This document shows positions 1-33,343 of a stretch of DNA of 33,343 nucleotides, piece by piece (position 1 is the stretch's first letter; each line of letters opens with the position of its first letter). The position numbers were made by a program, and so were the translations under genes. Location: IMG/VR virus record IMGVR_UViG_3300032242_002077, positions 1 to 33,343 of that record; one strand, written 5' to 3'. The notes under the pieces were generated by a model that saw only the letters and a list, made by a program, of their open reading frames with translations, made no database searches and was not told the DNA's origin. This DNA comes from a virus.

Positions 1-44
1 AACAACCAGTAGCTTGCTGGTCGTTATCTACTAAGGAGAGAACT

Positions 45-407
45 ATGGCAAAAATACTTAAAGAAGAGCGCCGTTTTCATGTTCAGATCACAAAGAACAC
101 AGAAAAGGGCGGGGCTTGGCTAACTCGGTATAAGATTTACAAAAATGGAGAAGAGTTTGACTTTTATCAAGCACACTCAAACCCATCTGCTGCAAAACGG
201 TGGATTAAAACAATCCTTTTTGAGCTAACTGCGAAAAAAAGCATGAAGTTTAATGTTATTAAAACAGATGAGAATGCAAAACCAATTCTTATTGCTGGTG
301 ATGTTGTTTATAAGGTTGAAGTAGAAGCAAAAGCTGAAGTTGCTGAAACTGAAGTAGTTGCTGAAACCGAAGCTGTTGCTGAAGTTGCTGAAGTAGAAGC
401 TGAATGA
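45..407 (+). CDS. Hypothetical protein with acidic Ala/Glu/Val tail
   Basis: 120-aa protein I do not recognise. Residues 1-90 look like a small folded basic domain (it opens MAKILKEERRFHVQI and has several aromatic residues). From about residue 91 the chain becomes a low-complexity tail of Ala, Glu, Val and Thr built from repeated GCTGAA/GAAGTT-type codons, very acidic and probably extended. The start is preceded by AAGGAGAG at a good distance, so initiation looks strong. It is first of three plus-strand genes, against the minus-strand direction of the rest of the window, and its stop overlaps the next start (ATGA). Function unknown. Confidence 0.75.
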   Translation: MAKILKEERRFHVQITKNTEKGGAWLTRYKIYKNGEEFDFYQAHSNPSAAKRWIKTILFELTAKKSMKFNVIKTDENAKPILIAGDVVYKVEVEAKAEVAETEVVAETEAVAEVAEVEAE

Positions 408-499
408 GTTTTATAGACCCGATTGTTCCTCAACCTGATTGGGGAACTGCAAGCCCAAATATAAACCCTGATGAATGGAGAGAGGAAGAAGATGACTGA
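404..499 (+). CDS. Possible 31-aa microprotein
   Basis: A short open frame starts inside the ATGA at the end of the preceding gene and ends 8 bases into the next one. It encodes 31 residues, Pro-rich at first (MSFIDPIVPQPDWG) and acidic at the end (EWREEEDD). Support is purely contextual: it fills the gap between two plus-strand genes with the overlap style used across the window. No domain can be recognised. It may be a coupling peptide or an accidental frame. Confidence 0.4.
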   Translation: MSFIDPIVPQPDWGTASPNINPDEWREEEDD

Positions 500-719
500 A
501 GGATCAATGAAAGGTTCAGGAATTGACTCAACAGAGATTTCTTTAGATGTAGAGTGCGAAGAATGCAACCACGAATGGGAACAAGACTTTGTTACAGATG
601 ATTGGGGCAACATAGATACTGATGTTGAATGCCCATCTTGTAATAATAAGTTTTCGTTTAGTAGAAGTGAAGATGAAATAGGCGGGGAAGACCCAGAGAG
701 TGATGTTTCTTTTTACTAA
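492..719 (+). CDS. Small acidic zinc-ribbon-like protein
   Basis: 75-aa acidic protein with two cysteine pairs, CEEC and CPSC, about 30 residues apart, the layout of a four-Cys zinc ribbon. I chose ATG 492 over an in-frame ATG at 471 because AGAGGAAG sits just upstream of 492 and the 471 start would run through the preceding small frame. The C-terminus is acidic (SEDEIGGEDPESD). Such ribbons in phages often bind nucleic acid or host polymerase, but no specific role can be assigned. It is the last plus-strand gene before the terminator. Confidence 0.65.
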   Translation: MTEGSMKGSGIDSTEISLDVECEECNHEWEQDFVTDDWGNIDTDVECPSCNNKFSFSRSEDEIGGEDPESDVSFY

Positions 720-735
720 TTTGTTAAACAAAAAT

Positions 736-780
736 GCCCTTAGTAATTAAAAAGGACTGAGAGTCTTTATTACTAAGGGC
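736..780. terminator. Bidirectional intrinsic terminator
   Basis: A perfect 12-bp inverted repeat (GCCCTTAGTAAT at 736-747, ATTACTAAGGGC at 769-780) encloses a further AAGGACT/AGTCTTT pairing. On the plus strand it is followed by GTTTTTTATTTTTATT; on the minus strand the T-rich run complementary to 727-735 follows. It lies exactly between the convergent plus-strand genes and the reductase, so it should stop transcription from both sides. Confidence 0.9.
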
Positions 781-794
781 GTTTTTTATTTTTA

Positions 795-2828
795 TTAGCT
801 GTCTTTAATTAACTTTATTTCACAAGAGTCTGTAGTGCAATAAGATTCCCCAATAGCATCATACGCCATACCAGCATACACGCCCGAAAAATCAATAGGA
901 AAGAGAGTCTTTGTAGCCTCTTCATACTCTTCTTCAGTAATTTGTGTGTATGGCATCTGTGGGTAAACGGCATTTCCTGTGGGCAAAAAAGAAACAGTTT
1001 TTAATTTTCCATCATAACGATGAAGAACATTTTTTACTTCATCGCTTTCAGTTTCAGGATTAAAAGAGACTGTTACAGAAACTGAATTGTCTGACCACTC
1101 CCATTGAGCTGTCGCAGCTAAATCAATTTTGTCATGTATAGAAACTTCTTTCTCAGAACGAAGAGCATCTGACTTAACAGGAAAGAACACAACAGAAGTA
1201 CCCTGTGGGTCTTCACTTGCTGGTTCTACTCTATATTGAGCCATTTTAAAGAGAGGAAGCATTGGGTCAGAGTTACGAAATCGAATAGCGCGTAGAAAGA
1301 ACTTGCCTCCAACAGGCCAATGAACTCCAGGAGATTCACCTGCAAGGATAGAGACTGTTCCTGAAGGTTTAACTGTGGTCATTTTTATTGACTCACGAAT
1401 ACAAAGCCATTCAGAATAACTTTTATCGTAATCTTTTAAAAGATTATAGCCAGCATCAAGCCACTCAGCAAGAACAGGCATACCATTGTTATCTGCAAAG
1501 TTAGCAACACCTGATACTGATGTACCAATACGGCGGTTACGTTGCATGATGGCGTTAGTGTCTGCCCAATGAGTAGGCATTAAAGTAACAGTCTTTGCAT
1601 AAAGATATGCAAATTTGAGAGTACGTTTAAAATCTTCAAGATTTTCATGGCGATTAAGGTAAGTCTCAACCAGTGTGCAACACTCATAAGACTCTAGTGA
1701 TTGTTCAGCGCATGGGTTATAACCCATAACTCTCCAATCTTTATTGTTTACTCCATCTTTAAGACGCCCATATTTGCGAGAGACATCCATCCAAATAACT
1801 CCTGGTTCACCATTGCGGGTAATGCCATCAATAATTCCATCGAGATTTTGTCCTACCGATACCTCAACAGAGTTATTAGACATCCATGCCCAACCTGGAG
1901 AAGCTGGATCATAAGAATTGCGAGCAGGAAACTTTTCAGGGTTTTTAAGGTTTAAGAAATCCTGATCGTCAATACGACCCATAAGAAGCTCAGCAGAACG
2001 GCGAACATTTCCGCTAACAACACAAACTCCAATTAAGTTGCCAATATCTGCAATATCTACACGAGTTAGTTTTTCACCGTCACGACCTTCAAAAATACTA
2101 CGAATATAGTTGTGAAGTTTAATTAAAGGCCCTGATCCTGCGGCTGTTCCGCCAAAGGTTTTAATCGGGGCACCTTCAGGTCTAATCTGCCCGTAGTCGA
2201 AATCAGGTATCTTCGTATCTGGCTTAAGGTAGCTATTGATGAGGGAGGCTGTTGATTCAACCCATCCTTCTCTAGTATCTGGGATTTCATAGGTGGAACT
2301 GTCTTTTTCTGGTGCATAGATTTTAAACTCCTTATCTGCCCCTTTGTCATCAAATCCAACGCCCACTCCGAGCATAGACGCTTCCATAAGAAAAGCAAAA
2401 GGTTTAGCAGGGTCATTCTTTGTCATAGAACTGGTAGAAACAAACGCGCAATTTTGTAAAGCAGCAGAATTGCGCTGAACATTTACAATATCAGTGCCCA
2501 TAACCCATAGTCCGCGTCCTGGTGGAGTCCACTTTAGATTCCATAAACGGTCAAAAGCCTCTTTAGCTGAAGCTGCTGCTTTGGAGTCTGACCAAGGTAA
2601 GCGTTGGCTTTTAGCATGGTCTTTTTGTATGGAATACATGCCGTTAATAACACGTTCGCATACATCTGTCCATGTTTCTTTAGTCCCATCCTCCTTTATT
2701 CGAGAATAGGTACGCAAAAAAGTAATTTCTCCTACTGAATTGCCCGCCGCATCTTGATAACCCCAAGGGACTTTTTGCTTGTGATACCCAGTAAGGAAAT
2801 CTTCTGTTAAACGAAACGACAGAGCCAT
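795..2828 (-). CDS. nrdJ: Class II (adenosylcobalamin-dependent) ribonucleoside-triphosphate reductase
   Basis: 677-aa monomeric reductase that converts ribonucleoside triphosphates to deoxy forms using adenosylcobalamin to make the thiyl radical. Numbered from ATG 2828: the N-terminal redox Cys is in NCAFVST (about C127), the radical Cys and Glu are in NPCAEQ (C373, E375), the partner redox Cys is in YECCTL (C383/384), and the C-terminal shuttle pair is CTTDSC (C664/C669). The segment VSGNVRRSAELLMG is also typical. Length and motif order match Lactobacillus-type RTPR rather than the dimeric class II enzymes. A longer TTG start at 2855 is possible, but AGAAAG nine bases before ATG 2828 favours the shorter form. 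No intein is seen. It supplies dNTPs for the replication module upstream on this strand. Confidence 0.96.
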   Translation of the reverse strand: MALSFRLTEDFLTGYHKQKVPWGYQDAAGNSVGEITFLRTYSRIKEDGTKETWTDVCERVINGMYSIQKDHAKSQRLPWSDSKAAASAKEAFDRLWNLKWTPPGRGLWVMGTDIVNVQRNSAALQNCAFVSTSSMTKNDPAKPFAFLMEASMLGVGVGFDDKGADKEFKIYAPEKDSSTYEIPDTREGWVESTASLINSYLKPDTKIPDFDYGQIRPEGAPIKTFGGTAAGSGPLIKLHNYIRSIFEGRDGEKLTRVDIADIGNLIGVCVVSGNVRRSAELLMGRIDDQDFLNLKNPEKFPARNSYDPASPGWAWMSNNSVEVSVGQNLDGIIDGITRNGEPGVIWMDVSRKYGRLKDGVNNKDWRVMGYNPCAEQSLESYECCTLVETYLNRHENLEDFKRTLKFAYLYAKTVTLMPTHWADTNAIMQRNRRIGTSVSGVANFADNNGMPVLAEWLDAGYNLLKDYDKSYSEWLCIRESIKMTTVKPSGTVSILAGESPGVHWPVGGKFFLRAIRFRNSDPMLPLFKMAQYRVEPASEDPQGTSVVFFPVKSDALRSEKEVSIHDKIDLAATAQWEWSDNSVSVTVSFNPETESDEVKNVLHRYDGKLKTVSFLPTGNAVYPQMPYTQITEEEYEEATKTLFPIDFSGVYAGMAYDAIGESYCTTDSCEIKLIKDS

Positions 2829-2979
2829 TGTTACCAACTTTCTATATAAATACAAAACCCCTCGACTGAGGGAACGATTAGTGTAGCTAGGCGTTACAGT
2901 ACATTACACAGTAAGCATTTGTCATTTAAGGAAAGTGCTATGTTTCACACCTTAATTACAATTACTTATGCGATAACTT
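2829..2979 (-). promoter_or_regulatory. Reductase leader region
   Basis: 151-base gap between the stop of the 485-aa gene and the reductase ATG, one of the longest non-coding stretches in the window. Read on the minus strand it holds TGACAA, then two TACTGT copies 12 bases apart (a weak -35/-10 possibility with 17-base spacing to the second), then a 5-bp hairpin CCCTC-AGTC-GAGGG (2859-2872) followed by GTTTTG, then the ribosome site. Reductase transcription may restart here. No cobalamin riboswitch core is apparent. Confidence 0.35.
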
Positions 2980-4437
2980 CTATTTACCTTCTGTAAGGTC
3001 TGTAATGATTTTGGTGGTTTCATTTTCTGTTAAACCTCCGTTAGGAAGCTCTTTAAGTGCCTGAGCTCGATCACCAAAAATGTTAGAAAGCACTCCCATT
3101 GAAGCGCCTTTACCTTCTACTGTCATCTTAATAAACGATGTAGAATCGTCCAACTCTTTAACAGTTTTAATTAATTTAAATAACCTGTCAATTTCTTGAG
3201 AAACATTTGGATCAGCATATCCACCGTTCATTTCCTCAGTAAAACGCATAAAAGCAACGCGTTGTCCTTGCATTTCAACAATCGCATTAATTAAACTCTT
3301 AAGTTGATCTTTAGTCTTTACCTCAACTGGAAGGTTAAATGCACACATACTTTGAGGTTTAAAAGCGGGACAATTAGCAGCAACAAAACAAGTATCGCAC
3401 TGTCTCAATGATGTTGCTTGTGACTTAATAATAGGTATATCTTTAATGGTTCCATCATCTTCAACTACGGTATCTATGGTGTACCCAAATACGGGTAAAT
3501 TGATCATTTCAGACGGATTTCTGGGCTCAACTTTCCGCATGTTTACCCCACTGTTATCGTTACGGGGAATAGCTGTTTCCCCACTTTCCCCCACATCTCT
3601 CCCCTCACTGTTATCGGATAACTCTAAACCACCCATATTAAGTCTCATTTCAAATTGTTCGTAAGACCACACTGCTAAACGACATACTTCTTGTGGGTCA
3701 TCTTCCATAATTAAGTCATAATCGAGCCCAGCTTTTTCATAAATGTGCCTGTAACGAGTACGGGCTTGTTCTTTCATTTTCTTGTTATATCGAACTAGAC
3801 GCTGACCATCCCAAACAATTGTCTCACCATGAAGCATCGGTGCAAGCCAAGAAAGGGTGCTGGCAGACTCTACCTTGACCTGTCGTAGGTTGTCTGGCTT
3901 AGCTGTGTTAATGGCGTGAAAGCGGGTACCGCGGGCGCTCATACCCTTTGTGAGGGCTGCTAACTGGGTTTCGTGCTCAATATCGTCCCCAAGTAGTCCT
4001 ATATCCAAATAGGTCTCAGACATCTTCTTAAGGCTATTTAAGCCCATTTGTGACTGCCATACGGGTTGGAACTTAGAAGGCGGAACTTCAGACCAACAGC
4101 TTTTACGCTGTTGTTCAATAAAGTCTGGTGTTAGCTTGGCATGAACCACTTCGTTAAACCATGTAACACGGTCTATATTATTGGCAATAAACTCTTCATA
4201 CAAAGCGCAAAACTCTTCTAATTCCGTTTCTTTCATATTTTCTGTTTTGGGTAGTCCAGCGTGAGCATAAATATAGACATCATCTGAAAAACGGTCAGAA
4301 AGTAAATAGGGCATGGTTTTTGGCAAACCACGGCGCATAAGACGATAGAAACTAACCCCAACGTGATTGGCAGTAGTAGTCTCTAATAAAGTTCTGTTAG
4401 ACCCTACTTCAGCACCTAAATAAATAATATGTGTCAT
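2980..4437 (-). CDS. Conserved phage protein, possible TGT/DpdA-like TIM barrel plus Cys-rich C-terminal region
   Basis: 485 aa, apparently two parts. Residues 1-270 show alternating strands and helices as in a TIM barrel: YLLSDRF, VYIYAHAG, IDRVTWFN, DIGLLGDD, then TRFHAINTAKPDNLRQV followed by VESASTLSW and HGETIVWDG. The last block resembles the late barrel strands of tRNA-guanine-transglycosylase/DpdA-type proteins, which exchange guanine for a deazaguanine. This is fold-level inference only. After a polar linker (about 280-310), residues 345-375 carry CDTCF, NCPAF and MCAF, a likely metal site, followed by a helical tail. Its start overlaps the stop of the HAD-like gene (ATGA). No deazaguanine biosynthesis genes are in this window. 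Confidence 0.75.
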   Translation of the reverse strand: MTHIIYLGAEVGSNRTLLETTTANHVGVSFYRLMRRGLPKTMPYLLSDRFSDDVYIYAHAGLPKTENMKETELEEFCALYEEFIANNIDRVTWFNEVVHAKLTPDFIEQQRKSCWSEVPPSKFQPVWQSQMGLNSLKKMSETYLDIGLLGDDIEHETQLAALTKGMSARGTRFHAINTAKPDNLRQVKVESASTLSWLAPMLHGETIVWDGQRLVRYNKKMKEQARTRYRHIYEKAGLDYDLIMEDDPQEVCRLAVWSYEQFEMRLNMGGLELSDNSEGRDVGESGETAIPRNDNSGVNMRKVEPRNPSEMINLPVFGYTIDTVVEDDGTIKDIPIIKSQATSLRQCDTCFVAANCPAFKPQSMCAFNLPVEVKTKDQLKSLINAIVEMQGQRVAFMRFTEEMNGGYADPNVSQEIDRLFKLIKTVKELDDSTSFIKMTVEGKGASMGVLSNIFGDRAQALKELPNGGLTENETTKIITDLTEGK

Positions 4438-4889
4438 GCCCTAGGGTCTTCTTTAATCATTTCAATTTGCTTATCCATTTCGGCTGTAATTTCTGCCCAA
4501 CTTTTTTGCCCCTGTCTCCCATCTGGGCGAAATTCTGGGCGCAAATATGTAGGATGAAGAAATAATAAAGTATCTAACCCTTCTTGCAAAAGTTTAGTTG
4601 CCAAATCGGTGTCAGCAGTCACTACCACTTCAACTTTACCTTGTGAACGACAGTATTTAACTTGTTCTAAATCAAAATCGTCAATAACTCCAGGAACATT
4701 GCGGTCAAAAAGGTCATCAATTTTGTTAATTTTATGTTCTAATAACCAACGATGGGTTTTTTCTTTGTTATCGGTAAGCAAAATTACACGAATGTCTTCG
4801 TTAAACATTCTGTATAAAGCAAGTCCTTGATAAATAGGGCTGCCTGTATCGGAGCGCATAACCCCATCAACAAACATAACTACTGCCAT
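4434..4889 (-). CDS. HAD-like (nucleotidase/phosphatase-type) protein
   Basis: 151-aa protein with a Rossmann-like pattern suggesting the haloacid dehalogenase superfamily. A hydrophobic strand ends in an acidic motif-I-like segment, VMFVDGVMR (residues 4-12). A second strand, VILLTDN (about 35-41), ends in the Thr expected of motif II, and acidic VVVTADTDLA (about 88-97) follows. Motif I has only one Asp where active enzymes usually show DxD, so catalysis is uncertain and a non-catalytic relative is possible. Substrate would be a nucleotide or phosphorylated end. It overlaps the 485-aa gene by 4 bases and follows the nucleotidyltransferase gene. Confidence 0.6.
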   Translation of the reverse strand: MAVVMFVDGVMRSDTGSPIYQGLALYRMFNEDIRVILLTDNKEKTHRWLLEHKINKIDDLFDRNVPGVIDDFDLEQVKYCRSQGKVEVVVTADTDLATKLLQEGLDTLLFLHPTYLRPEFRPDGRQGQKSWAEITAEMDKQIEMIKEDPRA

Positions 4890-4911
4890 TTTATTCTCCG
4901 ATTAATTGTAA

Positions 4912-5841
4912 TTACTTGCGTGTAATTGCCCTACGAATAAGGAGTTTAGCATCGGGCAACTCCATACCATAGGTCTGTGATTCAAATTCTTGACGTGTCT
5001 GGGTTGAAAGTTCTTTTAATTCTTTAAGGGCTTGTACTGTTCCTTCTTGTTTACCAGCCTGCCAACGATAATTAAAATAATCAGCATAACCTTGTCCATT
5101 TGGGCTAAAAGCGTAGCTTCTTCCTTTGTGAATGTCATCGAACAAAGCAGCCCCTTGTTCTACAGCAAGTTTTAAAGCTGCCTCAGCGTTAATACGTGCG
5201 GCGGCGGTTGTTGCTGTACCAATATTGGCAAGGGCATTAGAATAACGTTCTAAAATTTCAACAGCCATTGACTTGTCTCGAACTACTTTACGTTCCCAAT
5301 CTTTTTGAATAGTTATGTTTGGTTCGTTAGGTTCTACTGTCCAATCGTCATCTGTCAAAGAATACGCAGCGTAAGGTTTAATGGTGCGAATGTCTGAAGC
5401 CACATTGACGTAAAAAGTAAGTTCAAAAGACCCCAAAAAATTAGCTGTTGTAGGCCACAATTCATTGCGGAAATCGTCATTAAACATGGACGCTATCTCT
5501 TGATCGCTCAATCCCTTATATTCGGGGTTAGAACGACGAAAGGCAACGTAATCAACGCCAACTAAACAGTCAAGGTCTCCTGGTGTGCGATTGGCTGCCC
5601 ATTGGTAACTAACGCCAGACCCAGCTAGCCAAGCATGGGTATATGCTTCAGGATTATAATAATGGCGGTGTAAATGCTCAAATAACATGCTAAGGATATT
5701 GTTACGAACAGCACCATTGAGCTTTTGACCTACAAATAAACGAGGGTCTAATCCCGCTGAAGGTTTGCTAAAGTATGAAGTCTCTGAAGGCTCTAAGGTC
5801 ACAGGCGCCGCTTTTTTTGCAAGGGCGTCATAATAGCTCAT
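4912..5841 (-). CDS. Nucleotidyltransferase-fold protein
   Basis: 309 aa. The central signature is AWLAGSGVSYQW followed by RTPGDLDCLVGVDY (residues 70-98), which matches the nucleotidyltransferase pattern of Gly-Ser followed by DxD (D89, D91) that holds two metal ions. A further acidic residue in FELTFYVN (about 143) could be the third ligand. The C-terminal third is helical and Ala/Glu-rich. Family members transfer NMP to RNA, protein or small molecules; the substrate here cannot be read from sequence. The ATG at 5841 has only a weak ribosome site. It neighbours the HAD-like and TIM-barrel-like genes, which may work with it. Confidence 0.7.
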   Translation of the reverse strand: MSYYDALAKKAAPVTLEPSETSYFSKPSAGLDPRLFVGQKLNGAVRNNILSMLFEHLHRHYYNPEAYTHAWLAGSGVSYQWAANRTPGDLDCLVGVDYVAFRRSNPEYKGLSDQEIASMFNDDFRNELWPTTANFLGSFELTFYVNVASDIRTIKPYAAYSLTDDDWTVEPNEPNITIQKDWERKVVRDKSMAVEILERYSNALANIGTATTAAARINAEAALKLAVEQGAALFDDIHKGRSYAFSPNGQGYADYFNYRWQAGKQEGTVQALKELKELSTQTRQEFESQTYGMELPDAKLLIRRAITRK

Positions 5842-5856
5842 TACGACAGTATAACC

Positions 5857-6099
5857 CTAATCGCCTTCTTCTTCTTCATCTAATATGCTTAAATCGGGTA
5901 CATTCATAAACCATCCAGGATATGTTCCTGGATCACTAATTAAGGTTAAACAAATATCAACAGGAAAACCAGCTTTACGAAGCGATCTGTACAACTCGTT
6001 TAATTGAATAGCATGGACATCTAAAGGCGAAAGTTCTTCATCACGAACTTTTTTGACAACTGTCTTTTTCCCTGCGGGTTTTTTACGAGGAGTTGCCAT
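5857..6099 (-). CDS. Hypothetical small protein, basic N-terminus and acidic C-terminus
   Basis: 80 aa, unrecognised. It begins with a Lys/Arg-rich stretch (MATPRKKPAGKKTVVKKVR), continues with a helical amphipathic region, has a hydrophobic segment PVDICLTLISDPGTYPGWF and ends in DEEEEGD. A strong AAGGGG ribosome site precedes ATG 6099. Its polarised charge suggests a small adaptor or nucleic-acid-associated protein, but nothing specific. Confidence 0.7.
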   Translation of the reverse strand: MATPRKKPAGKKTVVKKVRDEELSPLDVHAIQLNELYRSLRKAGFPVDICLTLISDPGTYPGWFMNVPDLSILDEEEEGD

Positions 6100-6119
6100 G
6101 TTTGCCCCTTACTGTGTAT

Positions 6120-6452
6120 CTACAGTATACCTTTATTTGATAAAGTTTTACGGATTGAACTAGAAACTTTATTTGATTCAGAGGCGTTGTTTTCGGCCAT
6201 TTTATCTAAAATTAACCCAACAAGGTCGTTATTTCGCATTACCTCAAGTATTTCTGAACATCCACGTTTTAAATCAATTGCGGTGGCTACGCGAGTGGCC
6301 GTTAGGTTTGCTTTAAGGTCTACAGTAGCAAAATGTGAACCATCTTTGCGTTGTGCAATAATAAAAATAGTTTCAACTTCTACAGGTTTTAACGCCTCAG
6401 TTTCTGCAGGAGTATGGTCAACGGTTTCATTTTGTACAAGTTCTTCTGACAT
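6120..6452 (-). CDS. Hypothetical protein
   Basis: 110 aa, unrecognised. Residues 20-65 form a probable alpha/beta unit (VETIFIIAQRKDGSHFATVDL, then LTATRVATAIDLKRGC), followed by a helical segment and a polar Ser/Asn-rich C-terminus. It looks like a compact soluble domain. Its ATG shares a base with the stop of the 188-aa gene (TAATG), so translation is probably coupled. Confidence 0.7.
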   Translation of the reverse strand: MSEELVQNETVDHTPAETEALKPVEVETIFIIAQRKDGSHFATVDLKANLTATRVATAIDLKRGCSEILEVMRNNDLVGLILDKMAENNASESNKVSSSIRKTLSNKGIL

Positions 6453-7018
6453 TATTCGTATAAACCTTTCTTCTTAAAAGCTTTTTCTTGAACTTTAGAT
6501 TTAATAGGGCAGTAATCGCACAGGTACACTTTTGGCCCTTTGTTTTCTAATTCTAAACCAAGTTCTTTACGTTCTGCCGCCGTGTCTGCCTTAATAAGTT
6601 TTTTATCACTTTTGTAATCCGCACAATCTTTTGTTTGATTGTGCTCCCTAATCCAACAGTTCATAGCATCAGAGTGAAAGTTTTTTACCATAGCGTAAGC
6701 ATTAGTACCAAAAATATCAAGCCCCTCCGCCCCCTCTTTAAGTTGGCGTTCAATATCGGCTTTTACTTTAGGTATAACCCAAAAACGTGTAGGAAAACGT
6801 ATAGTCATAAAGTCTTCACGAGTGCACTTCCCATTAACATGAGGGTCTGTAAAGAATTTAAGGGTCAAATCGTATTCTGCGGTGTTTTCTCCACCTTCAG
6901 GGCCATCGTAATCTGGAACTTCTTCTAAAGTACGACAACGAGTGCATTTGAGGACACGCATATGCGGTTCATTAGGGTCAATGTTTGCCTGTTTAAACCG
7001 CGATAAATCCATCACCAT
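6452..7018 (-). CDS. Conserved hypothetical protein with flanking Cys pairs
   Basis: 188 aa. A CTRC pair lies near the N-terminus (residues 25-28) and a CDYC pair near the C-terminus (about 172-175), with single cysteines in between (GKCTRED, MNCWIRE, KDCADY). The end pairs could together hold a zinc ion or an Fe-S cluster. The middle contains RFPTRFWVIPKVKADIERQ, which looks like a strand-helix unit. AGGAG at five bases sets ATG 7018. Its role is unknown; it leads the group with the nucleotidyltransferase and HAD-like genes. Confidence 0.7.
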   Translation of the reverse strand: MVMDLSRFKQANIDPNEPHMRVLKCTRCRTLEEVPDYDGPEGGENTAEYDLTLKFFTDPHVNGKCTREDFMTIRFPTRFWVIPKVKADIERQLKEGAEGLDIFGTNAYAMVKNFHSDAMNCWIREHNQTKDCADYKSDKKLIKADTAAERKELGLELENKGPKVYLCDYCPIKSKVQEKAFKKKGLYE

Positions 7019-7054
7019 TGTTGCTCCTAATTTTAGACCAAAATACTACCACAA

Positions 7055-7573
7055 TTAATTTTTCTTTTGACGTGCCTTTGCAGCTGCTATACGTGCGTTA
7101 TTTTCTGCAATGGCTTTCTTTTTACGTTCTTCTCTAGCTCTTAAGTTATCGGAGTAAGTGTCAGAAGTTTTAGAAGGTGTTTCGGATGATGTTTCAAAAT
7201 CAGAATCATTTGGAGTTGAAGGTGCTTCTTCCGATCTTTGTTGTCTTTTAGCCTTTAATTCAGCAATTGCTTTTGTTTGCGCTTCTTGAGCTGCGGGGTC
7301 ACTTCGCCTTCTAAGAGCACGACGAGCGCCAAGACCTTCACCTTGTTTTTCTAAATCATGTTCTTCTAAAGTTTTTCCACCAGCAAAACGCGATGCTGGA
7401 AAAGCAATATGGCCTTTAGGCGCTCTACGCACGTTTTCATTAATGTATTCACCAGTGGTGTCATCTTGCCGCAAAGCACCAGAATGAATAGGGTTATTAA
7501 AATCAAGTTTTTCTAACCGAAAAGTTCGTGCTTCATCTCCAGAACGATCTGGAGGAGTTGTAGCTTCAGTCAT
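7055..7573 (-). CDS. Disordered, highly charged small-island protein
   Basis: 172 aa from ATG 7573. I prefer this start to an upstream one at 7681 because it makes the ATGACTGA overlap with the stop of the preceding gene and the extra 36 residues would run entirely inside that gene. The first half is polar with segments such as FRLEKLDFNNPIHSGALR. From about residue 90 it is dominated by Arg, Lys, Glu, Ala and Ser/Thr, including ARRALRRRSD and a C-terminal basic helix rich in Ala-Lys-Arg. It is probably largely disordered or coiled-coil. No family recognised. Confidence 0.65.
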   Translation of the reverse strand: MTEATTPPDRSGDEARTFRLEKLDFNNPIHSGALRQDDTTGEYINENVRRAPKGHIAFPASRFAGGKTLEEHDLEKQGEGLGARRALRRRSDPAAQEAQTKAIAELKAKRQQRSEEAPSTPNDSDFETSSETPSKTSDTYSDNLRAREERKKKAIAENNARIAAAKARQKKN

Positions 7574-7793
7574 TTTTTGTTTTTCTTGGCGCCATAGGTG
7601 TGCCGTCACTGTGACGAGGTTTTGCCTCTGGGTCTCCAGCAATCCAACGGCGACGTTCTTTTTGTTCTGGGCTATCCCCAAGGTTGTCAGCAGATGCTCG
7701 CAATAGACCTAACATGGTCTCTTTATGCGCTGCTGCAGACGCTACATCGGTTTTAATTTGACGACGTGCGTCTAGTTCTTTACGGATGCCCAT
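7566..7793 (-). CDS. Hypothetical small charged protein
   Basis: 75 aa, unrecognised. The N-terminal 35 residues look helical (MGIRKELDARRQIKTDVASA); the rest is polar and basic with ERRRWIAGDPEAKPRH and a Lys/Arg-rich end. ATG 7793 has GAGGT just upstream. It sits two bases after the stop of the 68-aa gene and overlaps the next gene by 8 bases, so it is one link in a coupled chain of tiny genes. Confidence 0.65.
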   Translation of the reverse strand: MGIRKELDARRQIKTDVASAAAHKETMLGLLRASADNLGDSPEQKERRRWIAGDPEAKPRHSDGTPMAPRKTKND

Positions 7794-7795
7794 GA

Positions 7796-8002
7796 TTACC
7801 TCGCTGGATTAACTTTGTTGACTTCTTCAGAATTAATGAAGCCGTAATTCATGTAAGGATGCAAACCTGCGCGATTTTGTTTTACCTTCTGATCACCAAG
7901 GCCAGGAATAACTGTAGTGTTGGGACGAGTCTTGCGGTACTTGCCGTCAGTTGCGCCCTCATCAAGGGACATGTTTTGTGAACGTGAGTTGTTGACTGTC
8001 AT
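7796..8002 (-). CDS. Hypothetical small protein
   Basis: 68 aa, unrecognised. Polar, with no cysteines and no obvious helix. A Tyr/Asn-rich patch, LHPYMNYGFINSEEVNKVN, occupies the end, and the stretch TTVIPGLGDQKVKQNRAG resembles short linear motifs seen in phage structural accessory proteins, though this is weak. It overlaps the following zinc-ribbon gene by ATGA. Confidence 0.6.
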   Translation of the reverse strand: MTVNNSRSQNMSLDEGATDGKYRKTRPNTTVIPGLGDQKVKQNRAGLHPYMNYGFINSEEVNKVNPAR

Positions 8003-8229
8003 GCCATCATTCCTTTGACTAAATGTGCAGCTTTTCTGCGGTTACAGTTAGAACACATATCTGAATGTAATGATTGTACGGGATTTAAGACTAAACCGCA
8101 CTCAATACAAGGTTTTGAACCGTTGTAATAAGTTTTGGATAAGTCTTTTTGGGTATCTAAACGCACATCTTCTGCGCCAGATATTCCTTCACCTGTTGAA
8201 TCTGTAAGTAAACCTGGATCGTTTTTCAT
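7999..8229 (-). CDS. Small zinc-ribbon-like protein
   Basis: 76 aa. A polar N-terminal 38 residues lead into KPCIECGLVLNPVQSLH and then DMCSNCNRRKAAH, two CxxC pairs about 18 residues apart followed by a basic stretch, as in a zinc ribbon that touches nucleic acid. Start and stop both overlap neighbours by ATGA. The partner is unknown. Confidence 0.7.
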   Translation of the reverse strand: MKNDPGLLTDSTGEGISGAEDVRLDTQKDLSKTYYNGSKPCIECGLVLNPVQSLHSDMCSNCNRRKAAHLVKGMMA

Positions 8230-8423
8230 GCAAGTGGGTGCTTTCCTGATTTTTGCTCATTCATACAGCTTTTACATCCGCCAACGTACCTACTGCTTGA
8301 ATGGTGCTCTTCGTAATACCCCGATTTACCTTTATGAAGACTGCCAGCTTTGCTTTGTCCAGGTGCACTAACAGGGGTAACGTCTGGTCTACGATTAGGG
8401 TCGTTTGCTCGATCTTCAGCCAT
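8226..8423 (-). CDS. Small protein with a single CxxC
   Basis: 65 aa, polar and basic, with SGYYEEHHSSSRYVGGCKSCMNEQKSG containing one CxxC (GCKSC) and a preceding His pair (EEHH). These four could form a Cys2His2 metal site, which is inference. The N-terminal half looks disordered. It is coupled to the zinc-ribbon gene that follows, and the two may act as a pair. Confidence 0.65.
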   Translation of the reverse strand: MAEDRANDPNRRPDVTPVSAPGQSKAGSLHKGKSGYYEEHHSSSRYVGGCKSCMNEQKSGKHPLA

Positions 8424-8441
8424 TATGCCACCACTTTCTTA

Positions 8442-8687
8442 TTAACGAGGAGGTTCTGGTATAGGACGTACTTTGGCGTTTTGATGAAGAACTTCTTGCT
8501 CAGTAATTCCCATTTCAGGTGCACCATTTATACCCTTGGCTGGAGCGTATTCGTGTCCTTTTGGCATTCCTGGGTCAACCCAAGGTTTACGCGGAGGTCC
8601 ACCAAGTTTTTCGTCCACAAAACCTAACGCGTTATTACCAACTTTTTTTAAAGCCCCTGTAAAAAAATCTTTTTTATTACGTCCCAT
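8442..8687 (-). CDS. Hypothetical Pro/Gly-rich small protein
   Basis: 81 aa. It begins with a basic amphipathic helix (MGRNKKDFFTGALKKVGNNALGF), then turns Pro/Gly-rich with GGPPRKPWVDPGMPKGHEYAP. The RKPW tetrad recurs in the 118-aa neighbour. No domain recognised. Its start shares a base with that neighbour's stop (TAATG). Confidence 0.65.
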   Translation of the reverse strand: MGRNKKDFFTGALKKVGNNALGFVDEKLGGPPRKPWVDPGMPKGHEYAPAKGINGAPEMGITEQEVLHQNAKVRPIPEPPR

Positions 8688-9043
8688 TAAATGGAACCTC
8701 CTAATGAATTAGTGCTGGTTGATTCGGTTGTATTTGGAGTTTGGCTAAAGTCAGATTCTACACGTTGTTGGTTAATGCGCGGTAAAGCAATAATATCTTC
8801 AATAGTTAATTCGGTGTCTGTGTAACCGTATCTATCTGGAAATAATCTTATCTGTGGTAATGGCGGGCGCACAAATTCTTGAATTTCTTGACCAGTCATC
8901 ATATTAATTGCCATAGATTGACTTAATAAGCGCTCTTGATTAGAGGCAAAAGGGCCCACATATTGTTGAGGGGGATAAGCCGCCTCTGGCGGTGCCTGCC
9001 ACGGTTTGCGGGAGTAAACACCGTCGGCCATTCTTCCTGGCAT
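8687..9043 (-). CDS. Hypothetical small-island protein
   Basis: 118 aa from ATG 9043. A longer frame from 9091 exists, but its first 16 codons lie in the out-of-frame microprotein gene, and ATG 9043 makes a TAATG junction with that gene's stop. The N-terminus is Pro-rich (KPWQAPPEAAYPPQQYVGP), the middle shows MNMMTG-type hydrophobics and a possible short helix ELTIEDIIALPRINQQR, and the end is Ser/Thr/Asn-rich. No family recognised. Confidence 0.6.
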   Translation of the reverse strand: MPGRMADGVYSRKPWQAPPEAAYPPQQYVGPFASNQERLLSQSMAINMMTGQEIQEFVRPPLPQIRLFPDRYGYTDTELTIEDIIALPRINQQRVESDFSQTPNTTESTSTNSLGGSI

Positions 9044-9153
9044 TACACGCAATCTTCCGTAGGATGATCCCCTGCACCACAACGTTCGCAATTATGCGGG
9101 CTTACTGGAAGCCGTCCACGTTCAGTTTCAAACTGTTCTTGAGTTGGTTTCAT
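9043..9153 (-). CDS. 36-aa CCHC zinc-knuckle-like microprotein
   Basis: A complete 36-codon frame from ATG 9153 to TAA 9043-9045. Residues about 22-35 read CERCGAGDHPTEDC, exactly the C-X2-C-X4-H-X4-C spacing of a retroviral-type zinc knuckle, which binds single-stranded nucleic acid. The rest is a charged N-terminal helix (MKPTQEQFETERGR). It fits neatly between its neighbours, two bases after the stop of one gene and sharing a base with the start of the next. The spacing match over so short a sequence could be chance, but the tight fit supports a real gene. Confidence 0.65.
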   Translation of the reverse strand: MKPTQEQFETERGRLPVSPHNCERCGAGDHPTEDCV

Positions 9154-9155
9154 TT

Positions 9156-9572
9156 TTATTTCCAGTTCGGTGATAATGAGCTAAGCCTTTTAGCTCTATT
9201 TAAGTTTACACCCATAGGCGCGTCGCTCTTTGCAGCTGGTCCAACTTTACCATCATTAGGTAGATGTGGGGCTGGGGCAAGCGCCTGCATATCCGCGTTG
9301 CGTTGAGCAACCCACGTATTGCCTTCGTGTACAGCTTTCATTTGACGACGAATGCCTCGTGCGTTGTCTAATCCTTCTGGGTAATAATAACTAGCGCCAT
9401 CAATACGTTCACCCTTATGAACACCGCGTTGATACCCACGTTGTGTAATGCGTATTTTAAGCGAATCTAAAACATTTTCAGATGTGGAACCAGGACGACC
9501 ACGGTCGTCTCTACGAGTTCTAATTGTTCCTAAATAGCCGTCAGGGATACTCCGCAGAAGGCTGACGTCCAA
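9156..9572 (-). CDS. Conserved-looking hypothetical protein with TTG start
   Basis: 138 aa. A TAG stop lies two codons upstream of TTG 9572, and no ATG occurs until well inside, so TTG with weak TTAGGCG upstream is the best start; it overlaps the 51-aa gene by 32 bases. Residues 12-90 look ordered, with GYLGTIRTRRDDRGRPGS, RITQRGYQRGVHKGERIDG and SYYYPEGLDNARGIRRQM. The C-terminus is Pro/Ala-rich. The basic pattern suggests nucleic-acid or virion contact, but the function is unknown. Confidence 0.6.
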   Translation of the reverse strand: MDVSLLRSIPDGYLGTIRTRRDDRGRPGSTSENVLDSLKIRITQRGYQRGVHKGERIDGASYYYPEGLDNARGIRRQMKAVHEGNTWVAQRNADMQALAPAPHLPNDGKVGPAAKSDAPMGVNLNRAKRLSSLSPNWK

Positions 9573-9696
9573 CGCCTAAGCGTAGGAAATCGAGTTCACT
9601 CCTGGCGACTGGGACGCCGCCTCCACCATAATTGGTATTAGTGCCATACATTCCACCTGCGCCAAGATTTTGAGTATTCTGATGACTACTAGGCAT
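9541..9696 (-). CDS. 51-aa Gly-rich hypothetical protein
   Basis: Open frame from ATG 9696 to TGA 9541-9543. Gly/Asn/Tyr-rich first half (NLGAGGMYGTNTNYGGGG), then a more regular end (VARSELDFLRLGVGRQPSAEYP). CTAGG just upstream is a weak ribosome site. It fills the gap between the metallophosphoesterase stop and the TTG-started gene, which is the main argument for it. The composition resembles low-complexity linkers of virion proteins, but no assignment is possible. Confidence 0.55.
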   Translation of the reverse strand: MPSSHQNTQNLGAGGMYGTNTNYGGGGVPVARSELDFLRLGVGRQPSAEYP

Positions 9697-9710
9697 ATAC
9701 CTAGTATATA

Positions 9711-10886
9711 TTAACGAAATCCACCTAACACCACTAACTCACGTCTAGTATCAAACCCTGATCCTACTACCATGCTTACAATTCCTGGGTGGGATTCAAG
9801 GCCCGCTTTATCCCTAAACCATGAACTTCCGTTGTCCATAGCGGGATTTTGAATAAACATACGAGTGCCCACGCTTTTAGCATAATAGTGATGAAGGTGC
9901 CCAACATTAAGGATTTCTGCGTCCGCCACAGAACAGTTACCCATTACTTGGCCCGACCACCATTTAACCATGTCACGCGCTTGATGTCCGTGTGCCATAC
10001 CAAACATAATGCCGCTTAAATTAACGCACAAAGTACTGTCGTCTTTTGCTGGATAACGGAACTCGACGCGCTCTTTAAGAAACGGGTTCTCCATACAAGC
10101 ATCCTCTACGGCTTTTACAATCTCAAGTGCCCATGAATCTTCAGAACGTGAAACTAAGAAACGTTGTACTTCATCGTGGTTTCCTGGAACGACTGGAATA
10201 ATAAGTTTAGAAGCTAGCGGCGCCATCATTTTAATTTGAGCCATAAGTACTCTACGACCAACTTGTACCTGTTGGGACACACCTATATCGTGGCGACCCA
10301 TAACCTTACCTTTTTGGCTAGTCATTCCTTCAATACAGTCACCAAGTTGTGGCAGTGCAATTTGACCAATTTTATATTTTTTTTGCAAAAACTTATGGTG
10401 TTCTACTGATTCGTTAAGAGCATCAAACATACGATCAACAATTGCTGGCGTGTCATCTTTACCGTATTGGGTATCACCAACGCTATAAACAGCAGTTAGA
10501 TCGCCTTCAAAATCATTTACTTTGCCTGTTGGCCTCCATTTAATAATCTCATCAATAAGTTTTTCTGCGTCATAATCGGCGTTAGCACATGCTGACGGAA
10601 CTACATTAATGCGCCAAGAATGAAGCCATTCTCCATCCCACTTTTGCCAACTACCACGACGGCTACTAACTAAAGTCCATTCTTCAGGATTTAAATTAGC
10701 GTCACGTAATAACTCTTCTGCTCCTGGTGTGTTACCATCTGTGCGAGCTGAAGTAATAGCCCAACCGCCAGTTTTTTCATCAATTTCTGAACGTGGTCTC
10801 CAATTTTCTGGTGTTTCTTTATTTGCTTTATCCGAACCTTCTTTACCTGTTTGTACAAACTTATTAAACTCGTCTCTTATGGACAT
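9711..10886 (-). CDS. Calcineurin-like metallophosphoesterase (possible DNA exo/endonuclease)
   Basis: 391 aa from ATG 10886; an ATG two codons earlier exists, but AGGGA lies at the right distance only for 10886. A novel N-terminal domain of about 110 residues (GGWAITSARTDGN, SWQKWDGEWLHSW) precedes the catalytic core. Core motifs in order (about residues 133-334): VGDTQYG, LGDCIEG, VPGNHDE, AHGHQ and VGHLHHYY, giving the usual two-metal ligands. Such enzymes in phages act as SbcD/Mre11-like nucleases or phosphatases in DNA processing. It follows a small HTH-like gene, whose stop it overlaps. Confidence 0.9.
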   Translation of the reverse strand: MSIRDEFNKFVQTGKEGSDKANKETPENWRPRSEIDEKTGGWAITSARTDGNTPGAEELLRDANLNPEEWTLVSSRRGSWQKWDGEWLHSWRINVVPSACANADYDAEKLIDEIIKWRPTGKVNDFEGDLTAVYSVGDTQYGKDDTPAIVDRMFDALNESVEHHKFLQKKYKIGQIALPQLGDCIEGMTSQKGKVMGRHDIGVSQQVQVGRRVLMAQIKMMAPLASKLIIPVVPGNHDEVQRFLVSRSEDSWALEIVKAVEDACMENPFLKERVEFRYPAKDDSTLCVNLSGIMFGMAHGHQARDMVKWWSGQVMGNCSVADAEILNVGHLHHYYAKSVGTRMFIQNPAMDNGSSWFRDKAGLESHPGIVSMVVGSGFDTRRELVVLGGFR

Positions 10887-11131
10887 AAGCATTCCCTATT
10901 TCTGTGACGTTTAAAAGTAGTTAGTCTAAAAGATACATCAGGATATGTACGACAAAGAAAGTTATATGTAGCATTTGCAGATATAGTTTTATCTTCAATA
11001 AAATTTAGTATATCTTGAATAACTTCTTCGTCTTTATTTTTAACCCACTCAATAAAACCGCATTTTCCTTTTGAGTACGTGCCACTAGTTGCACGGGGCG
11101 TTCTTTTTTGCAACTCTTCTTTAAGTGACAT
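10877..11131 (-). CDS. Small HTH-like protein upstream of the phosphoesterase
   Basis: 84 aa, basic. Residues 26-75 have the helix pattern of a small DNA-binding domain (IEWVKNKDEEVIQDILNF, then ISANATYNFLCRTYPDVSF, then RLTTFKRHRNREC), where the middle part looks like a helix-turn-helix. Assignment is by pattern only. It overlaps the metallophosphoesterase start, so the two are likely translated together, perhaps as DNA-targeting and catalytic partners. No clear ribosome site is seen. The gene lies directly after a terminator, so it may open a transcription unit. Confidence 0.6.
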   Translation of the reverse strand: MSLKEELQKRTPRATSGTYSKGKCGFIEWVKNKDEEVIQDILNFIEDKTISANATYNFLCRTYPDVSFRLTTFKRHRNRECLCP

Positions 11132-11183
11132 AGGTGTAATTCAACCACAGATTGAGGGTTTCTACAAATAGACACAACAAAAA

Positions 11184-11205
11184 AGCCCCCTAATTATAGG
11201 GGGCT
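11184..11205 (-). terminator. Intrinsic terminator
   Basis: Perfect 7-bp GC-rich stem AGCCCCC/GGGGGCT (11184-11190, 11199-11205) with an 8-base loop. On the minus strand it is followed by TTTTTTGTTG. It lies just past the stop of the 110-aa gene and ahead of the HTH-like gene, separating two minus-strand units. Confidence 0.88.
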
Positions 11206-11217
11206 AAATTGGTACTT

Positions 11218-11550
11218 TTAGTCAACCATACCTGCTGAAAAATTGGGTTGGCTTCGGTTGATTGATGGTGGAATTAAGCGGCCGTTACTCTGAGTTGCCC
11301 CAGCTTCTGGAGCTACCTGCTTCTGGAACCCCACGCGGATGCCATAACGAGCTCCCGCACGCTCAACCATTACAAACTCACGAGATGGTTTAGCCATACC
11401 ATACGGATCGCCAGAAGCTGTGTTTTTCTTCTTCATAAGCGTTCCTCGTTCTGGCATCGCTACACGCGGCTTTGAACTTGTGGAATTTGATGGTTCAGTT
11501 GATGTCGGAGCCAGCGGTGCTGGATTCTTTTTAGATGAATCTGTCTTCAT
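11218..11550 (-). CDS. Hypothetical Ser/Pro-rich protein
   Basis: 110 aa, unrecognised. The first 35 residues are low-complexity Ser/Pro/Thr (NPAPLAPTSTEPSNSTSS). The middle has a more ordered segment, REFVMVERAGARYGIRVGFQ, and the end is polar. No cysteines or membrane segment. AAAGGA precedes ATG 11550. It is the last gene before the terminator at 11184-11205. Confidence 0.65.
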   Translation of the reverse strand: MKTDSSKKNPAPLAPTSTEPSNSTSSKPRVAMPERGTLMKKKNTASGDPYGMAKPSREFVMVERAGARYGIRVGFQKQVAPEAGATQSNGRLIPPSINRSQPNFSAGMVD

Positions 11551-11557
11551 TTAGTTT

Positions 11558-11587
11558 CCTTTGCAAAGGGGGTTATTACAGAATAAC
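11558..11587 (-). repeat. Palindrome and hairpin ahead of the 110-aa gene
   Basis: Two adjacent symmetrical elements between SpoVS and the next gene: the 12-base palindrome CCTTTGCAAAGG (11558-11569) and a hairpin GTTATT-ACAG-AATAAC (11572-11587). On the minus strand the AAGG of the palindrome is part of the AAAGGA ribosome site of the downstream gene. There is no T-run, so termination is unlikely; an operator or translational element is possible. Confidence 0.45.
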
Positions 11588-11591
11588 AGTC

Positions 11592-11867
11592 TTAACGCAC
11601 TTCTACAGTCCATACAACGGCGGAAATAACCCCATCATGGCTATCAATACTTGCAAATCCTGGGATACATACGAGGTCTAGCCCTCGTGGGGCGGTATAA
11701 CCGCGAGCAATTGCTATGGCTTTTGTTGCTTGATTAACGGCTCCAGCGCCTACGGCACGAAGCTTGCAAGTGCGTTTTTCATAAATTGCATGGGCTATAG
11801 CTGAAGCAACAGCTTGGGGATTGCTGCCAGCACCAACGCGTAAAACTTCCTCTTCTTGTTCTGTCAT
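11592..11867 (-). CDS. SpoVS-like (Alba-type) protein
   Basis: 91 aa covering nearly the whole SpoVS domain. Recognisable blocks: VLRVGAGSNPQAVASAIAHA (residues 8-27), LRAVGAGAVNQATKAIAIAR (36-55), then APRGLDLVCIPGFASID and a final strand AVVWTVEVR. SpoVS of Bacillus acts late in sporulation, and the family resembles Alba nucleic-acid-binding proteins. In a phage of a probably non-sporulating host it more likely binds DNA or RNA or modulates host growth state. GAGGA six bases before ATG 11867 supports the start. It stands somewhat apart, with 74 bases of leader, so it may have its own control. Confidence 0.88.
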   Translation of the reverse strand: MTEQEEEVLRVGAGSNPQAVASAIAHAIYEKRTCKLRAVGAGAVNQATKAIAIARGYTAPRGLDLVCIPGFASIDSHDGVISAVVWTVEVR

Positions 11868-11941
11868 TTAATTCCTCATTATGCTCGGAGTAGTGATACT
11901 CATAAAGTATGAAGAATTTAATAGGTAATGTCAGTGTAAAA

Positions 11942-12169
11942 CTAAATCCTATCTAAAGGGGTGGGGGCGGTTGCATAACTCCCACAAATGGCACATTCCA
12001 TAGGTAACAAATACTGGGCTATTTCATAGTCTTCAAAAGACACTTTTAATAACCAAAGGTTGGATTCACACTTAGGGCACTCATGGAGCACCTCATTGGC
12101 GTACTCCATGGTGCCTGTGTAATCGGGTTTAAGCTCACGAATTGGGCGTGAGTTCAATCTTATTCTCAT
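11942..12169 (-). CDS. Small zinc-ribbon-like protein
   Basis: 75 aa. HECPKCESNLWLL (about residues 29-41) and MECAICGSYA (about 57-66) give two CxxC pairs 22 residues apart, a classic zinc ribbon. ATG 12169 overlaps the preceding gene by 35 bases, which is long for this window, and lacks a clear ribosome site; an internal ATG at 12109 would still keep the ribbon. Probably nucleic-acid or protein binding. Confidence 0.65.
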   Translation of the reverse strand: MRIRLNSRPIRELKPDYTGTMEYANEVLHECPKCESNLWLLKVSFEDYEIAQYLLPMECAICGSYATAPTPLDRI

Positions 12170-12398
12170 TTTGTGCGATCATAATTCGTGGAGAAACAAA
12201 AAACAAAACTTCGCGCCAATAACATGTCTCACAACCACAGTAGGGTTCTCCTGATAAAACTTCAGGTTCTTCGCCTTCTTCTTCATTGTAAACAAACCAA
12301 TTTTGCAAAGACGTTATGTATTCGTCTAACTCTTTTTCTAAAACCGTAGCCCAATCAGTGTCGTTAATTTGAAAGCTATTCAATTTGATGCTCCCCAT
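12135..12398 (-). CDS. Hypothetical acidic protein with a CxC-x2-C cluster
   Basis: 87 aa. The N-terminal half is an acidic helix (WATVLEKELDEYITSLQNWF). Residues about 54-60 carry YCGCETCYW, three closely spaced cysteines that could hold metal. The C-terminus is hydrophobic to polar. GGAGG lies directly against ATG 12398, a tight ribosome site, and the start is inside the end of the FmdB-like gene. Function unknown. Confidence 0.6.
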   Translation of the reverse strand: MGSIKLNSFQINDTDWATVLEKELDEYITSLQNWFVYNEEEGEEPEVLSGEPYCGCETCYWREVLFFVSPRIMIAQNENKIELTPNS

Positions 12399-12550
12399 CC
12401 TCCACCTTTAAAGTGGGTCGGTATTGCTTTAATAACTTTTACCATAGCACATTCACACATTTCGCATTCTACTCTATGTTCTTCGTTAAAATTAAAATGT
12501 TTTTCTATTTGAAAATCACATGTAACGCATGCAAAATCATACTTGGGCAT
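12380..12550 (-). CDS. FmdB-type zinc-ribbon protein
   Basis: 56 aa, ATG 12550 to TGA 12380-12382. The architecture matches the FmdB family: MPKYDFACVTCDFQIEK with the first CxxC (C8, C11), HRVECEMCEC with the second (C29, C32), then VKVIKAIPTHFKGGGWGAS, the usual family ending. FmdB-like proteins are small putative regulatory zinc ribbons found in bacteria and many actinophages; the exact target is unclear. It overlaps the genes on both sides (14 and 19 bases), as expected of a genuine link in this operon. Confidence 0.85.
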   Translation of the reverse strand: MPKYDFACVTCDFQIEKHFNFNEEHRVECEMCECAMVKVIKAIPTHFKGGGWGASN

Positions 12551-12731
12551 GGTGCATAAGCCTAACAGTGTGATAGTCGCAAGTTTTATGCATTTTTTGA
12601 TAAGAATTAGAAGGAACTTCTTTTATATCTGAAATGCGTTCGTTACATTCACAAGTTTCTCTATAAAGTTTTTCTAAACGTATGACTTCTTCTTTAACCT
12701 GTTTTAACTTTGACAAAATTTCTTTACTCAT
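12537..12731 (-). CDS. Small coiled-coil protein with Cys/His tail
   Basis: 64 aa. Residues 1-25 form a clear amphipathic coiled-coil (MSKEILSKLKQVKEEVIRLE). The remainder has CEC, KTCDYH and a final MHHAQ, which might bind metal. No family recognised. It overlaps the nuclease upstream (ATGA) and the FmdB-like gene downstream. Confidence 0.6.
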   Translation of the reverse strand: MSKEILSKLKQVKEEVIRLEKLYRETCECNERISDIKEVPSNSYQKMHKTCDYHTVRLMHHAQV

Positions 12732-13078
12732 TCAATTGGTTCTCCGTATCCTGCTTCACGCAACAGCTTAACTAAATCCTCTAAACGTATAATACCAACC
12801 CACTCAGTAATACTAACTTCACCTTGCCCATTAAGGCGCAAAACTGCTAGAGGAAGGTCCTTGCCGTTGTGACGATCTTTAAGTTGTTTAATGGTAGTAC
12901 TGGGGGAAAAGTCTTTACGAGCTTTGATTTCCCAGTCAATACCTACTGTACCTGTAATGTCTGAGCCGCTACGACCAGCGCCAGTACTTTCAGCATACGG
13001 AAACCCGTTTTCAGCCAAGTACATAGCCACAACTTTTTGGGAACGATACCCACGATGTTTTCGTGATTGACTAGGCAT
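12728..13078 (-). CDS. PD-(D/E)XK Holliday-junction-resolvase-like nuclease
   Basis: 116 aa. The core is GRSGSDITGTVGIDWEIKARK (D40, D48, E50 and K52), the Asp...Glu-x-Lys signature of the PD-(D/E)XK fold, preceded by a basic helical N-terminus (RKHRGYRSQKVVAMYLAEN) with its own conserved-looking Glu (E23). Length and layout match small phage resolvases that cut branched DNA before packaging. It sits close to the Cas4-like nuclease. A second gene of this type lies at 14793-15122, so one may have another role such as a restriction-like or nicking enzyme. Confidence 0.8.
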   Translation of the reverse strand: MPSQSRKHRGYRSQKVVAMYLAENGFPYAESTGAGRSGSDITGTVGIDWEIKARKDFSPSTTIKQLKDRHNGKDLPLAVLRLNGQGEVSITEWVGIIRLEDLVKLLREAGYGEPIE

Positions 13079-13080
13079 AA

Positions 13081-13566
13081 TTACGGAGTGTAACGGTTAA
13101 CTGCGGTGTAACCGCTACGACGTTTTACTTCGTTGTTGATAAGCCAATGGTACGCATCAATTTTACCCAAATATGATTCAAGGGTAGAACGATACATATG
13201 CGCGTGCAAAAATATTTTTTGCAACTCTTCTACATCAGGGTCTATAGCAACAGATGCTTTAAGGACTGTTGCTTTCTCTGTACTTTTACCTGTACTTAAC
13301 TGAAGTGTTTTTCTACTAACTACTTGATCATAATAAGTTTCCGCTTCTGTTTCAGCGTTTTTAGCAACCGCTACCTGCGTTTCTAAAAAGCCACGGTATT
13401 CAATGTATTGTGATGCAAGGTGCATCAATTCGGTAGCGTCTATAGATGTAATATCTTCAGGAATTTCTGGTAAATCCATATTTAATGTTCGTTCAATTTT
13501 TAAACCCTGAGCGTTTAACATGGTTAAAACATTTTCGCTATACCCGACGACCTTAAGTTCAAGCAT
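13081..13566 (-). CDS. Conserved hypothetical helical protein
   Basis: 161 aa from ATG 13566, chosen because AAGGGG lies seven bases upstream; earlier in-frame ATGs fall inside or against that site. After an N-terminal strand region (MLELKVVGYSENVLTMLNAQG) it is mainly helical: TELMHLASQYIEYRGFLETQ, AETEAETYYDQVV and DPDVEELQKIFLHAHMYRS. A likely coiled-coil protein in the recombination module, overlapping the Cas4-like gene by 8 bases. It could be an accessory factor of that nuclease; this is inferred from position only. Confidence 0.7.
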   Translation of the reverse strand: MLELKVVGYSENVLTMLNAQGLKIERTLNMDLPEIPEDITSIDATELMHLASQYIEYRGFLETQVAVAKNAETEAETYYDQVVSRKTLQLSTGKSTEKATVLKASVAIDPDVEELQKIFLHAHMYRSTLESYLGKIDAYHWLINNEVKRRSGYTAVNRYTP

Positions 13567-14428
13567 TAACATACCCCTTACATTGGTAACAACCGTTATT
13601 GGCATCAATATTACATGGAATTGGTGTTTTGTTTTCTACTGCTTCTACAATCATAGCAGCTGCTTCTAAAAGTGGCGTAATCCCAAAATCGCTTTTAGGA
13701 ATAACCCATTCTTTTTGTGTTTGATTAGCTTTGTTTTCATATAAAAAATAAGCTTCTTTAGGTTGATACGCAAGGTCTAGTAATTCAGCAAGTTTCATAT
13801 ACATTCCAGCTTGCATAATATGCGTCATAAACGGGGCGGTTAAATTTTCCCACATTTTATCTAAGTTATTATCATACTTAGACATCATATGTGGGGCTTC
13901 AAATCTAAAAGTGCCCGCACCAATAGATTTAATTTCTAACATTAAAGGCTCACCAAAACCAACTAAAATACCGTCAGCATGACCTGCAATACGAAGTTTG
14001 TTATACGTTAAAGGAACTTCTTTATATTCAAGGTTCTTTGGGTCTGTTTTATGATCCGAGGGCACACCTAAAAAGTAGTCTCTACATTCATGGCAGTAGT
14101 ACTTGCCCCACAATTGATTCATTTCTTTAAAAATGTTTTGCCAACCTGCATGAATGTCGTGGCCTAGTTGAAACACTCGTTTTTGGCTAAGGCTAGCTTT
14201 ATACTTACTTGGGGGTGGTGCAAACCCTAAAAGTTGAAAATAAGAACTTCTATAACACCAATCAGGTTTAACCATAGCAGACGGGTGCAAAACCGTAGTA
14301 GAACGAGAAGTATCAACAGGCTGTGTAAGTATGTAACGTTCTACCGATTTAAGAACACGAGAATTATTTTTTCCTGCGTCTAAAAATTTTTTTAAATTGC
14401 CGTTAGGTTTTTCTGCCTTTATTGTCAT
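13559..14428 (-). CDS. Cas4/RecB-like PD-(D/E)XK exonuclease with putative Fe-S site
   Basis: 289 aa. Motifs: LGHDIHAGW (H90/H93), AGHADGILVG (D152), LMLEIKSIG (E165, K167) and IMQAGMYM (Q206), the catalytic set of the RecB/Cas4 nuclease family. Four cysteines in the typical Cas4 or AddB arrangement, C58 (DWCYRSS) plus C272, C280 and C283 (PCNIDANNGCYQCKG), probably hold a 4Fe-4S cluster. An extra CHEC pair (112-115) sits in an insert and may bind zinc. It would resect DNA ends for RecA-driven recombination. No cas genes or repeats are nearby, so a CRISPR role is not suggested. Confidence 0.88.
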   Translation of the reverse strand: MTIKAEKPNGNLKKFLDAGKNNSRVLKSVERYILTQPVDTSRSTTVLHPSAMVKPDWCYRSSYFQLLGFAPPPSKYKASLSQKRVFQLGHDIHAGWQNIFKEMNQLWGKYYCHECRDYFLGVPSDHKTDPKNLEYKEVPLTYNKLRIAGHADGILVGFGEPLMLEIKSIGAGTFRFEAPHMMSKYDNNLDKMWENLTAPFMTHIMQAGMYMKLAELLDLAYQPKEAYFLYENKANQTQKEWVIPKSDFGITPLLEAAAMIVEAVENKTPIPCNIDANNGCYQCKGYVNA

Positions 14429-14735
14429 GCTGTGCCACCCATTCTTCTAACGTAAGCCCTACTTTAGCAGCTTTTCTTTTTAGCGCGTTACGTTCACGAT
14501 GACTTAAACCGCCCCAAATACCGTGTTGTTCATCAATACTATCGGAATATAAGAGGCATTGCAAACGAACAGGACAAACAGGAGCCCCGTCTTTACCAAA
14601 GCAAACGGCTTTAGATTTGTCAGCAATTAGTTTGTATTTAGATTTATCACGTGGTGGGTACCAATTTTCGGTGTCCATTCCACGGCATTTAGCGCCGTGG
14701 CGCCAGTTCTCTTTGTATCCTACATCTTCGTACAA
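14403..14735 (-). CDS. WhiB-family Fe-S transcription factor
   Basis: 110 aa. Four cysteines (C17 in AKCRGMD, C45 in KAVCFG, C54 and C60 in VCPVRLQC) would bind a 4Fe-4S cluster, followed by the family motif HGIWGGLSHRER (71-82) and a basic C-terminus. WhiB proteins bind the principal sigma factor; phage versions can redirect host transcription or block superinfection. The spacing between second and third cysteines is eight residues rather than the common two. The start is TTG with AGGAG five bases before it, and a hairpin lies immediately upstream. It overlaps the Cas4-like gene by 26 bases. Confidence 0.93.
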   Translation of the reverse strand: MYEDVGYKENWRHGAKCRGMDTENWYPPRDKSKYKLIADKSKAVCFGKDGAPVCPVRLQCLLYSDSIDEQHGIWGGLSHRERNALKRKAAKVGLTLEEWVAQHDNKGRKT

Positions 14736-14743
14736 GTCTGCTC

Positions 14744-14778
14744 CTGGGAGATAGGTGGGTGTTCTATCCCTCTCCCAG
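14744..14778 (-). promoter_or_regulatory. Hairpin touching the WhiB ribosome site
   Basis: An 8-bp stem CTGGGAGA/TCTCCCAG (14744-14751, 14771-14778) with a 19-base loop, in the gap between the resolvase stop and the WhiB TTG. On the minus strand the second arm runs into AGGAG, the WhiB ribosome site, so folding could lower initiation. There is no T-run, so it is not a typical terminator. Confidence 0.45.
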
Positions 14779-14792
14779 AGGCTATAAGTCTA

Positions 14793-15122
14793 TCACAAAG
14801 TTTCTTTAAGCTCTCTAATCGTTTCTCGCATCTCTATTAAATCGTCCTCAAGAACAATACAGTAATTTTGATTGTTTAAACTAACCCCTAAAACTGGCAT
14901 ACGGCTGTCTAAAATAGCTTCATTAATTATTTTTTCTAAAATAGAAGCCTTTATGCTAAAAGAAGCTTTTCCAGTCCATTTATGCTCTACAAGCCAATCT
15001 GTGGTCCTTACGTCACCTTTTCTATTCCAAAAAGCTCCGCTAGCTGCCGTGCGTTTACCGCCCAATTTTTTAGCTAAACGATCTTCATGTTTACGACTTT
15101 GTTTCTGTCCCTCACTCCTCAT
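14793..15122 (-). CDS. Phage Holliday junction resolvase-like nuclease
   Basis: 109 aa. SRKHEDRLAKKLGGKRTAASG is followed by NRKGDVRTTDWLVEHKWT, with D37, D42, E46 and K48 as the PD-(D/E)XK residues, and then a helix (IKASILEKIINEAILDS) and two strands. This arrangement matches the phage archaeal-Hjc-like resolvase family that cuts four-way junctions. It overlaps the end of recA by 11 bases, which fits a recombination partner. Confidence 0.87.
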   Translation of the reverse strand: MRSEGQKQSRKHEDRLAKKLGGKRTAASGAFWNRKGDVRTTDWLVEHKWTGKASFSIKASILEKIINEAILDSRMPVLGVSLNNQNYCIVLEDDLIEMRETIRELKETL

Positions 15123-16188
15123 CAGAGTCTTCTGCTACAAACTTAGACCCTGACTTAATTGAGTCTAATACATCTTTCTCTAGCGCTTCTTTAAGGTCCA
15201 GCTCCTCACGAATAGACGCTAAAAGGGCATCAGCGCCCTGCCATTGACGTTGTTCGCCACCAATTGTATAGCGGTAATATGCACCTGCTCTGGTAATAAC
15301 TTTGTTTATAATACCCATAGCTACAATTTCTTTAGCAAAATCATACTGACCTCGATCTACAATTCCACCCGTGCCAAAATAAAAATCCATAAAAGCTGTT
15401 TGCGATGGGGGAGCAGACTTGTTTTTAATGGTCTTAACCTTAATGGTTTGACCTACACGGTACTTTTCTTGACCTGTACCAGCATCAATCCATTCATCTC
15501 TTTTAATTTCTACACGAGTAAAATACGCGTAATTTTTTCCTTTACCTCCTGGAGTAGTGCGTGGGTCGCCATACTGAACCCCTACACGATCTCGCCATTG
15601 GTTAATCATAATGCCAATAAATGGGCGCTCATTTTCAGTAAGGGAACGCTTAGAAGCTTTGCCAATTTTACGAAAAAACTTATTAGTAAGCAATGCTCCA
15701 CGTCCTATAGTTGATTCGTCCATTTCTTTATCATCTTCTGCACTGGGGATAAGAGCAGGAAGGCTGTCAATAACAACGCAATCCACAGACTTACTTTCAA
15801 CAATTTCAATAACGGCTTCATACGCTTCCTCCATAACATTTGTAGAAATAACAAATACTCTTGATAAATCTACTCCACACATTTCTGCATAAGAAGGCAC
15901 CCATTCTTCAGCAGCAACCCATACGGTTGTAAATTCTGGATCGTGTTCCTGATTAGCAGCAACTGTCTTCAATGCCACAGCAGTTTTACCGTTTGATTCT
16001 TCACCAATAAGTTCATGCCATTGATTAACTGGCCAACCACCACCTAATGCAACATCAAAAGACAACGAACCAGTGGTCATACGACCGTGGTTATCAATAA
16101 TTTCTTCACCACGAATAATGGTGTCCTCACCAAATTTTTTATTAATTTTGTTAATTACTTTAAGAAGTTCTGGGTTTACTGTTGCCAT
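15112..16188 (-). CDS. recA: RecA/UvsX-like recombinase
   Basis: 358 aa, ATP-dependent strand exchange. Walker A is GEESNGKT (residues 62-69) after FDVALGGGWPVNQWHELIG; Walker B is DCVVIDSLPAL (136-146). Loop L1 lies around EMDESTIGRGALLTNKF, and L2 is NQWRDRVGVQYGDPRTTPGG (196-215). The C-terminal domain is acidic (EDSDEE at the end), as in bacterial RecA where the acidic tail restrains DNA binding. TAATG-type junction with the preceding zinc protein; the resolvase overlaps its end. Compared with host RecA the Walker A has EES instead of PES, a phage-like variation. Confidence 0.95.
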   Translation of the reverse strand: MATVNPELLKVINKINKKFGEDTIIRGEEIIDNHGRMTTGSLSFDVALGGGWPVNQWHELIGEESNGKTAVALKTVAANQEHDPEFTTVWVAAEEWVPSYAEMCGVDLSRVFVISTNVMEEAYEAVIEIVESKSVDCVVIDSLPALIPSAEDDKEMDESTIGRGALLTNKFFRKIGKASKRSLTENERPFIGIMINQWRDRVGVQYGDPRTTPGGKGKNYAYFTRVEIKRDEWIDAGTGQEKYRVGQTIKVKTIKNKSAPPSQTAFMDFYFGTGGIVDRGQYDFAKEIVAMGIINKVITRAGAYYRYTIGGEQRQWQGADALLASIREELDLKEALEKDVLDSIKSGSKFVAEDSDEE

Positions 16189-16538
16189 TAAATGTGTCCA
16201 ATGATCGTTTGCGGGTTATATCCACTTGTTTCTACTTGACGTGCTGGAGTTGCTGGGCCGCCTCCTGGTTGTCCTCCCACAACGCCTTTACCAACACCTG
16301 TTCCAGATTGTTGAATTGGGTAACCGCAATCGTAACAACGTTTACGAGTTTCTGGAGTTGCCCCTCCATAGTTGCTACTACCGCAACCAGGACAACGAGC
16401 TTCCAAAGGAACTTGTTGTTGAACTGGCGGATAATTTTGCGGTTCAATTGGTGATATATACGGGCGCGCTATTGGCTGAGACTGCTGTGGTGCAACGGAA
16501 GATTGTTGATTTACTTTGTTTACCCACCAATTACTCAT
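16188..16538 (-). CDS. Gln/Pro-rich protein with a central zinc ribbon
   Basis: 116 aa. Residues 10-48 are Gln/Pro-rich and probably disordered, 49-71 hold ARCPGCGSSNYGG and RKRCYDCGYP (C49, C52, C68, C71), a clear zinc ribbon, and the rest is Gly-rich (GTGVGKGVVGGQPGGG). Disordered arms around a ribbon suggest an adaptor at the replisome or recombination complex, in keeping with its place between an unknown gene and recA. It overlaps the unknown gene by ATGA. No specific function can be named. Confidence 0.7.
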   Translation of the reverse strand: MSNWWVNKVNQQSSVAPQQSQPIARPYISPIEPQNYPPVQQQVPLEARCPGCGSSNYGGATPETRKRCYDCGYPIQQSGTGVGKGVVGGQPGGGPATPARQVETSGYNPQTIIGHI

Positions 16539-16975
16539 TGCATTTCCTCCATGTCTACGTTAGAGTGAATCATACCAAGTTGTATAGCGGATGAAAACGC
16601 AGCGATAAGAGATGAAAAAGCCACAGATTTAAAAAACGCAATCATTACCGCAACATCTTCTTGGTCTAACTCTACAGGGTCTTCAGCGTCTTTAAGTTCG
16701 TCTAGTTGGAGACTAGAAAGTATTCGTGCAGTTAACTCCGCAGTAACGTCAATAAAAGGTAAAAGAGGCTCTAAATTAGCCAAACGTGAGTCGCTGTCTT
16801 CACGTTCTTTATCGTCGCCCTCTTTGCTAACTGGATTCAGCCCTAAATCTATAGCAACTTTATTGGGGTCTTTTAGCATTAAATCGTACAAAGGCCACCT
16901 AGTAATCGTGCTAAATGGTACTTCTTGATAGTCACTTACGTATTCACCACCAAAAAACCGTTTAAACCAGCCCAT
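16535..16975 (-). CDS. Hypothetical acidic protein
   Basis: 146 aa, unrecognised. A basic N-terminus (MGWFKRFFGG) of the kind that can sit at a membrane surface is followed by an acidic region (EGDDKEREDSDSRL) and two long helices, the second hydrophobic and Ala/Ser/Phe-rich (VAVMIAFFKSVAFSSLIAAF, about 110-129), possibly a membrane-contacting or buried helix. It is coupled to polA by TAATG, so it may work with the polymerase. Confidence 0.65.
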   Translation of the reverse strand: MGWFKRFFGGEYVSDYQEVPFSTITRWPLYDLMLKDPNKVAIDLGLNPVSKEGDDKEREDSDSRLANLEPLLPFIDVTAELTARILSSLQLDELKDAEDPVELDQEDVAVMIAFFKSVAFSSLIAAFSSAIQLGMIHSNVDMEEMQ

Positions 16976-18975
16976 TATTTAGCCTGTCCCCATCTTTGAA
17001 CAACTTTAATGTCTGCCAATAAAGGCACGTCAAGAAGGTTAATCCCCTCCATAGCCTCACGAATTGCGTTTTTTGTATCCAAAGCGTACTCATCAGGTGT
17101 AAGAGTAACAAGCTCATCGTGAACCGTAAGAATAAGCTTAGACTCTTTAGGTAGCATGTCCTGAGCCCTAATCATAGCAAGTTTCATAATGTCCGCTGCT
17201 GAACCTTGAATTCTTGTGTTAAAAGCCTGTCTTTCGGCCCCAGCTTTGTCTCCAAAGTTCTTAGAATTTATTTCAGGTAAGTACCTACGTCGGCCCAATA
17301 TTGTGGTCACATAACCCTTCTGACGGGTGCTATTGACTACCATAAGACGGTACTTATTAATAGTATTAAACTTTTTACTAAAATCGTCTAAAAGCGTTTT
17401 GGCCTCAGTTAAGGTGCACCCAATTTGTTTAGCAATTTTGTCAGGGCCTACGCCATAAGCAATGGACAAAACCAAAACTTTTCCAGCCTTACGATCAACC
17501 CCCATTGTGTCACCAATGGTGGTGTAAATGTCGCCACCTTCTAGGTAGTTCTTTAACATAATTGGGTCTTTAGACATAGAAGCAATTACTCTAGGTTCGA
17601 TCTGTGAATAATCAGCTACCACAAGCTTGTAACCTTCTGGAGCTGCAAATAAATTACGCAACATCCGTCCGTATTGTTTTTCTTCAACAACTTTTTCTGG
17701 GTCTTCAGGAGCTGGAATATTTTGAAGATTGGGGTTACGACTAGAAAAACGACCAGTTTCTGCGCCGTGCTGAATAAAATCACAATGAATTTTTCCGTTA
17801 ATTAACAAACTCTCTTTATATTGCGTTTTGCTTTTTCCACTAACAGTGTGGGTAACATCCCCACCAAGATACGGAATCACATAAGTGCTAAGCATTTTAT
17901 TCAAGTCTGCGTAATTTAAAATAGCCGCCGCTAATTCGTTAGTTTCACGGTAAAGTCCTAAAGCCTCAGAAGATACAGAGTAATCAGATGGTTCTAGTGG
18001 GATACCCTGTTCTTCTTTAGTTTTACCTTTAAGAGTCAATACTTTTGGTTTAAGACCTTGACCACCATCGGATTTTTTTCCATATAACATCGCCTGTTTT
18101 TCAGGATTAGAATTAATATTAAAAACTTTACCTGCAATTTTATAGATTTCTGAACGAGCTTGCTCAATGTTAATTTCTAACTTAGAATGCAAATCAGAAA
18201 GCTGTTTAGTATCAATAGGTGCTCCAGCCAACTTCATGTGGCACAATACTTTAAGCACACCCATCTCAAGATTCATTACATTAATTAAGTTTCCTTCCTC
18301 AAGTTTCTTTTGAAGAACGCTCTTATAAAGCAAAAAAGTGTATTTGGCATCAAGATAAGCGTACTTAGCTACTGTACTAAATGCGTACTTTTCAACTTCT
18401 TTACCAACTCCCTTGACCATGGTGTAACCAAACTCTCGGGATAAACAATCATCAAGACCGCACTTGTTTTTATTTTTATTGTCATACAAAAAAGAAGCAA
18501 TCATCGTGTCAAAATAAGGACCTGTAGGAAACTGATTGTCATAATATTTAGCTATAGAAGTTAAATCAAATACAAGATTATGTCCCACTAATGTTCGATT
18601 CTCACCAAACATTAAAGGCTTAAGAGCGGCAAAAACTTCTGCAGGAAACAGCTGCTCGGGTGGCGGTCCGTAAAGGGTAGTAGCCTTTTTATCATCTGTT
18701 GAATAGTCAGATTCACGAGGTGTTAAACCAGCTTCTTTACGTCGTTCACCAGTGGGTTTTAACGGGCGAATAAGCTCTAAAAACTCTCCGTTTGGATGAC
18801 CTAAAGGAATAACATCACCGCGCCCATGAGTCGCCATAGAAATCCAAAGTACCTCATTAACAACGGTAACACCACGTTGTGGGCCTACTGTTTCAAGGTC
18901 ATAGGCAAATGAATCTTGTTTTAAATAATAGGCAACAGCCTCATCAAGTTGCTCTTTAGTTGTAATTATATTCAT
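16975..18975 (-). CDS. polA: DNA polymerase, family A (with 3'-5' exonuclease, Leu-762 type)
   Basis: 666 aa, replicative phage polymerase lacking the 5'-3' exonuclease domain. Proofreading motifs: AYDLETV (D26, E28), GHNLVFD (N133, D137), YAYLD (Y205, D209). Polymerase motifs: A is VADYSQIEPRV (D455), B is RKAGKVLVLSIAYG (R495, K499, L503, Y507), C is TVHDELV (H619-E621), with GRFSSRNPNLQNIPAP before A. Position 503 corresponds to E. coli Phe762 and is Leu here, a substitution common in environmental phage polymerases and thought to trade speed for fidelity. The AAGGGGG ribosome site lies inside a hairpin. It is the centre of the recombination and replication block. Confidence 0.97.
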   Translation of the reverse strand: MNIITTKEQLDEAVAYYLKQDSFAYDLETVGPQRGVTVVNEVLWISMATHGRGDVIPLGHPNGEFLELIRPLKPTGERRKEAGLTPRESDYSTDDKKATTLYGPPPEQLFPAEVFAALKPLMFGENRTLVGHNLVFDLTSIAKYYDNQFPTGPYFDTMIASFLYDNKNKNKCGLDDCLSREFGYTMVKGVGKEVEKYAFSTVAKYAYLDAKYTFLLYKSVLQKKLEEGNLINVMNLEMGVLKVLCHMKLAGAPIDTKQLSDLHSKLEINIEQARSEIYKIAGKVFNINSNPEKQAMLYGKKSDGGQGLKPKVLTLKGKTKEEQGIPLEPSDYSVSSEALGLYRETNELAAAILNYADLNKMLSTYVIPYLGGDVTHTVSGKSKTQYKESLLINGKIHCDFIQHGAETGRFSSRNPNLQNIPAPEDPEKVVEEKQYGRMLRNLFAAPEGYKLVVADYSQIEPRVIASMSKDPIMLKNYLEGGDIYTTIGDTMGVDRKAGKVLVLSIAYGVGPDKIAKQIGCTLTEAKTLLDDFSKKFNTINKYRLMVVNSTRQKGYVTTILGRRRYLPEINSKNFGDKAGAERQAFNTRIQGSAADIMKLAMIRAQDMLPKESKLILTVHDELVTLTPDEYALDTKNAIREAMEGINLLDVPLLADIKVVQRWGQAK

Positions 18976-18981
18976 ACAAAC

Positions 18982-19031
18982 CCCCTTAAAAGCGAAGGGG
19001 CTAGACGTAAGGGGTTAAAAAACGCCTAGCC
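18982..19031 (-). promoter_or_regulatory. Alternative hairpins in the polA leader
   Basis: The run CCCCTTA (18982-18988) can pair with either AAGGGG (18995-19000, 6 bp) or TAAGGGG (19008-19014, 7 bp), and GGCTAG/CTAGCC (18999-19004, 19026-19031) forms a third stem that shares bases with the first. On the minus strand the arm at 18982-18988 contains the AAGGGG ribosome site of polA, so the choice of fold could set polymerase translation. No T-run follows the stems. Confidence 0.5.
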
Positions 19032-19047
19032 ACTTCACATCTCGTTT

Positions 19048-19728
19048 TTAGAGTAAAGCAGTTGCAATCTCTGTAAGTTCATCAAAATTAAGACGATAAA
19101 CTGATGAAGGCTCAAACGCCTTCATAGTTGCAACTTGCTCCTCAACCTTTGCTTCATCAATTCCGTAATCTTCCATAAGGTCGCGCCCCTTAACTGGAGT
19201 AACAGTGAAAACAAGGCTTTGTAGCGTACCACGACGAGACAACGACCAGTAGTTCTTAGTAAGAGGTCCTGCTGGTGAGTGTTCTGCAGCGTGCAAAGAA
19301 CGAAATAGTAATGGAGTTGCGTTTAATTTAGTAAGAATAGTAGTTCCGTCATCTCCAATAATAACGACAGAAAATGAATAGCGTTTAGAAGGCTTGTTAC
19401 CAAGTTTTAAACAAAGTGGGCAACCTTCTTCAAGGCAAACAAAAGACCTTTGTCCCTCTTTCTTTTCATCAAGCCAATGCGCGTTATAAACAGCAAAAGG
19501 CCCACCCTCATCAAGAAACTTAACAAGCTGAGGAGTCTCTGATACTACAAAATCTTTTGTGTACTCACGAGGCTTAATAGTATCTTCAGCGGCTTTCCAA
19601 CCACTTTTAATTATTGAATCTGATACACCTGGTCGCTCTTCAAGAGCACTTTCAAGAGTGCTTTCAATGTTTTCTGTTGAGAATTCGTCCAGCTGTGGAA
19701 TAAAGTCTGCTTCTTGTTTAATTGCCAT
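19048..19728 (-). CDS. Probable single-stranded DNA-binding protein with zinc site
   Basis: 226 aa. Residues 84-106 hold H84, C98, C103 and C106 (SFVCLEEGCPLCLKLG), a possible zinc site like that in T4 gp32-type ssDNA-binding proteins. The core (SFSVVIIGDDGTTILTKLN, then LVFTVTPVKGRDL) looks like strands of an OB fold. The C-terminus lacks the very acidic tail of classic SSBs and ends MKAFEPSSVYRLNFDELTEIATALL. Its place just upstream of polA is usual for such a gene. Assignment is by context and pattern, not a full family match. Confidence 0.6.
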   Translation of the reverse strand: MAIKQEADFIPQLDEFSTENIESTLESALEERPGVSDSIIKSGWKAAEDTIKPREYTKDFVVSETPQLVKFLDEGGPFAVYNAHWLDEKKEGQRSFVCLEEGCPLCLKLGNKPSKRYSFSVVIIGDDGTTILTKLNATPLLFRSLHAAEHSPAGPLTKNYWSLSRRGTLQSLVFTVTPVKGRDLMEDYGIDEAKVEEQVATMKAFEPSSVYRLNFDELTEIATALL

Positions 19729-19751
19729 TTTTATTTATCCTTAGTTAGTTG

Positions 19752-20213
19752 TTATTTTGTTTCTTCTGCTTGAATTTTAGTCCAAGCCTCGGCCAGCTTT
19801 TCTGTAAGCTGTCGGTTCGTGCTCCAGTCTATACGACTAACGTGGAGAACTTCAAATTGAGCAAAAAGGGCTATCGTGGCCTCAATCATTGCTCGGCTAT
19901 ACAAGCGACGACCTTTATGGTCTTCGCCATTTTTATCTTTTTTAGTGGGAAGTCTGTACGGTGGCGTGGGTAAATAACCTTTTTGATTCCACGTTCTAAT
20001 GGTGATGAATGGGCGACCCAAAGCTAAAGCTAAAGCCCCAACAGTAAAAAGCTCAATATCTTTTCCGTTAGGCAAAGGTTTAATTTGAGGTTTTAAATCC
20101 CAAGTTATTTCTCTTTTATTTTCTAAAACTTCAATTTCACGACGTTTGCGTTTACTTCCTGGATAAAAGTTATCTAAATCAGAAAGAACTGAGTCAATAA
20201 TATCCTCTGTCAT
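19752..20213 (-). CDS. MerR-like winged-helix DNA-binding protein
   Basis: 153 aa. The helix-turn-helix is at about residues 54-110: IELFTVGALALALGRPFITI, then RTWNQKGYLPTPPYRLP, and GRRLYSRAMIEATI, the MerR pattern of recognition helix, RTWE/WNQKGYLP wing and an Arg-rich strand before RLYS. The N-terminal 50 residues are an unrelated acidic/basic region, and there is no C-terminal effector domain, so this is a small DNA-binding adaptor or regulator. It may act at an origin or promoter. Its start overlaps the preceding gene by one base. Confidence 0.85.
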   Translation of the reverse strand: MTEDIIDSVLSDLDNFYPGSKRKRREIEVLENKREITWDLKPQIKPLPNGKDIELFTVGALALALGRPFITIRTWNQKGYLPTPPYRLPTKKDKNGEDHKGRRLYSRAMIEATIALFAQFEVLHVSRIDWSTNRQLTEKLAEAWTKIQAEETK

Positions 20214-20599
20214 TATTGAACCAAAAATGCGTAAGAAACTTTTTTAGGAAACATTAAATCAATTTCTTCTTCTGTAAGTAAGTCTTTTTGATACGCAACT
20301 AAAATAGCGTTCTGATCTAGTTCCTCAACAATTTTAACGCAATCTTTGTACAAACCATGCTTGTTAAGAATTTCTTCTGCGGCTTGCACATCTAAAGGAT
20401 TTGATTCTTTACGCTGATTGGTAAGTTTAATATCGCCAAATTCTAAATATTTATGGCCTTTAGCAGTAATTTCACCAAGCTTTTCAACGGCATCTTTAAG
20501 ACGAGCTTTCAATTCATTTTGCCGTGTGGCAATAAAGTCTGCTTCGGCTTTAACCGCTACGTATTGTTGAGCAAGTTTTTCAACTTCTTTTAATTCCAT
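20213..20599 (-). CDS. Coiled-coil phage protein of unknown function
   Basis: 128 aa. A long amphipathic helix at the start (MELKEVEKLAQQYVAVKAEA, then NELKARLKDAVEKLGE) leads to a small beta region (KYLEFGDIKLTNQRKES) and a helical end (AEEILNKHGLYKDCVKIVEE). The size and pattern resemble small phage recombination/replication accessory proteins, without a name I can defend. AAGGGGA before ATG 20599 is buried in an 8-bp hairpin. Confidence 0.7.
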   Translation of the reverse strand: MELKEVEKLAQQYVAVKAEADFIATRQNELKARLKDAVEKLGEITAKGHKYLEFGDIKLTNQRKESNPLDVQAAEEILNKHGLYKDCVKIVEELDQNAILVAYQKDLLTEEEIDLMFPKKVSYAFLVQ

Positions 20600-20600
20600 T

Positions 20601-20624
20601 TTTTCCCCTTTGTTATGGGGAAAA
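20601..20624 (-). promoter_or_regulatory. Ribosome-site hairpin
   Basis: A perfect 8-bp stem TTTTCCCC/GGGGAAAA (20601-20608, 20617-20624) with an 8-base loop. On the minus strand the second arm is GGGGAAAA, which includes the AAGGGG ribosome site five bases before ATG 20599. A folded leader would block initiation, so a protein or a temperature/ion effect could control it. Confidence 0.6.
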
Positions 20625-20639
20625 GATTAGTAGACTAAA

Positions 20640-20789
20640 TTAGCTTTTGTCAACTAGGTACCGCTCAAGAGCAAGGACAATTATGCTGGTAACAGTAACC
20701 TTTTCAAAAGCAGCCTTCTTTTGCACAGCTTTCCAAAGGTCATCAGGGACACGTATAGTCCGTGTCGGTGTTTTGGTTGACGTAGCCAT
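20640..20789 (-). CDS. Ribbon-helix-helix DNA-binding protein
   Basis: 49 aa, ATG 20789 to TAA 20640-20642. TRTIRVPDDLWKAVQKKA gives the ribbon strand and first helix, VTVTSIIVLALERYLVDK the second helix, the usual Arc/MetJ-type layout in a very short protein. Dimers of this fold bind short inverted or direct repeats. A 19-bp inverted repeat lies immediately upstream and may be its operator. No toxin gene is adjacent, so an antitoxin role is not indicated. Confidence 0.88.
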   Translation of the reverse strand: MATSTKTPTRTIRVPDDLWKAVQKKAAFEKVTVTSIIVLALERYLVDKS

Positions 20790-20801
20790 TATTAAATAAT
20801 A

Positions 20802-20887
20802 CCGTAAAATTGGCTTAAATTACTGTCGGATGTGTATTTAGGTACTTATATTCTCTAAATACCCAGATATTTAAGCCAATTATACGG
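20802..20887. repeat. Nested inverted repeat between helicase and RHH gene
   Basis: Outer arms CCGTAAAATTGGCTTAAAT (20802-20820) and ATTTAAGCCAATTATACGG (20869-20887) are complementary at 18 of 19 positions. Inner arms GTATTTAG (20834-20841) and CTAAATAC (20855-20862) are perfect. The right outer arm includes the SNF2 helicase stop codon. No T-run follows on either strand. Candidates: operator for the RHH protein, origin element or processed RNA hairpin. Confidence 0.75.
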
Positions 20888-22469
20888 AAGCTAGGATTAA
20901 AAACTCTTTGAGGGAACCAACACTTAAAGGAACGCCCCCTTTTTCATCAATTCCTTCTCCATCAATAATTGCGTTGGCTACTGAGGATTTTTGTTGAAGG
21001 GAGTCGTATTGTCGTTCTTCAATACTTCCTCCCATAAGGAGGTCTTGTATGATGGCGGTGTTAAATCTAGATGAAGCTCTAATGATGCGCCCGTTTCTTT
21101 GCGTTGCCGCTCCTGAAGACCACGGAAGGTCATAGTTAATAAGGAGATTACCTGCGGGTAAATCCACCCCATAGCCACCAGCGTCAGAACTAATGAGAAC
21201 ACGCACAGCAGGGTTAGTGTTAAATTCAATTTTGTTATCTTCTTTCGTTTTAGCGTTTAATTTACCTGAATAAAGTCTGCACTGATCCGAACCAAGTGCT
21301 TGAGCAATTTTATCAAGCATGTCTACGTAAGTAGCAAAAACTACAACTTTATTAACTTCGTCTTGTTCTAAAAAATCGTTAACATACTCTATAAGGTAAT
21401 TAAGTTTATTAGACGTGTTAATTCCTTCTAATAATCCAGATTGAACTAATTGAAAAGCATATTGAGAACCTTCAATGCCTTCAGAAATATATTTATCTGC
21501 ACTGGTACGCAACAAATCGGGATGTGAGCACAACATCTTAAGCGCACCTACTTTAGACATTATTTTTCCACGCCACTCATCTTCTGGCCCACCTCGTTTA
21601 GACTCAATTCCATAATGTGCCAAAATATTAAAAGAACCACCAAAAAGGTCTTGGGCTGTTTCTAAATCTAAAAGCAAATCTTTTTTAATTTTTTCGTAAA
21701 GTTTAGAAGATTTTCTATCAAAAATTACTTTGATAGGGTCTTTGTGGATTGCATCTGGAAGAAATGGCGCAACATCAGGGTCTTTTTGAGCTTTACGTAC
21801 AGAAGCTTGTTTCATTTTTTGATGCAGTATCTCAAGATTGCGGTAACTTGTGACTGCTCCCCAGTTGTTACGCATAATAAACGCTTTATCAAATAAATCA
21901 AACCGCCCAAGAACATTAGAATCTACAAACTGCATAATGCTAAAAAGTTCTTCAGGTTTGCCATTTTCAATAGGGGTTCCAGTAAGAGCAAATTTATATG
22001 GTGCGTTAGAAAGACGTTTGGTATATCTAGACCTTTTAGAACGAAATGACTTAATAGCCGTAGCTTCGTCTAATACTACAAATCCTCTTGGAAGGTTTTT
22101 GACGAATTCCCAGTCATTAACAACTTGCTCATAGTTAAGAATGATGTAGTCAATTTTGGAGTTTTTCCAGTCGTTGGCAATTGCGTATTGCTCTTCTCTT
22201 TTAGCCTTGGTTCCATCAATGACCAGAGCACGTGAAGTACCATCTGTAAATTTCTCAATCTGATTAGCCCACTGGTATTTAAGTGAGGATAAACAAATTA
22301 CCAAACCTGGCTCGCTTATGGAACGTGAATCCATAAGTCGTTCTATTGCAGCAATAGTCAGCACGGTTTTTCCTAAACCAAGATCGTAAGCAACCAACAT
22401 TTTTTTTCGATCACACATACGATCAACTGCTTCTGGTTGATAAGGAAGAAGGGTTCCTTTAAAAGACAT
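20880..22469 (-). CDS. SNF2-family (DEAD-like) helicase/translocase
   Basis: 529 aa. Two RecA-like lobes. Motif I is DLGLGKT (K34), II is LDEATAIK (134-140), III is LTGTPIEN (162-169), V is ISSDAGGYGVDLPAGN, VI is QRNGRIIRASS, in the SNF2 order. Such ATPases remodel protein-DNA complexes or drive branch migration at forks and are common next to phage primase/helicase genes. It overlaps the dNMP kinase by 11 bases. The frame runs to the final IDEKGGVPLSVGSLKEFLILA without breaks. Confidence 0.93.
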   Translation of the reverse strand: MSFKGTLLPYQPEAVDRMCDRKKMLVAYDLGLGKTVLTIAAIERLMDSRSISEPGLVICLSSLKYQWANQIEKFTDGTSRALVIDGTKAKREEQYAIANDWKNSKIDYIILNYEQVVNDWEFVKNLPRGFVVLDEATAIKSFRSKRSRYTKRLSNAPYKFALTGTPIENGKPEELFSIMQFVDSNVLGRFDLFDKAFIMRNNWGAVTSYRNLEILHQKMKQASVRKAQKDPDVAPFLPDAIHKDPIKVIFDRKSSKLYEKIKKDLLLDLETAQDLFGGSFNILAHYGIESKRGGPEDEWRGKIMSKVGALKMLCSHPDLLRTSADKYISEGIEGSQYAFQLVQSGLLEGINTSNKLNYLIEYVNDFLEQDEVNKVVVFATYVDMLDKIAQALGSDQCRLYSGKLNAKTKEDNKIEFNTNPAVRVLISSDAGGYGVDLPAGNLLINYDLPWSSGAATQRNGRIIRASSRFNTAIIQDLLMGGSIEERQYDSLQQKSSVANAIIDGEGIDEKGGVPLSVGSLKEFLILASV

Positions 22470-23025
22470 TGAAAAGGGTTGCCATCTCGTACCTAGCAGT
22501 TGTCATAACAACATTTGCGTTAACTTGAGTTTTAAGCGAATCAAGACTGGAATTATTTGTAATAATACTGTCGAACTCCCAATTATCCATAGAAGACTCA
22601 GATGGATGGTCATTAACTGGAGCATAACCTGGGCGATTAATTCTCCAAATTTCTCCGTCCATTAATTTTATAGCTTCTGCTTCATTAGGAAATCTAACAT
22701 CAGTAAAAACAATTTTTTGTGAAGGACTTATATTTTTAAAAACTTGATCAACCCAAAAGTTTTCACCAAACATTTCCCGTCCTATTTCTGTTCCAAATAC
22801 CTGCAGAAGACGTCTAACATCGGTGCGTTTTTTAGCCTCTTCCCAACCCCATATATTTACAAAATCTCGAAGTCTATCCGTTTTCGTAACCATTGGATTT
22901 AGTTTGTATAATGCATCTCGCATCGGTGCGGCAAAAGAACGGTTATCGTATCCATGTAAACCAATTAATAAACCTGCAACAGTGTCTTTACCTGATTGAG
23001 CATAACCTGATAATCCAATAATCAT
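22459..23025 (-). CDS. Deoxynucleoside monophosphate kinase
   Basis: 188 aa P-loop kinase. Walker A is GYAQSGKDT (residues 7-15), preceded by IIGLS. DVRRLLQVFGTEIGREMFG and IVFTDVRFPNEAEAI are recognisable blocks of phage T4 gp1-type dNMP kinases, which raise dNMPs to dNDPs. With the class II reductase it would feed the dNTP pool. Its start overlaps the primase stop (ATGA) and its end overlaps the helicase start by 11 bases. Confidence 0.92.
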   Translation of the reverse strand: MIIGLSGYAQSGKDTVAGLLIGLHGYDNRSFAAPMRDALYKLNPMVTKTDRLRDFVNIWGWEEAKKRTDVRRLLQVFGTEIGREMFGENFWVDQVFKNISPSQKIVFTDVRFPNEAEAIKLMDGEIWRINRPGYAPVNDHPSESSMDNWEFDSIITNNSSLDSLKTQVNANVVMTTARYEMATLFNVF

Positions 23026-23951
23026 AAAACTGCCCTCTTTCCGTATAGTGAATGCCTTGCAGACTCTAACCCATAGACTATCTCAGACTTGCTCATTCCG
23101 CCAATATCTTTTACATCGGTATCATCATAGTTAAAAAACCAGCACTCAAAACCCATCTTTTTAGACAAATTAAGCATTTCCATAGAAGAGGATATTCCAG
23201 CTTTATCGTTATCCATAGCAAATATAATTCTTTTTGATGAACGGATTAAATTTACTTGAAATGTAGAAATAGCAGACCCACATACAGCAACCCCACCAAA
23301 TATCCCTAATGATACAAGGCGAGCTACATCTAACGGAGACTCTACTACAATCATTTCGTCTTCACGTCGATCATATCCAAAAAGAGCGCGTGACTTAACG
23401 ACTTTAGGTGGGTAGTTATTAAAACGACGTTCGTAAAACCATTTTTCTTGCCAACCAATTAAGTTCTCGTTTATAGGATCACGTAAAGGAAGAATCCAAC
23501 TTTTATTAATAGGGTTCCAAAGTATGTTGTAATAAGCAGCACCGTTGGCGCTAATTCCACGAAACTTTAAAGCTTCTTCAGGAGGTTCTACAAACGCGCT
23601 AAGCATAGATTCGGTAATAGGTTGCGCATATTCTTCTACAATTTTTGATGGATTTACAATGCGTTCAAAAGCCTTACTAAGATTACGTTCCCCATTGTTA
23701 ATCCAAGTAGTAGCTGTATCTAATGGTACGCCGTTTACATAAGCAACTAAAGTGTGAATATTTCCTTTGAAGTGACATGAAAAACAATTGTGCGCACCTG
23801 TATCCGCGTTAATTGACCAAGAAGGGTTTCTATCTACTTTACCTTTACGTTCTAAATGAGCTGGGCAATGCCCTTTAATTTCGTCACCAGTAATTGAAAT
23901 AATTTCAATACCTAAACGATCAAGAATGTTTTGCATATCTTCAACGGTCAT
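23022..23951 (-). CDS. DnaG-type DNA primase (zinc finger plus Toprim)
   Basis: 309 aa. The CHC2 zinc finger lies at residues 27-60: GHCPAHL (C29, H32) and NCFSCHFKG (C56, C59). A short linker leads to the RNA-polymerase-like core and the Toprim acidic residues, VVESPLDVARL (E204) and FAMDNDKAG (D247, D249). It makes RNA primers for the lagging strand with the DnaB-like helicase next to it. The protein is shorter than bacterial DnaG and lacks the C-terminal helicase-binding domain, as in other phage primases. It overlaps both neighbours by 4 bases. Confidence 0.94.
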   Translation of the reverse strand: MTVEDMQNILDRLGIEIISITGDEIKGHCPAHLERKGKVDRNPSWSINADTGAHNCFSCHFKGNIHTLVAYVNGVPLDTATTWINNGERNLSKAFERIVNPSKIVEEYAQPITESMLSAFVEPPEEALKFRGISANGAAYYNILWNPINKSWILPLRDPINENLIGWQEKWFYERRFNNYPPKVVKSRALFGYDRREDEMIVVESPLDVARLVSLGIFGGVAVCGSAISTFQVNLIRSSKRIIFAMDNDKAGISSSMEMLNLSKKMGFECWFFNYDDTDVKDIGGMSKSEIVYGLESARHSLYGKRAVL

Positions 23952-25174
23952 AGGTCTGTCTCATCAATCTCCCTAAATTGTCCAGAGTTCCAGTCCCAAA
24001 GCATAGATACCTCTGCTGGGCCAGAGTTACGGGAAGCAATGACTTTGAGCAAACGAGTGTCGTCTACGTTCTCATCTTCCCTTTGAAGACCAAAAATAAC
24101 GTCTGCATCTTGGTGAAATGATGATGAATACCCAATAGCATCTGTGGTAACCTGCCCATTACGCATTTTATTCTCAAGCACTTGGGTAGAAATAACAATC
24201 GGTTTATTAACTCTTTGTGCCAAGCGCTTAAGAGAACGAGTAATGTTGGTTAGTGCTTGTGGACTTCCTGGTTTTTCTCCGTTCTCGTCAATCATTAAGT
24301 ACATACCATCAATAAACACTACATCAGGTTGATGTATTTGAATTTTGCTAGCAATATTAGAAACAGTAGAACCTTCTGTAGCACCCACAAGCCAAAATTT
24401 TTCACGCATGTTTTTAATAGCGCCAAGCTTCGCCTTAACACGTGACTCTTCTTCATCGGTAAGAGCTCCCGACTGATAACGAGTGTGCGATACGCGAGCA
24501 CGCATTGCTACATACCGTGAAAGTTGTTCTGCATTAGTCATCTCAAATGATTGAAACATTGGAGTGCTACCCTTAAGATGAATGTTCTGAGCAATCTGCA
24601 AAGCAAGAGTTGATTTACCAGTTTTAGGTGGTGCAACAATAATTATTAACTGACCATTCTGAAGACCGTTAGTAGCGGAGTCAATAGTTGGAAATCCTGT
24701 TGGCACTCCTAAAAGTCCTGGATTGTTTTTGCGAAACAAATAATCGTCCCACAACTGCATTGGATTATCTGTAATATCAATATCAGAAGACTTGGATAAC
24801 CCATCTTCTTCAAGTTTAATAAGGCCGCTTTGAATAGCAATTAAAGCGCCTTCGTGGTTCTTTTCTTTATCAATCTGCTCGATTGCTTCGCCAATCATGG
24901 CAACAGTAGCGGCTTTACGACGAGCTGCAACTATTTCATCAAGAAGATAGTCAACGTTATCATAAACATCTATAACGTCATATGTTGGAAAGTTTTCTTT
25001 AACAACATCAACACTTGGGCATTCGCCATAACGAGTAAAATGTTTGCGAAGCAAAACCCATACTTTGCGGTCTTCAATATCTACAAACCAAGAGTCATTA
25101 ACGTTTCGTTCAAATAAAGGAGCAAGATTACGAGTCTGTATAGTCTTGCTAAGTAATAACGTTTCTTTGTTCAT
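23948..25174 (-). CDS. dnaB: DnaB-like replicative helicase
   Basis: 408 aa from ATG 25174; a TTG start eight codons earlier is possible, but ATG 25174 gives the ATGA overlap with the preceding gene. N-terminal helical domain (about 1-145), then the hexameric RecA-like ATPase: GVPTGFPTIDSATNGLQNG leading to APPKTGKST (Walker A, 181-189), FQSFEM, VVFIDGMYLM (Walker B) and VISTQV further on. It unwinds the fork and is probably loaded by the DnaC-like protein two genes upstream. No insertion or intein. Confidence 0.95.
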   Translation of the reverse strand: MNKETLLLSKTIQTRNLAPLFERNVNDSWFVDIEDRKVWVLLRKHFTRYGECPSVDVVKENFPTYDVIDVYDNVDYLLDEIVAARRKAATVAMIGEAIEQIDKEKNHEGALIAIQSGLIKLEEDGLSKSSDIDITDNPMQLWDDYLFRKNNPGLLGVPTGFPTIDSATNGLQNGQLIIIVAPPKTGKSTLALQIAQNIHLKGSTPMFQSFEMTNAEQLSRYVAMRARVSHTRYQSGALTDEEESRVKAKLGAIKNMREKFWLVGATEGSTVSNIASKIQIHQPDVVFIDGMYLMIDENGEKPGSPQALTNITRSLKRLAQRVNKPIVISTQVLENKMRNGQVTTDAIGYSSSFHQDADVIFGLQREDENVDDTRLLKVIASRNSGPAEVSMLWDWNSGQFREIDETDL

Positions 25175-25578
25175 AATTCGGATATATCCAATCCCCAATG
25201 ACCATACATGCCTTTACGAGAGGCTATGTCTACCACAAAAGCTACTTCAGGTCTAAACGGCAGTATATTAATCAAATCTTTAACAGAATCGTATGCTGTG
25301 CAATACCTAAATGGGTTTGTGCCTTCACGTTCTAAATTGTTAAAGGAAACCGTTAAATCCTCTTGACTCATACCAATTGAAGTCATTTCAAAAGTAAAGG
25401 GGCTATTGTTTGCAACAAGATAAATTTTGCTTAATAAACCTCTATTAAATTTACTTACCTGTGAAGTTTTTGTAAAAAATAATTTACTTTTAATTTTGTA
25501 CGTCGTAGTATCAGTAAATACATCTGAAACTATTAAAATACGTTTTGGAACATCATTACTAATATCCCCTTTATACAT
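25171..25578 (-). CDS. Hypothetical protein between DnaB and the SWIM protein
   Basis: 135 aa, unrecognised. The first half is beta-rich (KRILIVSDVFTDTTTYKI, LFFTKTSQVSKFN, KIYLVANNSPFTFEM) and the second half alpha/beta (AYDSVKDLINILPFRPEVAF, VVDIASRKGMYGHWG). It lies between loader and helicase genes and overlaps the dnaB start by 4 bases, so a replication-accessory role is inferred from position only. Confidence 0.65.
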   Translation of the reverse strand: MYKGDISNDVPKRILIVSDVFTDTTTYKIKSKLFFTKTSQVSKFNRGLLSKIYLVANNSPFTFEMTSIGMSQEDLTVSFNNLEREGTNPFRYCTAYDSVKDLINILPFRPEVAFVVDIASRKGMYGHWGLDISEL

Positions 25579-25579
25579 T

Positions 25580-25891
25580 TTAAAATACCTCTATTGTTCC
25601 AAATTTTGCTACAAACTCTCTGCGGTTTTTGCTAGAAAGCTTTGCTTTATCTCTATCTTCTTTTGTTGCCCGAATGCTTACACCGTTGTCGTAGACTCCG
25701 TTGTTTCCTTCCATTCTGTGCTTTACAAACCTAGAGTGTTTGCACCCTTTGGATGCTGAAAAAGAAAAACAATTGCAAAGTAAACGTTGGTCAGGGGTAA
25801 TACCAACTTCAATAATAATAGGGCCGTAAGCGTGTTGATACGTTAAAAATTGTTGTAATAATGAATTATTTTCATCTAACATGTTGTCCAT
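25580..25891 (-). CDS. SWIM zinc-finger protein
   Basis: 103 aa. Residues 39-52 read CNCFSFSASKGCKH, the CxC-Xn-CxH SWIM zinc-finger pattern with eight residues between pairs, followed by a basic helix (SRFVKHRMEG). SWIM fingers bind DNA or partner proteins, for example in Shu-type recombination factors. The N-terminal acidic helix (MDNMLDENNSLLQQFL) may contact the DnaC-like loader, whose stop overlaps its start. No catalytic motif. Confidence 0.8.
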   Translation of the reverse strand: MDNMLDENNSLLQQFLTYQHAYGPIIIEVGITPDQRLLCNCFSFSASKGCKHSRFVKHRMEGNNGVYDNGVSIRATKEDRDKAKLSSKNRREFVAKFGTIEVF

Positions 25892-26577
25892 TATCTCAAA
25901 TCCCTATCTCCATCAACAGTTATATAAACAAAAGCTTCTTTAACAAAACTACCTGTGGCTTCTCCGTAAGACTCTGCCCAATCATCCCTAGCAATATTGG
26001 TAGTAACAATAGTGGGAAGACCATTGTTAAACCGTGTACGCAAAACATGGTGAAGAATGCTGCTCTGCCAACCTGAAAGACTGGCATGCTCTTTTCCAAG
26101 ATCATCTAAAATTAATACGCGAATGTTATATGCGTCCTCTTTGCAATTACCCAACATTCCATCATAAAGACGTTGTTCTTCTTCTAAATCGCTGTTTCCA
26201 ATAAGCTGACCCTTAAGATCAAGTATGTCATTAAAAGTAGCAAAGTAACAAGGGCGAATAAGGACCTTGCCATCGGACGGCATAAAAGTTTTTAGCGGAA
26301 AATCTAAAAGCATGTCTTGAATAGCAGCTAACGCTAAAGTTGTCTTGCCCCTACCTGGTTGTCCGTAAAGAAGCAACCCTCTACCGCAGTGAGGCTTTCC
26401 AGTGGCAAGAATAATCTTGCCGTCATTAACGGCTTTTAGCCACTTTCTAATGTCTTCTAAAACCGTTTTTGGTGCGTCTTTACAGTCGTCTAAAGTCCAA
26501 CCAAGGCGAGCTTTTGGTATAGAAGCTATCTGAAGCCATGTACGTCGCCTAACCTTTACGGTGTCTAAAGTAAACAT
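25891..26577 (-). CDS. DnaC/IstB-like helicase loader ATPase
   Basis: 228 aa from ATG 26577, chosen because AAGGGG stands six bases upstream and because it forms a TAATG link with the previous stop. Walker A is YGQPGRGKTTLAL (about 71-83), Walker B is VLILDDLGKEHAS, and the sensor region includes TIVTTNIARDDWAESYGEA. This is the AAA+ layout of DnaC and IstB, which open the helicase ring onto DNA. Together with the winged-helix protein before it and the helicase after it, it completes an initiation set. Confidence 0.91.
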   Translation of the reverse strand: MFTLDTVKVRRRTWLQIASIPKARLGWTLDDCKDAPKTVLEDIRKWLKAVNDGKIILATGKPHCGRGLLLYGQPGRGKTTLALAAIQDMLLDFPLKTFMPSDGKVLIRPCYFATFNDILDLKGQLIGNSDLEEEQRLYDGMLGNCKEDAYNIRVLILDDLGKEHASLSGWQSSILHHVLRTRFNNGLPTIVTTNIARDDWAESYGEATGSFVKEAFVYITVDGDRDLR

Positions 26578-27422
26578 TAGAGCCCCTTCCAAGAATCTTC
26601 GGATTGTTGCTTAGCAACTTCTAGCTTATCAGGTGTTTGAATCCTAACTTTTGCTTGAGAGGCAAGAGCAGAAAAATTTTTAATAAACATCATCCACAGC
26701 TTGTTGCTGTCTGTCTCTTTGTTAATCTTTAACCTAGTGAAAAAAATGTTAATCATCTCTTCCTCAATAACACCGTCAGTACCATAAGTACGCCGTGCAG
26801 TATTAAGACAAACCAAAAATCTAGAACCAGAAATCCTCCAAGGAGCAAGTCCCCATGTGGTGTTAACACGGTCTACAAAAAGAGTAACTGTGTGGTTGGT
26901 GCTGAGTTTCTTAGCTATAGCACGGGCCTCTAAGCGCTTCTGGTGTTCGAGGGCTTTATCCTCTTCGTACTGGCGACCACGTTCCTCAGCGGCTTTTTGG
27001 CGCTCACGGGCTAAATCAAAATCTTCGTTGGAAGCTTTCTTAAAAAACTCATATCCCACGTTTTCCTCCACAGCGGGCGCTTGCGCCCCTGTTGTACTGT
27101 AATGATTATTGTTAGAATGGGTATCTATTCTAGATAATACATTCCACTGAGTGTATTGTATCTGAAGGGGGATTCTCAGGCCCCAGGAAGCCGCCTCCAG
27201 AAATCCTTTATGAGTAATGTGACTGGTTGTTACTACGCGGTTTCCTACCCGTTCTTTACGGGTTACTAGGAAGCCAACGTCTCGCAATTCTTTCAATGCG
27301 GTTTGTATAGCGTCTCTACCTTCAGCAACTTCTTCAGACAAGCGCTCAGCACTTATCGTCATATCGCTGTTAGCAAAGTACATCAAGGCAGCTCGTGCCC
27401 TAAGCGATAATTTTTTATCCAT
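26577..27422 (-). CDS. Winged-helix replication-initiator-like protein
   Basis: 281 aa. The N-terminal winged helix (residues 5-75) shows LRARAALMYFAN, ISAERLSEEVAEGRDAIQTA, LKELRDVGFLVTRKERVGN and TSHITHKG. A charged coiled-coil linker (about 125-170, DLARERQKAAEERGRQYEED) connects to a C-terminal domain rich in WGLAPWRISG and FFTRLKINKE. Wing plus linker plus DnaD-like tail resembles phage initiators such as phi31 or DnaD-type proteins that bind the origin and hand over to the loader encoded next. Confidence 0.8.
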   Translation of the reverse strand: MDKKLSLRARAALMYFANSDMTISAERLSEEVAEGRDAIQTALKELRDVGFLVTRKERVGNRVVTTSHITHKGFLEAASWGLRIPLQIQYTQWNVLSRIDTHSNNNHYSTTGAQAPAVEENVGYEFFKKASNEDFDLARERQKAAEERGRQYEEDKALEHQKRLEARAIAKKLSTNHTVTLFVDRVNTTWGLAPWRISGSRFLVCLNTARRTYGTDGVIEEEMINIFFTRLKINKETDSNKLWMMFIKNFSALASQAKVRIQTPDKLEVAKQQSEDSWKGL

Positions 27423-27984
27423 TTATCTTTTTTACTAGGATGTCCAACATGGACTGTATACCCTGAACCGTATTAAGTAGGTCTTGTTTAAGAATATCGG
27501 CGTTTTGCGGCACAATTGTGCTTTCCTTAGTAACTTGGGGGGCTACTGCCTCAATTAAAGGCTTTTCTACGGTTTTTTCCGTTGTTAACTCCAATGGAAT
27601 CAATCCATCGCAAAGATTAAGCGCCAAAATTCCCTTTTTAGAACATTGTTCAACTATTTCTTGATCGTCTAATGACCACAGAATATGCGCTATAGAGTCT
27701 TGGTTCTCCAAAAAGACAGTAGCTTCAACGTAGGGAAAATCAGAAAAAGTAACTGATGCTCCTGGAACTCCTGAAGTTTTTGCGTCTTCTCTACAAAAAA
27801 CCAAAACATCTTTTTTACAGTCAACCGCGTATTGAGCGGCATATATTTGACTTTTAGTTGGTGACTCGTTATACGCTAATACAAGCGTACCGCCGTCACC
27901 TTTTGCATAATAATAATCTTCCATTAAAGCTTCTATATTTGCCCTGCTGGTCTCGCCAGTTCCCGCGACTAAAACGTAGTACAT
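27415..27984 (-). CDS. Rossmann-like phage protein of unknown function
   Basis: 189 aa. N-terminal alpha/beta region: MYYVLVAGTGETSRANIEAL with a Gly-rich turn, LVLAYNESPTKSQIYAA, KDVLVFCRE, resembling a nucleotide- or sugar-nucleotide-binding fold. Residues 130-175 are low-complexity (Val, Glu, Lys, Thr), and the end is an amphipathic helix (LLNTVQGIQSMLDILVKK) suited to oligomerisation. AAAGGAGG before ATG 27984 is in a small hairpin. It heads the replication module after the tail genes. Confidence 0.7.
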   Translation of the reverse strand: MYYVLVAGTGETSRANIEALMEDYYYAKGDGGTLVLAYNESPTKSQIYAAQYAVDCKKDVLVFCREDAKTSGVPGASVTFSDFPYVEATVFLENQDSIAHILWSLDDQEIVEQCSKKGILALNLCDGLIPLELTTEKTVEKPLIEAVAPQVTKESTIVPQNADILKQDLLNTVQGIQSMLDILVKKING

Positions 27985-27988
27985 TTGT

Positions 27989-28004
27989 CCTCCTTTGACG
28001 GAGG
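27989..28004 (-). promoter_or_regulatory. Ribosome-site mini-hairpin
   Basis: CCTCC (27989-27993) and GGAGG (28000-28004) form a 5-bp stem with a 6-base loop. On the minus strand GGAGG is the ribosome site for ATG 27984. The gap to the tail module (28005-28037) also has ACCC-TTTT-GGGT. Short, so it may be coincidence. Confidence 0.4.
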
Positions 28005-28037
28005 CTTAGCATACACACCCTTTTGGGTAATTACTAA

Positions 28038-30044
28038 CTACGTGTTTGGTTGAGCAAAAAACAACTCAAATGTGCTACCGTAAGTAGTCCAACTAGAAAG
28101 TTGAGCCACTAAACGACTTTGTATAACAAATCGGTTTTGGTAGTAATGGCTACGAGAGGCGTTTGTTGTACCTTCCCAAAATAAATCGCTGAGTTGAGTT
28201 ACCCCATTATTTCCATCAAAATAAGAGTTAACAAAAGATGATTTTTCAAAAAGAGCAGCATCTAAATATATTTCGTCCAAACTTGAAGTTGCAGTCCATG
28301 TGACGCCTACTTTAGCAGTTACCGCACCTGGTGGGGCAGTTGACGTTATAGAAGGTCTAGCCCAAGTACCTAACGAGGTTACTGCAGTTCCTTCATTGGG
28401 TACGTGTACAAGAGTGTTTGAAACATCATACCAAGCTACAAAAGGGGTTAACGCGTATTGAGATTTACTGTCGTAAGCATAGATACTAAAAGTATAGTCA
28501 TTACCTGAAAATATGGGCATAGCTGAGGACATTACGGTTACTAACCCCGCAGCAGTTGGATAGACCTCAACCGAACCTCCGCTTATAGATACAGATGGTG
28601 CTCCTGGGTCTACGCCCACTTCACTTGATGAAAGTTGTGCAGTTCCATTTGTGTAAGTCCAATTGCTTGTATTTGTTTCAAAATTTGGATTTATAATTTC
28701 ATTAATTCTATTAGCTATTAAGGTTATTTCCATTTGACGAGCATCTTGAAAAAAAGTTGCTGAAGAACCTAGTTCAAGTTGCAAAGCATCAACATAATGT
28801 TTTTCAGAAGCTGCTGTACTTGTTATTTTAATTTCTGGAACTACGTAGACAGCGTTAGAAGGCGCAGCGCTGGTTACTGTAAACCTTCGCCAAGAACCAA
28901 TTATGTTGGTAACAGTTGTACCAAAAGATGACGGAGTTAGCTCAGTTCCATTTTTGTCATACCAATGCAGTCTAGCGCTTACAGCTCTTCCCGTGCTTCC
29001 TGCTTGCGTATAACCACTAAATGTGTAAGTTGTGTTTTTGTTAATTGGTACCCCATAATATTTTGAACTACTTCCAGATAAAATAATAGTTGTATCTGCA
29101 GAAGCTACAGCTGTTATTTGTAAAGTAGAATTTTGTAAATTATAAAAATTTGGTTGTGATAAAAGTTCTTTATACGGTGTAATTAATGGAGAATCTGTGG
29201 CTAAATGTTTAGCTAATATAGCATTAGAATATGAAACCCAAGAACCTATAGATTGTTCAAATGAAGAATCGTTTTGATCAAGCATAAGGTTTTTACCCAT
29301 AACTATGTTGTTGTCATAGCCCGCGTATGCTTTTATAAATTCATTAGTTCCAATTAATGTGCCTTTATTTTGATAAAGACGTGCAATGTTTTTTAAAAAA
29401 ATACGAGATTGTTTTAATCCAATTAATGGCTCATACGTTAAACCAAATTGTTCCATAAAAGTTGGAATTAGAATACCATCAAGATTAATAACATCATATC
29501 TATTAGTAATATTTTTAGTTTGAGTTTTATAAGTATCTAGTTGAAATGCAAAAAGCTTTAAAAATCTATAAAGAAAATCGTTGGTAGTGTCTATAGCAGT
29601 ATCATACGGAATACTAGATTTAAGAACTCCTGGAAGATAATCCAACATTGTTTGAGAAGTTTGATAATCTTTTACAGATAACCCTTTAGCAATACCAGCA
29701 GCTTGCCAAGTATTGTGCAAAGTTTCTCTTACAAAAAGCGTATAATAATAAACTTGTCCTTCTTTTAATCCAACGTTATTTGGTATGTTTCCAAAGTCTT
29801 CATATAAAGTAACTCCAGGATTTGCTTGTTCAAACAGTAAATCTCCGTCATCTGCTGATATAGGAAATCCGTACTGATTTCTTACTAATCTAATATAATC
29901 CCAACTGCCACTTGGCGTACTCCAAGTTAACTCAATTTGTCCATAAGTAATAGGAAGTGCTTTAAAATTTGCAGCGTTAAAGGCTACTGATGTGTTTGCA
30001 CCATAGTAAGTTGTTCCATAGTAATCAATTCCGTATTGTGTCAA
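28038..30044 (-). CDS. Tail protein I fused to FnIII-like and duplicated carbohydrate-binding-like modules
   Basis: 668 aa with a TTG start directly behind the previous stop. After a Tyr/Gly-rich lead (YGIDYYGTTYYG), residues 25-108 look fibronectin-type-III-like. Residues 130-245 match phage tail protein I of P2-type baseplates (YLPGVLKSSIPYDTA, FQLDTYKTQT, GILIPTFMEQFG, NKGTLIGTNEFIKAYAGYD). From 250 onward come two related beta modules (about 250-437 and 445-620), each with an HWYD/AWYDV, a W...R-P/F-T-TS-AP and a YVDAL/YLDAA block, as in CBM-type jelly rolls. The protein attaches fibres to the baseplate and probably touches host cell-wall sugar. Confidence 0.88.
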   Translation of the reverse strand: MTQYGIDYYGTTYYGANTSVAFNAANFKALPITYGQIELTWSTPSGSWDYIRLVRNQYGFPISADDGDLLFEQANPGVTLYEDFGNIPNNVGLKEGQVYYYTLFVRETLHNTWQAAGIAKGLSVKDYQTSQTMLDYLPGVLKSSIPYDTAIDTTNDFLYRFLKLFAFQLDTYKTQTKNITNRYDVINLDGILIPTFMEQFGLTYEPLIGLKQSRIFLKNIARLYQNKGTLIGTNEFIKAYAGYDNNIVMGKNLMLDQNDSSFEQSIGSWVSYSNAILAKHLATDSPLITPYKELLSQPNFYNLQNSTLQITAVASADTTIILSGSSSKYYGVPINKNTTYTFSGYTQAGSTGRAVSARLHWYDKNGTELTPSSFGTTVTNIIGSWRRFTVTSAAPSNAVYVVPEIKITSTAASEKHYVDALQLELGSSATFFQDARQMEITLIANRINEIINPNFETNTSNWTYTNGTAQLSSSEVGVDPGAPSVSISGGSVEVYPTAAGLVTVMSSAMPIFSGNDYTFSIYAYDSKSQYALTPFVAWYDVSNTLVHVPNEGTAVTSLGTWARPSITSTAPPGAVTAKVGVTWTATSSLDEIYLDAALFEKSSFVNSYFDGNNGVTQLSDLFWEGTTNASRSHYYQNRFVIQSRLVAQLSSWTTYGSTFELFFAQPNT

Positions 30045-30539
30045 TTACATACCGCCAAATAAAAAATTTCCAGTAAAGTCTGACGAACTTGAACCGCCAA
30101 CTTGACCGCCAGAAGCGTATAGTATTCCATCAGGACCCACACGAGTGACTACAGTTCCGCTTGAATTTTTCCATTGCATAAGGTCTGCAGTTTGGCTGGT
30201 GGCAGCTTTAATAGATAATCCAATAACGCTTGCACTACTAACAACAATTGAACTACCGCCAGCGTTCTTTACATACTGAGTGTGGGTGTCTGCAACAATT
30301 CCTGCTTCTATATTATTAAGTCGCGCATTGACAGTAAGAAAATCTCTAGCGTCGTTATACCAAGTTGCTGAATAAGCTGGGGCTGTAGAAAGAGATGGAG
30401 AAGTGCCCAAGGTTGTTTCGATAGCAACCACTTCTGCACGTAGTGTGTTTGGGTCTGACGCTTGAACTAAGTCAACAACGTTTACTTTATCTAAACCAAA
30501 GTTAACAATGTTTCCTGGATATGAAGCTGTAGTTGCCAT
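30045..30539 (-). CDS. Small tail fibre/spike protein
   Basis: 164 aa. The N-terminal half (NIVNFGLDKVNVVDLVQASD) precedes SATWYNDARDFLTVNARLNN, and the ADTHTQYV motif near residue 87 is a common segment of phage tail fibre and hinge proteins. The second half (SIVVSSASVIGLSIKAA, MQWKNSSGTVVTRVGPDGIL) has the strand-repeat form of a trimeric fibre shaft. The position between baseplate J and tail protein I is unusual, as these two are normally neighbours. Confidence 0.72.
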   Translation of the reverse strand: MATTASYPGNIVNFGLDKVNVVDLVQASDPNTLRAEVVAIETTLGTSPSLSTAPAYSATWYNDARDFLTVNARLNNIEAGIVADTHTQYVKNAGGSSIVVSSASVIGLSIKAATSQTADLMQWKNSSGTVVTRVGPDGILYASGGQVGGSSSSDFTGNFLFGGM

Positions 30540-30546
30540 AATTTAC

Positions 30547-32487
30547 CTAACCTACTATTCCGCCAGAAGCAGTTACTGTAAAATTGCCTGCAATTGGAAG
30601 CTCATTTGTCCCCAGTTGGATGTTATTAACACCTGTAGTAGACAACTTTGACGTCCAAATACTTGCGTTTGTTACAGCGCCCGTACCTCCAGCATTTGCT
30701 GACATAGTGTATGAAGTTACCCCCGTAGCAACTCCACCAGAAACGTATGTTCCACTTATTGAGCTATTATTAAGAGTAAACTGAGAACTAGAACGAGTTG
30801 CAACAACCCCAGAAATATTAAATATATCTGGAGAAACTCCAGTAATAGTAACTGGTTCTCCTACAACAAAACTATTAGATGCAGTATATGTAACTACGCC
30901 GTTAGAAGCTGACGCCCCAGTAATTGTTGCGTTAGTAGTGTTAATAGAAGAAATAGTAGTTCCAGAAGGAATAGTTACTGTTCCAGAATAACTTGAAGAA
31001 AAAGCAACTTTTTGCCCAACAGAAACGTTTAAAGAAGAGGACACATTGCTAATAGTTGCACTTCCAGATGTTAAGTTGCCTGTAAACAACGCGTCTGCTC
31101 TGGTTAAAAGACTAAAGTCAACATAAGTAAGTCCGTCTACCTGTGTTAGTACGTTGTGAATATATTGTAAAATTACATTTTCACTAAATACTACGCTGTC
31201 AAAATTAAACGCTGTTTGTAAAGCTAGATTAATTGCTGTGGTAACAACGGATTGTCTTTGACGAGGGTCAATGTACGCGGTAAAAGATGCATTAATTGGA
31301 ACATACACAGGAGGGTTAATAGTAACTGTTGTTGTTGCTGGAGCTTTGTCTGTTAAAAATGTTATTAAATCTTGTTGTGCATTTGTAAAAACTGCTGTAG
31401 TGTTTCCATAGGCATCGACGCCAGGAGTATTAATGCCGTTATCTCCAAATGGAGCGATATACAGAGTTATATTGTTATAGGCAGACCCTGAATCAGCAAT
31501 TGCTTTTGCAATAGAAGGAACTTGAACAGATAAAGAACCATAATCTTTTAAAGAAACCGCTCTTGTTAATGCGGTATACGCCAAGGGTGCGTTAATACGA
31601 ATACTATCTGTTGTTTCTTGGTCAGAACCTCCAGTAGCAGAGGCTAAATTTGTTACTTTAATTCCTGAAGGAACACCATTTACTGGATAGGTAATGGTTT
31701 TTGGCCCAACATTTCCTAAAGCTCCCCCTCCTATACGGTAAGTGGCATAGATACCTGTTGTAGCTGGAATTCTTCCGCTAACCCCATCACCAAAAGTTAT
31801 ATAAGAAATATCATTTTCGTCTGTAGTTACTGCATAAGACGGGTCGTTATAACCAGCATCAATTATGTAGGGTATTTCTGTGTATGTAACTCCTACAGGG
31901 ATTCCTCCTACTAATGAGCCGACAATTACACTACTTGTGCTATAAATTAAAGGGCTTTTAGCTAATGCTTTAGATTGATTTGCAGTTCCATTTGAATCCC
32001 CCAAATATTCATAACTAATAGTTTGACCTTGAGTTGCCGAAGATATTGCGCTAGCATTTGCAGGAACAATAACGTCAAAATCTGTTTCAAAAATAATTTG
32101 AGTGTTTATTCCGTTTACTGTTGTAGTGGTTGCTACTTGAGCGCCTGCTGGAACTGTAATACTAGACAGTGTATTGTTGGTAAGAGTTAAATCAACTTTA
32201 GCGGGAGTAGCATTGCTTGGCGTGTATCCTAAAAGGTTGGCTATTGAAAGAACTGAACTTTTTTGAGTAGCTGTACTAATAAACCCTTCATTTGCTGCCC
32301 TATCAATATAATAATTAAGCATGTCTCCCATATAAGAAAAAAGCTCAATAAGAGTAATTCCAAAATCAGAAGGGTCAGTATTTGTCCACTCAGGAATATA
32401 TTTTGGAATAAGAGTGATCATTTCGTCACGAATAGACGCGTAATCACGAGATGTGTAGTTCACCTGTGGGATATAGTTAGACGCCAT
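30547..32487 (-). CDS. Baseplate J-like protein with C-terminal insert
   Basis: 646 aa. The N-terminus (NYTSRDYASIRDEMITLIPK, then TDPSDFGITLIELFSYMGD, then YYIDRAANEGFISTA) and the region TITYPVNGVPSGIKV are typical of baseplate J, the wedge protein in contractile tails (T4 gp6/P2 gpJ type). Usual J proteins are roughly 300-480 aa. Here about 150 residues (467-617) of Ser/Thr/Gly/Val-rich beta repeats are inserted before the last strands (GVNNIQLGTNELPIAGNF). The insert could face outward and help adsorption. Confidence 0.92.
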   Translation of the reverse strand: MASNYIPQVNYTSRDYASIRDEMITLIPKYIPEWTNTDPSDFGITLIELFSYMGDMLNYYIDRAANEGFISTATQKSSVLSIANLLGYTPSNATPAKVDLTLTNNTLSSITVPAGAQVATTTTVNGINTQIIFETDFDVIVPANASAISSATQGQTISYEYLGDSNGTANQSKALAKSPLIYSTSSVIVGSLVGGIPVGVTYTEIPYIIDAGYNDPSYAVTTDENDISYITFGDGVSGRIPATTGIYATYRIGGGALGNVGPKTITYPVNGVPSGIKVTNLASATGGSDQETTDSIRINAPLAYTALTRAVSLKDYGSLSVQVPSIAKAIADSGSAYNNITLYIAPFGDNGINTPGVDAYGNTTAVFTNAQQDLITFLTDKAPATTTVTINPPVYVPINASFTAYIDPRQRQSVVTTAINLALQTAFNFDSVVFSENVILQYIHNVLTQVDGLTYVDFSLLTRADALFTGNLTSGSATISNVSSSLNVSVGQKVAFSSSYSGTVTIPSGTTISSINTTNATITGASASNGVVTYTASNSFVVGEPVTITGVSPDIFNISGVVATRSSSQFTLNNSSISGTYVSGGVATGVTSYTMSANAGGTGAVTNASIWTSKLSTTGVNNIQLGTNELPIAGNFTVTASGGIVG

Positions 32488-32882
32488 TAAAACTCCTGAA
32501 TAACATCGCCAGAACGATTAAGAATGCCAGTTTTTAAGTAAACTTGGCCCTTATCTTGATTTGGTAGGGTATAGTCAATTGTAAGGGCTACAGTTCCTTC
32601 TTGTTGGTTAAGAGAGGCACTAACTTGGTCTAAAACAAGGGATGTTAGATACAGTCCAAAAACGCTTCTAACGCTTGCAGCTGCTATATCAGCTGCATCA
32701 TCAAGATTTTGAAATAAAGACTCTTTTATAGTTCCACCATAATTAGGTCTAAATACCCTTTCACCAATTTCTGTAAGTACTGCGCTGGTTACTCTGCTTT
32801 GCCAAATCAATCCCTGGTCATTAGATGACAATATAGAGCCAGAACTGTCTACGGAAAATGGAAGAATAATTGCGCGTTCCAT
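32487..32882 (-). CDS. gp25-like baseplate wedge (GpW) protein
   Basis: 131 aa from ATG 32882, where TAGGTG gives a ribosome site. Recognised by RVTSAVLTEIGERVFRPNYG (the conserved helix-turn of T4 gp25/P2 gpW) followed by GTIKESLFQNLDD, the helix of that fold, and a C-terminal strand region TVALTIDYTLPNQDKGQ. It forms part of the inner baseplate next to J and the central spike. Overlaps J by one base. Confidence 0.92.
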   Translation of the reverse strand: MERAIILPFSVDSSGSILSSNDQGLIWQSRVTSAVLTEIGERVFRPNYGGTIKESLFQNLDDAADIAAASVRSVFGLYLTSLVLDQVSASLNQQEGTVALTIDYTLPNQDKGQVYLKTGILNRSGDVIQEF

Positions 32883-33343
32883 TAAAATACACCTACCCAT
32901 AGAGGAAAGTTAGAATCTCCGCCTTCAAACATAACCCACACACCTTGACCTAAATCGGGTACTTCTCTGTGATAGGTGTGCTCTGCTGGTGTTTTTCCTA
33001 ATTCAGAGCCATCGTTATCTAAAGCGTCTGTTGAGGTCACATGCGCGTGGGTCAACTTATTAGAATTACCTGAGTGTGCGCTGTGAGAAGCCGTTGTGCT
33101 AAAAGAATGCGTGTGGTTTGGGCTACCTCCTGTGCCCGTTGTTCCGCTTATGGTGTGCGTTGAATGGGTGTTTAATAGCGCAGCTACGTCAGCAGCTAAA
33201 TGGGGTAAATGGTCTAAATGATTTGCATTTCCAGTAACGGGGTTTACTGGATAAGCCCAGTTACTGATTCCTGATGCTAATACTTGCGGGCATGTAAGAG
33301 TGATTCTGTTTTTATTTTCTGGGTCGTTATTATCATAACAAGT
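32882..33343 (-). CDS. gp5/VgrG-like baseplate spike, 5' end cut off
   Basis: Open from the window edge; 153 codons are seen, plus the stop. The end GVWVMFEGGDSNFPLWVGVF is the OB-fold finish of gp5/gpV/VgrG spike proteins, and NRITLTCPQVLASGISNWAY is its first strand pair. Between them is an 85-residue stretch rich in His pairs (HLDHLPH, NHTHSF, SHSAHS, THAHV, HTYH), typical of a metal-binding or loop insert. The spike pierces the cell envelope. It is the partial gene at the edge of the window. Confidence 0.85.
   Translation of the reverse strand, partial: TCYDNNDPENKNRITLTCPQVLASGISNWAYPVNPVTGNANHLDHLPHLAADVAALLNTHSTHTISGTTGTGGSPNHTHSFSTTASHSAHSGNSNKLTHAHVTSTDALDNDGSELGKTPAEHTYHREVPDLGQGVWVMFEGGDSNFPLWVGVF

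Follow-up and report, generated by a model that had tools for sequence, protein, structure and literature searches.

The stretch between an SNF2-family helicase gene and a small ribbon-helix-helix (RHH) gene of an uncultured virus carries a nested inverted repeat, and its comparison across related viruses supports the view that this is a secondary structure under selection, with a core that is itself selected. We give roughly even chances to the reading that the repeat forms a conserved structured RNA within the transcript through the helicase gene, that a protein recognises its core, and that its long stem determines the 3' end of the message, or how stable this message is. The element spans 86 bases (20802-20887) of the window, i.e., the whole stretch of DNA that was analysed (33,343 nucleotides, IMG/VR record IMGVR_UViG_3300032242_002077), and both neighbouring genes are encoded on the minus strand (Table 1). 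They belong to a block of replication genes that also includes a DnaB-like helicase, a Toprim primase-like protein, a DNA polymerase A, and a RecA-like protein. The assignment of the RHH protein comes from PHROG, its matches to the Pfam families RHH_5 and RHH_1 being below the cut-offs (E 0.012-0.018). Elsewhere in the window, a gene on the minus strand (2980-4437) matches PHROG 887, queuine tRNA-ribosyltransferase (E 7.8e-48). Such genes of phages can be part of DNA-base modification.

Table 1. Parts of the element and neighbouring features. Positions are those of the window unless a locus is named.
Feature	Position	Strand	Evidence
P1 stem, 5' arm (CCGTATAATTGGCTTAAATATCTG), with the helicase stop TAA	20864-20887	-	inverted repeat, P1 covariation
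P1 stem, 3' arm (CAGTAATTTAAGCCAATTTTACGG)	20802-20825	-	inverted repeat, P1 covariation
Inner stem P2, 5' strand (GTATTTAG)	20855-20862	-	inverted repeat, covariation
Inner stem P2, 3' strand (CTAAATAC)	20834-20841	-	inverted repeat, covariation
Apical loop, conserved GAA (20851-20853) and AAGTA (20843-20847)	20842-20854	-	invariant columns
Asymmetric internal loop, 3' side (ACATCCGA), ATCCG in 7/7 copies	20826-20833	-	alignment
SNF2-family helicase gene, 529 aa, stop codon within the element	20880-22469	-	Pfam SNF2-rel_dom E 1.4e-32, Helicase_C E 5.6e-21
-10 box TATTAT of the predicted leaderless-type RHH promoter, just outside the hairpin	20796-20801	-	TANNNT count
Arc/CopG-like ribbon-helix-helix gene, 49 aa	20640-20789	-	PHROG 6506 Arc-like repressor E 7.8e-12
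tRNA-Asn, tRNA-Gly, tRNA-Gln between helicase stop and RHH gene in relatives	L042 6591-6816; L065 6591-6816; L076 6597-6823; L057 3704-3930		

The geometry of the repeat agrees with the original prediction, made from the window's letters. Once recomputed, the outer arms (20802-20820 and 20869-20887) pair at 18 of 19 positions and the inner repeat at 8 of 8. If two extra mismatches are allowed, the outer arms reach inward to 20825 and 20864, with 21 of 24 positions paired. With a score of 16, it is the top-scoring inverted repeat of the whole window, while the best repeats of 100 whole-window dinucleotide shuffles have a maximum score of 15, which bears out the claim that arms of this kind are improbable by chance. 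The helicase stop TAA (20882-20880, minus strand) sits within the 5' arm, an overlap that had also been noticed, and the gap between the element and the RHH start ATG (20789-20787) is of 12 bases (20790-20801), not the 13 given initially. The stem is A+T-rich and is followed on the coding strand by TATTATTTAATA, without a T-run, in line with the earlier observation. It therefore lacks the G+C-rich stem and the T-run of intrinsic terminators, and no terminator site was called at the element. The second-best inverted repeat of the window (730-786) has a T-rich flank and is probably an ordinary terminator.

Close relatives of the helicase were collected at 80 IMG/VR loci, to which further scans with the helicases of L010 and L118 added more. 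We identified seven distinct copies of the element, each of them lying directly 3' of the stop codon of an SNF2 helicase gene, with a small RHH gene on its other side. They are found in L001 (identical to the window), L003-L005 (one sequence), L006, L008, L009, L010, and L118/L119 (one sequence). Of 88 distinct post-helicase regions, a long inverted repeat is present in these 7, with scores of 13-17, and no other region scores above 9. A covariance model built from six of the copies recovered the seventh, that of L118, with 57 bits and an E value of 4e-13.

The original prediction had named the same arms in relatives, with compensating base changes, as the way to check the element, and such changes are indeed present. 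Across the seven copies, 13 of the 31 base pairs have changed on both sides with pairing kept, a number that none of 500 shuffles reached (4.3 +/- 1.6), in an alignment that was fitted to the model and is hence biased towards the structure. A plain MAFFT alignment of six copies gives double changes at 7 of the 31 pairs. In the alignment of all copies, 93% of the cells are paired, and at most 48% when the partner is slid. The clearest case is L003, where P1 has the letters CAAGC/GCTTG instead of CTGGC/GCCAG and still pairs. As the seven copies come from one virus group, these covariation events, like the wobble counts given below, are not independent of each other.

The unpaired letters follow the opposite rule. 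Core and loop columns, aligned by hand, are invariant at 20 of 28 positions, relative to 19 of 124 four-fold sites in the helicase genes that accompany these copies (p 1e-8). This conservation is not merely the result of recent descent, since the four-fold sites of the copy-bearing helicases are only 0.39-0.65 identical to those of the window. The copies thus combine two features of structured RNAs, base changes that compensate each other and so preserve a defined secondary structure, and unpaired letters conserved beyond the neutral expectation. On the coding strand, the consensus core reads CUG, a short spacer, P2, GAA...AAGUA, P2', ...AUCCG(A/U), and CAG. More precisely, P1 consists of 16-22 pairs, free in their letters and kept in their pairing, and is closed by CUG/CAG; the internal loop of 8-9 nt lies almost wholly on the 3' side and contains the invariant AUCCG; P2 has 6-9 pairs and is capped by the apical loop GAA...AAGUA. 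In its letters, the GAA facing AGUA of the apical loop resembles the bulged-G (sarcin-ricin) module, and a similar three-dimensional motif may be supposed from this resemblance. A search by eye for loop-to-loop (pseudoknot) pairing kept in all copies found none.

The first suggestion, that an RNA hairpin would form on both strands, holds for the folding energy: both strands, folded as had been proposed, beat their shuffles (z -5.6 for the minus strand and -4.5 for the plus strand). The comparison of the copies favours the minus strand, i.e., the coding one. There, G-U wobbles outnumber A-C mismatches by 12 (4 + 8) to 3 (2 + 1), although five of the twelve G-U cells fall in a single column, which shrinks the independent evidence. 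In all seven copies, the coding strand folds with a better energy than the complementary strand, and the covariance model gives 57-104 bits on this strand and 20-44 on the other. Given the wobble counts, the energies, and the model scores, an RNA read with the helicase gene is the likeliest form of the element, with the proviso that the copies share ancestry and that these measures are support rather than proof. The same slot is occupied in other relatives by genes for tRNA-Asn, tRNA-Gly, and tRNA-Gln, which begin 0-3 bases past the same helicase stop and make transcription through the slot plausible.

These strand measures also bear on the proposal that the element is a single-stranded DNA hairpin for replication (an origin, a primosome site, or a strand-initiation site). 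While it lies in a block of replication genes and folds well as single-stranded DNA (z -5.9), the wobble bias and the energies favour RNA of the coding strand and some close relatives lack the element. There is no turn of the GC skew at the site, so the origin element put forward originally gains nothing from this side, even if skew alone cannot exclude an origin. Among the readings weighed here we regard this one as the most improbable.

The gene downstream seems to have its own start. In 74 distinct upstream regions, the ATG of the RHH gene follows a TANNNT box, with T at -12 in 72, A at -11 in 73, and T at -7 in 71; with a looser spacing (TANNNT 5-8 bases before the ATG), all 74 regions pass, and so do 12% of the shuffles. 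The box of the window ends 6 bases before the ATG, downstream of the hairpin. The RHH gene appears to start its own leaderless mRNA from this predicted promoter. If the start has been predicted correctly, the RHH message begins downstream of the element, and the element is part of the helicase read-through transcript. The arrangement is like that of leaderless promoters of Actinobacteria, with a -10 box a few fixed bases before the ATG, no clear -35 motif, and no leader; those of Mycobacterium tuberculosis have this TANNNT form and no -35 motif was found in them (PMC3898074). However, the likeness concerns the neighbouring RHH promoter and not the hairpin. In many relatives, the slot that follows the helicase stop has only 7-17 bases. 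Some tRNA-bearing relatives, such as L384 (5689-5707), have the palindrome CCCAACGATTATCGTTGGG immediately ahead of the -10 box of the RHH gene; it is absent from the window and is possibly an operator or a terminator.

RHH proteins often bind short DNA sites, repeated or inverted. The arms of the element, immediately upstream of the RHH -10 box, could in this respect be bound by RHH dimers and control the RHH promoter, which was one of the original suggestions. Such an operator is expected wherever the same RHH protein and promoter occur, and this is not what we observe. L006 and L007 have the TATTAT box in common and their RHH proteins are identical, yet the element is missing from L007, a finding that speaks against an obligatory operator. 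In most relatives, too, the RHH gene occurs without the element. The distance to the promoter is larger in L118, where the perfect stem of the element stops 17 nt short of the -10 box instead of abutting it, and element and box are therefore separable. Finally, the letters of the arms vary (L003 relative to the others) and their pairing is kept, the opposite of what is expected from a DNA site read by a protein. These observations leave the operator improbable. Of the three options raised at the outset, the conserved pairing favours the structured RNA.

As a structured RNA, the element could act in several ways. In the reading that we prefer, the transcript running through the SNF2 helicase gene would include it as a folded RNA, and the core would be recognised by an RNA-binding protein or a ribonuclease, of host or phage origin, as suggested by a stem that is kept by its shape and loops that are kept by their letters. 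The long stem would fix the 3' end of the helicase message, or else its stability, and part this message from the downstream RHH gene, which would begin its own leaderless mRNA beyond the element. The nearest rival is a processing site for RNase III, in which a stem with an asymmetric internal loop would be cut in the helicase-RHH transcript as in the early mRNA of T7; we consider it unlikely, if less so than the other alternatives. Among the T7 signals, R1.1 lies between genes 1.0 and 1.1; this structured RNA is 60 nt long and its internal loop is asymmetric, with 4/5 nt (PMC6121014). Like R1.1 and the other T7 signals, the element is an intercistronic hairpin of the coding strand in which two stems flank an asymmetric internal loop, and its P1 is kept through pairing alone. 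In contrast to them, its internal loop has a much stronger asymmetry (about 1 vs 8-9 nt, nearly all on the 3' side), we found only one such site in the window, and the apical loop GAA...AAGUA is invariant, which plain recognition by RNase III would not require.

Variable stems around invariant loops are also the pattern of aptamers and ribozymes. A riboswitch or self-cleaving RNA of a new class is nevertheless very improbable, given the very small core, the lack of a meaningful Rfam match, and the patchy distribution of a dispensable element; furthermore, since the RHH message seems to start downstream, there is no obvious gene to control. A broader version, a new class of small phage RNA in the slot of the relatives' tRNAs, with an active core that would bind a ligand, cleave itself, or act as a decoy for an RNA-binding or defence protein of the host, is somewhat easier to accept, yet still doubtful.

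The element is dispensable, as it is absent from the close relatives L002 and L007. In the latter, a hairpin that is shorter and lacks the conserved core (GTAAATGTTG...CGACAATTTAC) lies within 40 nt past the helicase stop (from 2986), in the place of the full element of its sister L006. On the helicase tree, the presence of the element needs four changes, and four are forced by the starred branches, a count that alone does not separate gain, loss, and transfer. The nearest relatives of L118 (L038, L045, and L052) lack the element. One reading of this history is that it was present in the clade of the window, lost in L002 and L007, and separately present in L118. The records that were searched, many of which are fragments, gave no second copy at another place, and hence no sign of a multi-copy mobile element.

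Core-pattern and covariance-model searches of IMG/VR identified no other copies outside this virus group (in one scan, among the matches listed). The core-pattern matches outside the clade are due to chance: the match in L088 is the T-arm of a tRNA, and those in L089 and L090 do not fold in this way. The 82 matches to a looser pattern are of two clearly separate kinds, the seven true copies and chance matches. A covariance-model match in record G051 is another long hairpin, without the core. Locus L381 of that record has three long perfect hairpins (101-177, 856-926, and 1583-1654) with common outer arms (GTTTGTGTTGG/CCAACACAAAC) and different interiors, two of them followed by apparent terminator hairpins, and these form an element distinct from the one studied here. 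A search of bacterial genome contigs for relatives of the helicase gave one remote match and no host or prophage, and there were no meaningful DNA matches to named phages. The nearest helicases of named phages, about 40% identical, are from Streptomyces phages such as BRock, where the next ORF starts 7 nt past the helicase gene.

No family of Rfam 15 reaches its gathering threshold in the window, and searches of the window, L118, and L009 at relaxed thresholds gave sub-threshold matches, none of them credible. A literature search, partial in coverage, found no description of the element. It is best read as a new, narrowly distributed family of a known kind, the conserved structured RNA elements. 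Like the candidate structured RNA motifs of bacteria and phages in comparative-genomics collections and in Rfam, it has covarying stems, conserved loops, and a fixed genomic place; unlike the catalogued ones, it matches no Rfam 15 family and, as far as searched, occurs in one virus group only.

With this analysis, a group of uncultured viruses gains an uncatalogued, well-supported structured RNA element, whose consensus of about 90 nt is short enough for direct synthesis and testing. In these viruses, the interval from the helicase stop to the leaderless-type RHH promoter serves as a slot, variously filled by tRNAs, by this element, or by simple hairpins, or left empty.
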